Origin: Desulfococcus multivorans
GTDB taxonomy: Bacteria; Desulfobacterota; Desulfobacteria; Desulfobacterales; Desulfococcaceae
Assembly (NCBI RefSeq): GCF_001854245.1
Contig: NZ_CP015381.1
Span: forward strand, 3,135,001 to 3,199,000
Length of the DNA stretch: 64,000 nucleotides
Reading direction: 5' to 3'
The notes under the pieces are model-generated. The model had not been told where the DNA came from and ran no database searches. It worked only from the letters and a program-made list of their open reading frames with translations. Shown here piece by piece: positions 1 to 64,000 of the stretch; within the stretch, counting starts at the first letter, position 1, and each line of letters opens with the position of its first letter. The position numbers were made by a program, and so were the translations under genes.

Positions 1-853
1 CCTGTTTGGTGATGACGGCCACGGTGCCGATCGCGGCACCCAGGGAGAGCGATCCGACATCCCCCATGAATACCTGGGCGGGATAAGCGTTGAACCACAA
101 AAAGCCCAGCCCCGAACCGGCCAGAATGCCGCAAAAAATAGAGATCTCACCGCTGTTCGGTACATAATTGATCTGGAGGTATTCGGCGATCCGGACATGG
201 CCTGTCACATACGCGAAAATCATATAGGTCACGGAAGCGACGATAACCGGTCCGATGGCCAAACCGTCAAGTCCGTCCGTCAGGTTAACGGCGTTGGACG
301 TTCCCGTAATGACCAGCGCGGCAAATAGAATGTAGCCCCATCCGAGATCCGGGGAAACCTTTTTGAAAAACGGCAGGGTGAGTCGGGTGTCAAACCCCGG
401 ATACTGATAAAGCATCCATCCCACCGCCAACGCCACGGCAAATTGCAGCATCAGTTTCTGCCGTGCGCTCAGGCCTTTGCTCCGTTTTTTCACCTGCATC
501 AGATAATCGTCGAGAAAACCGATGGTGCCGTTGCCGACGACGGCCATCAGGATTACCCAGACATAAAAATTGAGCAGGTCCATCCAAATCAGTATGGATG
601 CCACCGTCGCTACGAGAATAAGCGTCCCCCCCATGGTGGGGGTTCCCGCCTTTTTCAGGTGGGTCTGAGGACCGTCGTCCCGAACGTATTGCCCCACTTG
701 CATCTCTCTTAACTTCCGGATCATCCATGGCCCCAGGAAGAAACAGATGAGAAACGCCGTCAGGCTCGCGTAAATGGTGCGAAAAGTAATATAACGGAAA
801 ACGTTGAATGCCGCCAGTGTCGTATGGAGGGGGTAGAGAAGATGGTAAAGCAT
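1..853 (-). CDS. mraY: Phospho-N-acetylmuramoyl-pentapeptide-transferase, C-terminus cut by window edge
   Basis: Integral membrane enzyme that transfers phospho-MurNAc-pentapeptide from UDP to undecaprenyl phosphate, making lipid I. The reading frame stays open to base 1, so about 284 N-terminal residues are visible and the C-terminus lies outside the window. It starts MLYHLLYPL and shows the family signatures in order: an early GTPTMGG segment (near residue 73), the aspartate pair GFLDDYL (near 115), NLTDGLDGLA (near 190) and FMGDVGSLSLG (near 265), between hydrophobic helices. It lies 20 bases after murF on the same strand, the usual place for mraY in the division/cell-wall operon. Certain apart from the missing end. 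Confidence 0.96.
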   Translation of the reverse strand, partial: MLYHLLYPLHTTLAAFNVFRYITFRTIYASLTAFLICFFLGPWMIRKLREMQVGQYVRDDGPQTHLKKAGTPTMGGTLILVATVASILIWMDLLNFYVWVILMAVVGNGTIGFLDDYLMQVKKRSKGLSARQKLMLQFAVALAVGWMLYQYPGFDTRLTLPFFKKVSPDLGWGYILFAALVITGTSNAVNLTDGLDGLAIGPVIVASVTYMIFAYVTGHVRIAEYLQINYVPNSGEISIFCGILAGSGLGFLWFNAYPAQVFMGDVGSLSLGAAIGTVAVITKQ

Positions 854-873
854 TATCGATAAAGCCTATTTTT

Positions 874-2286
874 TCAGGCATCCGCCCAGGTTCTGATGTC
901 GTTTAAAATCGTTTCCATGGCCATTCCCCTGGACCCCTTGACGAGAACCCAGTCGCCCGGACCGACAGACCGCTTCAAATCCTCAACCACTTGAGATTTG
1001 GATCCCGAAAAGGTATCCTTAGCCGTCATGCCTTTTTTCAGCGCCCCGTCCAGATATGCCGAGGCGAAATTACCAATCGCATAAAATCGCGTAACGCCGG
1101 ATTCGGCGACCCATTCACCGACAGACCGGTGGAGAGCTTCCGCCGCCGCCCCCAGTTCGAACATATCCCCCAAAACAACGATCGCACGCCGTCCGCTCCG
1201 AAGGATTGCGAGGGCGTCGACGGCAGCCCGCATGGAATGCGGGTTGGCGTTGTAGGTGTCATCGATGAGGAAAACGCCTTTGCGGGTTTGTATCACTCCC
1301 AATCGACCGGCGACAGGCTGAAACCTCTCGAGACCGCGGACAATCTCTTCAGGCGATACCCCGGCGACCCACCCGGCAGCCGCGGCGGCCAGCGCGTTCA
1401 TGACCATGAATCGGCCTGGAATCCCAAGGTGAACCGGCACCTCGCGTTCGGGAAATCTGAGGGTGAAGGTGACGCCTTTCGGTGAGATTTTCATGCCGCT
1501 TGCGGTGATATCGGCGCCGTGGGTCAATCCGAAATGCACCACCGGAAAAGATCGGTTTTTCCCCAGACGCCGACAGAAAGGATCGTCGGCATTCAGTATG
1601 GCCGTAGCGCCGGCCTTCATTTCATCCAAAAGCTCTCCCTTGGCCGCCGCAACCCCGTCCACGGAACCGAGATCTTTCAGGTGAGCAGGTCCGATATTGG
1701 TGATAATCCCTATATCCGGACGACAAATCCCGGCCAGCCGCCGAATTTCTCCGACATGATTCATCCCCAGTTCCAATACCGCCCACTCATGGGTGGCTTC
1801 TATGTTGAAAAGCGTCAACGGCAGCCCGATTTCATTGTTGAAGTTCCCTGCCGTCGCCAGCGTCCGATATCGTCTGCCGATGACGGCGGCTGTCATGCTG
1901 CGGGTTGTGGTCTTCCCGTTTGAACCGGTGACGGCGACGACCTTGATGCCGGCCCGGATACGATTGAAAGCCGCCAGGGCGCCCAAAGCCGTCGTGGTGT
2001 CGGGTACCGCAACGCAAAAGACGCCCTTCTCCGCCCATCGACGCCAGGGGAGGTTTTCCGTCTCCCTTTCAGCGATCATGATGCCCAGGATTCCCATCTC
2101 AGCGACTTCAGCACAGAACCGGTGACCGTCATGCCGTTCGCCTCGAACGGCCACGAAAAGATCACCTGATCTCACCGTTCGGGAATCAATAGATATCCCG
2201 GAAAAAAGACAGGTTCCCGTTCCACTGATACGTCTTCCGTCTACCGCAGTCAGTATCTGCGACTCAGTCCACCCGATTGGGCTCAT
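874..2286 (-). CDS. murF: UDP-MurNAc-tripeptide--D-alanyl-D-alanine ligase
   Basis: Cytoplasmic ATP-dependent Mur ligase that adds D-Ala-D-Ala to UDP-MurNAc-tripeptide. The 470-residue length is normal for MurF. The ATP-binding loop TGSNGKTTT sits near residue 120, the central domain contains NADDPF (ADP contact) and the C-terminal domain has DDTYNANPHSM, the MurF-typical segment. The start codon overlaps the murE stop by four bases (ATGA), so translation is probably coupled to murE. Downstream, mraY follows within 20 bases. Confidence 0.96.
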   Translation of the reverse strand: MSPIGWTESQILTAVDGRRISGTGTCLFSGISIDSRTVRSGDLFVAVRGERHDGHRFCAEVAEMGILGIMIAERETENLPWRRWAEKGVFCVAVPDTTTALGALAAFNRIRAGIKVVAVTGSNGKTTTRSMTAAVIGRRYRTLATAGNFNNEIGLPLTLFNIEATHEWAVLELGMNHVGEIRRLAGICRPDIGIITNIGPAHLKDLGSVDGVAAAKGELLDEMKAGATAILNADDPFCRRLGKNRSFPVVHFGLTHGADITASGMKISPKGVTFTLRFPEREVPVHLGIPGRFMVMNALAAAAAGWVAGVSPEEIVRGLERFQPVAGRLGVIQTRKGVFLIDDTYNANPHSMRAAVDALAILRSGRRAIVVLGDMFELGAAAEALHRSVGEWVAESGVTRFYAIGNFASAYLDGALKKGMTAKDTFSGSKSQVVEDLKRSVGPGDWVLVKGSRGMAMETILNDIRTWADA

Positions 2287-3818
2287 AAACGCTTCAAAGC
2301 CTCCACCACCTCGACCCGATCGTCGAAAGCGAGCGTCTTTTCCCCGATGATCTGATAGGTTTCATGCCCCTTTCCAGCAATCAGAAGGACATCACCGGGC
2401 CGGGACGCCGTCAGGGCCATGCGGATGGCTCGCCTACGGTCGGGTTCAATGAGAAAACCCTTGTCGTTCACGCCGGCGGCAAGATCCTCCGGACCGTATT
2501 CCCGGCCCGCCGCCTGTTTAATACCCGGAAGCATTTGACGGATGATTGCCATTGGATCTTCGGTTCTCGGATTGTCCGATGTCACCACGGCCAGATCCGC
2601 CAGGCGCCCCGCGATCTCACCCATCAGGGGTCTTTTTTTTCGGTCCCGGTCGCCACCGCACCCGAATACACAAATGATCTTCCCCGCCGAAAGCGCCGTT
2701 ACGGCCATGAGCACGTTCTCAAGGGCGTCGGGTGTGTGGGCGTAATCAACAAATATAAACCGGCCGAAAGCATTGGGGACCGACTCCAGGCGACCGGGAA
2801 CATTCCGGAGAAGGCCGATTCCCGCCTGAATGGCGGCCGGGGGAACACCCGCGGCCAAAGCGGCGCCCGACGCGCAGAGGATGTTTTCGATATTGTGACG
2901 GCCCACCAGGGGGGATCGGAAAAGGAAACTGCCGCCGGGCATCGTCAAGCGGCCGGATATCCCGTCAAGGCGGGATTGATCGTCTGTGACCCATACCGTG
3001 TTGTCATCGGTGTACCCCACCGTGATGAGCCCGCTCCTGACCATGCTCGCCAGTTCCCGCCCCTCGGGGCTGTTCCGGTTGACAACGGCGACCGCGTGGT
3101 CGGCTTTGGGGCCGTCGGCGAGATGTCGGATAAAGAGCCGCTTCTTGCACGCCCAATAGGCAGCCATATCGCCATGATAGTCCAAATGATCCTGACTCAG
3201 GTTGGTAAACACGGCCGCATCCATCCAGCATCCGTCGATGCGGTGGAGGTCAACGGCGTGGGACGAGGCTTCCATGACCACATGGGTGACCCCGGCATCA
3301 CGCATCTGCCCGAGTATTCGCTGGAGGTCCGGAGATTCGGGCGTGGTGACGGGATTGCGGTAATGTTTTCCGCTGAAATGGTAGTCGATGGTGCCGATAA
3401 CGCCCACAGAAAAGCCGGCTTGTTTCAGGATACTCTCTGTAATGAGACTGGTGGTGGTTTTGCCGTTGGTTCCGGTGATGCCGATCACCGTCATCCGTCT
3501 GCTCGGATCTCCGTAAAACCGTGCAGCAATCGGCCCCATGGCGGCCCGGGTATCCGACACCTCCACCACGGCGACGTTCCGCTCGACGGTTTTCTGAACC
3601 ATGACGGCTGCGGCGCCCCGGGCAAGCGCATCGTCAATGAATTCGTGGCCGTCCGTCCTGAAGCCCGAAACGGCAATGAAAAGCCCTCCCGGTTCGACAT
3701 CCTGAGAGCGGTAGTGGATGGATCGGATCTCCGGATCCGGCAGGAGGGTGCCGCGGGCATCCTTCTTTCGTCGGTATTGCCGAACCGGAAAAGCGTCAAT
3801 CAATTCGGAAAGCTTCAT
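2283..3818 (-). CDS. murE: UDP-MurNAc-L-Ala-D-Glu--2,6-diaminopimelate ligase
   Basis: Mur ligase adding the third stem-peptide residue to UDP-MurNAc-dipeptide. The 511 residues include the P-loop GITGTNGKTTT (near 113), the carbamylated-lysine region YWACKKRLF (near 225) and the SDNPRTEDP segment (near 413). In the MurE family the DNPR motif specifies meso-diaminopimelate rather than lysine, which fits a Gram-negative wall. Its start abuts the ftsI stop with no spacer, and its stop overlaps the murF start. A long open frame on the opposite strand is a shadow of this gene. Confidence 0.96.
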   Translation of the reverse strand: MKLSELIDAFPVRQYRRKKDARGTLLPDPEIRSIHYRSQDVEPGGLFIAVSGFRTDGHEFIDDALARGAAAVMVQKTVERNVAVVEVSDTRAAMGPIAARFYGDPSRRMTVIGITGTNGKTTTSLITESILKQAGFSVGVIGTIDYHFSGKHYRNPVTTPESPDLQRILGQMRDAGVTHVVMEASSHAVDLHRIDGCWMDAAVFTNLSQDHLDYHGDMAAYWACKKRLFIRHLADGPKADHAVAVVNRNSPEGRELASMVRSGLITVGYTDDNTVWVTDDQSRLDGISGRLTMPGGSFLFRSPLVGRHNIENILCASGAALAAGVPPAAIQAGIGLLRNVPGRLESVPNAFGRFIFVDYAHTPDALENVLMAVTALSAGKIICVFGCGGDRDRKKRPLMGEIAGRLADLAVVTSDNPRTEDPMAIIRQMLPGIKQAAGREYGPEDLAAGVNDKGFLIEPDRRRAIRMALTASRPGDVLLIAGKGHETYQIIGEKTLAFDDRVEVVEALKRL

Positions 3819-5600
3819 CTATCGATGCCGATCCGCCAAGGAGGCCGTGAGGCGTTTCATATTGTTCTCGGGCGGAATGTCCATGTAATTGAGGCTTTCC
3901 CTGACAATTTTCTTGAATGCCGGGGCGGCAACCAAGCCGCCGTAATATTTTTTCTGGGGATCGTCGATGACAACAAGAACCGTCATGATCGGATTTTCAG
4001 CCGGAGCGAATCCCACAAATGACGAAATATAAGACCCCCTCTCGTAGCGACCGTCTTTGTTGACCTTCCTCGCCGTACCGGTTTTCCCACAAACCGTATA
4101 TCCCTCGATGTCGGCTTCGGTCCCGGTGCCACCGGTTTCCACCACCGAGCGCATCATCTCCTTCATGGTTTCAGCAGTCTTCTCGGAGACCGCACGTTTC
4201 ATGATTTGAGGGTTGAATGCCTCGACAACATTTCCCTTTTGATCGGTAACGGCGCTCACCATATAAGGCCTCATCAAAACCCCCTTGTTGGCAATGGCCG
4301 AAACGGCTGCGGCAAGCTGGATGGCGGTGGCGGACATCCCGTGACCAAAGGAAACGACACCGGTATGGACCTGAGACCATTTTTGATATTGGGACAGGGC
4401 ACCCGGTGCTTCTCCCGGACAGTCGATTCCGGTCGGATCGCCGAACCCGAAGTTTTTCAGGGTCTGATGCAAGGATTGAGCGCCGATCATCTCACTCATT
4501 TTCATCGCACCGATATTACTGGAAAACTTGAGGATTTTCCGGAGCGAAAGCCAACCGTATTCGTGGGTGTCATGAATAGTGAACCGCCCAACTTTGTATT
4601 TGCCGTTTTCGCAGTAGAAAATCGTGTTGGGCGTACATCCGCCATATTCGATAGCGGCCGCAACGCTGAAGATTTTCATGGTCGAACCGGGTTCGAAGGT
4701 GTCCGTGATGGCCCGGTTGCGATAAGCCGACCGGTCGAATTGATCAAAAGCGTTGGGGTTGAAAAACGGATAGTTCGCAATGGCGTAGACCGCCCCCGTC
4801 AGCGGATTCATCACCACGGCCATTCCGGATTTCGCCTTATACTCCACAACGGCCTCTTTCAGCGCTCTTTCGGTGATATACTGGATTGTTTTGTCCACCG
4901 TCAGAACCAGATTTCTGGCGCTGGACTCGAAGGGTTCCTCGCGCTCTCCTCCGAATTTCTTTCCCAGCGCATCCTTCATCACCTTGAGTTTTCTCTCTTC
5001 ACCTTTGAGCTGGGCGTCGTAATAAAACTCGATACCCTCGAGCCCTCGCCCATCCACGCCCGTAAAACCGGTGATCTGAGCGGCGAGAGAGCCCTGGGGA
5101 TAATAGCGGCTGTGCTCGGAGACAAAATCGATACCTTCGATCGAGAGTTCTCTGACGGCGCGAACTTCCCGGGGCGTCACTTTTCGTTTGATCCATTTGA
5201 AGCCGTTCCCGGCCGTCAGCTTGGCTTTCAACCGGTCGGCTTTGAGGCCGAGGGCTTTTGAAAGTCTGGCCGCCGCATCACTTTTGTCTTTCATGAATCG
5301 GGGAAAGGCCGAAATGGAAACAGCGTCGATGGTCATGGCCAGTTCATGATGGTTCCTATCGTAGATGACGCCCCGCTTCTCACGCACCGTCATGACCTTC
5401 TCAATTTCGCTGATCGCCTTTTGCGAAAGCCAGGGGCCCTGATAAATCTGGACGTATATCGCCTTGGCGGCAATGGCGGCGAAGAAAACAGCGAAAAGAC
5501 ATCCAACGAGCGTGATTCGAAGCCGGATGTAATCTTTTTCAGTCGGTTTCGTGAACGGAAAAGGCCTTTTTTTGATCCGGTGAGGGGATAACCAATTCAA
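3819..5600 (-). CDS. ftsI: Septal peptidoglycan transpeptidase FtsI (PBP3)
   Basis: Class B penicillin-binding protein that crosslinks septal peptidoglycan with FtsW. An N-terminal basic tail and one membrane segment (about residues 27-48) are followed by a dimerisation domain and a transpeptidase domain. Catalytic motifs are STMK (EPGSTMKIF, near 305), SSN (near 360) and KTGT (CGKTGTARK, near 502). It ends without PASTA repeats. The start is TTG at 5600, supported by an AGGAG ribosome-binding site about seven bases upstream; this places the start 62 bases inside ftsL. The alternative, a later start, would damage the N-terminal tail just before the membrane segment. Confidence 0.94.
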   Translation of the reverse strand: MNWLSPHRIKKRPFPFTKPTEKDYIRLRITLVGCLFAVFFAAIAAKAIYVQIYQGPWLSQKAISEIEKVMTVREKRGVIYDRNHHELAMTIDAVSISAFPRFMKDKSDAAARLSKALGLKADRLKAKLTAGNGFKWIKRKVTPREVRAVRELSIEGIDFVSEHSRYYPQGSLAAQITGFTGVDGRGLEGIEFYYDAQLKGEERKLKVMKDALGKKFGGEREEPFESSARNLVLTVDKTIQYITERALKEAVVEYKAKSGMAVVMNPLTGAVYAIANYPFFNPNAFDQFDRSAYRNRAITDTFEPGSTMKIFSVAAAIEYGGCTPNTIFYCENGKYKVGRFTIHDTHEYGWLSLRKILKFSSNIGAMKMSEMIGAQSLHQTLKNFGFGDPTGIDCPGEAPGALSQYQKWSQVHTGVVSFGHGMSATAIQLAAAVSAIANKGVLMRPYMVSAVTDQKGNVVEAFNPQIMKRAVSEKTAETMKEMMRSVVETGGTGTEADIEGYTVCGKTGTARKVNKDGRYERGSYISSFVGFAPAENPIMTVLVVIDDPQKKYYGGLVAAPAFKKIVRESLNYMDIPPENNMKRLTASLADRHR

Positions 5601-5904
5601 GTTTGCTCCTGGCTATTTTCGAAATGCGTTCGGGCGACCGAAGTCTCGCCATTTCAATCTTCAACCGATTTTGTATCTCGATAAGTTTTTGATGATTTTC
5701 CATCTCTCTCGAGATCTCATACCCAATACGGATACATTGAACCCGGCTCCACGTGTAAACGAGAAGCTGGCAGATAAACAGAAACAGGATCAGCACCCAA
5801 AATATCGCAATTTTGTAAGTCTGCCCTTTGGGTTTTTTGATGGATTCCCCGTTTTCTTTCATCCCCTCGCCGTCTCGGCCGAGCGATGCCCGTCGCCGCG
5901 TCAT
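5539..5904 (-). CDS. ftsL: Cell division protein FtsL
   Basis: Small bitopic division protein that links FtsB/FtsQ to FtsW/FtsI. The 121 residues consist of a charged cytoplasmic N-terminus, one strongly hydrophobic segment (about residues 31-52, IAIFWVLILFLFICQLLVY) and a heptad-like coiled coil. The C-terminal part resembles the FtsL box (RLRSPERISKIARSKLELV). The call rests on this topology and on its position between rsmH and ftsI. It overlaps rsmH by four bases and ftsI by 62 bases, so translation is tightly coupled. Confidence 0.88.
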   Translation of the reverse strand: MTRRRASLGRDGEGMKENGESIKKPKGQTYKIAIFWVLILFLFICQLLVYTWSRVQCIRIGYEISREMENHQKLIEIQNRLKIEMARLRSPERISKIARSKLELVIPSPDQKKAFSVHETD

Positions 5905-6908
5905 CGTTTTTCCGCCGCCCGCAGGATGGTGCTCCTGGCCATGGGGTTCCGCTCGATCTCCTGGGCCTTCGGCCGGCAGGCCTTGCGCGTCAACACCCTC
6001 ATGACCTTTTCACCGCCGCAAGTGCAGACGGGAATTTCCGGCGGACAACTGCATTCCCTGTCGAAGGCTTTCATCCAATGCTTGACGATCCGATCTTCCA
6101 GAGAATGAAAGGAAAGTACACATAACCGTCCGCCGGGCCGCAACAGCGCGGGTGCCTGAGCCATGAATTCCGATACGCTGTCGAGTTCACGGTTGACGGC
6201 GATCCTGAGCGCCATGAACACTCTCGTGGCCGGATGAATACGACGCCTGCCGGACTTCCCGTTGGATCTCTTTTTGGACGCCGGAACCGCTCTGCAAACG
6301 ATCTCGGCCAGGGAGCGACTGGAACGGATAGGAGTGATCTTCCGCGTTTCGACGATGGCGCGGGCGATACGACCAGACCATCGTTCTTCTCCGTATTCCC
6401 GGAAAATTCGTCTCAGTTCATCTTCGCTCAGCGAGTTGACCAGCATATCCGCGGTCACATCCGTCTCGATGTTCATACGCATATCCAGAGGCTCGTCTCT
6501 TGAAAAGCTGAAACCTCTGCCGCTGCCCTCAATGTGGTAGAGAGAGATGCCAAGATCGGCCAGAATGCCGTCCACAGCTCCGATACCGATGTCCTCGAGC
6601 AAATCGGTAATCCTGGAGAAATTGCCGTGGCGCAATTGGACATTCGCACGCCAGGGCGCCAAAACCTGTTCGGCATGTCCAAGGGCATCCAGATCCTGAT
6701 CGATGCCGATCAGTCGACCGTTTGGGAGGACACGCTGCAGGATTTCAATCGCGTGTCCGCAGCCTCCAAGCGTACAGTCCACTATCGTTTTACCGGGCCT
6801 GCAGTCCAGATATTGGAGAACCTCCGCAGACATTACCGGCACATGTCGGTATGTCACCGCCGTATCGCTTGAAACGATAGTCTCGTTCTTCTTGCCGCCA
6901 TACCGCAT
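5901..6908 (-). CDS. rsmH: 16S rRNA (cytosine-1402-N4)-methyltransferase RsmH
   Basis: S-adenosylmethionine-dependent enzyme that methylates C1402 in the 16S rRNA decoding centre, also called MraW. The N-terminal YRHVPVMSAEVLQYL and the SAM loop VDCTLGGCGHA are family hallmarks, followed by GIDQDLDAL, ADLGIS and the C-terminal LSFHSLEDRIVKHWM. The ATG at 6908 (335 residues, beginning MRYGG) is preferred because GAGAGGA lies upstream. An in-frame TTG at 6962 would add 18 residues but has no convincing ribosome-binding site. It is followed by ftsL with an ATGA overlap. mraZ, which usually precedes rsmH, is absent here. Confidence 0.95.
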   Translation of the reverse strand: MRYGGKKNETIVSSDTAVTYRHVPVMSAEVLQYLDCRPGKTIVDCTLGGCGHAIEILQRVLPNGRLIGIDQDLDALGHAEQVLAPWRANVQLRHGNFSRITDLLEDIGIGAVDGILADLGISLYHIEGSGRGFSFSRDEPLDMRMNIETDVTADMLVNSLSEDELRRIFREYGEERWSGRIARAIVETRKITPIRSSRSLAEIVCRAVPASKKRSNGKSGRRRIHPATRVFMALRIAVNRELDSVSEFMAQAPALLRPGGRLCVLSFHSLEDRIVKHWMKAFDRECSCPPEIPVCTCGGEKVMRVLTRKACRPKAQEIERNPMARSTILRAAEKR

Positions 6909-7106
6909 TGGGCTTTTGGTTATCCTCTCGGTTCGCCGCGCTGACAGGAGCCCTGTTTCCAAAGATCGTCCCGATCGCGTACACTGGAAATGGAAAATAC
7001 ATTCTTTTTGTAATAAGTGTCAAGGGAAAACACAGGATTATCGGGACTTCCCGGCGTGCGCATCCATTTCACGGAATCGTCTCTATTCCACGCCAGGGCT
7101 TTCACA

Positions 7107-7529
7107 CTACTGAAGGGCCGCTGTGATCCTTTGGGCAACGGACTTGATCTCATCCATATTTCCGGACTTGAGTTCCCATTGGGTGACCGGCAGGGGCGGC
7201 GCACCCTTTATTCGGGGAACGAGGTGAAAATGATAGTGCATGACCACCTGGCCGACGGCTTCTCCGTTGAGCTGAAGGCAGGCGATCCCATCCGGATCCA
7301 GGGCACGCTTGAGGGCGTGGGCAATGGTTTTGGAAGCGATGTGAAGCGCACTGAGATCCTCCGACGCAATTTCCCATATGTTCCCGGCGTGGGCCTTCGG
7401 AATGACAAGCGTATGCCCGGTCGAAATGGGATTGATGTCCATGAAGGCAAAAACACTTTCGTCCTCGTATACCTTTATGCTGGGGATTTCTCCCCGGATG
7501 ATCCTGCAAAAGATACAGTCTTCCATCAA
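7107..7529 (-). CDS. HIT-family nucleotide hydrolase/transferase
   Basis: Histidine-triad protein of 140 residues, similar in size and layout to HinT-type purine phosphoramidases. It begins with the zinc-site-like CIFCRIIRGEIPS (residues 5-17) and ends with the HIT motif HYHFHLVPR (near residue 100; H-x-H-x-H). Family members hydrolyse AMP linked to lysine or other nucleotidyl substrates; the substrate here is unknown. It lies about 200 bases upstream of rsmH and 116 bases downstream of the HU gene on the same strand, so it may be in the same transcript. Either of the two initial methionines could be the start. Confidence 0.93.
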   Translation of the reverse strand: MMEDCIFCRIIRGEIPSIKVYEDESVFAFMDINPISTGHTLVIPKAHAGNIWEIASEDLSALHIASKTIAHALKRALDPDGIACLQLNGEAVGQVVMHYHFHLVPRIKGAPPLPVTQWELKSGNMDEIKSVAQRITAALQ

Positions 7530-7645
7530 TATTCCCTCCTCTCAAAAACATACCCCGTTTCCGACTCGGGGCTGACCGGCATCGCCGTGACGGCCGGGCG
7601 TATCCTTCCCATCCGGCCGTCGCGACGGTCCGTTTATTCAACTGC

Positions 7646-7918
7646 TTAGATCGATTCCTTCAACTTTTTCCCCGGGGTAAATTTCACGACGTTTCGGGCC
7701 GGAATCTTAATCGCTTTTCCGGTCTGAGGATTGCGGCCGGTGCGTGCTTCCCGGTGGGCTTTTGAAAAGGTTCCGAACCCGATCAGGGCGATCTTCCCAT
7801 CCTTTTCCTTAAGGGCTTCGGTAATGCCTTCAGTCATGGCGGTAATAGCCTTGGCGGCGGCTGTTTTCGAAATGCCGGCGTCTTCTGCAATCTTGTTTAT
7901 CAAATCGGTTTTTGTCAT
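7646..7918 (-). CDS. hup: HU-family nucleoid DNA-binding protein
   Basis: Ninety-residue histone-like protein that bends DNA and compacts the nucleoid as a dimer. MTKTDLINKIAEDAG at the start, GFGTFSKAHREARTGRNPQTG (the beta-arm region) and KFTPGKKLKE at the end are typical of HU. The ATG at 7918 is chosen because AAGGAG lies seven bases upstream; an upstream extension of the frame is open for 45 more codons but reads as unrelated basic sequence. It is the most upstream gene of the minus-strand run. Confidence 0.96.
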   Translation of the reverse strand: MTKTDLINKIAEDAGISKTAAAKAITAMTEGITEALKEKDGKIALIGFGTFSKAHREARTGRNPQTGKAIKIPARNVVKFTPGKKLKESI

Positions 7919-8352
7919 CTGTTTCTCCTTTTCCCCTTTTGTAGAATATAAGTTGTCATTCCATCGCCCCCAGGGTCGAGACGCCGCACCTCCTCTCTGC
8001 GACGTTTCGCATGCCAGAACGCGACGCTCACAATACCTCCTCGAAGGTCGCATCCGCGGGCCGGGGCGATCGACATCAGGATGATCAATGCAGAATTGTC
8101 ATTTCATTGTCAATGCAAAAATCCTGTTTTGCGCTGTTTCACAGGAATTATAGCGTTTCCCGGCATGAATATGTGTGATGTTGCTCTTTATATCTCAGAT
8201 TGGCATGAAACCCATGCAAGCGTTGGGCGTTTTCAACCAACCAACGAAACCGGCCCGGTCATCAAGGCAGTCGAAAAGGAGGAGGTGTGAAGCGAACTCG
8301 AGAAAAGCGCGAAAAAAATACTCAAGGAAAAAATACTCAAGGAAATCTACAA
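7919..8352. other. Intergenic stretch upstream of the HU gene
   Basis: About 430 bases without a convincing gene. It should contain the HU promoter (minus strand). A TTGACA-like box occurs around 8105-8110 on the minus strand but no good -10 hexamer is at the right distance. A short imperfect tandem repeat (AAATACTCAAGGA twice) lies around 8315-8345. Nothing else is recognised. Confidence 0.4.
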
Positions 8353-8376
8353 AGGGCGGACCTGCGTGTCCGCCCT
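8353..8376. terminator. Perfect 9-bp hairpin downstream of the DASS transporter
   Basis: AGGGCGGAC at 8353-8361 and its exact complement GTCCGCCCT at 8368-8376 are separated by six bases. On the minus strand a weak T-rich stretch (TTTGTAGATTT) follows. It is probably a backup terminator behind the hairpin at 8448-8475. Confidence 0.45.
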
Positions 8377-8447
8377 GATACCGCACCCCGCCAAACAATG
8401 GACAGCCCCAATGGTTTGCCGCGATGATGGGAAATCCGGAAAAATGA

Positions 8448-8475
8448 CGGCGGGAACAAAATACCGTCCCCGCCG
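8448..8475 (-). terminator. Rho-independent terminator of the DASS transporter gene
   Basis: CGGCGGGAAC at 8448-8457 pairs with GTCCCCGCCG at 8466-8475 with one mismatch. Read on the minus strand it is followed by TCATTTTTCC. It lies 30 bases after the transporter stop. Confidence 0.7.
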
Positions 8476-8504
8476 ATACCGATTGGACCCTCATCGGTGT
8501 GTAA

Positions 8505-10097
8505 TCACACCAATCCCAGGATCTTCCACCAACTGGCGGCGACCAGCACCAGCGTCAGCAACAGAATCGGCATGACCACCAGACCGGCTTTGGTCAGGTC
8601 CGAGGATTTGAAATAGCGGTAACTATAGGCGATGGCATTGGGGGGACACCCGATGACCAGCAGGTAGGCGAAAGAGGTCGCCATACCAAGGCAGAGCGCC
8701 AGAATGATGGGGTTGATCCCTTCAAGCTGGGCCATGGGGATGGCGATGGGCAGGATCATGGCCGCTGCGGCCACGTTGGCCATTACGTTGGTCACCAGGG
8801 CCCCGAACACCCCCATCCCGACGAAGAGAACGATCCACCCCTTACCCTCGATGTGCGGGAAGACCAGGTTGGCAAAGAACTGGGCCGCCCCCGAAGAGTC
8901 CATGGCCAGACCCATGGAGATGCCGCCGCCGAAAATGAAGAGGGCCGTCCCCCACTCCAGGTTCTCGCTGATATCCTCCCACTTCATGATCCCGAAGACC
9001 ACCAGAGCTGCAACCCCCACCATGCCGGTGATGGAGTAGTCGAGGCCATGGAAACCCTTGGTCAACCAGAGCAGGAACATGATGCCGATGATGGTGAGCG
9101 TTCGCTTCTCCATGGCGGTCCAGGGTCCGATCTCATCGTCGAACCGGGGCAATTGGTATTTGGGGTCCGGCCGGTAGAGGAAGTAAAGAATCACGACGAC
9201 AAGGGGGACGGTGATGACGGCGGCGGGCATGGCATACTTGATCCAGTCGAGAAAGGTAATCTCGAACTTACCGCCGGTGAACTCGTAGAGAAAAGCTGCC
9301 GATGCCATACAGCGACCGCCGCCGATCAGTGAGCCCATACCGCCGGCGGAACAGGCAAACGGCAGGGACATCATCATGAATTTGGCCGTGTTGGTATGGG
9401 GATCGATGCCGGCTGCCCGCATCAGGGGGATCATGGTGATGAGCCCGATGGAGCAGGCGGCGGCATCGTGCATGAAGGATGAACCGATCCCAAGACCGAT
9501 GCAGATGATAAAGGTGAACCGGGTTACGCTGGTGCCGGCCTTTTTGACAATGTAATACCCCATCCGCCGGGTGAGCCCCGCCTTGTCGAGCGAAACGGCG
9601 AAGATGAGGCAGCACATGATAAAGACCACCACGGGATTCATATAGGGAGCCCAGGCGTTCTTCACGTCGGTGATCCCCAAGGCGACCAACAGGACGCCGA
9701 TCAGGACGGCCGTGATCTCGAGAGGGATCGGCTCCACGACAAAAAGGAAAACAAGCGTCACGAGCATAGCAAGGAATCGGTGGGCCTTTGGCGGGAGCCC
9801 GTCAACATAGTGGACCTCGATGGTCGGATCGATACCCCGTGCCGTCTCCTGGAGGTAACGGTAGGATAATTTCGGACTTTTCTCCAGGTCGGTTTTTTTG
9901 AGAACATATCCTTTGATCAGGCTCTTGTTGGTGGTGTCGAGGGTGAAATTATCACCTGCGACCGCCAGCACCGCATGGTCCTCATCACCCGTGATTTTGA
10001 ACCGTTCTCCCTCAGGTCTTGGCAGGAGCATGACAATCAACCCGAGCACAAATGCCATACAAAGCTGAAACCCTTTTTTTTTCAGAAGCATATGCAT
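8505..10097 (-). CDS. DASS/SLC13-family anion:sodium symporter
   Basis: Inner-membrane transporter of the divalent anion:Na+ symporter family, whose members carry dicarboxylates, citrate or sulfate. The 530 residues have an N-terminal membrane segment, a soluble insert (about residues 35-105, not usual for the family), and then about ten hydrophobic segments with two re-entrant/SNT-like regions around SSFMHDAAACSIGL and GALVTNVMANVAAAAM. The second (TNVMANVA) is the family's conserved C-terminal signature. In a sulfate reducer sulfate uptake is a natural guess, but the sequence does not distinguish sulfate from dicarboxylate. It is a single-gene unit. Confidence 0.88.
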   Translation of the reverse strand: MHMLLKKKGFQLCMAFVLGLIVMLLPRPEGERFKITGDEDHAVLAVAGDNFTLDTTNKSLIKGYVLKKTDLEKSPKLSYRYLQETARGIDPTIEVHYVDGLPPKAHRFLAMLVTLVFLFVVEPIPLEITAVLIGVLLVALGITDVKNAWAPYMNPVVVFIMCCLIFAVSLDKAGLTRRMGYYIVKKAGTSVTRFTFIICIGLGIGSSFMHDAAACSIGLITMIPLMRAAGIDPHTNTAKFMMMSLPFACSAGGMGSLIGGGRCMASAAFLYEFTGGKFEITFLDWIKYAMPAAVITVPLVVVILYFLYRPDPKYQLPRFDDEIGPWTAMEKRTLTIIGIMFLLWLTKGFHGLDYSITGMVGVAALVVFGIMKWEDISENLEWGTALFIFGGGISMGLAMDSSGAAQFFANLVFPHIEGKGWIVLFVGMGVFGALVTNVMANVAAAAMILPIAIPMAQLEGINPIILALCLGMATSFAYLLVIGCPPNAIAYSYRYFKSSDLTKAGLVVMPILLLTLVLVAASWWKILGLV

Positions 10098-10668
10098 CCT
10101 TCTCCCGACAGCATGCGAACGCTGTCCTTCAGTGGAACCGTTCTTTCAGGCATATTCAGGGCCGGCCTCAATCTGCACACCGCACCACTCCGGGGAAACA
10201 CCGTCACGGATTTTGACGGCACGCCTCCCAGTGTCTTGATCGGGCGTTCCTGACAGGTTGTCTCTGGAGATCAGATATCGGAAGGATATCCAAAAATTCA
10301 ACTTTCCGGTCTCCATCAACAGCAATAAAAATGCCAATGACTCGCCATGCCCGGCGCCTCGGTCTGCATACGGTTAAACGACACCCACACCCGCGATGTT
10401 GCATCTGGTTTTCCATCGATTTCAGACACACCGATCCGACTAAGTGTCCGCGACGTAAGAACATTTGCTTCAGGCGTCATTCCGATACGGCAAATACATC
10501 GTTATGTGAAAACGGCCTGCTCCCAAAAAGCCGCTGCCTGCTTCACAGGGGAGGCCGCCTTCGCAAAGCGATTCTGTAAAGAAGTTTTCCAATATGTAAA
10601 TCATTCGATTTGCATAGCGCCGCAGGGGCATTCAAGGGGGTGGGATACAAAGCGGTTTTAGCTGTACA
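10098..10668. other. Gene-poor stretch between the transporter and the repeat next to attL
   Basis: About 570 bases with several short open frames on both strands that overlap each other and lack ribosome-binding sites. No coding, RNA or promoter feature is recognised with confidence; the transporter promoter must lie at its left end. Confidence 0.4.
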
Positions 10669-10671
10669 AGC

Positions 10672-10800
10672 TCAATTTTCGACTTTCATGACGGTGACCG
10701 GAAAGCGGTGCCGGGAGGAAAGGGCCAAGCCTCTTCAGCGGTGAGTTTCAGTGCCGATAGAGCGCAGCGGCGGATCAGCGGCCCGCTCTCACAGATCCAG
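10672..10800 (+). repeat. Dispersed repeat, copy A (partial)
   Basis: Begins CTCAATTTTCGACTTTCATG, continues with GGTGCCGGGAGG and CTTCAGCGGTGAGTTTCAGTG, then GCAGCGGCGGATCAGCGGCCC. The same order of blocks is found at 29598-29836 and, as a short end only, at 41346-41404 (opposite strand). Copy A lacks the right-hand inverted arm seen in copy B. It lies just outside the left end of the integrative element. Confidence 0.7.
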
Positions 10801-10830
10801 GTAATCGCACCCTGCCGGGCGCGCACACAA

Positions 10831-10922
10831 AAAAAGGGCTACGGCGTATTTTCCGTAACCCTTTGAATTTGTTTGGCTGAGGGACTAGGATTCGAACCTA
10901 GGTTAACGGGGCCAGAACCCGT
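10831..10922. repeat. attL: left copy of the 92-bp direct repeat
   Basis: Identical to 27809-27900 except for one base (T at 10847, C at 27825). It contains the 3' part of the tRNA-Gln gene, from the anticodon stem through CCA, and the tRNA's terminator hairpin (AAAGGGCTACGG 10833-10844 with CCGTAACCCTTT 10853-10864). The tRNA 5' part is missing here, so this is the chromosomal junction left by integration. Confidence 0.93.
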
Positions 10923-10947
10923 TAACTAAAAAATCCTTGGATATCCC

Positions 10948-10976
10948 TTGACATTGTTTTTACTGAACTTTATAGT
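10948..10976 (+). promoter_or_regulatory. Sigma-70 promoter of the integrase
   Basis: TTGACA at 10948-10953, a 17-base spacer, and TATAGT at 10971-10976. It is 25 bases from the attL repeat. After excision the promoter would sit next to the other element end. Confidence 0.8.
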
Positions 10977-11026
10977 AAAATTATCTTTTGAGCATTCCTT
11001 CCGAAACCCGATAATTCTCATCAAAG

Positions 11027-11047
11027 GTGGTACTGAGGTGGTACAGA
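11027..11047 (+). repeat. Arm-type repeat at the left end (tandem GTGGTACTG/GGTGGTACAG)
   Basis: Two near-identical nine-base units, GTGGTACTG and GTGGTACAG, in tandem. The same 21 bases with one substitution lie at 27775-27795, just inside the right end. The pair flanks the core repeat as arm-type integrase sites do. The left copy overlaps the proposed integrase GTG start. Confidence 0.55.
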
Positions 11048-12273
11048 AAAAACAGTGGCATAACACAAAATACCCCGGAGTACGTTACCGGGAAAGCCAT
11101 TCCAGACCGCTGCACAATGGCCGTCCCGATCGTTACTATGTCATTCGGTACAAACTTCACCAAAAGCTTATTGGCGAGGCCTGCGGATGGGCTTCCGAGG
11201 GCATGACACCCTCAAAGGCCGCGAAATGGCGCGCCGATCTGGTGGAGAATATCCGTACAGGGAAACACCCGCAGAGCTTGAAGGAAGCCCGGCAGATGGA
11301 AGCCGACCGCCGGAAGATGGATGCAATTCGTAAAAAACAGGCCGAGATCGACGCCCAGACCTTTGATGACCTTGCCGTCAAGTTTCTGGCCTGGGGCCGG
11401 GAGAATAAAAAGTCATGGGCCGACGATGAGGGGCGCTACCTAAACCACGTCAAGCCCGTCATCGGGAAAATGCGCGCCCTCGACGTCTCCCCCTTCAACC
11501 TCGAAAAGATCCGCTCCAACGCCCAAAATAAAGGCGTATCCCCGAAAACCGTTGAACACATTCTCGCTTTCGTTCGGAGCGTCTACCGCAAAGCCAAATC
11601 GTGGGGCATTTACAAAGGGGATATCCCGACGGATGAAATTCAATTCCCCCGGTTTGACAACCAGCGAACCCGGTTCCTGAGTCTTGAGGAAGCCCATACT
11701 CTTCTTGAGGCTATATACGCATCTTCAGAAACAGTTTACGCTCAAGCCATACTTTCCCTTTATGCCGGGCTTCGCTTTGGCGAAATTGCCGCCTTGACCT
11801 GGGGGGCTGTGGATTTTGAAAACGGGTTGATTCATATCTTTGACCCAAAAGGCGTTGACACCCGCCGAGCCTATATTGTGCCGAAACTCAGACAGGTTCT
11901 TGAGGACATCAAACCCCCGCGACCGGAACCTGAAGCGCTGGTCTTTCCTGCCAGGACAGGAGGCCAACAACAGCACGTTTCAACAGGGTTTTATCGAGTG
12001 GTGAGCCGTCTGTTTAATAAAGGAGTGACCGACCGGCGGCAAAAAGTCACGTTTCACACCCTGAGACACACGTTTTGCTCATGGCTTGCCATGAACGGCG
12101 CGACGCCGTTTGAAATCATGGATCTTGCAGGGCACAAAGACCTTGCTATGACGAAGCGATATTCACACGTTGCAGAAAATTCACAGCGGAAGGCCGTTGA
12201 GCGGATGACGGATGAATTTGAATCGAGCAGATCCGAGGCCTTGAAAGTTCAGCGGATAAAAGAACGGGCCTGA
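11038..12273 (+). CDS. int: Tyrosine-type integrase of the tRNA-Gln element
   Basis: Site-specific recombinase that integrates and excises the element. Of the 411 residues, the N-terminal part holds a DUF4102-like/arm-binding region (KYPGVRYRESHSRP onward), followed by a SAM-like core-binding domain (about 105-190) and the catalytic domain. Catalytic residues are visible as R in YAGLRFGEIAAL, H-x-x-R in HTLRHTF, H in DLAGHKD and the nucleophile Y in TKRYSHVA. The frame extends upstream to a TTG at 10948, but that codon is part of the -35 box, so the GTG at 11038, with AAAGG upstream, is more likely. Confidence 0.9.
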   Translation: MVQKKQWHNTKYPGVRYRESHSRPLHNGRPDRYYVIRYKLHQKLIGEACGWASEGMTPSKAAKWRADLVENIRTGKHPQSLKEARQMEADRRKMDAIRKKQAEIDAQTFDDLAVKFLAWGRENKKSWADDEGRYLNHVKPVIGKMRALDVSPFNLEKIRSNAQNKGVSPKTVEHILAFVRSVYRKAKSWGIYKGDIPTDEIQFPRFDNQRTRFLSLEEAHTLLEAIYASSETVYAQAILSLYAGLRFGEIAALTWGAVDFENGLIHIFDPKGVDTRRAYIVPKLRQVLEDIKPPRPEPEALVFPARTGGQQQHVSTGFYRVVSRLFNKGVTDRRQKVTFHTLRHTFCSWLAMNGATPFEIMDLAGHKDLAMTKRYSHVAENSQRKAVERMTDEFESSRSEALKVQRIKERA

Positions 12274-12414
12274 AAGGTGCTACCAACACCCACCAGGCCC
12301 TAACCCCAAACCAGGTATGCGCTGGTAAAGGGCTGAAATCCACATACCACAATCCCCTTGTGGAATTCAATCCCTTCCCCTGCCATGCCTCCACAGAAAA
12401 GGAGGCGTCACACC

Positions 12415-12597
12415 ATGAAGCTTTACATCGCAATCCGAAACCACGAAGACGGACCATTCGAGGACCTGAGCACGGCGTCGTGGTCGGCGCGATCGGCGCT
12501 TGAAAAGGCGAACGACGCAGACCGCGAACATCCCCATCTCGCGACCAAAAGACCCGTTGTGCGCGTCGCTGTGTTCGAGCTGAACGAGATTATTTAA
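12415..12597 (+). CDS. Small hypothetical protein, 60 aa
   Basis: Starts at ATG 12415 with a strong AGGAGG nine bases upstream. The product MKLYIAIRNHEDGPFEDLST... ends VVRVAVFELNEII; it is soluble and mixed in charge, with alternating hydrophobic residues at both ends that suggest a small alpha/beta fold. The family is not recognised. It lies 140 bases after the integrase in the same direction and is a candidate accessory gene of the element. An upstream TTG extension is less likely because it lacks a ribosome-binding site. Confidence 0.65.
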   Translation: MKLYIAIRNHEDGPFEDLSTASWSARSALEKANDADREHPHLATKRPVVRVAVFELNEII

Positions 12598-12739
12598 TCT
12601 TCCACGGATAGTCGCGGACTAATCATCCGGGCTCGAACAGCGTTCATCCTCCTGGGCGCTTTCCCGCGCTAAAATACCATAGGTTGTGTCAAGCCAAAAA
12701 TAAATGCACCATATCTTGTAAAAAATTCAAAAAAATGTG

Positions 12740-12768
12740 TTGAGCCCAAACCCAAAAAAAAGTACAAT
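12740..12768 (+). promoter_or_regulatory. Sigma-70-like promoter of the regulator/replication genes
   Basis: TTGAGC at 12740-12745, a 17-base A-rich spacer and TACAAT at 12763-12768, followed 34 bases later by the 51-aa gene with an AGAGGAGGGG ribosome-binding site. The surrounding 200 bases are AT-rich compared with the genes. Confidence 0.6.
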
Positions 12769-12801
12769 ATCCTAAAAACTCACACAGAGGAGGGGAAACA
12801 C

Positions 12802-12957
12802 ATGAAAAAGTATAGCCAACCAATCGGGGTTTTACCAGGCGCACACCAGGCCGCCCGTATCCGGGCCGCACAACTCGGTTGTTCGCTTAAAATTTATGTT
12901 TCAGCACTGATAGAGCGGGATACAGCCGAAAGCGCGAGAAAGGAAAATCGTCGATGA
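12802..12957 (+). CDS. Small protein, possible ribbon-helix-helix DNA-binding, 51 aa
   Basis: Begins MKKYSQPIGVLPGAHQAARI and contains AAQLGCSLKIYVSALIERD, a pattern loosely like an Arc/MetJ-type ribbon-helix-helix protein. It has the ribosome-binding site GAGGAGGGG and its TGA overlaps the next ATG by four bases, so the two genes are coupled. Position directly after the promoter suggests a regulator of the element. Function inferred only from size, charge and place. Confidence 0.6.
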   Translation: MKKYSQPIGVLPGAHQAARIRAAQLGCSLKIYVSALIERDTAESARKENRR

Positions 12958-13190
12958 CGAAAGACAAGCCCGAAGGTTTCAACCACCACACCCTCGAACG
13001 ACTCCGCACCGAACTTCCCCCGGTATTCGGACGCCCCGCAATCGGTGAGCTGTTGCCCGGCGTAATATCGTCAAAGACGCTGGCGAACCTTGCCGCGATT
13101 GGCGAAGGCCCTGAATACAAGATGGTCCGGCGGAGATGCGTCTATGAACGAGACAGCTTTCTGGAATGGCTTGAGGGACAGACCCGCTAA
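12954..13190 (+). CDS. AlpA/excisionase-like helix-turn-helix protein, 78 aa
   Basis: The segment FGRPAIGELLPGVISSKTLANLAAIGEGPEYKMVRRRCVYERDSFLEWLEGQ resembles MerR/AlpA-type HTH excisionase proteins, in which a helix-turn-helix (about 28-48) is followed by a wing containing arginines and a closing helix with the DSFLEWL pattern. Such proteins act as directionality factors or as transcriptional activators of satellite genes. It overlaps the 51-aa gene by ATGA. A hairpin that may act as a terminator follows. Confidence 0.7.
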   Translation: MTKDKPEGFNHHTLERLRTELPPVFGRPAIGELLPGVISSKTLANLAAIGEGPEYKMVRRRCVYERDSFLEWLEGQTR

Positions 13191-13204
13191 GGCCAAAAAA
13201 GGAA

Positions 13205-13227
13205 AAGCCCCGTGGCGATCGGGGCTT
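13205..13227 (+). terminator. Hairpin after the AlpA-like gene
   Basis: AAGCCCCG (13205-13212) and CGGGGCTT (13220-13227) form a perfect 8-bp stem with a seven-base loop, followed by CTTC rather than a long T run. A weak or attenuating terminator is the likely reading. Confidence 0.5.
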
Positions 13228-13307
13228 CTTCAAAAACCGAGGTTGACGGGAAGGCCACCACACCGCTCCACATAAACCCCACACAAAGGACAGGATCATA
13301 CCCCCCC

Positions 13308-13358
13308 ATGAGGTGTACAATGCTCAACGTCAACCATAACTTATGAGGTGTACAATGC
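13308..13358 (+). repeat. Duplicated ribosome-binding/start module, 16 bp repeated at 35-bp spacing
   Basis: ATGAGGTGTACAATGC occurs at 13308-13323 and 13343-13358. Each copy carries AGGTG followed by an ATG. The first ATG (13320) opens an 8-codon frame, MLNVNHNL, whose TGA lies inside the second copy; the second ATG (13355) opens a 38-codon frame that overlaps the DUF3987 start. Confidence 0.65.
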
Positions 13359-13471
13359 CTAAAATTACAGTGCCAGAACATTCCAGCTTTGTCAACAAAA
13401 CAGTTGACAAACTTTTCCCTACTATGCCCTACACCCTGCCCCTCTATACGATTGAAGGGGGGTGTGAATGA
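13355..13471 (+). CDS. Short ORF, 38 aa, coupled to the DUF3987 gene
   Basis: Reads MPKITVPEHSSFVNKTVDKL and ends EGGCE. The TGA overlaps the next ATG (ATGA), and AGGTG lies about six bases upstream of the start. No family is recognised. It may be a real small protein or a leader whose translation feeds ribosomes to the 516-aa gene. It also contains GTCAAC at 13391 and GTTGAC at 13403, the hexamer found in the cluster downstream of that gene. Confidence 0.45.
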   Translation: MPKITVPEHSSFVNKTVDKLFPTMPYTLPLYTIEGGCE

Positions 13472-15018
13472 CTGGAAACCCACCGAACCAAGACGAAATC
13501 AGACAAAAGGTCCGACAGCGTCAGGAGGAAGCTTCTTCTTCTGCCGGGCAGGAGGAAGATGCCCCTTCCCCGTGGGATGTTGCAAGGGAACAATTCCCTA
13601 TAACTGATTTTCCCGGCAGAATCCTCCCCACCAAAATTGATGACTCCCTGCGGCAGTTGGCAAAAGCACATTCTGCAAATCTTCTTCCCTTGCCGGGCGC
13701 AGCGCTCGCCATTCTATCGAGCGTTCTCGGGGGAACGGTTTCGATCCGCGCAAAAAAATCATGGAAGGAAATTTTGTCCCTCTGGTTTGTCGATATCGGG
13801 CCTTCAGGATCGGGGAAGACACATGCGCCGAGGGCCTTGTGCAGTCTTCTTTATGATGCACAGGAACGGGCTGAGCTTGAATACCGAGCACGGGTTGAGG
13901 AAGAAAACCTGAAGTCAGCGAAGGAGCGGAACAAAATCCCACGGGCAAGGGGTTACTTCAGCACGGACCTTACCCTTGAGGGCCTTCGGGCCGATGTCTC
14001 ATCCCCGAGCGGGCATGGGGGGCAGGTTGTCATCCTTGACGAGCTATCCTCCTTTCTGACGGGGCAAAACCAGTACAAGGCCGGTAAGGGGAATGACCGA
14101 GAAATGTGGCTTGCTATCCACGACGGAAAGCCGGGAAGGGCGTCAAGGGCGTCAGACGCACCGTTTATTAAGGGTGCGCGGGTTTCGATCTTCGGAGGAA
14201 TTCAGCCCGGCATATGGCATCAAATCTTCGGGGGAAAAAACAGCAAGGCTCTTGTTGACGGCACCGTTCAACGGTTCCTCCCCACCATCAAGGGTCCGAA
14301 CTTCATCCCCATCACAGATGAAGACTGGGACGACTACAACTGTGAGGCTTGGAAGAGCACCCTTAAAAGCGCCATGACCTGGGCAGACAAGCGATGTTCA
14401 GAGCAGGGATGGAAACCTTTCAACCTAACGGCTGATGAGGCCGGATGGGACACATTCAAGGCCTGGGCGAACGATATTAAACTCGTCGCGCTTTCCATGC
14501 CGACAGAGCTAAACCCTTTTGTAAATAAGATGCCTGGGCATGCGTTGCGCCTGGCCGGGGCGATTCATTGCCTTCATCGTTTTTCCAATGGCCTTGACCC
14601 GAGCCCTACCTTATCCTGCCAGGATATCAACAACGGAATCCGGGCGGCTGAATTTTATGCCGGGCAGATGGTTGAGGCTATGGCAATTCTGAAGAGCGGA
14701 GAAGGGTCCGCATGTGATGCACCAAACGAGACGGTTAAACGCTTGGCCGAGGTTCTGAAATCCCTTCGAGGGGAAACCACCGATGGAAGGCTTGCCGTTG
14801 GGTTCATCCATGAGCGATTCAATCAGGGGTTGCCGAAGGAACAGCGGATTGGATCAGCGAGGGGCATGGGTTCCCTTCTTAGGGGCCAGGGGTTGACGAT
14901 ACCGGCAGGGAAGCACCGGATAGGCGAAAAGAGCGGATATTCAATTCTACGATGGGACCAAAAAGCAGAACTGTTCTTAAAACGATGTCAACAAGTCAAC
15001 ATGTCAACAAACCTTTAA
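13468..15018 (+). CDS. DUF3987-type P-loop replication protein (helicase-like)
   Basis: A 516-residue cytosolic protein with a Walker A loop GPSGSGKTH (about 112-120) and a Walker B strand VVILDEL (about 188-194). The surrounding arrangement (FPGRILPTKIDDSLRQLAKAHSANLLPLPGAALAILSSVLGG, then the P-loop) is typical of DUF3987 proteins of phage satellites and plasmids. These are found beside primases and probably act in DNA replication as the ATPase/helicase part. The next gene is a primase, and a dense repeat cluster starts inside its last codons, which supports a role in initiating element replication. Exact activity is inferred. Confidence 0.8.
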   Translation: MTGNPPNQDEIRQKVRQRQEEASSSAGQEEDAPSPWDVAREQFPITDFPGRILPTKIDDSLRQLAKAHSANLLPLPGAALAILSSVLGGTVSIRAKKSWKEILSLWFVDIGPSGSGKTHAPRALCSLLYDAQERAELEYRARVEEENLKSAKERNKIPRARGYFSTDLTLEGLRADVSSPSGHGGQVVILDELSSFLTGQNQYKAGKGNDREMWLAIHDGKPGRASRASDAPFIKGARVSIFGGIQPGIWHQIFGGKNSKALVDGTVQRFLPTIKGPNFIPITDEDWDDYNCEAWKSTLKSAMTWADKRCSEQGWKPFNLTADEAGWDTFKAWANDIKLVALSMPTELNPFVNKMPGHALRLAGAIHCLHRFSNGLDPSPTLSCQDINNGIRAAEFYAGQMVEAMAILKSGEGSACDAPNETVKRLAEVLKSLRGETTDGRLAVGFIHERFNQGLPKEQRIGSARGMGSLLRGQGLTIPAGKHRIGEKSGYSILRWDQKAELFLKRCQQVNMSTNL

Positions 15019-15163
15019 ATATCAAGGGTCGGTGATGTTGACATGGAAAAGGCAACGTCAACATGTCAACGGAAAAAGTTGACGTTGTTGACATACAAAA
15101 AACAACGTCAACGCTCGGAAGCCCTGAAAATGCTGGTTCCGTTGACATGTTGACGTTGTTGAC
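14987..15163. repeat. Iteron-like cluster of GTTGAC/GTCAAC
   Basis: Twelve copies of one hexamer in both orientations within 177 bases: GTCAAC at 14987, 14995, 15003, 15057, 15065 and 15107; GTTGAC at 15037, 15078, 15087, 15141, 15149 and 15158. Several are paired at eight- or nine-base spacing (for example GTTGACATGTTGAC at 15141-15154). It lies between the DUF3987 and primase genes, a natural location for a replication origin or a multi-site operator. Three more copies lie before the DUF3987 gene (13329, 13391, 13403). Confidence 0.8.
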
Positions 15164-15187
15164 TTGTTTTCTAAGACAGGAATGAAA

Positions 15188-16486
15188 ATGGACCTTCAGA
15201 GCATCATCCAAAGAGACGGCTTCACCCTGAAACGCGAAGCCGGGACCAACGGCGGAGAGTTGGCCGGGCCTTGTCCCTTTTGCGGGGGAGAAGATCGCTT
15301 CAGGGTATGGCCGGAGAAGGGTCGATATTGGTGCAGGCAATGCAGGGCGGGGGGTGATGCTATCCAATATCTGCGAGAGCGGGAAGGCATGACATACCGC
15401 GAAGCATGTGCCGCTATCGGGGTTGAACCGAAGAACGCCCGTTCCCCTGCCCGGCAGGAAGAACCAGGTTGGTTATCCGTTGAATGGCAGACAGCGACCT
15501 GGGCCTTGCTTGAAGAAACCCGCCTATCCCTGCAATGGTACGAACCGGCAAAAAACTACCTCAAGGGGCGAGGGCTAAACGACGAAACCATATCCATGCT
15601 TGGCTATAACCCAACATCGGCGCACATGGACCGGGCCGCCTGGGGGCTTCCAAACGAGACGAACCCACGAACCGGAGGGCCGAAGCGGGTCTGGATACCG
15701 CGCGGGATTGTTATCCCCAACGTCCTCGATGACGGCCTGATTCATCGTCTCAGGATTCGGTTACCTCCGGATGAGTTCGAAAGATCGAAAGAATGGACCA
15801 ACGGCAAGGGAATTAAATATGCCGAGATCCCCGGAAGTGGGCCTGATCCTCTTCTCCTGCCGGGCAGAGATGGGGCGGAAGCCTGGGCCGTGGTTGAATC
15901 GGAGCTTGATGCCTACCTCATCCACCAAGAAGCCGGAGATCTTGTCAACGTCCTGGGCCTGGGAAGCACGACAGCGAGGCCGACGGTGCAAATGTTGCAG
16001 GTCATGGCAGGGAAAAGGGTCCTGCTATGCCTCGACCATGACGCCGCCGGCTGGAGGGCAACCGATAGGTTGCCGGGCGAATACTGGCCGGTGCCGGAAG
16101 GGAAAGACCCCGGAGAGTACCACCAGGCCGGGGGAGATATCCGCGCATGGATTGAGGCGAGACTGAAAGAGAGTGTCGCGTCAGAGGCACATCAGGAAGC
16201 GAGAGAGCCTATCCAGAATGACGATGCCGGGGAGATCAAGGAAGACAAGGGTCCTTCCCTGCCATGCGGAAACCCGGAATTCCGATGTTACCACCTTCGG
16301 GGCGGTCAATGCTTTTACAAATCGAATTGGGGACCGATAGCCGAACTCGACCGATGTCCCATGATTTACGGTCTTGGGCATGGTGAGGCGCATCCGGATC
16401 TTGATGCGCTTGAGAGACAACGAACCAAACACGGGCTTGACCCGGAACTCATGTGGATTTACGGAGGCGCAAAACATGACCACTAA
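15188..16486 (+). CDS. CHC2 zinc-finger/Toprim primase of the element
   Basis: Primase of 432 residues that would make RNA primers for element replication. The zinc ribbon reads CPFCGG (C29, C32) with CRQC (C49, C52), followed by GGDAIQYLREREGMTYREA, as in the DnaG zinc domain. A Toprim domain follows with VVESELDAYL (about 235) and LLCLDHDAAGW (about 283). A C-terminal segment has four cysteines (CGNPEFRCYHLRGGQC...RCP), possibly a second metal site. The ATG at 15188 is chosen for its AGGA spacing; an upstream ATG at 15182 is too close to it. Confidence 0.85.
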   Translation: MDLQSIIQRDGFTLKREAGTNGGELAGPCPFCGGEDRFRVWPEKGRYWCRQCRAGGDAIQYLREREGMTYREACAAIGVEPKNARSPARQEEPGWLSVEWQTATWALLEETRLSLQWYEPAKNYLKGRGLNDETISMLGYNPTSAHMDRAAWGLPNETNPRTGGPKRVWIPRGIVIPNVLDDGLIHRLRIRLPPDEFERSKEWTNGKGIKYAEIPGSGPDPLLLPGRDGAEAWAVVESELDAYLIHQEAGDLVNVLGLGSTTARPTVQMLQVMAGKRVLLCLDHDAAGWRATDRLPGEYWPVPEGKDPGEYHQAGGDIRAWIEARLKESVASEAHQEAREPIQNDDAGEIKEDKGPSLPCGNPEFRCYHLRGGQCFYKSNWGPIAELDRCPMIYGLGHGEAHPDLDALERQRTKHGLDPELMWIYGGAKHDH

Positions 16487-16817
16487 ACGCAAAACCCGGA
16501 AGCAGGGCATCACCAGGGGGGATATTCAACGTTTTCGCCGCGACTTGTGGGATTTTCGATGGCATACCATTGTAGTTGCCGAATGGGTCCACCGGAAGAA
16601 AGAGTTGGTGAACTGCCTGGAGCGGGAGGCCGATGTTCTGGCCGAGCTATGGCGCACAATGCCCGACGATGTAAAGAAACAATTCAATGCGTCTAAAAGG
16701 CGGATCGATAGGGAGCTGAGACGGAGCTTTTTGTTCCCACTACAGGCGGTGTTTGTAGTGAAAGAACTCCCGATGCGTGGTAGAATAGATTCACTTTTGG
16801 AGGGATTCACCGCCTGA
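16476..16817 (+). CDS. Hypothetical basic protein, 113 aa
   Basis: Starts at ATG 16476, ten bases before the primase stop, with GGAGG eight bases upstream, so it is probably translated with the primase. The protein (MTTKRKTRKQGITRGDIQRF...) is highly basic and rich in arginine, lysine and tryptophan, predicted largely helical and without membrane segments. A nucleic-acid-binding role would suit. Its 3' end runs into the GTGAATC repeat cluster, so it could bind that cluster. The family is not recognised. Confidence 0.65.
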   Translation: MTTKRKTRKQGITRGDIQRFRRDLWDFRWHTIVVAEWVHRKKELVNCLEREADVLAELWRTMPDDVKKQFNASKRRIDRELRRSFLFPLQAVFVVKELPMRGRIDSLLEGFTA

Positions 16818-17254
16818 CAGATTCACCCTGGTTTTTACTCTTTATCCCATATCAGCATTAATAATTGTTTATTTTGTGTTGACAAAAAGTTCACGGGGGA
16901 TATACTGACCCAAAATCCTCTCAAGTTTTCCCTCTTTTTTTATCCCTCTCAAGGCAGTTTCAAACCAAATTAAAAACAGATTCAAGCCGGATTCAAAAGT
17001 GAAACAAAAAAAGCTCAAAAGCGAATCCGCTCAAAAAATCACCAATATTTCATAGCAAAAACAGATAGTTACATGGTTTCATAGGGGGTGAATCTGGGGT
17101 GAATCCCGGTGAAACTTTGAAACCCTGAAAAGCCCTTAAAGGCAAAAGTGAATCCTGAATCCGGGATTCACTTTTACACATACGGATTCACCCAAGTTTC
17201 ACCCCAGGTGAATCTTTGTAAGTATCTAAAATCCCTCTTAAAGAAAAGTGAATC
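16789..17254. repeat. Second iteron-like cluster, GTGAATC/GATTCAC
   Basis: Nine copies in both orientations: GATTCAC at 16789, 16804, 16820, 17165, 17185; GTGAATC at 17088, 17099, 17148, 17208; and one more GTGAATC at 17248, giving ten in 466 bases. Related GTGAAAC/GTTTCAC words lie among them. A GTGAATCC...GGGATTCAC pair at 17148-17171 can form a hairpin. The surrounding DNA is AT-rich. P4-type satellites carry comparable iterons (GGTGAACA class) at ori and crr, so a second origin element is one reading. Confidence 0.75.
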
Positions 17255-17645
17255 TATACAAGATTTCACTATTTACTCTATAAAAAAAATACTCTTATTT
17301 TATATAAGAGAAAAGTTATAGGGTTTAACTTTTATTATAGAGCCGGTCTCGTTCCCGTTTAGCATTGAAAAGCGGCCAAGAGCTAAGCGAAAGCCATAGT
17401 TCAGACGCGAACTATTCTGGGCAAGGGTAGGGTATGGGTCGCCTTACTCTTGCAATAATCTCTATCTGCCAACCAACAAGTAGCGCTTAAATTTGGACGC
17501 TCTCCCTCAAGCCCATAGGAGTGATCGGCAACAGGGAAAAGTCGTTAACATAAGCAGGGTACTGGTGTGGTGTGAGGCGCGTGGGGGGGTATACCCCTTT
17601 TTTCAGGGCGGGGAATGGGTCCCATACTACCTACCCAACCCATAA
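17255..17645. other. Non-coding stretch with possible structured RNA
   Basis: About 390 bases without an open frame of useful length. An AT-rich block (17270-17340) is followed by a more balanced segment with several local inverted repeats (for example AGTTCAGACGCGAACT near 17398-17413 and GGGGTATACCCC near 17587-17598). The pattern looks like a structured transcript or replication-associated DNA, but no known RNA family is recognised. Confidence 0.35.
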
Positions 17646-17716
17646 GGTTTGATCTGACCGGGCAGCAAGAAATAACCCATGAAAAGCCGAACGTCCTTCC
17701 CGGTCAGAATCAAACC
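17646..17716. repeat. Long inverted repeat with 36-base loop
   Basis: GGTTTGATCTGACCGGG at 17646-17662 is complementary to CCCGGTCAGAATCAAACC at 17699-17716 with one bulged base. It lies between the repeat cluster and the IS91-type element. No T run follows on either strand, so it is not a typical terminator. A 62-codon frame starts in its loop but has no ribosome-binding site. Confidence 0.6.
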
Positions 17717-17997
17717 TGAGTTCATGAAGCCCGGTTTTAAAGGAGCCAATTATAAGGGGATTGCTTTGAACAGATTGCTGATCTTACAGATATGTCGAAG
17801 CGTTTTGGAGGAGCCATCACTGCCTCGACGCGAAAACTTTGCCGAAGACAGTGATGATGCCGTTTAAAGTCGCTATGAATAGCCGTCTATTTTGCTGATA
17901 TTCCGAGTAAAGGCCGCAGCCGGCCTGGCCGCGCCAACGATTCGGTTTTGCGGTTCAAGGCTCGCTCTTTGAAAACCATTTTTACGGGTCGCTGAAG

Positions 17998-19101
17998 CTA
18001 CCCGGGTCCGCGATATTCCGGCACCTGGTGCGGCAGCACCGAATAGCAATATTTCAGCTCGCCTCCGCAATCCGGGCAGGTCGGCCCGCTCTTTTCACGG
18101 GTATCCCTGGGCGTTTCCGGAACCACCAGCTCAAAGGCGTGCATCATCTCGATGGATGCCCGGACGTTTTCAAGCGGAACGCCGCTGCAGGAGTGCATGA
18201 ACCCATAGTAGCGCACCTTCATGAATCCGGGCGGCAGGGAATGCTGCAAAAACCGGCTCATAAAATCCTGGGCATCGAGCTCCATGTAGCGGGTGCGACG
18301 GCTCTTCGGCTTTTTATACGAAAACGTGACCGTGCCGTCGGCTGCATCGACGATCCGATGATCGGAGATCGCCACCTTGAATACATAGTGCGACAGATAG
18401 CGGATGCTCTGCTCGGCCGCCCCGACCGGCTGGATGTTCACATTCCAGCCTTCCCGGAAAATACCTGGGTCGATAAGGCGGCTCATGCCGGCGTCACGCA
18501 TCAGGTCCCTGAATTTCGCCCGACAGATCCGGGACAGCGCTTTGTTGGGAACATAGAAGTCCGGCCTGGACGGATGCCATGCGTTGTCGTCTTTTGACCA
18601 TGCCCCGCCGGCAACCACATAATGGATATGTGGATGGTAGTTCAAGGTTCGGCCCCAGGTGTGGAGCACGCCGAAGAAGCCGGGGACATCTCCGCCGATG
18701 AACTTTCCATCCCTGACCAACTTTTTCATGGCCGCCGAAGACGCCTTGAAAAGGGCGTCATAGGCAATGCTCTGCCGGCTTCTGAAAAAGCGACGAATCT
18801 CCTTCGGGACGGTGAAGGTGATCATGAAATATGGCCCCGGCACCTGTCGGTCCAACTGGCGATCCATCCAGTCCAGTGCCTTTTGATTCTGGCATGCCGG
18901 GCAGTGGCGGTTGCCGCAGGAGCGAAAAATATGGTGGTGTTTTCCACATCCGGCGCATTCGTATACGGTCATACCGCATGCCGGTGTTCGGCATGACAGG
19001 ATGGCATCGATGACGCTCCGGTGGTTCCGGGGCATCCGGTCACCGTATTTTTCAAGATATGCCGGCGCATGCTCGCGAAAGATGTTTTGAATGGCGACCA
19101 T
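17998..19101 (-). CDS. IS91-family rolling-circle transposase
   Basis: HUH-type single-strand transposase of 367 residues. The N-terminal zinc domain reads CGMTVYECAGCGKHHHIFRSCGNRHCPACQ (about 41-71). The metal-binding HUH motif is HPHIHYVV (about 155-162), and the paired catalytic tyrosines are in RYLSHYVFKVA (about 245-255). The C-terminus has a further CPDCGG site. The family moves by one-ended rolling-circle replication. The gene overlaps the recombinase gene by 50 bases, indicating coupled expression. It appears intact. Confidence 0.9.
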   Translation of the reverse strand: MVAIQNIFREHAPAYLEKYGDRMPRNHRSVIDAILSCRTPACGMTVYECAGCGKHHHIFRSCGNRHCPACQNQKALDWMDRQLDRQVPGPYFMITFTVPKEIRRFFRSRQSIAYDALFKASSAAMKKLVRDGKFIGGDVPGFFGVLHTWGRTLNYHPHIHYVVAGGAWSKDDNAWHPSRPDFYVPNKALSRICRAKFRDLMRDAGMSRLIDPGIFREGWNVNIQPVGAAEQSIRYLSHYVFKVAISDHRIVDAADGTVTFSYKKPKSRRTRYMELDAQDFMSRFLQHSLPPGFMKVRYYGFMHSCSGVPLENVRASIEMMHAFELVVPETPRDTREKSGPTCPDCGGELKYCYSVLPHQVPEYRGPG

Positions 19102-19993
19102 TTTCGAAACCCCTCATGCTCTGGTTGATGATCTGATAGGCATCCTCCTGTCCTTTTTGGGTGAGATGCAGATAGACCATAGTGGTTTCGAGCCTGGCAT
19201 GTCCCAGGTAGCGCTGGATGACCCGAATGTTCACGCCCTGCTCCAGCAAATAGGTTGCATAGGAGTGGCGAAGGGTATGAATGGAAACGTGTCGTTTAAT
19301 AATGCCGGCCTGCTCTCTTGCAGCCCGAAAGGCGCCCTGAACGCTGTCAATGGACATCGGGGTTTCGGACGTGGAAGCGCTCTTTCCGCTCCTGCCCAGA
19401 GCCGGGAAGATCAGAACGGGATTTCGATGGACCAGCCAGTATCGACGGAGCAAGTGGTAGGTTTCCTCGGGCAAGGGCACGTATCGGTCTTTGGATCCTT
19501 TGCCTCGGTGAATATGAATCATCATGCGTTTTCCATCAATGTCGGATACTTGCAGGTAAAGAGCCTCCTTGAGCCGAAGCCCGCAGGTGTAAACGGTGAC
19601 CAGGAATGTGTAGTTGTGGAACGTACGGACACGGCTCAGGATCTTCCGAACCTCGTCAGGGCTGAGCACGCTCGGAAGGCGGTTTTCTTTTTGTGCCTTG
19701 AGGTATTCAAACAGCGGCCATTTTCGCTGAAGCACATTGATGAAGAAAAACTTCAGGGCACAGAAGCAGATTTTCATGGTTGACGGCGCCCAATTGGCCT
19801 CGTTTCGGAGGTGCAGGAAATATTTTTTTAACTCGTCCTCTGTTATTTTTTGGGGCTCTTTGTTGTAAAATTCAATGAGCTTGCGTACAGCTCGGGCATA
19901 GGTCTGCTGGGTGCTTTCGCTCATGCCGGCCAATTGAAAGGCCTTGATGGCTTCGTCATACCAAGGGGTCTGAAGTGTTTTGGGTTTTGTCAT
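19052..19993 (-). CDS. Tyrosine recombinase accompanying the IS91 transposase
   Basis: A 313-residue XerC/D-like recombinase. A SAM-like N-terminal domain (about 10-95) is followed by the catalytic domain with R in YTCGLRLKEALYL, K in RGKGSKDRYVPL, H-x-x-R in HTLRHSY, H in RYLGHARLE and Y in TTMVYLHL. All catalytic residues are present. This partner is found in a subgroup of IS91-like elements upstream of and overlapping the transposase; its exact part in transposition is not settled. It starts at 19993 with GAGAGGTATC just upstream. Confidence 0.88.
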   Translation of the reverse strand: MTKPKTLQTPWYDEAIKAFQLAGMSESTQQTYARAVRKLIEFYNKEPQKITEDELKKYFLHLRNEANWAPSTMKICFCALKFFFINVLQRKWPLFEYLKAQKENRLPSVLSPDEVRKILSRVRTFHNYTFLVTVYTCGLRLKEALYLQVSDIDGKRMMIHIHRGKGSKDRYVPLPEETYHLLRRYWLVHRNPVLIFPALGRSGKSASTSETPMSIDSVQGAFRAAREQAGIIKRHVSIHTLRHSYATYLLEQGVNIRVIQRYLGHARLETTMVYLHLTQKGQEDAYQIINQSMRGFENGRHSKHLSRACAGIS

Positions 19994-20231
19994 GATACCT
20001 CTCCTTTGTTTGAGGTTGATAAGGTTCCCTAAGGAGAGGTATCATATCTATTTTATTGAAGCATGTTGGCGGGATGGAGACGGAGTGGGTGATATCAAAA
20101 GCTCAACGACGTCAACTGCTACTGCCGCGGAGCGGCTTCCTTGAACTTGCGCGTTACAGCGCCATGATGCCTGAATGAGACATGTTAACAGGTGTTAAGC
20201 TTTGATTTCGACAGAAACGAGGTGAATTAAT

Positions 20232-20522
20232 ATGGGCCGAGGGTTGTCACCGCTTCAACAGCGGATTCTCGATCTTGCCGACCAAGCCGACAGCGGCACC
20301 GTCTACGCCTTCGAGGTCCTGGTGGACGTCTACGGGTTTCCCCTTGCCAGGAGGGGGCGCTTCGCCGGCACCCACTTCAACCGCCGGGAGATCGGGCGCC
20401 GGTATTTCTCCGGCACCGTGGCGGTGTCGAGGGCCTTCAATCGCCTGGCTAATAGGGGCCTTGCCGAACGTATCATCGGCGGCATCAGGGTTCATCAGGA
20501 CGGCGAAAACCGACATAACTGA
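20232..20522 (+). CDS. Winged-helix-like conserved hypothetical protein, 96 aa
   Basis: Begins MGRGLSPLQQRILDLADQAD and continues with a second helical region around AVSRAFNRLANRGLAERIIGG, which is laid out like a winged helix-turn-helix recognition segment (SRAFNRLANRGL). It has GAGGTG eight bases before the ATG. Nothing in it points to an effector domain. It is an orphan between the IS91-type element and the secreted cysteine-rich gene and could regulate either side. DNA binding is inferred from the pattern. Confidence 0.65.
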   Translation: MGRGLSPLQQRILDLADQADSGTVYAFEVLVDVYGFPLARRGRFAGTHFNRREIGRRYFSGTVAVSRAFNRLANRGLAERIIGGIRVHQDGENRHN

Positions 20523-20889
20523 CACATAAAAAGGGAAGAAAAAGAGCTGGTATAGGTTGGTTTCCACATCGATACGCGCGTAGGGGCCTGCTTTGAGATT
20601 TTAGAAAATCTCCGGAGATGCCCTGGCAGTGAATTCGGACCTCCTATACCCCTTTTTTCGGATCGACAATGGGTTCCTGATATGGGCCACTACGCCCGCG
20701 TTCCCGTGTCAGAGAACTGAGGATCAGAGGTCTACTGGTTAATTTCTGGGGTCCATAAAAAGGCTGAACCAGGGAGGGGCGTCTACATCCTTAGTGAATC
20801 AACAATATAGACCGATTGAGGACATGGGGTCAAAAAAATATCCCCAAAATAGGCATTTGTACCTATATACAAGCCGGGGCAGTTTATGT
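20523..20889. other. Intergenic stretch between the HTH-like and cysteine-rich genes
   Basis: About 370 bases. No open frame with a ribosome-binding site is visible on either strand. AT content rises toward the right end, where the promoter of the cysteine-rich gene should lie. Nothing else recognised. Confidence 0.4.
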
Positions 20890-20905
20890 GTTAATGAACA
20901 TTAAC
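20890..20905. promoter_or_regulatory. Palindromic operator before the cysteine-rich gene
   Basis: GTTAATGAACATTAAC: 7-bp inverted arms around a two-base centre, 24 bases before the ATG. It lies where a repressor would block the transcription start or the leader. The binding protein is unknown. Confidence 0.5.
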
Positions 20906-20928
20906 TTATAATCGAAAGGAAATTGCTC

Positions 20929-21141
20929 ATGTCAAAAATCGCTATTTTCGTTGTTGCCGTATTGGTCTTCGTTGTAACCGCGTTCTTCGTTGGCGACTCT
21001 ATCGCTTATCGTGACCCAGGCCAGTGCATTGCCGACTGCGCTGCGGAACAAGGAATGTGTATCGGCGGTTGCCAAGGGGACATGAACTGTATTTCAAGGT
21101 GTCAATCTGCACATGGCCGATGCGTATCCCGGTGCTGGTGA
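20929..21141 (+). CDS. Small exported cysteine-rich protein with four CX3C motifs, 70 aa
   Basis: An N-terminal hydrophobic stretch (about residues 3-22, rich in V, F and A) looks like a signal peptide or anchor, ending near GDSIAYRDPG. The remaining 40 residues hold eight cysteines in a regular array: CIADC-x6-CIGGC-x5-CISRC-x6-CVSRC. Tandem CX3C pairs form disulfide-clamped helical hairpins in other small proteins (alpha-hairpinin type), so a compact stable peptide is plausible. The ATG at 20929 has GAAAGGA eight bases upstream. Family and function unknown; a secreted peptide or toxin is only a guess. Confidence 0.7.
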   Translation: MSKIAIFVVAVLVFVVTAFFVGDSIAYRDPGQCIADCAAEQGMCIGGCQGDMNCISRCQSAHGRCVSRCW

Positions 21142-21319
21142 TCACCGCCCAATATCGAGAGCAACTATGAACGTATCTATACCGTCAAGAGATGGGCCTC
21201 CATTCACATTCTCAATCCGGGACGTCAAATAATACCTGTCGGTGTTCCGGTCAATCTCAAGCAGCCGTGAGTGGGACTATTTGTTCTCGGTCGTTATAAT
21301 TGAAGGCCTCCACCTCGCA

Positions 21320-21443
21320 TCATCCTGCCTGCAGCGCTCTCGCTCGGTCCATGAGTACAGTCAGCCTTCCGATGGTTTCACTGATCGCGGCGACCCCGCT
21401 TCAGGAGCTCCGGAGTGATGGTATAGGGCGGTTGATAGTTCAT
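21320..21443 (-). pseudogene. Remnant of a Fic-family protein N-terminus
   Basis: On the minus strand ATG at 21443 gives MNYQPPYTITPELLKR, then a one-base frameshift restores VAAISETIGRLTVLMDRARAL before a stop at 21320. The joined sequence matches the N-terminal region typical of Fic/DOC-domain proteins, which often accompany type I restriction systems. The Fic core motif (HxFxxGNGR) is absent. The rest of 21142-21716 holds no recognisable gene. Broken fragment; moderately sure. Confidence 0.55.
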
Positions 21444-21716
21444 GTTGCCTCTCTGGCTGCTTGAAATGGCGCGATCCGTGCCGCGGTACTATTCGGATTG
21501 TCACAGCTCTATCACAGCTCGCTGTCGTAAAGTTGTCGCAGAAGTGGTCCAGTTCAAAACGATGCCAAGCAGACTGCGCCCGCTCGACGCGGATGATTGC
21601 GATGGTCATGCGGTTGGTGATGGTGAATTTCAGTAATTCCCTTCCGCTGTGACTGTTTTCCTGTAGTCACAAAGCTGAGGATCGCGCGGCAAGGCAAAGG
21701 TACGTTCATCGCCGCC

Positions 21717-23630
21717 TCACTCTGCCGTCAACAGCGTTGCCAGCCTGCCCAGCGCCTCGGATACGATCCGGCCCTGCTGCTCGATACTGCCGATGATCTG
21801 CTGCGGGGTGCGGTCATCCACCTTGGTGACGGCGTTGGGGTTGACCGCTTTCAGGTCAAACACGGCGGCGTCGATATCGGCTGCCTTGGTCTCTATATCT
21901 TTAGCGGCCTTTTCCTTTTCGCGGATCTGCCCGTCCACCGCGTTCAGCGCTTCTTTATCGGCTTTCTCTTTCTTCAACCGTTTGAGCTGTTCCTTCAGGT
22001 CAACCACATCCGCCTTGATGGCGGCTGCCTCATCCAAAAGCGGCTGCATCTCTTCCCGCGCCTTGGCACGACGGGCGGCAAAATCGACGGTCCAGGAGTA
22101 GCGGCTTTCGCCTTGCGGCGTGCCGCGCTTTAGCAACAGGCCGGCGTAACTCGGGAAGGACTTGCCCGCGTTCGCTTCGTCCTCTTTCCAGTCAGCAACG
22201 AGCTTGGGCGGAAGCTGAGCGTCGGCCAGCACCGAACCATCCATATCGAAACCGAAGTGAGCCAGGGTCAGCGGCGTCTTCTTGCCGACCTTGACGCCAG
22301 AGAGGTCGTAGTACCAGATTTTTTCGGTCTTCCGCCCTTTGGTGAAGAACAGCAGGTTGGTTTTCACTCCGGCCCCGGCGGTGGAGAAGACCCCACCGGG
22401 CAGGCTGACGATGGCCCACAGGTCACATTCGTCCACCAGCTTACGCTTGGTCTCGACAAAGGCGCTCTCGTTGGTGCGAAACAGCAGCCCCTCATCAAGG
22501 ACGATGGCGCAGGTGCCATCCGGGGCCAGTTCGCTGAGGATATCCTGCACGAACAGCACTTGGGTGGAACTGGTCTCAAAGTCGAAATGCTTCTGGGCGT
22601 CCTTGCCCTCCTTGCCGCCAAAGGGCGGGTTGGTGAGGATGTAGTCGAAGAATTTCGGGGCCTGCTCAAACAGCGCGGCGTAGGTGGCGCGGCCGGTCAG
22701 AGTGTTGCCGTGCCAGAGGTTGGGCTGGTCGATGCCGTGCAGCACCAGGTTGGCTAGAGCAATCGGGAAAACCAGGTTTTCCTTTTCCCGGCCGAAGAAG
22801 GTGTCGTGCTTCAGGGTGTCGATATCGAGGCTTGCGGCGCTCTGCCCCAACTTGCGGGAGATGTGCTCGTAAGCGATGGCCAGGAAGCCGCCGGTGCCGC
22901 AGCCTGGGTCGTAGATGGTTTTGCCCGGTTCGGGATCGACCGTATGCACCATGGCACGGATCACCTCGCGCGGGGTGAAGAACTGGCCGCCGTCGGAGTT
23001 CTTCTCGCCCATTTTCAGCAGCAGGTCTTCATACACCTGGGACAGGGTGAAAAAGTGGGTGTCGTCCACGTGGTCGATATGGATCTGGTGCACCTTGTCG
23101 AGGATGTCACGCAAGTTGGTTTCCGAATCCACCCGCACCCGCTCAACCGCCGTCATGATGCGGCCGATGATGCGCTGCTTGCGCGAGGCCGAGGGGTTGG
23201 GCAACCCGGTGCGGGCATCAACATCCAGTCCGTGCAGATGCGGCAGCAACTCCTTGTTGATGAAGTCGAACAGCCTGCCATCGCCTGCGGCGAACAGTTC
23301 CTGCCGCTTCCAGCCATAGGGTTTGCCGTCGCTGGTCTGAAGATGATCGTCCTTTTCGGAAAAAGGCGCGGCCCAGTCCTGCCAGCGGTAGGGGCTGGCG
23401 AGGGCCGGGGTGAAGGTTGCCCCGACTGCCTCCGCCTTGTCTCGGGCCTTCTCCTCCTGGGCATCGAGGATGCGCAGGAACAGAATCCAGGTCAACTCCG
23501 GCACATACTGCAGAGCACTGGCGCAGTTAGAGCGGCGCATGATGTCGCAGATCGATTTGACAAAGGCCGACAGCGACTGGGTGGAGGCGATGGCCTTGGG
23601 CTGTTTTTTCTTGGTTGTTTTTCGTGCCAT
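21717..23630 (-). CDS. hsdM: Type I restriction-modification methyltransferase subunit
   Basis: N6-adenine DNA methyltransferase of 637 residues. The SAM-binding motif I reads DPGCGTGGFLAIAYEH (about 243-258) and the catalytic motif IV is NPPFGG in DYILTNPPFGG (about 335). The N-terminal helical domain precedes them and the C-terminus is a long coiled coil (about 545-600) that contacts HsdS. It lies two bases after hsdS on the same strand, the last gene of the operon. It appears intact, so host DNA should be protected. Confidence 0.94.
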   Translation of the reverse strand: MARKTTKKKQPKAIASTQSLSAFVKSICDIMRRSNCASALQYVPELTWILFLRILDAQEEKARDKAEAVGATFTPALASPYRWQDWAAPFSEKDDHLQTSDGKPYGWKRQELFAAGDGRLFDFINKELLPHLHGLDVDARTGLPNPSASRKQRIIGRIMTAVERVRVDSETNLRDILDKVHQIHIDHVDDTHFFTLSQVYEDLLLKMGEKNSDGGQFFTPREVIRAMVHTVDPEPGKTIYDPGCGTGGFLAIAYEHISRKLGQSAASLDIDTLKHDTFFGREKENLVFPIALANLVLHGIDQPNLWHGNTLTGRATYAALFEQAPKFFDYILTNPPFGGKEGKDAQKHFDFETSSTQVLFVQDILSELAPDGTCAIVLDEGLLFRTNESAFVETKRKLVDECDLWAIVSLPGGVFSTAGAGVKTNLLFFTKGRKTEKIWYYDLSGVKVGKKTPLTLAHFGFDMDGSVLADAQLPPKLVADWKEDEANAGKSFPSYAGLLLKRGTPQGESRYSWTVDFAARRAKAREEMQPLLDEAAAIKADVVDLKEQLKRLKKEKADKEALNAVDGQIREKEKAAKDIETKAADIDAAVFDLKAVNPNAVTKVDDRTPQQIIGSIEQQGRIVSEALGRLATLLTAE

Positions 23631-23632
23631 GG

Positions 23633-24766
23633 TTACATCTCGAAGGCCTGCGCCAGAATTTTCTGGGGCAGGAGGTTAATGTCGTTGAGTTTGGATTCGA
23701 TTGCCTGCCGCATCGGCCTTAGAGCGGCCAATGCTGCGGACGCCTTTTGCTGGATGGTGAAATCGGGCAGTTCTATTTCACCCTCGGCCAGGCGGTTGAA
23801 CAGCATACGCTCGCGCACCGCGCCACGGGCAAGGGATAGAATACACTGTTCGCCGAGCGGCGAACGCAACCAGCAGTAGAACCAGCGGGAATCGACAACG
23901 CCCTTTTTGCCCTGAAGCGCTACATAATCCGGGCTGGTGATGCCGGGGGTGTCATCGTCATCCACCAGAGCAATGGAGCCGATCAGAATACGCATGGGGT
24001 TGTAGAAGACGGTGCCGGGGAACACCGGCTTGTAGCGTTCCGGTTTCTTGCCCGGCGGCTCCTTGGCCGGGGCCAGACCGTCGCGGGTGGCTCCCAAAAC
24101 GGGATAGTCCGCCCAGCTGTCGCCGATGCCCTGCTTGACCTCTTCCAGCACCTCGCCGAGGTTGTGCCTGGTGGTTCTGCCATACTGGATACTGTCGAGG
24201 ACGATGGCATCGGCCAGCTTCGTTGTCTCTCGCAACTGCGCCTCCGCCGCCTGCCGGGCCTTGTCCGCCTCGGCCAGTTGGGCTTTCAGGCGGGTGGCGA
24301 TTTGGCGTTGTTTTTCGATGGGCTTTGGAAAACTAATTTCAAATGCTTCTAAAGTGGATTTGGAGACCTCTACAAATGTCGCACCACTTCCCAATGCTTG
24401 TATGTCGGCCATACGGTGTTTGAGGGTGTAGTACAGAAACTCAGGGTCTATCTCACTTGAGCAGACAAAGCTTTTGCAGCCTTGGTTCGTGTGTAAAGAA
24501 CAGCCAGCTATCCCAAGATGCCCGATAGGTGCTCTCGACGACATTACAACAGCGCCTTGCGGAACCAAAGGGAGATTACAACTTGCTCGACCCATCGCCG
24601 TGATCAGTCTGGATGAAGTTGTAATGACAGGCTCGTTGAGTTTACCAAGGTCTGTTGGCGTGACCCAAACGAGATTGCCACTCCAATAGGCTGGGTTCGA
24701 TGATTCGGGTGTTGTCCCGCTCAATACGGTTGTGATTTTCCCAAGTGGTGAAGTTATCCAACTCAT
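23633..24766 (-). CDS. hsdS: Type I restriction specificity subunit
   Basis: Determines the bipartite target of the type I enzyme. Two target-recognition domains are visible: MSWITSPLGKITTVLSGTTPE... to about residue 145, and from about 205 onward (KQGIGDSWADYP...). A central helical spacer (about 150-200, KQRQIATRLKAQLAEADKARQ) and a C-terminal helix set the spacing of the half-sites. The ATG at 24766 overlaps the hsdR stop by four bases; an upstream frame extension is antisense-like filler. The first TRD ends in KPIEKQRQIATRL, the usual conserved helix. Confidence 0.92.
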   Translation of the reverse strand: MSWITSPLGKITTVLSGTTPESSNPAYWSGNLVWVTPTDLGKLNEPVITTSSRLITAMGRASCNLPLVPQGAVVMSSRAPIGHLGIAGCSLHTNQGCKSFVCSSEIDPEFLYYTLKHRMADIQALGSGATFVEVSKSTLEAFEISFPKPIEKQRQIATRLKAQLAEADKARQAAEAQLRETTKLADAIVLDSIQYGRTTRHNLGEVLEEVKQGIGDSWADYPVLGATRDGLAPAKEPPGKKPERYKPVFPGTVFYNPMRILIGSIALVDDDDTPGITSPDYVALQGKKGVVDSRWFYCWLRSPLGEQCILSLARGAVRERMLFNRLAEGEIELPDFTIQQKASAALAALRPMRQAIESKLNDINLLPQKILAQAFEM

Positions 24767-27174
24767 ACCCCAAACAACCTCCCCTTGGCCTCGTGCATCA
24801 CCGCCACCGGCTTGCCGATCTTTTTCAGCGCCGCCAGCCCGCCCGCCAGCTTGATCTCCGGCACCTCCCACAACGCCGGGGTCTCCAGGGCCTCTGTGCC
24901 GCCCTGGCTGAACTGGTGCCCAAGCCCCTTGAGTACGACGGCGGCCTTGGCGTCCATGCCGCCGAACCAGCCCGCATTGCTGGAGATGTAAAGGTTGCCC
25001 CGCTCAGTGCGTTTGAGCGCCCGGACCTTGTATCCGTGGTGGCCGAAGAAGTCGTAAAGATCGAAGTCGGTCATCTGGTCGATCTCGCGGATCACCTCGG
25101 GGCTGAAGTTGTCGCCCAACAGGTGATTGATCAGGCTGCGGCGCTTCTGGGTCTCGATCCAGAGTTGCCGGAACTCATCGAGGTTGTGGGCCTCGGAGAC
25201 CACCCGCTGGATTACCTCGCGGCGGTACTCGTCCACCGGAATCGGCGTGTCGCGACCGCCCCTGCTGGTGAGGATGAAGCGGCCTTGGGGGGTAACGGTC
25301 ACCCAATGACCGCCCATCTCGGCAACGCTGGGCGGTTCGGGCGGCGGCCATGGCGGGTCGACAATAATCCCGCCATCATCCCCCCCATCTCCACCACCAC
25401 GAGGACGCGGCGGCTTGGTAATGAAATCGGTGCCGAACAGGTTGGTAACGTCGGTGTAATCGTAGAGCCAGAACTTGTACTTCTGCGTCTCTTCGTGGAT
25501 GCGGGTGCCGCGCCCCACCATCTGGTAGAACTTGATGGGTGATTGCAGGTAGCGAAAGAAGACCACGGCATTGAGGCGTTCGATATCGACCCCCGCCTCC
25601 AGCAGGTCCACGGTGCAGGCGATAAAGGCGCGTTCGCCGGAGCCCCGCATGGGCTCGATCATGTCCGCGCCGTTGTTCGGCCCGCCCATGCACTTGAAGG
25701 CGTAGTGGTCCTTGGGCGTCTGGTTGTGCTCTTTGCACCAGCGGGCATAGAGGTTGTTCATCTGCATGGCCACCCGGTCGGCGTGGATCTCGCGATTACA
25801 GAAGATGATCACCTTCTGTTCCGGGCCGCCGTTGGCGCAGAGCAGCCGAAACAGATCCTCGCACATGGTGGGGGTGCGCAGTTCGATGAACAGCTCGTCG
25901 TCGAAATCCTTGCCGGTGTATTCGTCCTTGGTGAGATCAGCCTCGGTAAGCGGCTTGCCGGTACGAATATCCTTCACGGCTGCCTTGAGGATCTCCTCTT
26001 TGGTAAAGACACGCTTGTCGATGTCGGCCTTGCGCTTGACGATCTCGCAGGCGGCCAGATAGCCATCCTCCTGGGCCTGAATGAGGGTGTATTCATAGAC
26101 CGGCTCGCCGAAATACTTGTGGTTGTTGGCGGTGATCTCCTGATCCTCGGCGGTGGCGTGTTTTGATTCCTGCAGCTTGCGCGGCGTGGCGGTCAGGCCG
26201 ATGTGGATGGCGCCTCCGTTGCGTTTGAGCACCTCGGACCACTTGCCCCACGCAGAACGGTGGCACTCGTCGATGATGATGACGGAAAAGGCATCCTCGC
26301 CGTAATGTTGGGACAAAAAGCTGGCAAAGCCGTCGTCCTCGTCGTCCAGACCCAAGGTCTGATAGGTGGCGATATGAATGCGGGCGTTGGCGGCGGCGTT
26401 ACCGCCTTTTTCGGTCTTGACGATGCGAACGTTGTCGCCGAAGGCGGCCTTGAGCTTGGTATAGGCCTGCTCGCGCAGCTCGTCGCGGTCGCAGAGAAAG
26501 AGCGCCGGTTTTGGCAGTTGCCCGGCCTGCCCCAGCCGCCAGAGCAGGTTGGTGGCGATGATGGTCTTGCCCGAACCGGTGGCAAGCGTCAGCAGCACCC
26601 GGGCCGTTTCACCCTGTTGGCGGCAGCGGATGATCTTCTCAAAGGCGGCGCGAATGGCGGCGTCCTGATAGTAGCGGGTCAGCGACCAGGCCGGGCTGTC
26701 GGCCTGAAAGAGCATGGCCGCCTCGGGCTTGCTGATGTCGATACCGGTATTCTTCGCATAGCGAGCGGTCAGATCCAGGTGCGGCGGAAAATTGGAAAAG
26801 GGAAACGGCCCGCCCTGCAGGTTGGTGAAGTAGTCGAATTCGCCGTAGAAATGGCCGTTGGTGGCGAAGACATATTTCACCTCGAAGCGCCGGCAATCGG
26901 CATACCCCTTGGCCTGCTGCATGCCCTTGAGGGGGTCTTCCGTCTCTTTCTTGGCTTCGAGCACGCCGACGGGCAAGGCTTTCGGCATGTCGCCCACCTG
27001 TACGCAGAGCAGATAATCGGTGCGGCCTGACCCCTTGCGACGGCGGCCTTTCGGGCCGGTCGGTTCGACCGGAGCGGGGGTTTCCATCTTGATCCATTGG
27101 TGATCGTTATACCCCCTATCCCGTAATACGGGATCGATCAGAAAGAACCGGGTTTCCTGTTCGTTGTAGCTCAT
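24763..27174 (-). CDS. hsdR: Type I restriction enzyme endonuclease/translocase subunit
   Basis: DNA-translocating endonuclease of 803 residues, of the shorter EcoEI-like type. An N-terminal nuclease region includes the PD-(E/D)xK-like pattern ending GVLEAKKE (about 70-80). The SF2 motor has LATGSGKT (Walker A, about 195), IIIDECHRS (DEAD-like, about 300) and later helicase motifs VIIFCNREIHAD and VGRGTRIHEE. It overlaps the upstream HTH gene and downstream hsdS by four bases each. No break seen. Confidence 0.93.
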   Translation of the reverse strand: MSYNEQETRFFLIDPVLRDRGYNDHQWIKMETPAPVEPTGPKGRRRKGSGRTDYLLCVQVGDMPKALPVGVLEAKKETEDPLKGMQQAKGYADCRRFEVKYVFATNGHFYGEFDYFTNLQGGPFPFSNFPPHLDLTARYAKNTGIDISKPEAAMLFQADSPAWSLTRYYQDAAIRAAFEKIIRCRQQGETARVLLTLATGSGKTIIATNLLWRLGQAGQLPKPALFLCDRDELREQAYTKLKAAFGDNVRIVKTEKGGNAAANARIHIATYQTLGLDDEDDGFASFLSQHYGEDAFSVIIIDECHRSAWGKWSEVLKRNGGAIHIGLTATPRKLQESKHATAEDQEITANNHKYFGEPVYEYTLIQAQEDGYLAACEIVKRKADIDKRVFTKEEILKAAVKDIRTGKPLTEADLTKDEYTGKDFDDELFIELRTPTMCEDLFRLLCANGGPEQKVIIFCNREIHADRVAMQMNNLYARWCKEHNQTPKDHYAFKCMGGPNNGADMIEPMRGSGERAFIACTVDLLEAGVDIERLNAVVFFRYLQSPIKFYQMVGRGTRIHEETQKYKFWLYDYTDVTNLFGTDFITKPPRPRGGGDGGDDGGIIVDPPWPPPEPPSVAEMGGHWVTVTPQGRFILTSRGGRDTPIPVDEYRREVIQRVVSEAHNLDEFRQLWIETQKRRSLINHLLGDNFSPEVIREIDQMTDFDLYDFFGHHGYKVRALKRTERGNLYISSNAGWFGGMDAKAAVVLKGLGHQFSQGGTEALETPALWEVPEIKLAGGLAALKKIGKPVAVMHEAKGRLFGV

Positions 27175-27380
27175 GGTTTTCCCGCCCCCGGTCCAAGTTT
27201 AGCTGCTCCGCCGGATTCGATCCATGCATCCACCTGGCTTTTCTTGAACTTCCACAAGCGACCCATGCGGTGCGCGGGCATGGCATGCCTGTCGATCCAC
27301 TTGTACACGGTGTCATTGCTGACCCCGAGGTACTTGCAGATCTCGGTTATCGACAACCAGCGGTCTTCCATCTCGTTCAT
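27171..27380 (-). CDS. Excisionase-like HTH regulator of the hsd operon, 69 aa
   Basis: MNEMEDRWLSITEICKYLGVSNDTVYKWIDRHAMPAHRMGRLWKFKKSQVDAWI is a textbook MerR/excisionase-type helix-turn-helix (pfam HTH_17 pattern). Such proteins often precede hsdR and are thought to control the operon. The ATG at 27380 has GGAG about eight bases upstream; the frame is open further upstream but that part overlaps the promoter region. Its stop overlaps the hsdR start (ATGA). Confidence 0.85.
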   Translation of the reverse strand: MNEMEDRWLSITEICKYLGVSNDTVYKWIDRHAMPAHRMGRLWKFKKSQVDAWIESGGAAKLGPGAGKP

Positions 27381-27478
27381 GCTCAAAACTCCACGGGCGT
27401 TTTGGTTTGCGGCCACGTCCGCCAGAGGCGAAACGGGAGAGTGCTGGACGCACCCTTCCCATGTTAAAAACTTCCTTA

Positions 27479-27508
27479 AATATACATAGGCTATTCGTGC
27501 GAAGTCAA
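27479..27508 (-). promoter_or_regulatory. Sigma-70 promoter of the hsd operon
   Basis: On the minus strand TTGACT (27508-27503), an 18-base spacer and TATATT (27484-27479). It lies about 100 bases upstream of the HTH regulator start and points into the operon. Confidence 0.7.
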
Positions 27509-27774
27509 ACGATCTTTGCCGATTTAAGCCGAAATTATGCGAACGCAATCGACGCCATAGGTCATGAGCCAGCTTAGTCGATTGATCGGTGAGAGATGGG
27601 GGGTATGACGGATTTCCCGAAACGGGGAGTGATCGGAGCGGCAGCGCCGACACCGTTCGCCGATAATGTAAGCTGATTTTTTCAGCAAGCCCTGCATATA
27701 TGGTCGGCGTTAGTCGGTATTGCCGAAAAACGGGGTTCCTATAAACAGGCTATCGCTTGGATAAAATCGCAATA

Positions 27775-27795
27775 GTGGTACTGTGGTGGTACAGA
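27775..27795 (+). repeat. Arm-type repeat at the right end
   Basis: Twenty of 21 bases match 11027-11047 in the same orientation (tandem GTGGTACTG and GTGGTACAG units). It lies 14 bases from the right core repeat. In the excised circle the two arm repeats would flank the core. Confidence 0.55.
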
Positions 27796-27808
27796 TAGCC
27801 GGAAAAAG

Positions 27809-27900
27809 AAAAAGGGCTACGGCGCATTTTCCGTAACCCTTTGAATTTGTTTGGCTGAGGGACTAGGATTCGAACCTAGGTTAACGGGGCCAGAACCCGT
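27809..27900. repeat. attR: right copy of the 92-bp direct repeat
   Basis: Matches 10831-10922 with one mismatch. It supplies the 3' portion of the intact tRNA-Gln gene and its terminator, so insertion leaves a working tRNA. Confidence 0.93.
27811..27842 (-). terminator. Terminator of tRNA-Gln
   Basis: On the minus strand AAAGGGTTACGG and CCGTAGCCCTTT form a 12-bp stem (one mismatch) followed by TTCTTTTTCC. It begins nine bases after the encoded CCA. Confidence 0.8.
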
Positions 27901-27925
27901 CGTCCTGCCACTAGACGATCCCTCA
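27852..27925 (-). tRNA. tRNA-Gln, anticodon CTG
   Basis: Seventy-four bases including encoded CCA. The acceptor stem pairs TGAGGGA with TCCCTCA, the anticodon stem ACGGG with CCCGT around loop TTCTGGC (anticodon at 27893-27891), and the T arm contains GGTTCGAATCC. Integration site of the element. It lies 55 bases downstream of gltX on the same strand, so the two may share a transcript. Confidence 0.95.
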
Positions 27926-27980
27926 TCAAAAAGACCCGCTTTGTCTATACAAAAATCTGAAAAAAGTCAAGGCAAAAAAA

Positions 27981-29387
27981 TCATTTTTTTTCCGTGATCG
28001 CACTGACTGCGGCCTCAAGCCGCTGGATCACGACAGTTTTTCCCAGAATCCCGATCACCTCGAAGATGCCGGGGCTGGCTGTTCTGCCCGTCAGGGCGAG
28101 ACGCACCGGCTGGGCAATCTTCCCTAATTTGAGGCCGGTGTTTTCCATGACCTTCAAGAACGCGCCCTCCAACGCTTTTTCAGAAAAGTCGTCAGTCGCT
28201 TTCAACTCCCGGATCAGTTGTTGCAGGGGGGCGACGGCCTCCGTCTTGAAGAATTTCTTTGCCGCCGTTTCGTCCCAGGCGATGGTGTCCTGATAATAGA
28301 ACATGGCCGCGTCGGCCATCTCCACCAATGTTTTGCATCGTGCGTTCAGGGATCGGATAACATCGGCGAGATATCGCGCGTCATCTGCGGCGATCCCTCT
28401 TTCCACCATGAAAGGCCGCAGATGGGGTGCCAGTTCCTCAGGCGGCGTGGCTTTGATGTGGTCCGCGTTGAGGGCCGTCAACTTTTCCGGATCAAACACG
28501 CCGGCGGATTTACCGATGTTTTCCAGATTGAACTTCTCGAACAGTTCTTTCCGGGTAAAAAATTCCTGATCCCCGAATGACCAACCCAGGCGTACAAGAT
28601 AGTTGATGAGCGCATCCGGCAAAAATCCCATATTGCGATATTCGGTTACCGACATGGCACCGTGCCGCTTGCTCAGTCGGGTCTTGTCCTTTCCCAACAC
28701 CATCGGCACATGGGCGAATACCGGCAGCTCGGCACCCAGGGCTTTATACAGGAGAATCTGCTTGGGCGTGTTGCTGACATGGTCATCCCCCCGAATGATG
28801 GTATTGATGCCCATGGTGATATCGTCAACGACCACGACAAAATTATAGGTAGGCGTACCATCGCCCCGAGCAATGATAAAATCGTCCAGGTCCGCATTCT
28901 GAAAAACGATATTCCCTTTGACCTTGTCTTCGATGATCGTCGTGCCGGTCAAAGGCGTCTTGAATCGAACCACGGTCTTGCCGCCGCCGGTCAGCCCTTT
29001 TTCCCGGCAGGTACCGTCGTATTTCGCCTTTCCGCCGGCCGCCAGCCCTCTCTTGCGCATCTCTTCGACCTTCTCCGGCGGACAATCGCAGTAGTAGGCA
29101 TGCCCTGAGGCAAGAAGCTTCGTCACATATTCCTTATATATGTCAAACCGATCCGACTGGAAATAGGGTCCTTCGTCCCAGTCGATCTGAAGCCATTTCA
29201 GCGCCTCGAAAATGGCATCCACCGATGCCTGGGTCGACCGCTGAAGGTCTGTATCTTCGATCCTGAGGATAAAGCGACCTCCGGTTCGACGTGCATAGAG
29301 CCAGTTGAAAAGCGCTGTTCGCGCACCCCCCACATGGAGATATCCTGTGGGGCTTGGGGGAAATCGCGTAACAACCTCTTTGTTCAT
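27981..29387 (-). CDS. gltX: Glutamyl-tRNA synthetase
   Basis: Class I aminoacyl-tRNA synthetase of 468 residues that charges tRNA-Glu. The HIGH-type motif is PPSPTGYLHVGGART (about 10-24), followed by a zinc-site-like YYCDCPPEK (about 100), and the KMSKS-equivalent is KTRLSKRHGA (about 240). In bacteria with GatCAB rather than GlnRS, this enzyme also charges tRNA-Gln; whether that holds here cannot be read from the window, though the neighbouring gene is a tRNA-Gln. Confidence 0.95.
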   Translation of the reverse strand: MNKEVVTRFPPSPTGYLHVGGARTALFNWLYARRTGGRFILRIEDTDLQRSTQASVDAIFEALKWLQIDWDEGPYFQSDRFDIYKEYVTKLLASGHAYYCDCPPEKVEEMRKRGLAAGGKAKYDGTCREKGLTGGGKTVVRFKTPLTGTTIIEDKVKGNIVFQNADLDDFIIARGDGTPTYNFVVVVDDITMGINTIIRGDDHVSNTPKQILLYKALGAELPVFAHVPMVLGKDKTRLSKRHGAMSVTEYRNMGFLPDALINYLVRLGWSFGDQEFFTRKELFEKFNLENIGKSAGVFDPEKLTALNADHIKATPPEELAPHLRPFMVERGIAADDARYLADVIRSLNARCKTLVEMADAAMFYYQDTIAWDETAAKKFFKTEAVAPLQQLIRELKATDDFSEKALEGAFLKVMENTGLKLGKIAQPVRLALTGRTASPGIFEVIGILGKTVVIQRLEAAVSAITEKK

Positions 29388-29597
29388 CTTTCACCTCTCG
29401 CCTGTCCACCGATGGGGGGGACTGGAATGACTTAATAGACCTGGATTAGTATTAGCTATTAGTAATAAAGGCTCTCTTGGTGCGGCCGGATGGTCTTCCC
29501 GATGTCGGATCGACCCGATGTACCGTTTACAACAAAAAAAAGTCCCGATCAGAACGCCGCTTCAGGACCTTCTAAAAACACTCGCACATATTTAACA

Positions 29598-29836
29598 TTC
29601 AACTTTCGACTTTCAGACGATGACCGAAAGGAGGTGCTGGGAGGATACGGATCGCGCCCCTTCAGCGGTGAGTTTTAGTGCCGCTTAAGCGCAGCGGAGG
29701 ATCAGCGGCCCGGACTGTTTGAGCGCAAGCGAGTTTCCGGGCCGCCCGGAGCAAGCTTTAGCGGCACTTGAACGAAATCGCGCGGGGCGTGGGCCGTGTC
29801 CTCCCGGCACCGGCTTATGAAAGTCGAAAGTTGAGT
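29598..29836. repeat. Dispersed repeat, copy B: about 240 bp with inverted ends
   Basis: Left end TTCAACTTTCGACTTTCAG (29598-29616) and right end TGAAAGTCGAAAGTTGA (29818-29834) are inverted copies of each other. Inside lie GGTGCTGGGAGG, TTCAGCGGTGAGTTTTAGTG and, toward the right, inverted counterparts (GGGCCGCCCGG, CCTCCCGGCACC). It has no coding capacity. The form is that of a MITE-like or long palindromic intergenic repeat. The rest of 29388-30053 holds no gene. Confidence 0.75.
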
Positions 29837-29954
29837 TCAACAAATTATCGGGATCGGCTTCAAAACATCTCCGGCACAGTTTTACCGGATCGACTCCATA
29901 ACATATCGCCGGCATCAGCACAAGAGTCCACCCTAAAAAATATCATGAAAATTC

Positions 29955-29983
29955 TTGACAATCCCATGTATTTCAATTACTAG
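29955..29983 (+). promoter_or_regulatory. Possible promoter of rpmF and the fatty-acid genes
   Basis: TTGACA at 29955-29960 is followed at 17 bases by TACTAG (29978-29983), a weak -10. It is about 70 bases before rpmF, whose start has TAGGAG. Confidence 0.4.
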
Positions 29984-30053
29984 AAGCAGGATTCTGATTA
30001 GGCGTTGGACAGATAAAATAATAAAATAATTAAAATAAGTTAGGAGATTACTA

Positions 30054-30236
30054 ATGGCTGTACCCAAGCGAAAAACATCCAAGTCAAAACGGGATAAACG
30101 AAGAACGCACGACAAGATCAGCGGGCCTGAACTGACGACATGCCCCGAATGCAACGAAGCCAGGCTGCCCCATCATGCCTGTCCCGAATGTGGCGCTTAT
30201 AAGAGCCTGAACGTACTGGAAAAAGAAGTGGATTAA
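30054..30236 (+). CDS. rpmF: Ribosomal protein L32
   Basis: Sixty-residue component of the large ribosomal subunit. It begins MAVPKRKTSKSKRDKRR, a typical L32 start, and has the zinc-binding CPEC (residues 31-34) and CPEC (44-47) pairs, so it is the zinc-containing form. The gene leads a cluster of fatty-acid genes, as in many bacteria, but the usual next genes plsX and fabH are absent. Confidence 0.96.
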   Translation: MAVPKRKTSKSKRDKRRTHDKISGPELTTCPECNEARLPHHACPECGAYKSLNVLEKEVD

Positions 30237-30255
30237 AAAAAGGGATAAGGGATCT

Positions 30256-31923
30256 ATGTCTTTAGAGAACACCCCGGAGGCCGGCGGTCTGATCGGTTTG
30301 GATGAAGAATCCCGCCAGATGATTGTGGAAACCGTTCAGCAGCTGAAGAAACGGCTTCTGACCAAGGAAAAAATACTTGAGTTCGATAAAAAGGAGATCT
30401 TCCCCGAGGCGGTAATCCGGGAGATGCTCGGTCCGGATATCGGCCTGCAACTTCTGTTTATTCCCGAGGAATACGGCGGCATGGGCGGCGGCGCCTGGGA
30501 CTGCCATGTGGTCATCAGCGAAATGTGCAAGATATGCCTGGGCGTCGGCACGGGGTTTTTCGCCATTCAGCTGGGCGCGGACCCGATCCTGGTGGGCGCC
30601 ACCCCTGAACAGAAGGAAAAATGGCTTGGCGCCATCGCCGCGGGCGACGCCCTGGTGGCTTACGCCGTGACCGAACCCAACGCCGGCAGCAATCTTGCCG
30701 CCCTCAAAACCAAGGCCGAGCCGGTAACGGGAGAAAACGGAGAGATCACGGGCTATCGCATCAACGGCAACAAGCAATTCATCTCCACGGGCGGCTATGC
30801 TGATTTTATCACCGTTCTGGCCAATACGCCGGAAGGGCCTAGCTTTTTCGTCGTCGAAAAAGGCACCCCAGGATACGCCCCCGGCAAGGGAGAGGAAAAG
30901 CACGGAATCCGTGCATCCAACACCTCCCCGCTTTCGTTCACGGACGTTTTCGTACCCGTGGAGAATCTCATCGGCGGTGTTCCCGGCCAGGGATTGAAGC
31001 AGGCCAACATGGTTTTCGGATACACACGCCTCATGGTGGCATCCATGGCCATGGGCGCGGCCCAGGCGGCCATGGAAATCGCTATCCCTTACGCCAGGGA
31101 GAGGGTTCAATTCGGCTCGCCCCTCGCTGAAAAGCAAGGATACACCCACAAGCTGATCGTTCCCAATGCCGTGCGTCTCGAGGCGGCGGGCGCCTATATC
31201 GAGGAGACGGCCTGCCGGCTCGACTCGGGTGAGCAGGATCTCCAGGTGGAGGGCTCCATTGGGAAACTGTTCACCACCGAAGCGGCCAACCGGGCGGCGG
31301 ACAACTGCATGCAAGCCCTGGGCGGATACGGCTACATCGCCGAGTACGAAGTGGAAAAGATCAGACGGGATGTCCGGATCACCAGCATCTACGAAGGCAC
31401 GAGCGAGATCCAGCAGAGCATCATCAGCACCTTCCGCTGGAAAACGACCCGAAAGACCAAAGGAGCCTTCTACCAGTCCATCGCATCGGAAATGGCGGCG
31501 ATCGACGAGAGGGTCAGGGATGTCGGCTGCCGTTTCTACGGCATATCCGCTCAGGTGCTGAACGCATTGATCAACCGTGTTCATGAAAACCGCCTGACCA
31601 AGCAACAGACGGTCATGTTCGCCCTGGCGGACATGATGACGCATGTGGAAGTCGGCGCCGCCATGGGGCGAAAAACGGTTCGGCTCGCCGATAACGGCGA
31701 TTCCCGCGCGGAACACTTCAAGGCCATGTCTCGAATTTTCGCGGCCGAGGTGTCGGAGTTAATCACCCAAAACAGCCTCAGAATTTTGAAGGGTACCGGT
31801 GCCTTTACGCCGGAAGCGGTCGAAGATTTCATCGCCGTGACGGACATGAACAAGTTGGCCCAGAGTTACCACAACATCATCGGGGATATGGACCGGGTCG
31901 CGGATACCCTGTTTGCGAGGTAA
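30256..31923 (+). CDS. Acyl-CoA dehydrogenase family protein, 555 aa
   Basis: FAD-dependent flavoenzyme that oxidises the alpha-beta bond of an acyl thioester and hands electrons to ETF. The core has VTEPNAGSNLAALKTKA (FAD/substrate site), GYGYIAEYEVEKIRRD and IYEGTSEIQQ (catalytic base Glu in the short/medium-chain position). At 555 residues it exceeds the usual 380 by about 150, all in a helical C-terminal extension. It is sandwiched between rpmF and fabG (two-base gap), so an unusual role linked to fatty-acid synthesis or an acyl-ACP substrate cannot be excluded. Confidence 0.88.
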   Translation: MSLENTPEAGGLIGLDEESRQMIVETVQQLKKRLLTKEKILEFDKKEIFPEAVIREMLGPDIGLQLLFIPEEYGGMGGGAWDCHVVISEMCKICLGVGTGFFAIQLGADPILVGATPEQKEKWLGAIAAGDALVAYAVTEPNAGSNLAALKTKAEPVTGENGEITGYRINGNKQFISTGGYADFITVLANTPEGPSFFVVEKGTPGYAPGKGEEKHGIRASNTSPLSFTDVFVPVENLIGGVPGQGLKQANMVFGYTRLMVASMAMGAAQAAMEIAIPYARERVQFGSPLAEKQGYTHKLIVPNAVRLEAAGAYIEETACRLDSGEQDLQVEGSIGKLFTTEAANRAADNCMQALGGYGYIAEYEVEKIRRDVRITSIYEGTSEIQQSIISTFRWKTTRKTKGAFYQSIASEMAAIDERVRDVGCRFYGISAQVLNALINRVHENRLTKQQTVMFALADMMTHVEVGAAMGRKTVRLADNGDSRAEHFKAMSRIFAAEVSELITQNSLRILKGTGAFTPEAVEDFIAVTDMNKLAQSYHNIIGDMDRVADTLFAR

Positions 31924-31925
31924 AC

Positions 31926-32672
31926 ATGTCGGAACAGCAAGATACGACCATCGTCGTCACCGGCGGTTCCAAGGGCATCGGCCGGGCCGTATGCGAGGCT
32001 TTTGCCGGTCCCGGAACGCGGGTCTATTTTAACTATGCCGCGGATACGGCCGGCGCCGAAGAGACGGAACGCCGTATCACCGAAGCCGGAGGCAGAGGCA
32101 AGGGCGTCCGGGTGGATGTATCGTCCGAGAGCGACGTCAAAGCATTTCTGGACGGCGTGATCAAAGAAACCGGCCGACTCGACGTTCTCGTCAATAACGC
32201 GGGCATTACCCGTGACGGCTTGATCGTCCGCATGAAAACAGCCGACTGGGACGCCGTCATGGACGTCAATCTCAAGGGAGCGTTTCACGCTTCCAAAATC
32301 GCGGCCAAAACCATGCTCAAACAACGAAGCGGCAGAATTATCAATATTTCCTCCGTCGTCGGCGCATCGGGAAACCCGGGTCAAGCCAACTATGTCGCTG
32401 CTAAGGCAGGCCTCATCGGTCTGACCAAAGCCCTGGCAAAGGAGCTGGCATCTCGAGGCATCACCGTAAACGCGGTGGCGCCCGGCTATGTCGAAACCGA
32501 CATGACCGCTGCGATGACGGACGCGCAACGAGAGGCCATGGTGGCCCAGATCCCTCTCGGCCGACCCGGCACGGCTCGTGAAATTGCGGCGGCCGTCCAG
32601 TTTCTGGCATCCGATGAAGCAGCCTATATCACGGGACACGTGCTCCACGTGAACGGCGGAATGTATATGTAA
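31926..32672 (+). CDS. fabG: 3-oxoacyl-ACP reductase
   Basis: NADPH-dependent short-chain dehydrogenase that reduces 3-oxoacyl-ACP. The 248 residues contain the nucleotide loop [11 protein letters not shown] (near 12), [11 protein letters not shown] (near 90) and the catalytic S-Y-K set: [23 protein letters not shown] (Y near 155, K near 159). The C-terminus ends with the dimer motif [11 protein letters not shown]. acpP follows after 25 bases. Confidence 0.93.
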
Positions 32673-32697
32673 GCAAACAATAACAGGAGTTATAGTT

Positions 32698-32940
32698 ATG
32701 ACCGATATCGATAAGATTCAAGAAAAAGTAAAAAAGATTATTGCGGAAAAACTGAGCGTAGACATCGACGAAGTGATTCCCGAGGCTGCCTTTGTGGACG
32801 ATCTCGGTGCCGACTCTCTGGACCTGGTGGAGTTGATCATGTCCATGGAGGAAGAGTTCGACATTGAAATCTCGGACGAAGATTCCGAAAAAATGGTGAA
32901 GGTTCAGGACGCATTCGACTACATCGCCAAGAATTCCTGA
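32698..32940 (+). CDS. acpP: Acyl carrier protein
   Basis: Eighty-residue acidic helical carrier. The phosphopantetheine attachment serine is in [11 protein letters not shown] (Ser near residue 39). Strong AGGAGTTATAGTT ribosome-binding site. It lies between fabG and fabF, the common arrangement. It carries intermediates between fatty-acid synthase enzymes. Confidence 0.97.
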
Positions 32941-33053
32941 TCATATTTCAGTATCGCCCATAAACGGTCGATTCGTTCGGGTTTCAAGCGTCGGAAAGAC
33001 ACCGGTGTTTGAAGCCTGAACCTTTGCCGCTGTTTTTGGAAAGGGAGGGTCTT

Positions 33054-34295
33054 TTGAACAGGCGGGTCGTTATTACAGGACTAGGGTTGGTGACACCGAT
33101 AGGCATCGGTGTGGAAGCATCGTGGGCGGCGCTCTGCGCCGGGAAATCGGGCATCGGTGAAATAACGCGATTCGATGCGTCCGATTATACCACCAGAATT
33201 GCTGCTGAAGTTAAGGGCTTCAACCCTGAAGACTTTGTCCCCAAGAAGGACGCCAGACGCAACCAACTCTTCATTTCTTATGCCCTGGCCGCATCTCGCA
33301 TGGCCATGGAGGACTCCGGGCTGTCCATCGATGCGAAAAACGGACCCCGGATCGGCGTGATTACCGGTTGTGGTCTTGGCGGATTGGCGACGCTGGAAGA
33401 GCACACGATGATCATCAACACACGGGGTCCCAAGCGGGTCAGCCCTTTTTTCATCCCCATGATGATCGGCAACATGGCGGCCGGAATGATTTCCATCCAG
33501 TTCGGCGCCAAGGGGCCCAATCTGTCCATCGCCACGGCATGTGCGGCAGGTACCCATGCCGTGGGAGAGGCCTACAAGAATATTCAACGGGGATTTTCGG
33601 ATGCGGTGATCACCGGTGGCATGGAATCCGTGATCACACCGACCTGCATCGCCGGTTTTGGAGCTATGAAGGCCCTGTCCACGAGGAATGACGATCCCGA
33701 GCGGGCATCCCGCCCCTTTGACAAGGACCGGGACGGATTTGTGGTCGGGGAAGGCGCCGGAATTCTCATTATCGAGGCTCTTGAACACGCTCTGGAAAGA
33801 GGGGCCAGGATTTACGGCGAGGTCATCGGATACGGTATGAGCGGCGACGGTTACCACATGACGTCTCCCCCCCCAGACGCCGAAGGCGCTGTTCGCTGCA
33901 TGGAAGCCGCCATCGCCGATGCCGGTATCTCCTGCGACCAGATCGACTACATCAATGCCCACGGCACCTCAACCCCATTGAACGACCTGTATGAAACCCG
34001 GGCCATCAAAACGGTTTTCAAAGAGCATGCCAAGTCAGTACCCGTCAGCTCGACGAAATCCATGACCGGCCATCTTCTGGGTGCCGCAGGCGGCATCGAA
34101 ACCGTGTTTTCCACGTTGGCCGCCTATCACGACATCATTCCCCCGACCATCAATTTCGAAAGCGGGGATGAGGAGTGCGATCTCGATTATGTGCCCAATA
34201 TCGCTCGGAAGACCCCCATCGACATCGTGATGAGCAACTCCTTCGGCTTCGGGGGCACCAACGCCGCGATCATCGTGAGGAAGTACCGCCCTTAG
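33054..34295 (+). CDS. fabF: 3-oxoacyl-ACP synthase II
   Basis: Condensing enzyme that extends acyl-ACP with malonyl-ACP. The active-site Cys is in TACAAGTHAVGEAY (about 163), with His in NAHGTSTPLND (about 303) and His in KSMTGHLLGAAGG (about 340), the Cys-His-His triad of KAS II. The start is taken at TTG 33054 (413 residues, beginning LNRRVVITGLGLVTPIG) because AGGGAGGG is suitably placed; a TTG 45 bases upstream would add a non-homologous tail. Confidence 0.94.
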   Translation: MNRRVVITGLGLVTPIGIGVEASWAALCAGKSGIGEITRFDASDYTTRIAAEVKGFNPEDFVPKKDARRNQLFISYALAASRMAMEDSGLSIDAKNGPRIGVITGCGLGGLATLEEHTMIINTRGPKRVSPFFIPMMIGNMAAGMISIQFGAKGPNLSIATACAAGTHAVGEAYKNIQRGFSDAVITGGMESVITPTCIAGFGAMKALSTRNDDPERASRPFDKDRDGFVVGEGAGILIIEALEHALERGARIYGEVIGYGMSGDGYHMTSPPPDAEGAVRCMEAAIADAGISCDQIDYINAHGTSTPLNDLYETRAIKTVFKEHAKSVPVSSTKSMTGHLLGAAGGIETVFSTLAAYHDIIPPTINFESGDEECDLDYVPNIARKTPIDIVMSNSFGFGGTNAAIIVRKYRP

Positions 34296-34330
34296 CGACA
34301 ACCGTCGCCTTGCTTCAATCCGACCCAGAG

Positions 34331-34358
34331 CGAGCATCCCCTTTCTCAAGGATGCTCG
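34331..34358 (+). terminator. Hairpin after fabF
   Basis: CGAGCATCC (34331-34339) and GGATGCTCG (34350-34358) form a perfect 9-bp stem with a ten-base loop between convergent fabF and pdxT. No long T run follows, so it is a weak or bidirectional signal. Confidence 0.5.
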
Positions 34359-34379
34359 TTCGCTTTCCGGCCCTCAGGA

Positions 34380-34949
34380 CTACAGACTTAAAAAATATCG
34401 GTGAAACACCGCTGTCTGCGTCAACTCCGGATGAAACGTCGTTGCCATGATCCGGCCCTGCTGTACGAAGACCGGATCTCCCATGGACCTCGCGTGAATC
34501 GTCACTCCGGGCCCGGACGCCGTAATCCGGGGCGATCGGATGAAGATTCCCGGGAAGGCGTTCACACCGTCGGAGATATCCGGAATCGAGATGTCGATGT
34601 CACGGATCGTGCTGGCCAACTGACGACCGTAGGCATTTCGCTCCACAGACACCGCCAGGACGTCCAGCCGACCGGGACTACCGTCAACCGTTTCGGCCAG
34701 GAGAACAACCCCCGCACAGATGCCCCAGACCGGCATTCCGTCCAGAATCCGTTCCCTCATGGGAGCGATCATCTCAAATTCATGCAGAAATTTCCCCATG
34801 ACCGTGCTCTCCCCCCCCGGAATGATGAGTCGGTCAATTTCTCTGAGCCCTTCCGCATCCCGGACGATATGACATTGGATACCCAGGGAATTCAGGTGAT
34901 GGATGTGATCGAGAAAAGCCCCCTGGAGCCCCAGCAACCCCACCATCAT
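34380..34949 (-). CDS. pdxT: Pyridoxal 5'-phosphate synthase glutaminase subunit
   Basis: Class I glutamine amidotransferase that feeds ammonia to PdxS. The 189 residues begin MMVGLLGLQGAF; the oxyanion strand PGGESTVM (about 46), nucleophile Cys in GICAGVVLL (about 75) and His-x-Glu in TFHPELTQT (about 172) form the triad. It follows pdxS by three bases. Substrate channeling partner of PdxS. Confidence 0.95.
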   Translation of the reverse strand: MMVGLLGLQGAFLDHIHHLNSLGIQCHIVRDAEGLREIDRLIIPGGESTVMGKFLHEFEMIAPMRERILDGMPVWGICAGVVLLAETVDGSPGRLDVLAVSVERNAYGRQLASTIRDIDISIPDISDGVNAFPGIFIRSPRITASGPGVTIHARSMGDPVFVQQGRIMATTFHPELTQTAVFHRYFLSL

Positions 34950-34952
34950 GAA

Positions 34953-35840
34953 TCACGTTCCCCGACCGGCCATGCGGGTTTCGAGACCGGCCATCTCCAG
35001 TCCCACCATGGCGGCCCCCAGGTTTTTGGAGATCTCCGCGAGTTTGCCGGGGTCCTCCCAATGAATGACCGCTCGAACGATGGCGGACGCTGTCCTGGAA
35101 GGATTCTCTGATTTAAAAATGCCCGATCCCACAAAAATGCCGTCTACACCCAACGCCATCATCAGGGCGGCATCCGCGGGGGTGGCGATGCCGCCTGCAG
35201 CAAAGTTGACCACCGGAAATCGGCCCCGCTCCATCGTCTCCCGCACCAAGGCAACGGGCACCCGGCAACGGGAGGCTGTTTCCTCCAAAGCCAGGTCGTC
35301 CATACCCTTCAGGGCATCGATCTCGGCCGTTATGGTCCGGATATGTCGGACGGCCTCCACGATATTCCCCGTGCCCGCCTCCCCTTTTGTGCGCAGCATG
35401 GCCGCCCCTTCGTGGATGCGCCGGAGCCCTTCGCCCATGTTTCTGGCGCCACAGACGAATGGGACGGCAAATGTCTGCTTGTCCACGTGGCGGCTCTCGT
35501 CGGCCGGGGTCAGCACCTCACTCTCATCGATGAAATCGACCCCCAGAGCCTCGAGAATGCGGGACTCCATGAAGTGACCGATCCGGATTTTGGCCATGAC
35601 CGGTATGGACACCGCCGCCATGATGGATTCGATCATGGCAGGGTCGCTCATGCGCGCCACCTGGCCTTGAGTGCGGATATCCGCGGGCACGCGCTCAAGT
35701 GCCATGACCGCACACGCTCCGGCATCCTCGGCAATGCGCGCCTGCTCCGGCGTCGTGACATCCATGATCACCCCGTTTTTGAACATCTCGGCAAAGCCTT
35801 TGTTGACTTTCTCTCGACTCACCTTTATTCCTTTCCACAT
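34953..35840 (-). CDS. pdxS: Pyridoxal 5'-phosphate synthase lyase subunit
   Basis: Makes PLP directly from ribose 5-phosphate, glyceraldehyde 3-phosphate and ammonia. The (beta-alpha)8 barrel shows [22 protein letters not shown] (active Asp/Lys region), MAKIRIGH (second Lys) and [16 protein letters not shown] (phosphate site). Start ATG 35840 gives 295 residues, the family's normal length; an upstream ATG at 35885 adds 15 residues that do not look like the family. Neither start has a clear ribosome-binding site. Confidence 0.94.
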
Positions 35841-35954
35841 ATTGGGTTCATTGAACGAATTCGATAGCGGCATCCGGCGACACATCAGACGGGCCGGCTC
35901 TCGTCATGAGGCCCCCATTTCTGCAAGTTGTTATCGCCCAGTTGATTTTTAGAC

Positions 35955-35978
35955 TAGTACACTTGATATATTGTACTA
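35955..35978. promoter_or_regulatory. Inverted-repeat operator between pdxS and pdxR
   Basis: TAGTACA at 35955-35961 and TGTACTA at 35972-35978 are perfect inverted copies ten bases apart, in an AT-rich stretch between the divergent genes. A TTGACA box on the minus strand lies at 35988-35983. The position suits a PdxR-binding site controlling pdxST. Confidence 0.6.
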
Positions 35979-36005
35979 ATATTGTCAAGCAGAAAATAGG
36001 AGAAC

Positions 36006-37274
36006 ATGGCGCTATACAGAGACATTGCAGCGGAACTGGCGCGACGTATCCGGGAGGGACGCTACAGACCGGGAGAGCGGATCCCGTCCATTCGTCAGGT
36101 AGCCGAGGAATTCGGCTGTAACAAATTAACGGTTCAAAAGGCCTTCGATGCCCTCAAGCGCGACGGGATGATTGAAAACGTCGTGGGCAGCGGCTCATTC
36201 GTTCGCTATCCGGAAAAGATTGCCATGAGCGGTGAGGTGTTCGACTTCAGAACGTCCTACATCTCTGAAGCCTTCTTTCCCTTGAAAACCGCAAAAGCCA
36301 TTTTTTCGGACCTTTTCGATCAGGAACGAACCCAGGCCTTCTCTCCCCCGCCGGTTGAGGGGGACCCGGAACTGATCGAGGCTCTGGGCGCCTTTTATCG
36401 ACTTCCGACCCAGCGCATGTTGATTGTCTCCGGCGCACAGCAGGGATTGGACCTTACCGCCAAGGTTTTTTCGACTAATATCTCAGATTCAATTCTGTTC
36501 GAGGATCCCACGTATCCCGGGGCCATCTCCCTTTTCAAAGCTCGGCATTTCGTCCCCCTCGAGACCGACGGCCCAGACCTGGAGGAATTCGACCGTAAAC
36601 TCACTCCCGCCATCAAGCTATTCTATGCCATGCCCGCGGTCCATAATCCCACCGGCATCTCCTACAGCCTCGAAAAAAAAAAGGCGCTGGTCAGGCGCGC
36701 CGAACGATTCCCTTTTTATCTCATCGAAGATGATTATCTATCGGAATTCAACCCCCGTCCAGATCCGCGATTCATAGACATCCTTCCTGAAAAGACCCTT
36801 TATATCAAGTCTCTGTCTCAAACCACCGTCTCGGGTGTCCGCCTCGGTGCCATGATTGTTCCCGAATCGCTCTTCGACAAATTCATCTACGCAAAGTTCA
36901 TGTCGGACATCGCCTCGACGGGTCTCCTTCAGAAATTCGCCACACGGTTCATCCGTGAGGGGGCCTATGCAAGATATATTACCGAAACTCATGTGCGGAT
37001 ACAGGAGAGAAAGCGCCGCCTGACAGGGTTGATCGCCGAACATCCTTTCTTGTCGATACCTCACGATGCCCCGGGCTACAACCTTTGGGTCAAATCGGAT
37101 CGATCGCTTTCCCTCCCCAGGGTGCCGTGGACCCCGGGGGAGGAATTTTCCTTTTCGCCGATCTTCAGGAATTTTTTCCGAATCTCCTTTATGCACATGG
37201 ACGATGACACATTTGATCGAGCCGTCACCTATCTGAGAAACCTTCTGCCCCATGCTTTTCACCATGAAAATTGA
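36006..37274 (+). CDS. pdxR: MocR-family regulator of vitamin B6 synthesis (PdxR)
   Basis: Chimeric regulator of 422 residues: an N-terminal GntR-type winged helix (about 1-70, RYRPGERIPSIRQVAEEFGCNKLTVQKAFDAL) fused to a fold-type I aminotransferase domain. The PLP lysine is in LYIKSLSQTTVSGVRLG (about 285) and PAVHNPTGISYS is the phosphate/cofactor region. PdxR proteins sense PLP and control pdxST. Divergent arrangement from pdxST and the inverted repeat between them support the name. A canonical AGGAG precedes the ATG. Confidence 0.9.
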   Translation: MALYRDIAAELARRIREGRYRPGERIPSIRQVAEEFGCNKLTVQKAFDALKRDGMIENVVGSGSFVRYPEKIAMSGEVFDFRTSYISEAFFPLKTAKAIFSDLFDQERTQAFSPPPVEGDPELIEALGAFYRLPTQRMLIVSGAQQGLDLTAKVFSTNISDSILFEDPTYPGAISLFKARHFVPLETDGPDLEEFDRKLTPAIKLFYAMPAVHNPTGISYSLEKKKALVRRAERFPFYLIEDDYLSEFNPRPDPRFIDILPEKTLYIKSLSQTTVSGVRLGAMIVPESLFDKFIYAKFMSDIASTGLLQKFATRFIREGAYARYITETHVRIQERKRRLTGLIAEHPFLSIPHDAPGYNLWVKSDRSLSLPRVPWTPGEEFSFSPIFRNFFRISFMHMDDDTFDRAVTYLRNLLPHAFHHEN

Positions 37275-37349
37275 GAAATCGGTCAGCACCGAGCATTTCG
37301 TCGACCTCGGAAGCAACGGATCCGCTCGATCGGCGGGTCGACGGATGGG

Positions 37350-38420
37350 TCACGGCAGTGGTTTGGTGGTGTAGGCGATGTCGGCCTCCTCAGCGCTGCG
37401 AAGTGGCAGCGTCTTACCCGTGCGCAGGTCATCCACCCAATCGGGATTGAGCAAAGCGGTTTTCCCGGAAAGAACGATATCGGCGTCCTTCAGGGCTTCC
37501 TCCGCGCTGCGGCGGTCGTAAATTTTCCCGCAGATGAAGATCGGCAGCGTTGTGGCCTCTCGGGTGAGACGGGCCATGGTTTTGCCCGATCCGAAAGCCT
37601 CGTCGCCGTATGCATAGGTGGAAACCGAAACGGCATCGATGGGTTCCTGGGAAAGGCGGCGAATAATGTCTTGATACTCTGCCTGATCCGAGAACAGTGA
37701 AATCTCTTTGTCCACCACGCCCCAGTTGGAAATGCGGAAGAAAAGAAGACGGTCCGAAGGCACAACCGGTCTGACCGCCTGGATCACCTCGTGAACGAAA
37801 CGGTATCGCTTTTCCATTGATCCCCCATAGCCGTCGGTCCGCTGGTTGGTATAGCCGGAGAGGAATTGGCTGATGAGGTAGCCGTGAGCGCCATGGATTT
37901 CAATACCGTCAAAACCCGCGGCTACCGCGCCTTTGGCGGTCTCGACGAACCCATTGAGGACATGATCGATATCAAATCGGCTCATGACATCCGGCGTGGG
38001 GTAAGGCTCTCCAGTCAGGGGATTATCCTGACGGGGGCAAATCGCGCTGGGAGCGATCACCCGTCCGGCCGGATTGACTCCCGACCACGCCACCCTCCCG
38101 CAATGAAACATCTGTAGAATCGAAAGGGCGCCATGACGGTGGATGTTCTCAACGACCCGGGACCAGACGTCGATTTGTCGCTGGGACGTGAGGCGTGCCT
38201 GGCCGGGATATCCCTGGGCGCTTTCGTAATCCGTCACGATGGCTTCGGTATAGACGATCCCGGCACCGTTTTTGGCTCGCGCGACCAGAAAATCAAGGAC
38301 ATCGCGGCGGGGAATGCTGTCCTTCACCGACGACATCCGGGTCATGGGCGCCACACCCAATCGGTTTTTAACGTTAAAACGCTTCAGCTGAAACGGAGAA
38401 AACAAGATATCCTCTGCCAT
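37350..38420 (-). CDS. Old Yellow Enzyme-family NADH:flavin oxidoreductase
   Basis: FMN-dependent TIM-barrel ene-reductase/2,4-dienoyl-CoA reductase-like protein of 356 residues. Signatures are NRLGVAPMTRMSS (about 19), LQMFHCGR (about 100) and GFDGIEIHGAHGYLISQFLSGYTNQRTDGYGGSMEKRYRF (about 170-210). No C-terminal FeS/FAD domain is present, so it is the short YqjM-like type. Substrate unknown. It forms a minus-strand group with DUF3786 and acyl-CoA synthetase genes. Confidence 0.9.
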   Translation of the reverse strand: MAEDILFSPFQLKRFNVKNRLGVAPMTRMSSVKDSIPRRDVLDFLVARAKNGAGIVYTEAIVTDYESAQGYPGQARLTSQRQIDVWSRVVENIHRHGALSILQMFHCGRVAWSGVNPAGRVIAPSAICPRQDNPLTGEPYPTPDVMSRFDIDHVLNGFVETAKGAVAAGFDGIEIHGAHGYLISQFLSGYTNQRTDGYGGSMEKRYRFVHEVIQAVRPVVPSDRLLFFRISNWGVVDKEISLFSDQAEYQDIIRRLSQEPIDAVSVSTYAYGDEAFGSGKTMARLTREATTLPIFICGKIYDRRSAEEALKDADIVLSGKTALLNPDWVDDLRTGKTLPLRSAEEADIAYTTKPLP

Positions 38421-38516
38421 TTTTCCTCCTCGTCATCGATCCCGTCTGCGGCCGATGCCGTTAACGCTGCGGCGCTGGTCGCCTTGCGGAAAATCGGGTT
38501 ATGAATGCGAATGCCG

Positions 38517-39128
38517 TTATTTCAGCATTAAGAGCCCCTCCGAAAGCACGTGCCCCAGAACCGCAACGGACTCCATATCCAGGTAGGCCTCCGTCTGCCT
38601 TTCGAACAATACGGAGCAGTGGGAAGAGAATTCCTCATCCCGGTCATTGAAGAGCAGCAGCATCGACAGTCGGGGAAGCGGATCGAACTGAATCGAAAGG
38701 TCATGGGAAAACAGGGTATCCGGCATTCTTCCCCCCATTTTCTTCGCGGCGGAGGCAAGGCCGTTCACATCTCCCTCAAACCCTTCGGTGATCAGTGCCT
38801 CTACCGCTTTCGCGAAATAGACGAGCAAGGGGCCGGCATCCTTGAAATCCCTGAACGAAGTCCACGGCCCCCGCGCTTTAACCGTGTCGGGACACATCAG
38901 AAGATATTTGAAGAGTATGATGCACGTACTGTAACAAGGTCGCAGACCGTCGGGCCCGATGACGCCGTCACCCGATATCCGGTGAGGTCTGCCGAAAAAA
39001 GAAACGATCAGGCCGTCTGCATCGGCTTCAGCACCCAGAAGCTTTGCACGTGACGGAAGATCGAGGGCTCCGATCATTTCCAGGTAATACCGATAATTTC
39101 TTTCGAATACAGGCGATTTTTTTTTCAT
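38517..39128 (-). CDS. DUF3786-domain protein
   Basis: A 203-residue soluble protein, MKKKSPVFERNYRYYLEMIGAL..., with FFGRPHRISGDG, CYSTCIILFKYLL and a C-terminal region around LFNDRDEEFSSHCSVLFERQTEAYLDMES, which match the pattern of the DUF3786 family seen in sulfate reducers, methanogens and acetogens. Several members are encoded beside corrinoid or FeS enzymes, but no function is established. ATG 39128 has AAGGA upstream. It lies between OYE and acyl-CoA synthetase genes. Confidence 0.75.
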   Translation of the reverse strand: MKKKSPVFERNYRYYLEMIGALDLPSRAKLLGAEADADGLIVSFFGRPHRISGDGVIGPDGLRPCYSTCIILFKYLLMCPDTVKARGPWTSFRDFKDAGPLLVYFAKAVEALITEGFEGDVNGLASAAKKMGGRMPDTLFSHDLSIQFDPLPRLSMLLLFNDRDEEFSSHCSVLFERQTEAYLDMESVAVLGHVLSEGLLMLK

Positions 39129-39212
39129 GAGCGGCATCCTTCCCCGCCGACACCGCATATTGCCGACGGCCGAGGCCCAAGGGATGAAAAGCGAAGCAGC
39201 GTCGAACACCGA

Positions 39213-41291
39213 TTACAGCATCACAGCGGCATCCACGGCTACGGGACGCCCCTCTACGACAATGAAAGGGTTGATATCCACCTCGCGAACAGCAGGATAG
39301 GCGACACCCAGAGCTCCCAGCCGGACGAGGACATCGGCCAGGGCATCCCGATCGAGGGCGGTTGCCCCGCGAAACCCGTCAAGGAGCTGCTGAGATTTCA
39401 GTCGGCCGATGAGGGCCAGGGCATCCCCGTGGCTAAGGGGCGCAACGGCGAATGCGCGATCGTTGAGTGCCTCGGTCAATATGCCGCCCAGACCGCACAT
39501 CACGCACGGCCCGAATTGGGGATCCCGGATCAGGCCGACAATCAGCTCCAACCCGGCCGGTAGTTGGGGCTGAAGAAGCATCCCCCCCCGCTGACCCACC
39601 CGAAGCGCCATCCCTTCGAATTCTCGATGGAGCGTCTCCCGCCCATGGATATTCATCACGACGAGCCCGGCCTCGGTCTTGTGCACCGCACCCGGCACCA
39701 CCCCTTTCAGAACCACGGGCCATCCGAATCGATCCGCCGCTTTATCGGCCTCTGCCGGAGACATGACCCGAATCTCCTCCACGACCGGAATCCCAGCCCG
39801 CTTCAAAATCGATTTTGACGCCCGTTCGTCGAGAACACGGGGGCCGCCGCTTAAACGATCCAAGGGAACGGTCTGTATTTGAATATCCTGGATCCGGTCG
39901 TCGACGGGCTGATGCCTTCGCCGGTGATACGCCAGGAGTTTTCCAAGGCAATCAACCGCCCGTTTGACCTCCCTGAAGGCCGGAATCTTGAGATCGAGAG
40001 CCTGTCGCTGGAATCGACTCACCGCATTTCGCTCTCCGGATATCCAACAGAAGAGCGGTTTCCGGGCACTATGGGATAGACCGGCCATGATATCGAGCTG
40101 CGGTTCCAGATCAAATCCGCCGACAAAACAGTGGGCGAAGACGGCGTCGACCCCGGGGTCGGCCATCAGAACCGCCAGCGTTTCGTTATAAGCCTTGTGG
40201 GTTCCGTTGAGAAGGATACCGGGCCAGAGATCCACCGGATTTCCCGGCGCCATCCACGACGGGAAGACATCTTCAAGCCGCGTCAGGGACTCCCGGGAGA
40301 GGGTCGCCATAGCGAGCTGCGAATCCACCAGAAAATCGGCCGACACGATCCCGGCACCGCCGCTGTAGGTCATGATCGCCACCCGATTTCCCAGCCCAGA
40401 GGGCAAATCGTCGAACGCCTCCAGAACCCGGCAATAATCCATCATCTGGTAGAAATCATCGGCCTCCACCACCCCGGCCTGGCGGAAGGCGCCGCTGACC
40501 ACGGCGCCGTCACCCGCCATGCTGGCGGTGTGACTCACAGCCGCCGCCGCCCCTTCATCAGACTTTCCCCCCTTCAGGACGACGATCGGTTTGTTTGCCG
40601 CTTTGCAGAGGGATATGAATCTGGGCCCGTCGACGATGGATTCGAGATAGAGGCCGATCACCCCGGTATCCGGATCCGCAAGGAGATACTCAAGGAGGTC
40701 GCATTCCGCGACATCCATCTTGTTTCCGATGGAGCAGGCCTTACCCATGCCCATGACGCCGTGAGACATGACGTCGATGAGGAAGGCACCGGCCAGCATG
40801 CCGCTTTGGACAATGAGGGCGACCTTCCCGGGGATCATCCCCTGCTCCCAGATGGAGGACGTCACTGTTGAGAACACCCGCCGGTTTTTCACGTCCACCA
40901 GTCCCATGCAGTTGGGCCCCCAAAGCCGGACACCGCCCTCCCCCGCGATCCGCGCGGTTTCCTGCTGTAGTGCGACGCCTTCGGCGCCGATTTCGGCAAA
41001 TCCCGCGGATTCAATCATGGCGCCGGGAATGCCGCGTACAGCGCAGTCCCGGATCACCTGAGGAACCATCTCCGCGCCGACGAAGACTACCGCCAGATCC
41101 ACCGGATCCGGCACCGCCCGCAGCGAAGGATAACATGTCAGGCCTTCAATGGTATCGTACCGCGGGTTGACCGGATAGATCCTTCCCGTGTACCCCTTGA
41201 GCAGGTTGGCAATGATGATGTTGCCGCCCTTTTTCGGATTGGCCGTCGCACCGACGACCGCCAATCCCTTTGGGTTGAAAAAATAATCCAT
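39213..41291 (-). CDS. Acyl-CoA synthetase (ADP-forming type, fused subunits)
   Basis: Reversibly couples acyl-CoA hydrolysis to nucleotide phosphorylation. The 692 residues are the fused alpha-beta form: an N-terminal CoA-binding domain (FFNPKGLAVVGATANPKKGG, about 4-23), a ligase domain with the phosphohistidine region AAVSHTASMAGD (about 255) and a C-terminal ATP-grasp domain (about 480-690, ending VREVDINPFIVVEGRPVAVDA). Could recover ATP from acetyl-CoA or branched acyl-CoA; substrate not determined. Confidence 0.88.
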   Translation of the reverse strand: MDYFFNPKGLAVVGATANPKKGGNIIIANLLKGYTGRIYPVNPRYDTIEGLTCYPSLRAVPDPVDLAVVFVGAEMVPQVIRDCAVRGIPGAMIESAGFAEIGAEGVALQQETARIAGEGGVRLWGPNCMGLVDVKNRRVFSTVTSSIWEQGMIPGKVALIVQSGMLAGAFLIDVMSHGVMGMGKACSIGNKMDVAECDLLEYLLADPDTGVIGLYLESIVDGPRFISLCKAANKPIVVLKGGKSDEGAAAAVSHTASMAGDGAVVSGAFRQAGVVEADDFYQMMDYCRVLEAFDDLPSGLGNRVAIMTYSGGAGIVSADFLVDSQLAMATLSRESLTRLEDVFPSWMAPGNPVDLWPGILLNGTHKAYNETLAVLMADPGVDAVFAHCFVGGFDLEPQLDIMAGLSHSARKPLFCWISGERNAVSRFQRQALDLKIPAFREVKRAVDCLGKLLAYHRRRHQPVDDRIQDIQIQTVPLDRLSGGPRVLDERASKSILKRAGIPVVEEIRVMSPAEADKAADRFGWPVVLKGVVPGAVHKTEAGLVVMNIHGRETLHREFEGMALRVGQRGGMLLQPQLPAGLELIVGLIRDPQFGPCVMCGLGGILTEALNDRAFAVAPLSHGDALALIGRLKSQQLLDGFRGATALDRDALADVLVRLGALGVAYPAVREVDINPFIVVEGRPVAVDAAVML

Positions 41292-41345
41292 CTTCCCCCC
41301 TTGAACATACTGTTGGTCATCATGTGTCCCAACTTTCGGTATTCA

Positions 41346-41404
41346 TGGGGCGTACCCTCCCGACACCTCTTCCCGGTCACCGTCATGGAAGTCGAAAGTT
41401 AGGT
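41346..41404 (-). repeat. Dispersed repeat, copy C (one end only)
   Basis: On the minus strand this reads CTAACTTTCGACTTCCATGA, then GGTGACCGGGAAGAGGTGTCGGGAGGG, matching the left end of copies A and B. It lies between the acyl-CoA synthetase and dsrN genes. Confidence 0.65.
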
Positions 41405-41525
41405 TATTGTCTAAATGCAGATTCTTTCTTAACCGGATCGTTTTCAAAAATCCAGCGTTATGGGTGCGCAGCGGATGTTGAGAGGCGATAAAACGGAAGG
41501 ATTACAGTATGGAATGATGAGAACG

Positions 41526-42956
41526 TCAGCGGATATCGGGCAAGACGCGATGCCGCTTTGAAGCGGCGGCCGCGGCGACCATGGCTTCCGCCCATGCGGG
41601 CATCCCCAAGGCATGGATATGCGTGTAGGTGGCGAGAACATTTTTATATCGGATGCCGTCCCGTCCACGGATGAATCCCTTTCCTCTCCGCATGCCAAAA
41701 ACCAGGTCCCGGTCATCCCCTCGCCATTCAAGAACCCGGGAATATCGAAATTCATGGCCCCGGATCTCCGTGCCCACGGCGAAATAAGGATTTTCCGATT
41801 CCACCCGAACCACGGTATATCCCAACCCCTGGGGACGGTCCGAAAGCCCGAATACAATGGGCAGAACCCCGGACATGGGGTGCCGTCGTCCGTCTACGAC
41901 CAGGGCTTCTCCCAGGTACATGAGTCCCCCGCATTCGGCATAGATGGGCATCCCCCCACGGGCTCTGGCTTTCAATCCTGCCATGAATCCGGCATTGCCC
42001 GCAAGCCTTTCTGCATGAGTTTCGGGAAAACCGCCCCCAATATAAAGACCGTCCACCTGCGGGAAGGATCCGGCGTCAAATGCACTTATGAAGTTCACCT
42101 GGGCTCCGGCCCGCCGAAGGGCATCGATGTTGTCCGGATAATAAAACTGAAAGGCCGAATCCCGCAGGACGCCGATCACCGGCTTGGAATTTTCGGCGAA
42201 CGCGTCGGTATCCCGCCCTGAAACCAGATACGCCACGGGGACTCGATCCGAAGCGGCAGCCATTGCGATCTGCTCGAGCCTGTCCATATCGAGGTAGCGC
42301 CGGGCAATTTCCGCCGCCGCCGCCACCGAATCGACGGCCCAGCCATGCTCCGGCGTCGGTACCAGGCCCATATGACGCTCCGGGAAATTTTCCGCATCCA
42401 GCTTCGGAACCGCTCCCACCACCGGAACACCACAATAATGCTCAATGTTTCTTCTGAGGTTCTGTTCGTGACGACTGCCCGCAATTCGATTCAGAATGAC
42501 CCCTTTGATCCCGAGATCCGGATCGAACCCCAGACAACCCGCCACGACGGCCGCCATGGTACGCGTCGTCTTCGTGCAGTCCAGACTGATCACCACGGGG
42601 GCATTCAGCAGTTTGGCCACCTCGGCGGAACTGGTCGTCCCCTCGGTGTCAATGCCGTCATATAACCCCCTGTTGCCTTCGATAACAGCGATGTCGTGTG
42701 GGTGGGCGTGGGAAAGAAAGGATCGGAGAACGTCTTGAGGGTGAACCAGAAAGGTATCGAGATTGTAGCAGGGCCGACCAGCCGACAGGGCCAGCCAGCC
42801 CGCATCAATATAGTCAGGACCTTTTTTAAAAGGAGCAATGGATTTGCCCAGCCGCCGCCATGCGGCAATAATGCCGATGGACAATATGGTCTTTCCCGCG
42901 CCGCCGCGCAAACCGGCGATAAAAATTCTGGGAAAGTCAATATATCTGTGGTGCAT
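41526..42956 (-). CDS. dsrN: Siroheme amidase (CbiA-like) of the dsr operon
   Basis: Glutamine-dependent amidase homologous to cobyrinate a,c-diamide synthase (CbiA/CobB). The 476 residues show an N-terminal ATP domain FIAGLRGGAGKTILSIGI (P-loop, about 13-21) with KKGPDYID, and a C-terminal triad glutaminase with nucleophile Cys in IYAECGGLMYLG (about 330) and His near THIHALG. In dsr operons this protein amidates siroheme for sulfite reductase. Immediately follows dsrD. The ATG at 42956 is chosen because the preceding open frame is unrelated filler. Confidence 0.88.
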   Translation of the reverse strand: MHHRYIDFPRIFIAGLRGGAGKTILSIGIIAAWRRLGKSIAPFKKGPDYIDAGWLALSAGRPCYNLDTFLVHPQDVLRSFLSHAHPHDIAVIEGNRGLYDGIDTEGTTSSAEVAKLLNAPVVISLDCTKTTRTMAAVVAGCLGFDPDLGIKGVILNRIAGSRHEQNLRRNIEHYCGVPVVGAVPKLDAENFPERHMGLVPTPEHGWAVDSVAAAAEIARRYLDMDRLEQIAMAAASDRVPVAYLVSGRDTDAFAENSKPVIGVLRDSAFQFYYPDNIDALRRAGAQVNFISAFDAGSFPQVDGLYIGGGFPETHAERLAGNAGFMAGLKARARGGMPIYAECGGLMYLGEALVVDGRRHPMSGVLPIVFGLSDRPQGLGYTVVRVESENPYFAVGTEIRGHEFRYSRVLEWRGDDRDLVFGMRRGKGFIRGRDGIRYKNVLATYTHIHALGMPAWAEAMVAAAAASKRHRVLPDIR

Positions 42957-43020
42957 AAACGGAACCTGAGGCAAACTCAAAGAGCGTATGAGCGGATTGC
43001 TCTGACAAACGAGTCGCGGC

Positions 43021-43263
43021 TTATTCGTCTTCGTGCTCAGCCGCAGCCTGTTTCCCGGTTCCGGGCATTCCGTACATGGTCGTGCTTCCGCTGGACCAAT
43101 ATTCAAGAACGCCGTCCTCAACAAGCTTGTTCACGATTTTTTTGGCTTCCCTGGGTTTCAGGTCCAGGATCTTGGACAGATCGTTGAAGTAGAACTTGCT
43201 TTTGGACTTGAGCTTTTTGGTCAACTCTTCGACGATCAATTTTTTTGCATCCTCGTATTCCAT
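43021..43263 (-). CDS. dsrD: Dissimilatory sulfite reductase accessory protein
   Basis: Eighty-residue winged-helix protein that stimulates DsrAB sulfite reduction. MEYEDAKKLIVEELTKKLKSKSKFYFNDLSKILDLKPREAKKIVNKLVEDGVLEYWSSGSTTMYGM matches the known DsrD fold and length (about 78). ATG 43263 has GAGGGG eight bases upstream. It lies between dsrB and dsrN. Confidence 0.95.
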   Translation of the reverse strand: MEYEDAKKLIVEELTKKLKSKSKFYFNDLSKILDLKPREAKKIVNKLVEDGVLEYWSSGSTTMYGMPGTGKQAAAEHEDE

Positions 43264-43332
43264 AAATAAACCCCTCAATCCGGAAGCGGGGGATGCATGA
43301 CTGCATCCCCCGCAGTTTATTGTACAGCGAAT

Positions 43333-44481
43333 TTAGAACTTGAACTGGGTGGACTGGCGCCAGGTATAATACGCCGGATCACGGAAATCGTCGATGAGAT
43401 GATGGGTGAAAGGCAACTCGCATTTCTCGAAGAATCTTTCCCATCCGATACGCTCGGCCCATTCGCCCAGTCGTTCGTATTTTTTCGCGTCGGCGGCATA
43501 GGCTTCGATCATCTTTTTGATGGTGTCGGTCATCTGAGGCCAGCGCGGCACCTCGTTGGGCAGGAAGGCGACAACGACCTTCGAGAACTTGGGCTCGCTG
43601 ATGCGGTTGGAAACCTTTCCACCGGCCATGAGAACGATACCGTCGCCGTCCTTGTCCGCCAGCGGCAGTGAGGGACACATGGTGTAGCAGTTGCCGCAGA
43701 ACATGCATCGCTCGTTGTTGACTGCGACGCTCTTCACGGTCTCACCGCTGGGCAGGTCCACCTTGGTCGGCTTGATGGCGCCGGTGGGACAGGCGGCGAT
43801 GGCCAGGGGGATTTCACACAGTTTGTCCAGGTATTCATGATCCAGCATCGGCGGTTTGCGGTGATACCCCAGGATGGCGATGTCGGAGCAATGCACGGCG
43901 CCGCACATGTTGAGGCAACAGGCCATGGAGATTCTGAGCGGAGCGGGAAGCCTCATGTTCTGGAAATCGCTGAAAACCTCGTCCATGGTCGCCTTGACCG
44001 TACCGGAGGCGTCGGTGGCGGGGGTATGGCAATGGATCCAGCCCTGCGTGTGAACAATATTGGTGATGCCGGCACCGGTGCCGCCGATGGGAAACTTGAA
44101 ACTGCCGCCGGCAAACTTGCGACCGGCCAGGTCTTTTTTCAGAGCGTCCACCTTGGACTTGTCATCGACCATGAACTCGATATTGTTCCGGGTGGTGAAC
44201 CGGAGGTATCCGTCGCAGTGTTTTTCGGCGATCTCGCAGATCTCCCGGATCAGGGAGGTGGTCATGATACGGGCGCCGCCGCAACGGACCGTGTAGACCT
44301 CGTCGCCGCCTTCAGCCACGTGCACCAGGATACCCGGCTCGAGAATTTCGTGATACAGCCATTTGCCTTTGTTTTTCGCGATGACCGGAGGATAAAATTC
44401 ATCAAACTTTTTCGGACCGATGTCGGTGATTCTGTTTTTCATCGGTTCTTTCGGATCATAACCTGAAGAAATAAATGCCAT
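43333..44481 (-). CDS. dsrB: Dissimilatory sulfite reductase beta subunit
   Basis: Catalytic partner of DsrA; the alpha2beta2 enzyme reduces sulfite in the cytoplasm, passing the product on via DsrC. The 382 residues contain the siroheme/4Fe-4S binding [13 protein letters not shown] (about 184-196) with the upstream THTQGWIHC-type region, and a ferredoxin insert [12 protein letters not shown] (about 258-269). The order dsrA-dsrB-dsrD and the length are canonical. The gene begins 15 bases after dsrA. Confidence 0.98.
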
Positions 44482-44496
44482 GGTATCTTCTCCTCC

Positions 44497-45810
44497 TTAT
44501 CTCAGATGATGTTTTCTGAATTCGTTGATGTCGCGATCCCAGCCGCCCTCGACCTCTTCTTCTTTCCAGAAAATGTAGGGGTTGGAACGGGGTTCGGAAA
44601 CCATTCGCGGATCGGGATCAATCTCGGTCATCTCGAGCAACTTCTGGAAGCCCTGGCGTTTGATCAACTCACCGAGACGTTCGCGGTTTTTGCCTTCTTC
44701 CATCCACCAGTCCCAGACCTTCTCGATCACTTCCTTGATCTCGTCGTAGGGTTCTTCGCATTTGATGAACGGCACCAGCAGGGAGCCCATCTGAGCGCCG
44801 TCGAGAATGGGCGCCTTGGCGCCGACCAGGATGGAAAGGCCCTTATCGTCACCGATCTTCAGGGCTCTCGGCATGACGTTGATGCAGTGCATGCAGCGGA
44901 CGCACTCGCGGTTGTTGATCTCGAGCTTGCCGCCCTCATACTTCATGCAATTGGTGGGGCAAAGGTCGACGACCTCTTTCTGGATGTCGAAAGCGCCCCA
45001 GTCGCGACCGGCATGGGCACCGGCGTTGGAGGGGAATTCACCGCCGACGTAAGCGGCGACCGCTTCCTGATCGATCTTGATGTCGTCTTTCCACGTACCG
45101 ATGAAAGACATGTCTGCGCGGGCGATGGAGGCAACACAACCGTTGGGGCAGCCGTCGAACTTGAATTTGAACTTATAGGGGAAAGCCGGACGGTGAAGTT
45201 CGTCCTGGTATTCCATGGTAAGATCGTAGCAGAGGGCCTGGGTGTCGTAGCAGGCGTATTCACAGCGGGCCTGACCGATGCAGTCGGCCGGGGTTCTCAG
45301 GTTGGAGCCGGAGCCGCCGAGATCCTGACCCATCCTGTGGGTCAGTTCAAAGAAGACTTCCTCCAGCTGCGGAGTGGTGGTTCCCAGGAAGATGATGTCG
45401 CCGGTGGAACCGTGCATATTGGTGATGCCGCTGCCGCGAAGATCCCACAGATCGCAAAGATCCTTCAAGTATTTCGTCGTGTAGAATTTTCCGCCGGGCT
45501 GGGCGACGCGCATGGTATGAAAATGGGCAACCCCGGGAAAGGCGTTTGGTTGGTCGCAGTAACGACCGATAACGCCGCCGCCGTATCCGAAAACACCGAC
45601 GATGCCGCCGTGTTTCCAGTGGGTCGTTCCGTCTTTGAAAGAGAGTTCGAGGACACCAAGGAGGTCTTCAACAACATCGCTTGGGATCTGGAATTCGATA
45701 TTCTCTTCGTTCTTGGCCCTTTTTTCAGCCTCTGCCTTTAGGTCGGACACGAAACTCGGCCACGGTCCGGACTCAAGCTGATCTAACAAAGGGGTCTCAT
45801 GCTTCATCAT
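44497..45810 (-). CDS. dsrA: Dissimilatory sulfite reductase alpha subunit
   Basis: Siroheme/FeS subunit of dissimilatory sulfite reductase, 437 residues. The siroheme-linked cluster residues lie in CIGQARCEYACYDTQALCYDL (about 177-197) and FDGCPNGCVASIARADM (about 219-235); the ferredoxin domain has CVRCMHCINVMP (about 308) after CPTNCMKYEG. First gene of dsrABDN with its own strong promoter. Central enzyme of sulfate respiration, and the main evidence for the organism's lifestyle. Confidence 0.98.
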   Translation of the reverse strand: MMKHETPLLDQLESGPWPSFVSDLKAEAEKRAKNEENIEFQIPSDVVEDLLGVLELSFKDGTTHWKHGGIVGVFGYGGGVIGRYCDQPNAFPGVAHFHTMRVAQPGGKFYTTKYLKDLCDLWDLRGSGITNMHGSTGDIIFLGTTTPQLEEVFFELTHRMGQDLGGSGSNLRTPADCIGQARCEYACYDTQALCYDLTMEYQDELHRPAFPYKFKFKFDGCPNGCVASIARADMSFIGTWKDDIKIDQEAVAAYVGGEFPSNAGAHAGRDWGAFDIQKEVVDLCPTNCMKYEGGKLEINNRECVRCMHCINVMPRALKIGDDKGLSILVGAKAPILDGAQMGSLLVPFIKCEEPYDEIKEVIEKVWDWWMEEGKNRERLGELIKRQGFQKLLEMTEIDPDPRMVSEPRSNPYIFWKEEEVEGGWDRDINEFRKHHLR

Positions 45811-45947
45811 CTTACCTCCATAAGTAGTTTATAGATTAACCATCCTGACTATAGGAAAAACTCATCCCTCCACCAGGGCTTCGGACTCACCTTTAAGGTT
45901 CAAAGGCACGGCCACCCCATCAAAACACCGCAATGCTTAAGTGCGGA

Positions 45948-45976
45948 CTTATAAAATCAATCCGCCTGGATGTCAA
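45948..45976 (-). promoter_or_regulatory. Sigma-70 promoter of dsrAB
   Basis: On the minus strand TTGACA (45976-45971), a 17-base spacer and TATAAG (45953-45948), the best promoter in the window. The untranslated leader to the dsrA start is about 130 bases. Confidence 0.8.
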
Positions 45977-46018
45977 TAGAAAAGCACGGTTGAGAGGAGC
46001 CGGATCGGGATCGTCCCG

Positions 46019-46642
46019 TCAGGAACGATGTTTTTCGATCTCCTCCAGAATCCGGGGCGCCACCTCGTATCCCAATTTCATCGCCTTGTCACAATGCTCC
46101 ACCGCCTTGCCGTAATCCTTCTTTTCAAGGTAAGCGATGGCCAGATTGTTGTGGGCGACCGCAAAATCCGGAGCGAGGGCCAGGGCCTTGAGGCTGTTTT
46201 GGATGCTCTCCTCGATCTCACCTTTCATGAGATAGGCGCTGCCAAGGGAGGCAAACGCCTGAACGAACCGAAAATTGAAGTAGGTCGCCCGCTGAAGCGA
46301 CTGGATGGCTTCGTCCACCTCGCCCCGCTGAAGATGAACGAATCCGATATTGCCGTGCCCCTCGGAAAATCCCGGTTTGACTTTGACCGCCCGCCGATTG
46401 TACTCCAAACAACCGTCAAGATCTCCCTTTCGAAGTGCCAGTCCACCGAGCTGAACATAGGCCTCTGCCAGCCCGGGACTGCATTCCAGTGCATTGAAGA
46501 GCTCCTTTTCAGCCTCTTCGTATTTTTGAAGTCCAATCAGGGCAACGGCGAGGTTATAGTAACTCGTGCCGCATTCCGGATTGGCGGCGATCATTTGTCG
46601 TTGCTGGGCGATATATTCTTCCGCATTCTTGGCTTTTTCCAT
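46019..46642 (-). CDS. Tetratricopeptide-repeat protein
   Basis: A 207-residue soluble protein made almost wholly of TPR units (about five; for example AEEYIAQQRQMIAANPECGTSYYNLAVALIGLQKYEEAEKEL and AVAHNNLAIAYLEKKDYGKAVEHCDKAMKL). No signal peptide in the chosen frame; ATG 46642 has AAAGGAAG upstream. TPR proteins scaffold protein complexes; it is upstream of dsrA in the same direction, but dsrA has its own promoter. Specific partner unknown. Confidence 0.85.
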   Translation of the reverse strand: MEKAKNAEEYIAQQRQMIAANPECGTSYYNLAVALIGLQKYEEAEKELFNALECSPGLAEAYVQLGGLALRKGDLDGCLEYNRRAVKVKPGFSEGHGNIGFVHLQRGEVDEAIQSLQRATYFNFRFVQAFASLGSAYLMKGEIEESIQNSLKALALAPDFAVAHNNLAIAYLEKKDYGKAVEHCDKAMKLGYEVAPRILEEIEKHRS

Positions 46643-46915
46643 GGTACTGCCACTTCCTTTGCATATACATGTTTTTTTAGCGTGAAAGAAATGTAAGTAC
46701 GCAGACGGCCTCTCATTGTCAAGGGAAAAACATTTTGAAAAATAACACACTTGACATGTCCTGCTGCAGTCCAATATAAAAGAAATTTTCGAATTGTTTT
46801 TCGATAAGCCGAATCCATTTCCTTATATTCGTCGAGAACGAGGATCGTCCGGTCAGGAGTTCTAACCGTCTGAAGGTTCGATCAGACCAGGGAATCAAGA
46901 AAAGGGAGAATCGTT

Positions 46916-47950
46916 ATGATGGCAGGTACCTACACCGCTCTCGTCACGCCTTTTACGGGTGACGAAATCGATGAGGACGGGATCGAAAGATTGACGGAGT
47001 TCCAGATCGCAAACGGGGTGTCGGGCGTTCTGGCCGTCGGGACCACCGGGGAAAGCCCGGTCCTGAACTGGCGGGAACACAACGCCGTTATCGAGAAAAT
47101 CGCGAAGCTCTGTCGAGATCGATGCAAATGTATCGCAGGAACCGGCAGCAACAACACCCTCGAAGCCTTGGAGGCTACGGAACACGCGGCGACAGCCGGT
47201 GTCGATGCCGTCCTGCTGGTCGATCCATACTACAACGGGCCAAGTTCCCTTGAAATCCGGCGGGAATACGTTGCCCCCATCGCTGCACGATTTCCGGAAA
47301 TTGACGTGATCCCTTATGTCATCCCCGGCAGAACCGGCGCGCAACTGCTGCCGGAAGATCTGGCGCTCCTCAACCAACAATATCCCAATGTTTCAACCGT
47401 GAAGGAAGCCACGGGCAATATCGAGAATATGCGCAGGGTCCGATCTTGCTGCGGCCCGGCATTCACGATTCTTTCCGGCGATGACGCTCTCACGCTTCGG
47501 ATGATGAAGGATCCTGCCATCAAAGCGGGCGGAGTGATATCCGTGGCGTCCAACATCGCGCCAAAGGCCGTCTCCGAAATGGTTCGGTTGCTGGAGGCCG
47601 GGGAAACAGAAGCCGCTGATCACCTCGAAGCCGGCCTCGCACCCCTTTTCAGGCTCGTGACCATCACCACCACCGAGAAAACCCCTTACGGGGATGTCGC
47701 CTGTCGGGCCAGGAATCCGCTGGGAATCAAAACCCTGATGCATATCCTGGGAATGCCGTCCGGCGTCTGCAGAAGGCCCCTGGGCAAAATGACCGCCAAC
47801 GGCATCCAGGTCGTGCTGGAGGCTGCCCGGGAAGTTCAGGCCCGGACCCCTGAAATTCTTGCCCCCATCTCGGACTTTTTCGGCATTGACATTGAAAACC
47901 GCCTCAATAGTCCCGACAGATGGGAACATCTGTTCTATAAGGAATACTAA
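46916..47950 (+). CDS. DapA-family aldolase/lyase, C-terminally extended
   Basis: TIM-barrel lyase of the 4-hydroxy-tetrahydrodipicolinate synthase family. The Schiff-base lysine is in VSTVKEATG (about 161), the GTTGES phosphate/substrate motif near 43, and DPYYNGPSS near 107. The usual YNVP-R is replaced by YVIPGR (about 138). The protein is 344 residues, about 50 longer than DapA, with the excess at the C-terminus. Ribosome-binding site AAGGGAG. It could be true DapA or a paralog with another substrate. Confidence 0.8.
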   Translation: MMAGTYTALVTPFTGDEIDEDGIERLTEFQIANGVSGVLAVGTTGESPVLNWREHNAVIEKIAKLCRDRCKCIAGTGSNNTLEALEATEHAATAGVDAVLLVDPYYNGPSSLEIRREYVAPIAARFPEIDVIPYVIPGRTGAQLLPEDLALLNQQYPNVSTVKEATGNIENMRRVRSCCGPAFTILSGDDALTLRMMKDPAIKAGGVISVASNIAPKAVSEMVRLLEAGETEAADHLEAGLAPLFRLVTITTTEKTPYGDVACRARNPLGIKTLMHILGMPSGVCRRPLGKMTANGIQVVLEAAREVQARTPEILAPISDFFGIDIENRLNSPDRWEHLFYKEY

Positions 47951-47969
47951 CCCCGTCCTCCAAAGAAAA

Positions 47970-48000
47970 CTCCTGCCACGCCGCGTTCGGGCGGCAGGAG
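47970..48000 (+). terminator. Terminator after the DapA-family gene
   Basis: CTCCTGCC (47970-47977) and GGCAGGAG (47993-48000) form an 8-bp stem, with further GC pairs in the loop, followed by AAGCATCTTTTCTC. It separates two converging genes. Confidence 0.65.
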
Positions 48001-48013
48001 AAGCATCTTTTCT

Positions 48014-48835
48014 CTATTTCGGAGATTCCCGGCGTTTTCCACTCCTTACGGATATGCTCTGGGCCGCTTCATTGACCTCAAAATTCTTGTAGTTGAAGAG
48101 AAGATCCTTGAGCCACTTCAGGCCAAACTTCAAAAGGGCGACGTCGTCATTTTTGAAGGTCGCCACCGTATCCTTGTCCACATCATAACGTTCCAGAAAG
48201 GAGCTTTCGAAGACAAATCGTCGGAACTGATCGATATTGTAGCTTGTCATGAAGAAAAGTTGCTTGCTCTTGTCGGTCAGTTTGATATTGCCCGGAAACG
48301 AACGTTTTCTGACCATCAGGTCCGCCCATTCGGCATTGATCTCGTCACGGACATCCACCCCCTGATCCGTCCGCCATTCCCTTACCGTCCAAACGGTCTT
48401 TTCTTCGAAACCAAGGCAGTGAGGTTCATTGACGAAGAAAAAAAACCCCTCGTCGTCCGCCCCTTCCTTATGCGCCAGAGAGGCCACACCAAGGGGGTAA
48501 TAGCGACATGCGCTGGGCCGGTCCGCATAAACCAGGCAGCCGTCATCCCTTACAAATGGACAGGATTGTTGCTCATCGTCCAGAAGTTTGAGGTTGACCA
48601 CCGGCAGGTCGGTCTTTTCCAGCACCTGGGGTTGGGTGTATAGGGTCAGGAATTCATCCGACGACAATTGAAGCCTTCGCTTCAAAACAATGATATCGTA
48701 AGGGGTGAGAATGATGTTGATACCACGACAGCATTTGGTGAAACACTTCACGCCGCTGTGGCATTTGAATTGAAATTTGCTGTCCAGACTGTACTTGACA
48801 GGGCTGATGCGCGCCATGGGATCGGGTTTCTCCAT
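48014..48835 (-). CDS. YkgJ-type cysteine-cluster protein
   Basis: A 273-residue protein with a CxxxxxxCxxxCC cluster near residue 25 (CHSGVKCFTKCCRGINI) and a second cysteine at CPFVRDDGCLVYADRPSACRYYPLG (about 91-113). These belong to the YkgJ/CxxCxxCC family of probable FeS or zinc proteins with no assigned function. The protein lacks a signal peptide. It is separated from the histidine kinase by 142 bases on the same strand. Confidence 0.8.
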   Translation of the reverse strand: MEKPDPMARISPVKYSLDSKFQFKCHSGVKCFTKCCRGINIILTPYDIIVLKRRLQLSSDEFLTLYTQPQVLEKTDLPVVNLKLLDDEQQSCPFVRDDGCLVYADRPSACRYYPLGVASLAHKEGADDEGFFFFVNEPHCLGFEEKTVWTVREWRTDQGVDVRDEINAEWADLMVRKRSFPGNIKLTDKSKQLFFMTSYNIDQFRRFVFESSFLERYDVDKDTVATFKNDDVALLKFGLKWLKDLLFNYKNFEVNEAAQSISVRSGKRRESPK

Positions 48836-48977
48836 CTTCCTGTTCTATATCCTTTCTTGAGTGATCGGGTTCCGGCCGTAACCGGACGATGTCGATACTG
48901 AAAATCAGAAAAGTTAGATAATAACAGATTCTCAAGGATTTTAACAGAGGTTAATCCAGGCCCCGGCACCGAAAAGG

Positions 48978-50189
48978 TCACCTCGCCGCGCGGGGCAGGC
49001 GTACCTCGAAGACACTGCCTTCGCCGGCGCTGCTTTTGACCGCGATCTCTCCTTTGTGCTGCCGGATAATATTGTAACAGGTAGACAGCCCGATGCCGAT
49101 GCCTTTTCCAACCGGCTTGGTCGTGAAAAAAGGCTCGAAAAGTTTGTCCTGGTCCTGGGGTAGGATGCCGCAGCCCGTATCCTCGACACTGAGGGCAATC
49201 CATTCATCCCCCTTCTGGAATGTCCGGATCAGAATCGTCCCTTTTTCCTGCACCGCGTCCAGAGCGTTAAGGATCAGGTTGAGGACCACCTGCTTCAACT
49301 CCGCACCGACGCCGCAAACCGGCGGAAGCGTCGGGGACAGATCCAGGCAGATGGCTCGCGGAAGGGTCTTTTTCAGCTGATGCTCCAGGATTTTAATGAT
49401 ATCCACCGTAAGTTCGTTAAGGTCCACGGCCGTGTAGGAAACGCGACTCCGGGGGCTGAAAGTGAGAAGATTCTGAACGATATCACGGCAACGGTTGCAC
49501 TCCGTCATGATGGTCTCGATATACTCTTCGAAATCTTTTTTGAGGCACCGGTCCGTGGGATGCTCTCCCAACCGCTTTTCAAGGATGGGCAGACGGCGCT
49601 TCAGTCCTTCGGCAAAACCGGAAACAGCCGCCAGAGGGTTGTTGATTTCATGCGCCACACCAGCGGCCAGGAGGCCGATGGTCGCCATTTTTTCTGTGTG
49701 ATAATATTTGGCCTGGTAAGCCTTTTCAACAGTGACATCCCGTTTCAACAAAAGAATATGCCGCACATTCCCTATGTTGTCTCGAAGCAGGGACGCCGTG
49801 ATTTCAAACTGTCGGTTTTCGCCGTTGAGGTTGTAGATATACATGCGTCGACAGGTATCGTTCTGTTTGACCGCCTCGATCATCGGGCAATCGTCGCATG
49901 GGCGCTCCCGCCCCCGAAAAACGCGAAAGCAGGTTTCCCCCCTCGGCGCCGGGTGTGAAAAAGTTGAGTAAAACACATGGTTGACCGAGTGGATCCGAAA
50001 ATCGGGCGCGACTACCGCCATCACGTCGGTAATCCCGTCGATAATTGCCTGCACCTGCTGCCGCTTCTGCTCAAGCTTTATGTTGGTTTCCTGAAGCTCG
50101 CGGATCTTGATCTGAACTTCTTTGAAAAAGCCCAGCTTGGTATGGCCCAGACCTATCAGATCCTCCATTGTGGTTTCTCTCGTCATCAC
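48978..50189 (-). CDS. PAS-domain sensor histidine kinase
   Basis: Cytoplasmic two-component kinase of 403 residues with no membrane segment. A short coiled coil (about 15-50) leads to a PAS domain (about 50-165), followed by a dimerisation/His-phosphoacceptor helix HEINNPLAAVSGF (His near 180) and an ATPase domain with NLILNALDAV (N box), DTGCGILPQDQDKLFEPFFTTKP (G1/F) and GIGLSTCYNIIRQHKG (G2). PAS contains CRVFRGRERPCDDCPMIE, four cysteines that might bind a cofactor or sense redox. It overlaps the iron alcohol dehydrogenase gene by four bases. Confidence 0.9.
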   Translation of the reverse strand: MMTRETTMEDLIGLGHTKLGFFKEVQIKIRELQETNIKLEQKRQQVQAIIDGITDVMAVVAPDFRIHSVNHVFYSTFSHPAPRGETCFRVFRGRERPCDDCPMIEAVKQNDTCRRMYIYNLNGENRQFEITASLLRDNIGNVRHILLLKRDVTVEKAYQAKYYHTEKMATIGLLAAGVAHEINNPLAAVSGFAEGLKRRLPILEKRLGEHPTDRCLKKDFEEYIETIMTECNRCRDIVQNLLTFSPRSRVSYTAVDLNELTVDIIKILEHQLKKTLPRAICLDLSPTLPPVCGVGAELKQVVLNLILNALDAVQEKGTILIRTFQKGDEWIALSVEDTGCGILPQDQDKLFEPFFTTKPVGKGIGIGLSTCYNIIRQHKGEIAVKSSAGEGSVFEVRLPRAAR

Positions 50190-51334
50190 CAGGCATCCTC
50201 GCAGATCCGTAACATATCCTCCCAGGTCGCAGGACGGGGATTGGTCAACAGGCAGGAATCGTTGACCGCCATCCTGCAGAGCCGGGGCAGTTCCGATCGA
50301 TCCGGAACGATATCCCGCAGCCGGGTGGAAACATTCAGTGCCTCACAGTATTCCGCCAACTTTTCAATACCGCCATGAGCGGTCTCATCGATATTTTTCA
50401 GACGGCGCCCCAGGACGATCTCGCCGATTTTCGCGATCTTCTCGCGACAGGCCGGGAGATTGTATCGCATGACATGGGGAAGAAGCACCGGATGAATCAG
50501 TCCATGAACCGCATCCAACATCCCGCCAAGGGAATGGGCCAAGGCATGATCCATGCCAAGACTCGCATTACTGAAGGCCATTCCCGCAGAAGTACTGGCG
50601 ATGCACAGATTTTCCAGGGCATCGATGGATCCGGTTTCCACCGCACGGGGAAGATGCTTGAAAATCAGTTCGATCGCCTTGAGGGAATGGATCTCGGTGA
50701 ACGGGGAAGCCAGCAGGGAAACATAGGATTCTACCGCATGGGCCATGGCGTCGATGGCTGCGGCAATAACGAGAGGACGACTCTTGGTGGTCAGGAGAAA
50801 GGGATCGATGATCGATATGTTGGGCACCAGCGTGCGGCTGATAATCGACATTTTGACCCGTCTTCGGACATCGTTCACGATGGTGAACTGCGAAACATCC
50901 GAGCCGCTGCCCCCCGTAGAGGGGATGAAGACCATCGGCGGCAGCGGTCGCTGAATACGGTTGGCACCTTCATATTCGTGCACCGTTCCACCGTTGCTTG
51001 CCACCAGCGCGATGCCCTTGGCCGCATCCATGGGGCTTCCGCCCCCGATAGCCATCACCACGTCGCATCCTTCTTCTATATAGAGGCGCGCACCTTCCTG
51101 AACCTGAAAATCCCTCGGGTTGGCGACAACGTCTGAGAAATAGAAACATTTCAGATGCTCATCCTCGATGAGCTCAAAAACCCGATCGACCCAACCCGAT
51201 TTCTCCAACCCCTCGTCACTGACCAGAAAAATTTTTTCGGCACCGAGACGCTTGGCACACAATCCAGCGTATTTCAGGCTTCCCCGCCCGAAAAAAATCT
51301 CGGGGACGGAAAATTTTCGGACCGTTAACGTCAT
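50186..51334 (-). CDS. Iron-containing alcohol dehydrogenase (first copy)
   Basis: NAD-dependent group III alcohol dehydrogenase, 382 residues. The dinucleotide loop is GGGSPMDAAKGIAL (about 97), the metal/substrate segment STGGSGSDVSQFTIV near 140, and metal-binding histidines occur in AMAHAVESYVS and HALAHSLGGMLDAVHGLIH. It lies about 120 bases after the glutaredoxin-like gene and overlaps the kinase by ATGA. Substrate could be ethanol or longer alcohols. The kinase and dehydrogenase are likely co-transcribed. Confidence 0.92.
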   Translation of the reverse strand: MTLTVRKFSVPEIFFGRGSLKYAGLCAKRLGAEKIFLVSDEGLEKSGWVDRVFELIEDEHLKCFYFSDVVANPRDFQVQEGARLYIEEGCDVVMAIGGGSPMDAAKGIALVASNGGTVHEYEGANRIQRPLPPMVFIPSTGGSGSDVSQFTIVNDVRRRVKMSIISRTLVPNISIIDPFLLTTKSRPLVIAAAIDAMAHAVESYVSLLASPFTEIHSLKAIELIFKHLPRAVETGSIDALENLCIASTSAGMAFSNASLGMDHALAHSLGGMLDAVHGLIHPVLLPHVMRYNLPACREKIAKIGEIVLGRRLKNIDETAHGGIEKLAEYCEALNVSTRLRDIVPDRSELPRLCRMAVNDSCLLTNPRPATWEDMLRICEDAW

Positions 51335-51454
51335 ACCTTCTCACCCCTTGTCCATCCGGATTCCAAAGATCGATCCGAAAGCTTCCCGACGTTTTCATGC
51401 CGCATACAGACACACCTGCTCCCAAATTCTCCTTGAAACGATCACGGAGAGTTC

Positions 51455-51724
51455 TCATTCCGACTTCCGCCGATAGGCCGCGATCAACTCCCTGACCTTG
51501 TCTTTTTTGTAACCCACCACGACGTCGCCCTCGACCACCAACGTCGGGAAGGAGCAGCTGGGATTGATGGCCTTGAGCGCTTTCATGGCCCGGCTGCGTT
51601 CTTCGCCGACCAGCATATCGACATAGGTCCAATCAAACGCCACGCCGCTATCGATCAGAAAGTTTCTCAAGCTCTTGCAATGGGCGCATGAAGACAATCC
51701 ATACAGTTTTATCGCTTTCTCCAT
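51455..51724 (-). CDS. Glutaredoxin-like thioredoxin-fold protein
   Basis: Eighty-nine-residue redox protein. The active site is CAHC in LYGLSSCAHCKSLRNFL (residues 13-16), followed by SFPTLVVEGDVVVGYKKDKV, the cis-proline and glutathione-loop pattern. A short glutaredoxin or a thiol-disulfide protein serving the neighbouring dehydrogenase is likely. It is 120 bases upstream of the first iron alcohol dehydrogenase. Confidence 0.88.
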   Translation of the reverse strand: MEKAIKLYGLSSCAHCKSLRNFLIDSGVAFDWTYVDMLVGEERSRAMKALKAINPSCSFPTLVVEGDVVVGYKKDKVRELIAAYRRKSE

Positions 51725-51926
51725 GAGCGTCTCCTCCCATTCGTCGTCTCCGGAACCTGACGCCGGCCGGCAATACGTCGTCGCCTCAAGTCCTGGGCGC
51801 CGATCCGAATTTCCCTATCTTGTTAAATTTACCATCAGATCGATATCCGTCAACGGCGGCATTCAGCAACCGTCGCATCGGTTTTTACGCCGGCGTCTCT
51901 GCCCGCCGCCTGTTTCCTAATGACCG

Positions 51927-51948
51927 GAACATGTTCTCAGGACATGTC
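51927..51948. promoter_or_regulatory. Tandem palindromes upstream of the second iron alcohol dehydrogenase
   Basis: GAACATGTTC at 51927-51936 and GACATGTC at 51941-51948 are each perfectly self-complementary and lie 14 bases apart. They sit 130 bases upstream of the sigma-54-like promoter, the usual position of an enhancer-binding activator. The rest of the stretch 51725-52198 holds no gene. Confidence 0.5.
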
Positions 51949-52077
51949 ATTATGACCCAAAACTCCGGCTCAGCATTTCGTCGAAAAAGCGTAAAAGCGT
52001 TCCGATCATTTTTTTATGTTATTATTTCAAATAGGTTATTTCATGTATGCATCAATTTATTTTCACCGGAACAGAGA

Positions 52078-52093
52078 TGGCCCTTTTCTTGCT
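52078..52093 (+). promoter_or_regulatory. Sigma-54-like promoter (-24/-12)
   Basis: TGGCCCTTTTCTTGCT fits the -24 GG and -12 GC elements with ten bases between them. It lies 106 bases before the second iron alcohol dehydrogenase. Confidence 0.6.
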
Positions 52094-52198
52094 GAATATA
52101 AGCTGTAAGAATTTGAGGCCTGTCTTTATTAAGGCGGAAATGAATTTCACATTTCTGTCCAGATTCTAAATTTCATTCATCACAAGGAGGATATCTCC

Positions 52199-53365
52199 AT
52201 GGCCGTCCAAGAACAAGTATTTGGTTTTTTTATTCCCACCGTTACGTTGATGGGCATCGGCGCCCATAAGGAGCTCGGAGCACAAATTCGAACGCTGGGT
52301 GCTGAGAAGCCCCTTATTGTCACCGACAAAGGCATCACCGGTGCAGGCATTACCGAAAAAATCGTCAATATGGTAAAGGAAGATATCGGCGTAACATGTG
52401 CGGTTTTCGATGAAACCATTCCGAATCCCACGGACAAAAACGTTCACGCCGGACTGGAGATTTTCAAGAGCAATGGATGCGATTCCATTATATCTCTGGG
52501 CGGCGGAAGCCCCCACGACTGCGGAAAAGGCATCGGCATCGTCGCCACCAACGGCGGGAAAATCAATGATTACGAAGGCGTGAACAAATCCGGCAAAAGC
52601 ATGCCGCCGTTCATCGCCGTCAACACAACGGCCGGCACCGCCAGTGAGATGACCCGATTCTGTATCATCACGGATACCGGTCGCAAGGTGAAAATGGCCA
52701 TCGTCGACTGGCGCGTCACCCCGACCGTTGCCATTAACGACCCCCTGCTCATGGCCGGCATGCCGCCATCATTGACGGCCGCCACGGGCATGGACGCCTT
52801 AACCCATGCGGTCGAGGCCTATGTATCCACTATTGCCACCCCGGTCACCGATGCCTGCGCACTCCAGGCCATCAGATTGGTCGCCGAAAACCTCAGAGCC
52901 GCCGTGGCCAACGGCGCCGATATGATCGCGAGGGATCAGATGGCCTACGCGGAATATCTCGCAGGCATGGCTTTCAACAACGCCAGCCTCGGACACGTTC
53001 ATGCCATGGCCCATCAGCTTGGTGGATTCTATGACCTTCCCCATGGCGTCTGCAACGCCATTCTGCTGCCTCATGTCTCGAAATTCAACCTGATCGCCAA
53101 GATGGATCGCTTTGGAGACATCGCCAGGGCCATGGGTGAAAACACGGAAGGGATGTCCAAGCGTGCGGCGGCCGATGTGGCCCTCGAGGCCATCAAAACC
53201 CTTTCCGCCGATGTCGGTATCCCCAGCGGTCTGACCGAATTGGGCGTTAAGGAAGCGGATCTCAAGATCATGGCGGAAAACGCTCAGAAGGACGCCTGCG
53301 GCCTGACCAACCCCCGGTGCCCAACCCTGGATGACGTCATCCAGATCTACAAGAACGCACTGTAA
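52199..53365 (+). CDS. Iron-containing alcohol dehydrogenase (second copy)
   Basis: NAD-dependent group III alcohol dehydrogenase of 388 residues. The nucleotide loop GGGSPHDCGKGIGI is near 98, AGTASEMTRFCIITD near 145, and metal ligands are present in LTHAVEAYVS (about 200) and HAMAHQLGGFYDLPHGVCNA (about 265). A strong AAGGAGG precedes the ATG. The sigma-54-like promoter and upstream palindromes suggest it is induced by an activator, as with growth on alcohols. It differs clearly from the copy at 50186. Confidence 0.93.
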   Translation: MAVQEQVFGFFIPTVTLMGIGAHKELGAQIRTLGAEKPLIVTDKGITGAGITEKIVNMVKEDIGVTCAVFDETIPNPTDKNVHAGLEIFKSNGCDSIISLGGGSPHDCGKGIGIVATNGGKINDYEGVNKSGKSMPPFIAVNTTAGTASEMTRFCIITDTGRKVKMAIVDWRVTPTVAINDPLLMAGMPPSLTAATGMDALTHAVEAYVSTIATPVTDACALQAIRLVAENLRAAVANGADMIARDQMAYAEYLAGMAFNNASLGHVHAMAHQLGGFYDLPHGVCNAILLPHVSKFNLIAKMDRFGDIARAMGENTEGMSKRAAADVALEAIKTLSADVGIPSGLTELGVKEADLKIMAENAQKDACGLTNPRCPTLDDVIQIYKNAL

Positions 53366-53650
53366 ACGCCTACGACATGTTGTCCGCTCGCCCCTGATAC
53401 CTGACACCCGGCCGGCTGCCCGTCGGTCGGGGCTTCTTTTCAGTCCGGATCTTACCACCGACGAAGCCCCCCAAAAATTCTACGCGCCGATCTTCGACAG
53501 AGACTGTAATGAATTGAGCCTCATTTTTTCAGTCACCTGTCACGTCCGGCCTTTCTCAAAAACCGTCCTGCCGGCATTATTAACAACCTTCTAAAAGAAT
53601 AATATAAAATCAAACCGCTTTTGGATCTTTCCGCCTTGGCATGAATTTTC
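53366..53650. other. Intergenic stretch before tetR
   Basis: No open frame with a ribosome-binding site. A GC-rich imperfect hairpin lies near 53400-53435 followed by CTTCTTTTC, a possible weak terminator of the alcohol dehydrogenase. Confidence 0.4.
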
Positions 53651-53696
53651 TTGACAGCGCCTACCTGGCCTTGATAATGAATGAACATTCATTCAT
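53651..53696 (+). promoter_or_regulatory. tetR promoter and overlapping 20-bp operator
   Basis: TTGACA at 53651-53656, a 16-base spacer, GATAAT at 53673-53678, then ATGAATGAACATTCATTCAT at 53677-53696, an inverted repeat with two central mismatches. It overlaps the -10 box, so binding would block transcription of tetR and the acyl-CoA dehydrogenase. The same 20 bp in reverse orientation is found at 58529-58548. Confidence 0.75.
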
Positions 53697-53728
53697 AATC
53701 ATAACCCTACGTTTCAAGGAGGTATCCT

Positions 53729-54346
53729 ATCAACACGAAAGCCAAAACAGGTGATAAATACCCACGCATCCTTGAAGCCGCCGTCAAAGTCTTTGCCGAA
53801 AAAGGATTTCATCTGTCGACCATTTCCCAGATCGCAAGGGAAGCCGGAGTTGCCGACGGGACGATATACCTCTATTTCAAAAACAAGGATGACATTCTGG
53901 TTCAATTTTTTCAATACAAAACCAAACAGGTCTTCAACGGTTTCAGGGAGGAGGTCAAAAAGGCCGACACCGCCGTCGGGAAACTGCGGAATCTGGTATA
54001 TCGACATCTGACCGAATTTCAAAGCGACCGCAACATGGCCGTGGTTTATCAGTCCTTTGCCCACCATCGAAACGCGCTCGTCGAGGGGAATATTCGGGAA
54101 ATGTCCAAGATGTACCTCGACATCGTCTCGGAGATCCTGGAACTCGGACAACAGGAAGGATCCATGCGAAAGGATATGTACGTTGGACTGGTCAAGCGTT
54201 TTATCCTGGGCGCCGTAGAATCGACAATCAACAACTGGCTCCTCTCGAGAAAAGAATATGATCTCGCCTCAATGGCCGAACCGTTGATCGATCTGTTCAT
54301 TCGAGGCATCGGCGTGCCGGGAACGCCGCCACAAAACAAGGTGTGA
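53729..54346 (+). CDS. TetR-family regulator of fatty-acid oxidation; apparent ATC start
   Basis: A 205-residue repressor-type protein. The N-terminal HTH reads YPRILEAAVKVFAEKGFHLSTISQIAREAGVADGTIYLYFKNKDDIL (about 9-56), a clear TetR domain, with a helical ligand-binding part after it. No ATG, GTG or TTG exists in frame between the upstream stop (53702) and residue 102. ATC at 53729 stands at ideal spacing from AAGGAGG (53716-53722); with ATG instead it would be a normal start. Either ATC initiates or the base is mutated or misread. Position and operator suggest a FadR-like role. Confidence 0.85.
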   Translation: MNTKAKTGDKYPRILEAAVKVFAEKGFHLSTISQIAREAGVADGTIYLYFKNKDDILVQFFQYKTKQVFNGFREEVKKADTAVGKLRNLVYRHLTEFQSDRNMAVVYQSFAHHRNALVEGNIREMSKMYLDIVSEILELGQQEGSMRKDMYVGLVKRFILGAVESTINNWLLSRKEYDLASMAEPLIDLFIRGIGVPGTPPQNKV

Positions 54347-54380
54347 GTTAAAAATTACCATAGATCAAGGAGCACAAAAA

Positions 54381-56195
54381 ATGGCACAGGTTATCGCAGA
54401 TCGAAGAGACGTGGATTTCGTCCTTCATGAACAGCTGGAAGTCGGCGAATTCAGCAAGACCGAAAAATTTGCCGAGTTCACCCGGAAAACGGTAGATCTG
54501 ATTATTAACGAGGCTCGCAATCTCGCCGTCAAGGAGATTCTGCCGACCCAGAAGATCGGCGATGAAAAAGGCTGCGCCTTCGATGGTGGAAAGGTCACCG
54601 TTCCGGAGGAATTCCATCGGATCTACAAGCTGTTCCGCGAGGGGGAATGGCTGGCCATGAACGAAGATCCCCAGTGGGGCGGCCAGGGCATGCCCCGAAC
54701 CGTTGCGCTGGCCGCCAACGATTTTTTCAACGGGGCCAATTACGCCTTTATCATGTATCCCGGGTTGACCCACGGTGCCGCGAAACTGGTGGAGGTTTTC
54801 GGCTCGGATGAACAAAAGCGGATCTTCCTGAAAAAGATGTATTCCGGAGAATGGACCGGCACCATGCTGCTGACCGAACCCGAAGCCGGTACCGATGTCG
54901 GTGCACTCCAGACGACCGCGGTGAAGAATGAGGACGGCACCTACGCCATTACCGGCAACAAAATTTTTATCTCCTCCGGGGAGCACGATCTCACCGAAAA
55001 CATCATTCATCCGGTTCTGGCACGCATTGAAGGCGCACCTGAGGGTACCAGAGGGATTTCTCTCTTCCTCGTTCCCAAATATCGTGTAAACCCGGACGGC
55101 AGCCTGGGCGAATTCAACGATGTGGTCTGCACCGGTATCGAACACAAAATGGGCATTCACGGCAACGCCACCTGCTCTCTGACCCTGGGCGGAAAGGGCA
55201 ACTGTATCGGGACGCTTCTCGGAGAAGAGAACAAGGGGATGAAAGCCATGTTCCTGATGATGAACGAAGCTCGGGCGCTGGTGGGAATGCAGGGGTTTTG
55301 CTGTGCCTCGGCGGCTTATTTGAACGCCGTGAATTACGCCCGGGAACGCATCCAGGGAAAGCACCTGCTTCAGATGATGGATGCCAACGCCCCGGCGGTG
55401 CCGATTATACAGCACCCCGACATCCGTCGCATGCTGCTGAAAATGAAATCACTGGTGGAGGGCATGAGAAGCCTGCTCTATTATCACGGATACCTCGACG
55501 ATCTGAAACACCTCTCGGACGATCCCGAGGAAATCGCCAAATTACAGGGAATGATCGAATTGCTGACCCCCATCGTCAAGGGCTATATCACCGACCGGGC
55601 CTTCGAGGTCTGCAGTGAAGGTGTTCAGGTTTTCGGCGGTTACGGCTTCATCAGCGACTATCCCCAGGAGCAACTCCTTCGTGACTGTCGCATTACACAA
55701 ATCTATGAAGGCACCAACGGCATCCAGGCCATGGATCTTCTGGGCAGAAAACTGGGCATGAACCAGGGCAAGCCTGTGATGGACCTTTTGGCCGAGATGA
55801 ACAGAACCATCGCTGCAGCCGGGGAAATCCCCGCACTTGAAGATTTCGTGGCCGACTTCAAAGCGGCCGTCAAGAAACTGGGCGAGGTCGGCATGCACAT
55901 GGGAATGACGGCCATGTCTCCAAAGGTGCTCAACGCCTTTGCTTTCGCCCATCCCTTCATGGAAGTCACCGGTGACGTGGCCGTCGCATGGATGCTGCTC
56001 TGGCGGGCGAGCATTGCCGGCCGAAAGATGGACGGCGCGGGAAAGAAAGACAAGGTTTTTTATGAAGGACAGATCAGAAGTGCCGAGTATTTTATCAAAT
56101 CCGTCCTGCCGATCACCCTGGGAAAGATGAACGCCATCCTCACCAACAATGGTGCGGCGATAGAGATCTCGGAAGACGCCTTCGGCGGCAGATAG
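54381..56195 (+). CDS. Acyl-CoA dehydrogenase, long (604 aa) type
   Basis: FAD enzyme of beta-oxidation that passes electrons to ETF. The FAD/substrate segment is LTEPEAGTDVGALQTTAVKN (about 155) and the catalytic base region is IYEGTNGIQAMDLLGRK (about 440). It carries an extra C-terminal domain of about 130 residues, as in the long FadE-like or DmdC-like group. It follows tetR by 34 bases, so the regulator probably controls it. A strong terminator follows. Confidence 0.93.
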   Translation: MAQVIADRRDVDFVLHEQLEVGEFSKTEKFAEFTRKTVDLIINEARNLAVKEILPTQKIGDEKGCAFDGGKVTVPEEFHRIYKLFREGEWLAMNEDPQWGGQGMPRTVALAANDFFNGANYAFIMYPGLTHGAAKLVEVFGSDEQKRIFLKKMYSGEWTGTMLLTEPEAGTDVGALQTTAVKNEDGTYAITGNKIFISSGEHDLTENIIHPVLARIEGAPEGTRGISLFLVPKYRVNPDGSLGEFNDVVCTGIEHKMGIHGNATCSLTLGGKGNCIGTLLGEENKGMKAMFLMMNEARALVGMQGFCCASAAYLNAVNYARERIQGKHLLQMMDANAPAVPIIQHPDIRRMLLKMKSLVEGMRSLLYYHGYLDDLKHLSDDPEEIAKLQGMIELLTPIVKGYITDRAFEVCSEGVQVFGGYGFISDYPQEQLLRDCRITQIYEGTNGIQAMDLLGRKLGMNQGKPVMDLLAEMNRTIAAAGEIPALEDFVADFKAAVKKLGEVGMHMGMTAMSPKVLNAFAFAHPFMEVTGDVAVAWMLLWRASIAGRKMDGAGKKDKVFYEGQIRSAEYFIKSVLPITLGKMNAILTNNGAAIEISEDAFGGR

Positions 56196-56201
56196 ACATT
56201 G

Positions 56202-56241
56202 GACACGGAACCGAATCGTCAGCGCGATCCGGTTCCGTGTC
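56202..56241 (+). terminator. Terminator between the acyl-CoA dehydrogenase and fadD
   Basis: GACACGGAACCG (56202-56213) and CGGTTCCGTGTC (56230-56241) are exact complements with a 16-base loop. The next bases are ATCAAAG, so it lacks a T run, but it separates two convergent genes. Confidence 0.6.
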
Positions 56242-56309
56242 ATCAAAGAGAACACCCTATAAAAGGCGCTCTGTTATCCAATTCGGCACTTATCAAACAA
56301 CCATCCATC

Positions 56310-58007
56310 CTACTGTTTTCCGGCCGCCGCCTCAAGGCGCAAATTCTTTTTGAGTATTTTCCCCACATTCGTTTTAGGCAGGCTCTCCCGAATTTCAATC
56401 TCAATGGGCCATTTATATTTGGCCAGTTTGTCCCGGCAATATGACAGAAGTTTCGCTTCGGTCGCCGTTTCACCGGCCTTGAGGACAACATAGACCTTTA
56501 CGGCCTCACCGCGGGTTTCATGGGGAATCCCCACGGCACAAGCTTCCTGAACCTTGGGATGCCCGTAATAAACCTCCTCGATATCCCTGGGATAGACATT
56601 GTATCCCCCCGAGATGATCATGTCCTTTTTACGGTCCACAATGTAGAAATAGCCGTCTTCATCCATTCTGGCGATGTCTCCGGTATGGAGCCACCCGTCC
56701 GCCGTCAGGACCGCCTCGGTCTCTTCCTGCATGTTCAGATACCCTTTCATCACCTGGGGGCCTTTGATGAGCAGTTCACCGGACTTCCCGACGGGAACGT
56801 CGTCCTCGCCGTTTTCGAGATCGACTATCCGGCAAAGGGTGTCGGAAATCGGAAGACCGATACTGCCGATCTTCCGTTTGTCTCTGTTATATGGATTGAC
56901 GTGAGTGACAGGTGTCGTCTCCGTGAGGCCGTACCCTTCAACGATCACCGAGCCGGTTTTTTCCTCAAAGGCCCGGATGATCTCGACCGGCAAAGGCGCA
57001 CTGCCGGAAAAACAGCCCTTGATGGAGGTCAGGTCCGCCTTATCGATATCGGGGTGGTTGAGAAGACCGATAAACATGGTCGGCACCAACGGCACGAAAG
57101 AGGGCTTGAACCGGGCGATGGCTTTCAAAAGCGGATCCGGCTGGGGTTTGGGCACCAGAATGTCGGTCCAACCCATATAAACGGCAAAATTCATGGCGGT
57201 GGAGAGCCCGAAAACGTGAAAAAAGGGCAGCGCCCCCAACATGATCTCCTCTCCTTTCCGAAAACCGGGAAACCACCCGGCAATCTGTTGAACCTGACGG
57301 CTCAGGTTTGCATGGGTCAGCATCACGCCCTTGGAGACGCCGGTGGTGCCGCCGGTGTACTGGTACATGGCCGTATCCTCGAAATCGACATCCACCTCAG
57401 GTGGGTTGGGCGCATATCGGGACAGGAGTTTCTTCCATCGATAGACATCCGATGCCGGCTTGACGTCGGCCGCCAGTTTTTTTCGCTTGCCGATCAGCGG
57501 AAAAAGAAGGTTCTTGGGAAAGGGCAGATAATCTCCGATGGAGGTAATGACAATATGGTGAAGACGGGTCCGGGGCCTGAGATCGATCATTCGATTTCCC
57601 AAAAGATCCAATGTGATCAGAATCTTTGCACCGGAATCCACGAACTGATGTTCCAGTTCCCGGTCCGAGTAGAGAGGATTGTTCATGACCGTTATGGCGC
57701 CGATTTTCATGGCGGCGTAATAACTGATGACGCACGGAAGGGTGTTGGGCAGCAATATGGCGACACGATCCCCTTTACGAACATCCATATCATGAAGGCA
57801 GGCGGCAAAACGATTCACCATTTCATTCAGCGTATTGAAATCCATGGTATACCCCTCGAAGATCAGCGCCGTCCTGTTCGGAAAATCTCTGGCGGATGCT
57901 TCCAGAAACCGGGGCAGCAGCGTGGCCTCGTAATCCAGACGCTGCTTGACATGAGGTCCATAACTTTTTTGCCACGGCCGATCCTGATAATGGATTTCCC
58001 TGTTCAT
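56310..58007 (-). CDS. fadD: Long-chain fatty-acid--CoA ligase
   Basis: Activates fatty acids by adenylation and CoA transfer, at the membrane surface, feeding the dehydrogenases nearby. The AMP-binding P-loop is YTGGTTGVSKGVMLTH (about 216), the mid-motif VEGYGLTETTPVTH (about 355) and the hinge GWLHTGDIARMDEDGYFYIVDRKKD (about 442-466), ending with the catalytic lysine in PKTNVGKILKKNLR. Length of 565 is typical. It is convergent with the acyl-CoA dehydrogenase. Confidence 0.94.
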   Translation of the reverse strand: MNREIHYQDRPWQKSYGPHVKQRLDYEATLLPRFLEASARDFPNRTALIFEGYTMDFNTLNEMVNRFAACLHDMDVRKGDRVAILLPNTLPCVISYYAAMKIGAITVMNNPLYSDRELEHQFVDSGAKILITLDLLGNRMIDLRPRTRLHHIVITSIGDYLPFPKNLLFPLIGKRKKLAADVKPASDVYRWKKLLSRYAPNPPEVDVDFEDTAMYQYTGGTTGVSKGVMLTHANLSRQVQQIAGWFPGFRKGEEIMLGALPFFHVFGLSTAMNFAVYMGWTDILVPKPQPDPLLKAIARFKPSFVPLVPTMFIGLLNHPDIDKADLTSIKGCFSGSAPLPVEIIRAFEEKTGSVIVEGYGLTETTPVTHVNPYNRDKRKIGSIGLPISDTLCRIVDLENGEDDVPVGKSGELLIKGPQVMKGYLNMQEETEAVLTADGWLHTGDIARMDEDGYFYIVDRKKDMIISGGYNVYPRDIEEVYYGHPKVQEACAVGIPHETRGEAVKVYVVLKAGETATEAKLLSYCRDKLAKYKWPIEIEIRESLPKTNVGKILKKNLRLEAAAGKQ

Positions 58008-58498
58008 TTTTGGCGTCTCCCTTTTCCTTTTCTTTTGTTGCTCCGCAAAACGATCGTTATCGCCTCAACCCCTCGCTTTCCAAATACTTCCCGGCATATA
58101 GCGCCCCGGCTCAACCCCCCCTTAAAGTCTTGACATCTTAAGGTTGATATGATAGGGCTTGATTGAGCGCTCGGTCGAATAATCTTTTTTGAATGATACC
58201 AAGCCTTCGCTTGGTCGAAAAAATACATAGGCATATTTTATTTCGGGCGACTCCTGGATTGAACAATCCATTATATTGTTGCAACAACAAAACCAATATG
58301 CCATAGTTTGTAAATTTTCTCAGATGTAGCGGCCGTTGAGAATTTTCGCAGGCAAAACTACGAGCGACAAAAATGAATGATTCTTCATTGGTAACACCCC
58401 GACCGCCATCCTCAGACTCGGGTATGTCAGGTCAACAAGCTTTTTCATAAAGCATATCCAATGCAGGACACCACGCAAACCGGCTCGCTTCTTTTTGC
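58008..58498. other. Intergenic stretch upstream of fadD
   Basis: Gene-less. Holds TTGTTGCAACAA (58276-58287), a perfect 12-bp palindrome, and a short hairpin ACCAAGC-CTTC-GCTTGGT near 58198-58215. The fadD promoter should be at its left end but no clear -35/-10 pair was found. No copy of the 20-bp TetR-type operator is present in this interval. Confidence 0.4.
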
Positions 58499-58548
58499 TT
58501 GACACGCTGAAAATGGGTCTGCTACAAAATGAATGAATGTTCATTCAT
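58499..58548 (+). promoter_or_regulatory. Promoter and 20-bp operator before the FeS/etf genes
   Basis: TTGACA at 58499-58504 and TACAAA at 58523-58528 (18-base spacing), directly followed by ATGAATGAATGTTCATTCAT at 58529-58548. This is the exact reverse complement of the operator at 53677-53696. The arrangement predicts repression by the same TetR protein. Confidence 0.7.
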
Positions 58549-58595
58549 TCTGTTCCAAACTTATACTATCATTGAAAGGAGAATGAAAGCAAAAA

Positions 58596-60668
58596 ATGGA
58601 ACCCGCGTTGATCCCCCCGGCCAATTTTTCAGTTATGGGCATTCCGACGGTAATTTTTTCCGTCCTGATTCCCGTTGCCGGAGTGGCGCTGTTCGCCTAT
58701 ATCATGGCAAAACGGGCCGCCCCCCTTGTTTTTTCCAACCCCGATTTTCGCTTCGACCGCATTCCGGAACGCATCAAAGGTGTTCTCAAACTCTGGCTGG
58801 CCCAGTGGAAACAACCCAGGTACATGATGGCGGGCGTGATTCATATCATGCTGTTTGCCGGATTCATTATTTTATCCATCCGGTCGTCTTCCCTCGTCAT
58901 CATCGGCATACATGACGGTTTCGTCTTCCCGGGTCTGAAAGGTGCGTTGGGCCATGTTTACAATTTCCTCAAGGACTACGCAGCAACCATGGTGCTGATA
59001 GCGGCGCTGATGGCGGCTTACCGAAGAGCCGTCGTCAAACCCAAACGTTACGATGTGCCGGAAAAATATGGTAAGCCCCACACCGGGGAGGCACTTTTCG
59101 TTCTGGCCATGATTGCGGGATTGATGATCACCGAAAGCCTTTTCGAAGGCACGATGGCCGCCGCCGCCGTGAAAAAGGGACTCGAACCTGAATTTATCGC
59201 GCCGTTGACGCTGGCATGGCTTTTCAAGGTTTCCATGACCGCCCTGCCCGCCGGGGCACTCCAGGCAACCCATGTCATCGCCTATTATCTTCACGACATC
59301 ATTTTCTTCTCGTTTCTCTGTTTCCTGCCCATGGGAAAACATTTCCATGTCATCACCTCCCTTTTCAACGTTTATTTCATGAAATTGGACAAGGGCACGG
59401 TGAAGCCCGTGAAATGGGGCGTGGCCGATAACAAACTCGACGAACTCGAATCCTTCGGCGTCAAAAATTTCGAAGATTTCACATGGAAGCATATGCTCGA
59501 CTTCTACTCCTGCGCCGATTGCGGCCGCTGCTCGGACCAGTGTCCGGCCAATGCCGTCGGGCGTCCGCTATCCCCGCGCTTCATCAGCATCAAGGCCCGG
59601 GATTATGCCTTCAGCCACTACCCTCTGAGAGGGCCGCTGAAAGCCAGTGAACCCCTCATCGGCGGTATCTTCGAAGAGGACGAGATCTGGTCGTGCACCA
59701 CCTGCGGAGCCTGCGAGGAGGAATGCCCCCTCATGATCGAGTACATCGACAAGATGGTGGACCTCAGACGGGGTATGGTCGACGACGGGAATGTGCCCCA
59801 ATCCCTTCAGAAGCCCCTGAGCGCCATGGAAAAACGTGGCAATCCATGGGGCAAAATGGAAAAGAAGCGAGCCGAATGGGCCGTCAAGGACAAGGAGTTC
59901 AAAGCCGCATGTCCGGTAAAAGTTCTCGAGAACGGCGGCAGCGCCGAGACCCTCTTTTTTGTCGACTCCATCTCGTCTTATGACGACCGGATCATACAGA
60001 TCACGCAATCGGCGGCCCGTCTGCTCAATGCGGCCGCCGTCGACTTCGGCGTCCTGGGCAAACTCGAAAAGGACGCAGGCCACGAAGCCAGACGTTTCGG
60101 CGAAGAGATGCTCTTTCAGTCGCTCAAGGAGGAGAACACCGAGGCGATTCTGGCCTCTGGTGCACAGCGCATCGTCACGGCCGATCCCCATACCTACAAC
60201 GCCTTGAAGAAAGACTACAAGGGGCTTCCACCGGTCTATCACATCAGCGAATTCATTGCCGAGGCGATCCGATCCGGCAAGATCCGACTGAACGGCAACG
60301 GGGACCCCGGGAAGGTCTATACCTACCATGACCCCTGCTATCTGGGGCGTCATAACCACATGTACGATATTCCCCGGGACGTCCTGGATGCCATCCCCGG
60401 TATCCGACGGGTTGAGATGGAAAAATCCAGAGATCGCTCGTTCTGCTGCGGCGGCGGCGGGTTGATGCTCTTCTACGAACCCATCGAGGAGCAGCGGATG
60501 GGACAACTTCGGGTCGAAATGGCCAAGGCGGCCGGCGCCAACGTCATCGTCACCGCCTGTCCGTTCTGCATGGTCAATATGGAAGACGCCATTAAAACCA
60601 GCGGCCTGGAAGGCGAGATGGAAGCCATCGATCTGGTGGAACTGATCGACCGGCATCGGGCAGTCTGA
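58596..60668 (+). CDS. Membrane FeS oxidoreductase, ETF:quinone type
   Basis: Large (690 aa) membrane protein with five or six N-terminal helices of nitrate-reductase gamma type (to about residue 250), then two 4Fe-4S clusters, CADCGRCSDQCP (about 307) and CTTCGACEEECP (about 368), and two C-terminal CCG domains (HDPCYLGRHNHMY, FCCGGGGLML). Proteins of this plan next to etfBA are thought to carry beta-oxidation electrons from ETF to menaquinone. Start at ATG 58596; an AAGGAG lies rather far upstream. Confidence 0.9.
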   Translation: MEPALIPPANFSVMGIPTVIFSVLIPVAGVALFAYIMAKRAAPLVFSNPDFRFDRIPERIKGVLKLWLAQWKQPRYMMAGVIHIMLFAGFIILSIRSSSLVIIGIHDGFVFPGLKGALGHVYNFLKDYAATMVLIAALMAAYRRAVVKPKRYDVPEKYGKPHTGEALFVLAMIAGLMITESLFEGTMAAAAVKKGLEPEFIAPLTLAWLFKVSMTALPAGALQATHVIAYYLHDIIFFSFLCFLPMGKHFHVITSLFNVYFMKLDKGTVKPVKWGVADNKLDELESFGVKNFEDFTWKHMLDFYSCADCGRCSDQCPANAVGRPLSPRFISIKARDYAFSHYPLRGPLKASEPLIGGIFEEDEIWSCTTCGACEEECPLMIEYIDKMVDLRRGMVDDGNVPQSLQKPLSAMEKRGNPWGKMEKKRAEWAVKDKEFKAACPVKVLENGGSAETLFFVDSISSYDDRIIQITQSAARLLNAAAVDFGVLGKLEKDAGHEARRFGEEMLFQSLKEENTEAILASGAQRIVTADPHTYNALKKDYKGLPPVYHISEFIAEAIRSGKIRLNGNGDPGKVYTYHDPCYLGRHNHMYDIPRDVLDAIPGIRRVEMEKSRDRSFCCGGGGLMLFYEPIEEQRMGQLRVEMAKAAGANVIVTACPFCMVNMEDAIKTSGLEGEMEAIDLVELIDRHRAV

Positions 60669-60739
60669 GGCAGGACGAAAAGGGGTTTTTTGCAGAAAAA
60701 TCAATCGACATTAATCAACAACCCATCCAGGAGGACAAT

Positions 60740-61525
60740 ATGGAGATTCTGGTATGTGTGAAGAGGGTTCCCGACACCTCTGAGAACGAGATTCAAGTGA
60801 ACGGCAAGGGTACCGACATCGAGCGGGATGATCTGGTTTACTCGGTCAACGAGTGGGACAACTACGCGGTGGAAGAGGCGATCCAGATTCGTGACCGGGT
60901 CGGTGGAACGGTAACGGTGGTGACCGTAGGTGACGACGAATCCGAGGAGGTTCTGCGCCGGGAGATGGCCATGGGTGCGGACAACGGTATCCTGCTGTCG
61001 GATCCGGCGTTCGAAAGCGCCGACGGCCGTGGGATCGCGACGATTCTGAAGGCGGCGGTGGAGAAAGGGCGATACGATCTGATTCTGACCGGGGCCCAGG
61101 CCGACGACGGGGCCGGTCAGGTGGGCGGCATGCTGGCGGCGATGCTGGACGTGCCCTATGCGTCGCTGGTGAACGTCATCGAGATTCTGGACGACAAGAA
61201 GATCAAGGTGGGCCGGGAGATCGCAGGGGGCAACCAGGAGATGAACGAGATGACGCTGCCCTGCGTGCTTTCCATCCAGACGGGCATCAACGAACCCCGT
61301 TACGTGGGCATCCGCGGGATTCGGAAGGTCGCCTCGGTGGAGATTCCGACGATGGGCGCCGGGGACCTGGGGCTCGACCCCGCCGCAGTGGCGCCGAAGG
61401 TGAAGCGTCTCGACTACTTCGTGCCGGATATGGGCGAGGGTGCCGAGATGCTGACGGGCAGCACCGAGGAAATCATCGAGAAACTGATGGAACTCTTGAA
61501 AGCCAAAGGAGGGATTAAATCATGA
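60740..61525 (+). CDS. etfB: Electron transfer flavoprotein beta subunit
   Basis: AMP-binding small subunit (261 residues) of ETF. It begins MEILVCVKRVPDTSENEIQV, a standard EtfB start, and has GAQADDGAGQVGGMLAAML (about 125) and PCVLSIQTGINEPRY (about 175). It accepts electrons from acyl-CoA dehydrogenases. The stop overlaps etfA. AGGAGG ribosome-binding site. Confidence 0.96.
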   Translation: MEILVCVKRVPDTSENEIQVNGKGTDIERDDLVYSVNEWDNYAVEEAIQIRDRVGGTVTVVTVGDDESEEVLRREMAMGADNGILLSDPAFESADGRGIATILKAAVEKGRYDLILTGAQADDGAGQVGGMLAAMLDVPYASLVNVIEILDDKKIKVGREIAGGNQEMNEMTLPCVLSIQTGINEPRYVGIRGIRKVASVEIPTMGAGDLGLDPAAVAPKVKRLDYFVPDMGEGAEMLTGSTEEIIEKLMELLKAKGGIKS

Positions 61526-62496
61526 GCCGACAGGTTTTTGCATATATCATCCACAAGAACGGCAAACCCGACGACACGGCCCTGGAATTTGCAACCGCGG
61601 CCCGCAAGCTCGACCCGAACGCCGAGGTGATCGGCGTGGTGGTGGGATCGGGAGCGGATCTGGAGGCAGCCGCCGGTGAAGCGGCCAAATCCTATACATC
61701 GGTCTGGAAGATCGACAACGCCGCTCTGGCCTATCCCTTAGCCGACGGGGTCCGGAAGGCCCTGACGAGCGTTCTGCCCAGGGAGGCCGTGGTCCTGATC
61801 CCCCATGAACATTTCGGCCTCGATCTGGCTCCGGGGCTTGCGGTCAAGCTCGATTCGCCCTATCTGCCCGACGTTGTCGATTTTGCCGGGCTCGACGGCG
61901 ACACCCTCACGGCCGTCCGCCAGGAGTTTTCCGGCATGGTGAGCACCCACGTCGCCTGCGACATCGCCGCCGGGGCCGTCATCACCGTCCGGCCGGGGGC
62001 CTTTGCTCCTGACGAGAGTGCCGCCGCCGGGGGCACCATCACGGACAAGTCCGGGGACGTGGGCGATCTCGCCGCGGGACGCCGCTACCTGGAGACCCTC
62101 GTGGCCGAGGTGGGGGACGTGGACATCACCAAGTCCGAGATCCTCGTCTCCGTAGGCCGCGGGATCGAGGATCAGGACAACCTGGAGATCGTGAACGATC
62201 TGGCCAGGGCCATGGGGGCCGACGTCTCCTGCTCCCGTCCCATCGTGGACGCCAAATGGCTGGAAAAATCCCGTCAGGTCGGCACCTCCGGCCAGACCGT
62301 CAGCCCCAAGGTCTATCTGGCCTGCGGCATCAGCGGCTCGTTCCAGCACATGGGCGGCATCAAGGGCGCCCCTTTCATCGTCGCCATCAACAAGAATCCC
62401 AAGGCTCCCATCTTTCAGGTGGCCGACGTGGGCATCGTGGCCGACATCCTCGAATTCCTTCCCGAGCTGACGGAAGCCGTCGAGCAAGCCAAATAG
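61522..62496 (+). CDS. etfA: Electron transfer flavoprotein alpha subunit
   Basis: FAD-binding large subunit (324 residues). The C-terminal FAD signature is VGTSGQTVSPKVYLACGISGSFQHMGGIKGA (about 249-280) with INKNPKAPIFQVADVGIVAD. It overlaps etfB by four bases; both follow the FeS gene on one strand and are likely co-transcribed. A strong terminator follows. Confidence 0.96.
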   Translation: MSRQVFAYIIHKNGKPDDTALEFATAARKLDPNAEVIGVVVGSGADLEAAAGEAAKSYTSVWKIDNAALAYPLADGVRKALTSVLPREAVVLIPHEHFGLDLAPGLAVKLDSPYLPDVVDFAGLDGDTLTAVRQEFSGMVSTHVACDIAAGAVITVRPGAFAPDESAAAGGTITDKSGDVGDLAAGRRYLETLVAEVGDVDITKSEILVSVGRGIEDQDNLEIVNDLARAMGADVSCSRPIVDAKWLEKSRQVGTSGQTVSPKVYLACGISGSFQHMGGIKGAPFIVAINKNPKAPIFQVADVGIVADILEFLPELTEAVEQAK

Positions 62497-62542
62497 CGCC
62501 CTCTTTTACCTAGATCGTTTTACTTAGATCGATCGATTACGG

Positions 62543-62581
62543 AAGCGGCCTGCTTCTTCAAGAAGCAGGCCGCTTTTTTTT
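62543..62581 (+). terminator. Rho-independent terminator of the etf operon
   Basis: AAGCGGCCTGCTTCT (62543-62557) and AGAAGCAGGCCGCTT (62561-62575) form a perfect 15-bp stem with a three-base loop followed by a run of eight T. The clearest terminator in the window. Confidence 0.93.
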
Positions 62582-62658
62582 CAAGCGATCGCACAAAAGC
62601 GACGCAACAGCATAGCATTATGCCATCAATCCAATTCCCAGTATAAAGGAGCCTCTCG

Positions 62659-63927
62659 ATGTCAAGAAAGTCTTTCGGCCTTATCGTTCTGATTCTGATG
62701 ACTGCAGCGATGAGTATCACCGCCCCAGCGGCCTTATCCAAGGAGCCGGCATCGGTTCCGACCACCACCGTCAACATCAAAATTTCCGTCCCGGACCTGA
62801 AGATCCTCCTGACACCCCTGACCCAATCGGAACTCGCCGTGGAAGTCGACGCCTGGCAAAGGCTCGTGAAGGATAAGGTCACGGAGATCAGCAGATTGCA
62901 GATCCAGAGCAAAACCGTTGAAGGCGAGGAAAAGCAGAAGATCCTCGATCAACTGACCCGACTTCGGGAGGAGCGCACCGCTTTAATCGACCGATTTAAC
63001 GCCGTACTCCGGGAACTGAACGCCAAAGGCGGCGATGTCGCGACCTATGAAAAATATGTCAAGGCTGTTTCAGGCATCGACATCAGCAGTGATGACGCCC
63101 TCTCGAGCTGGTCGGCCGTTCGCGGATGGTTGATCTCCAAGGAAGGCGGCATCCGGTGGATATTCAACATCGTCAAATTCATCCTCATCCTCCTCGCTTT
63201 CATGATTATCGCCAACATCGTCGGCGCCATGGCCCGAAAATCCCTCACCAGAGCCAGTCTATCGGCACTGCTCAAGGACTTTATCGTCAACACAACCCAG
63301 AAGGTCGTTTTCATTCTCGGTTTGATCATCGCTCTCTCCATGCTCGAGGTCAATATCGGACCGCTTCTGGCCGGCCTCGGGGTTATCGGTTTCGTCGTTG
63401 GCTTCGCCCTTCAGAACACCCTTTCCAATTTCGCCGCAGGCTTCATGATTCTGCTTTACCGACCCTATGACATCGGCAACTTCGTGACGGCCGGCGGCGT
63501 CACCGGTACCGTCGATTCCATGAACCTGGTGTCGACCACGATCAAGACCCCGGACAACCAGAGTCTGATCGTCCCCAACGGCCAGATATGGGGGGATGTC
63601 ATCACCAACGTCACCGGGAACGCCACCCGGCGGGTGGATCTCGTTTTCGGGATCGGATACGACGATGATATCGCAAAGGCCCAGAAGGTTCTGGAGGATA
63701 TCGTCGACGGTCATAACCTGGTGCTCAAAAATCCCGCCTACGTCATCAAGGTTCATGAATTGGCGGATTCGTCGGTCAATTTCATCTGCCGTCCCTGGGT
63801 CAGAACCGGGGATTACTGGACGGTCTACTGGGATATCACTCGCGCCGTCAAGGAGCGCTTCGACGCCGAAGGCATCGGTATTCCATATCCCCAGCGGGAT
63901 GTTCATGTCTACCAAATGACGGAATAA
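62659..63927 (+). CDS. MscS-family mechanosensitive channel
   Basis: Small-conductance tension-gated channel of 422 residues. A signal peptide (about 1-28) is followed by a coiled-coil periplasmic region (about 55-115), membrane helices (about 165-195 and 205-235) and the pore helix GPLLAGLGVIGFVVGFALQNTLSNFAAGFMILLYRPYDIGNFV, the Gly/Ala-rich MscS signature (about 240-280). A beta domain and soluble C-terminus follow. The ribosome-binding site AAAGGAG is good. It protects against osmotic down-shock. Confidence 0.92.
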   Translation: MSRKSFGLIVLILMTAAMSITAPAALSKEPASVPTTTVNIKISVPDLKILLTPLTQSELAVEVDAWQRLVKDKVTEISRLQIQSKTVEGEEKQKILDQLTRLREERTALIDRFNAVLRELNAKGGDVATYEKYVKAVSGIDISSDDALSSWSAVRGWLISKEGGIRWIFNIVKFILILLAFMIIANIVGAMARKSLTRASLSALLKDFIVNTTQKVVFILGLIIALSMLEVNIGPLLAGLGVIGFVVGFALQNTLSNFAAGFMILLYRPYDIGNFVTAGGVTGTVDSMNLVSTTIKTPDNQSLIVPNGQIWGDVITNVTGNATRRVDLVFGIGYDDDIAKAQKVLEDIVDGHNLVLKNPAYVIKVHELADSSVNFICRPWVRTGDYWTVYWDITRAVKERFDAEGIGIPYPQRDVHVYQMTE

Positions 63928-64000
63928 CCCATTATAATGGATCATGACCTGAGAATGTGAGTGTTCGACGTCGTATCGGGCTTGTCATCGACTCCATGAT

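Follow-up and report, generated by a model that had tools for sequence, protein, structure and literature searches.

A cluster of twelve identical hexamers at the 3' end of a DUF3987 gene is probably (we put the probability at roughly 0.85) the origin from which an integrative element of about 17 kb is replicated; the hexamers would serve as its iterons and the DUF3987 protein encoded directly upstream as the initiator. This is the best reading of evidence that is computational throughout, and replication and binding are deduced from it. A preliminary description of the window (the whole 64-kb stretch of DNA analysed here) had proposed a candidate origin with iterons beside helicase and primase genes, and comparison with related elements supports that proposal. 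In its favour, similar arrays recur at 41 of 66 DUF3987 loci, the repeated word has changed while the layout was kept in a sister element and two further relatives, and DUF3987 is the sole replication-type Pfam match among the annotated genes of two small plasmids, both of which carry arrays.

The island is integrative in structure, being flanked by identical repeats that hold the 3' part of a tRNA-Gln gene. Its features are as follows (window coordinates):

10848-10922, no strand: left attachment repeat, 75 bp, identical to 27826-27900
10948-12273, forward strand: tyrosine integrase of the island (PF00589, 2e-24), start codon uncertain
12954-13190, forward strand: AlpA/Xis-like small HTH protein (HTH_17, E 5e-5, below the Pfam cut-off)
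13242-13408, no strand: four upstream GTTGAC copies, starting at 13242, 13329, 13391 and 13403
13468-15018, forward strand: DUF3987 gene, proposed Rep (initiator/helicase; PF13148, PHROG)
14716-15015, forward strand: C-terminal winged-helix domain, proposed iteron reader (model pLDDT 89)
14987-15163, no strand: array A, putative origin, 12 exact GTTGAC/GTCAAC sites
15037-15062, no strand: first 26-bp dyad, consisting of GTTGAC, a 14-nt A-rich spacer and GTCAAC
15087-15112, no strand: second 26-bp dyad, a match to GTTGAC-N14-GTCAAC
15188-16486, forward strand: primase with CHC2-type zinc finger and Toprim (Pfam, PHROG primases)
16788-17254, no strand: second array, origin-like, 13 GTGAAWC/GWTTCAC copies in both orientations
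21717-27174, reverse strand: type I restriction-modification cargo (HsdM 21717-23630, HsdS 23633-24871, HsdR 24763-27174)
27826-27900, no strand: right attachment repeat, overlapping tRNA-Gln at 27852-27925

The island also contains an IS91-type transposase (Y2_Tnp) that overlaps a second tyrosine recombinase (17998-19993).

All twelve copies in array A are exact, and their number, their two orientations and their coordinates are as first described. The array had been placed between the DUF3987 and primase genes, which holds for nine of the copies, the ones that precede the primase gene; the first three fall in the final codons of DUF3987, which stops at 15016-15018. With GTCAAC counted as plus, the sites follow in the order +++-++--+---, at start-to-start distances of 8, 8, 34, 20, 8, 13, 9, 20, 34, 8 and 9 bp. 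The array is thus mirror-symmetric, with six sites on either side of a centre at roughly 15074, and its layout reads alike from both ends: every one of the twelve has its mirror counterpart to within 2 bp, a result matched by none of 1000 shuffles of gaps and strands. Just 7 bp (GGAAAAA) separate the two central sites, and the G+C content of the array is 42%, compared with 55% for the window.

The preliminary description also held that the hexamer is rare by chance, and this is borne out: the rate in the rest of the window predicts 0.125 copies in 177 bases (Poisson P of about 3e-20, for a hexamer that was picked after the fact). The window as a whole has 57 copies, against a mean of 26.8 and a maximum of 42 in 100 shuffles, and array A is its densest hexamer cluster (12 copies), the next independent one being GATTCA at 17089 with 8. 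This plain density scan covered the window, while defined patterns were searched through the 4.46-Mb host genome. There, GTTGACNNGTTGAC occurs four times, every time inside array A, and GTTGAC-N14-GTCAAC occurs at two places, both in array A. GTTGAC triples in one orientation with gaps of at most 30 occur twice in array A and once elsewhere, and the same counts hold for triples in the mixed order tested. Equal density elsewhere in the genome, which had been named as speaking against an origin, was therefore not seen for the patterns searched; what was found is two isolated triples. One could still suppose that the array arose by chance, represents a set of -35 promoter elements or is a simple repeat in decay, since GTTGACA resembles a -35 box and short repeats arise easily. 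This account is scarcely credible in view of the P value at the local rate; moreover, relatives show the same layout with GCAGAC, GAGGAC and GTGGAC (see below), none of them -35-like, and no promoter-like pairs were found around the array.

Further copies had been described before the DUF3987 gene at 13329, 13391 and 13403; they are present, together with an unlisted one at 13242. The segment 13388-13411 forms a perfect inverted pair, TTTGTCAAC/GTTGACAAA, and the four upstream copies are possible autoregulatory or auxiliary sites. The same region contains a direct repeat, ATGAGGTGTACAATGC, with two copies 35 bp apart (13308-13358), which could be an operator. One alternative extends regulation to array A itself, as an operator array at which Rep or an AlpA-like regulator binds and controls transcription of the primase gene (and of rep), with the origin elsewhere. 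The four upstream copies, two of them in a perfect inverted pair, and the position of the array between two co-directional genes would suit this account. We nevertheless regard it as improbable: an operator with as many as twelve sites in mirror order would be unusual, the coding sequences of L058, L059 and several plasmid genes contain the array at their 3' end, the annotated downstream neighbours vary between plasmids, and a search of 13180-15300 for a sigma-70-like promoter pair found none.

A single-protein query detected no DUF3987 relatives among the genome contigs; an alignment query detected six there and one on a viral contig. The five relatives aligned (36-48% identity) all have a hexamer cluster at the 3' end of the DUF3987 gene, the word being GAGGAC in L058, GCAGAC in L059, L060 and L006, and ATGGAC/CATGGA on the viral contig L064; L061-L063 end before or within the gene and are not usable. 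The open reading frames of L058 and L059 read through the array, arguing that the repeats are a feature of the DNA rather than a protein repeat. Arrays are also found in L011, L092, L145 and L147, relatives on the same branch, and in L146 the cluster differs in kind (AACGAA). No significant array is present in L093 or L094, both fairly close relatives; L094 retains two adjacent GCAGAC copies.

A sister element (L145/L169) in genome G729, from the host's own family, has the same operon in the same gene order. Its proteins are 40% (integrase), 40% (HTH gene), 44% (DUF3987) and 44% (primase) identical to those of the island, and it spans 8.8 kb between 97-bp repeats, the right one at tRNA-Lys. 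The sister array consists of twelve GCAGAC sites whose order, +++-++--+---, is that of array A, with distances of 9, 9, 36, 19, 9, 32, 9, 19, 36, 9 and 9 bp; ten of the eleven are within 2 bp of those in array A, the exception being the central gap. All twelve of its sites are mirrored as well (0 of 1000 shuffles). The core or inner layout of array A is also kept in L147 (GTGGAC) and L058 (GAGGAC), where a few sites are off by one letter. A dyad step of 19-20 bp is common to L058, L145 and L147, and in all three the centre is longer than the 7 bp of the window. In the sister element, a second cluster of seven GCAGAC copies (+++-+++; L169:4442-4529) lies upstream of the HTH gene, about 3 kb upstream of rep, and a cargo ATPase (L169:5064-6302) has a weak match to the MADS defence protein mad8 (9e-11, over 51 residues only).

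Inverted copies of one word could also act in RNA, giving the rep-primase transcript an extensive fold through which its translation or termination is controlled. The transcript of array A does fold strongly (-82 kcal/mol, z -8.5 relative to shuffles), as does part of the sister array (z -7.0), and concerted changes of the word would preserve pairing too. This explanation is nonetheless quite unlikely, a little more so than an operator. There is no Rfam match; the second cluster of L169, with six of its seven sites in one orientation, reaches only z -1.9 (11 of 200 shuffles as good), and the upstream copies in the window show no unusual fold (z -0.6). Across families GAC is mostly kept beside unrelated triplets, which pairing alone would not require, and in the sister array the gaps between neighbours that do not pair differ from those of array A by no more than 1-2 bp.

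Arrays recur well beyond these relatives. In a survey of DUF3987 genes, a hexamer cluster in the 3' zone exceeded all 100 dinucleotide shuffles at 41 of 66 loci, compared with 4 of 65 equal upstream stretches; the 41 include several sets of near kin and are not independent, and 37 of 62 loci were positive when the scan was first run in an earlier form. The 66 scored loci consist of the window gene, L058, L059 and L064, 41 genes from whole genomes, 20 from plasmids and E. coli yfjI, with the plasmid sample drawn from 7 of 16 records of one listing and 14 of 45 of another. Left out were duplicates of scored genes, fragments and weak matches (L072, L075-L077, L116-L119, L150-L164), L123 (whose gene runs off the record), L125, L113 and the truncated L061-L063; among these, the phage record L125 has no array and L113 has the same GATGAC cluster as L112. 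The four positive upstream controls (L132, L133, L135, L140) are all plasmid genes, and in our reading their arrays start farther upstream, within the coding region. The 25 loci with no significant array include E. coli yfjI, Sulfitobacter L122, L093 and L094; L101, L106 and L110 equal the shuffle maximum and share their word with the significant L111. Within the window and the stretches around five relatives, a 3' cluster is present at 6 of 6 DUF3987 ORFs and at 2 of 54 other ORFs of at least 250 codons.

The arrays share features beyond their position. The top hexamer contains GAC or GTC in 31 of the 41, compared with 13.5% of hexamers in general and 3 of 65 controls, and lacks it in the other 10; judged by this hexamer, 39 of the 41 are in both orientations. 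Mirror symmetry was equalled by at most 10 of 1000 shuffles in 10 of the 32 gene arrays tested (by none in L104 and L132 also) and was weak or absent in 22, in a test that counts exact hexamers only and may hide some mirrored sites. Two circular plasmids, Microcystis p1 (6,987 bp) and Oscillatoria pOSC7112.05 (7,645 bp), carry arrays of GGTGAC and GTCCAC, respectively. DUF3987 is the sole replication-type Pfam match among the annotated genes of each, as expected of an initiator. The annotated gene of Microcystis p1 (L120) covers only 8-261 of the 364 profile positions and ends about 440 bp before the array.

The DUF3987 protein of the window belongs to its family by a wide margin (PF13148, E 4e-38, 131.9 bits against a curated cut-off of 27), has a PHROG match to 'DNA helicase' (3.5e-12), and is the one DUF3987 match in the host genome (G000). 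DUF3987 is also its one Pfam domain, with neither DUF927 nor the Primase_Cterm/D5_N type detected. The full-length structural model is of low quality over the ATPase core (mean pLDDT 66.6); modelling the C-terminal 100 residues on their own yields a confident winged helix (pLDDT 89), with three helices (5-20, 28-36, 48-57) and strands at 67-69, 72-75 and 77-79 that include the beta-hairpin wing. By VIA, this model matches F93 of STIV (2co5) over 86 aligned residues (rmsd 3.3) with a Z of 7.3, tied with Rio2 kinase, a middling score in the range usual for small domains; other VIA matches include MarR and ORC entries. Foldseek returned no PDB match with E < 0.001 for either the full-length or the C-terminal model. 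That no SaPI or SCC Rep is among the structure matches listed for either model says nothing against a relation.

The wing of this domain may bear on the choice of word. Its variable turn is IGE in the window protein (within HRIGEKSGY), and ANG followed by K, R or H in all six proteins with a GCAGAC array (L145, L059, L091, L006, L011, L092); IGE, ANK, WRG and CNG are the turns in four proteins with other array words. In a phylogeny built on the ATPase core, the six ANG/GCAGAC proteins do not cluster together; the tree requires three changes, two of them imposed by well-supported branches. The prediction from wing to word failed for L093, which has an ANG wing and no significant array, and L094, with two GCAGAC copies and the turn SNG, also goes against the match. 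The correspondence is a lead drawn from the sequences of ten proteins, several of them close kin, and not a proven code.

These observations suggest how an origin of this kind might work. The DUF3987 protein would be the initiator of array A, with its C-terminal winged helix binding the word NNN-GAC (here GTT-GAC). The two mirror halves of six sites would place the protein on both sides of the centre, and the number of sites per half suggests one ring helicase for each. The ATPase part would open A-rich stretches and then work as a helicase, and the Toprim primase from the adjacent gene would start synthesis on the excised circle. DNA binding, helicase activity, bidirectional replication and continuing replication of the element are all inferred here.

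The second array of the island is a separate matter. Two exact tandem pairs of GTGAAWC lie within it, with a single further, imperfect pair elsewhere in the host genome; by the shuffle test the array is not mirror-symmetric (459 of 1000). The host genome contains no DUF927 match, and searches for DUF3987 and DUF927 revealed no cognate initiator gene there for this array. With one DUF3987 gene in the host and no DUF927, the island seems to hold a second origin-like array without an initiator of its own, which would be a remnant or a site for the Rep of another element. A blind DNA scan of viral contigs for two tandem GTGAAWC copies gave 64 loci, 15 of them with at least six clustered copies, and 11 of these 15 are at the 3' end of a DUF3987 homologue (identified by Pfam for seven, and by homology to those seven for L197, L203, L216 and L219). 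The 11 are not all independent, since L216 is a 100% match to L193 over the protein end. One further clustered locus adjoins a DUF927-Cch gene (L236).

Repeat arrays also occur at origins of transfer and at packaging sites, and array A could in principle be one of these instead of a replication origin. The winged-helix matches do include the relaxosome accessory protein of pCW3 bound to oriT (5vfx). Even so, this is very unlikely: the gene at the array encodes neither a relaxase nor a terminase but a DUF3987 ATPase, to which primase domains are fused or adjacent in several scanned cases, and the blind GTGAAWC scan led to a DUF3987 homologue at 11 of 15 clusters.

A scan of viral contigs for GTTGAC triples found 42 loci, ten with at least six clustered copies, and at none of the 42 was there a DUF3987 homologue (tblastn, 12 queries, 1e-8); similar arrays thus exist in other settings. 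Ten ORFs neighbouring these loci gave one weak AAA match, one terminase, one methylase and seven without a match. The dyad-spacer pattern proved not specific in viral contigs, a DUF3987 homologue being present at 1 of 12 loci (L082). Dense GTTGAC arrays in two orientations are found at L017:10680-10965 and L037:7401-7635, near ORFs that lack Pfam matches except for a weak AAA match in one ORF of L037; these arrays are maybe origins of another initiator family.

An origin at array A would give a testable function to DUF3987, a family present on islands, phage-like contigs and plasmids of several phyla, and would point to possible replication start sites in the elements that bear it. One word exchanged at all twelve sites within a constant geometry amounts to a natural experiment in the co-change of initiator and origin, and incompatibility groups may become readable from sequence. 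A broader view, which we put forward tentatively and with rather more doubt than belief, is that DUF3987 proteins could form a large unnamed class of initiators across phyla that recognizes a mostly fixed GAC plus a triplet set by the wing. All twelve sites would then have been re-lettered in step with the protein while the mirror geometry of six plus six sites (two ring helicases) was kept, and the second, differently lettered origin of the island would be fired by the Rep of another element.

Several known systems resemble the arrangement described here. A classical iteron plasmid replicon combines a plasmid Rep family with direct iterons in one orientation; here the DUF3987 protein has no plasmid-Rep Pfam match, and the sites are in both orientations. 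Phage P4 carries iterons of the same kind at two separate places in one element, ori and crr, which are served by the alpha protein. The two GCAGAC clusters of L169 are reminiscent of P4 ori/crr, though alpha belongs to another protein family. In the literature searched, from which most subscription journals fall outside coverage, no report of DUF3987 iterons was found, and a search for yfjI gave none on DUF3987 arrays by title. Kazlauskas et al. 2018 predicted that DUF3987 is a novel family of helicases, fused to primases, and suggested C-terminal winged helices for origin recognition; 'iteron' does not appear in the main text of that paper (PMC5862659). The PICMI satellites of Vibrionaceae have an int-alpA-primase arrangement, the search model for them uses DUF3987 and DUF5906 as the primase marker, and deletion of prim lowers the number of circular copies; in contrast, the present element is 17 kb with restriction-modification cargo, and 'iteron' is absent from the paper on PICMI (PMC10803314).

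The closest parallels are the SaPI, PICI and SCCmec elements. Arrays 3' of rep are read by the C-terminal domain of the protein in SaPI and in SCCmec Cch2, and the origins of Gram-negative PICIs are also 3' of rep (PMC7581432, PMC6092414). The isolated C-terminal domain of Cch2 binds a direct-repeat region with AAGTG iterons downstream of its own gene; Cch2 has a Primase_Cterm domain and three iterons, whereas a DUF3987 protein and twelve mirror-ordered sites are found here (PMC7581432). More generally, the SaPI and SCC Reps described there are of the DUF927 or Primase_Cterm/D5_N type. Of the parts of a whole PICI (att repeats, integrase and excision gene), the element has the 75-bp repeats and a PF00589 integrase, and as candidate for the excision gene the AlpA/Xis-like HTH protein, whose match is below the Pfam cut-off. 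The primase gene differs from SaPI/PICI in lying 3' of the array, as does the word in being a mostly fixed GAC plus a variable triplet. As in the pri-rep-ori of SaPI/PICI elements, an initiator helicase gene (here DUF3987, in a presumptive role) ends in a DNA-binding domain (here a predicted one) and is followed immediately 3' by an array of short iterons, with two iteron sets, a primase adjacent or fused, and an island with an integrase and an excision gene, here a candidate (PMC7581432, PMC6092414). The island thus appears to use a Rep of another family, DUF3987, in a module that works like PICI/SaPI rep-ori, and it is classed beside these elements rather than as a member of them.
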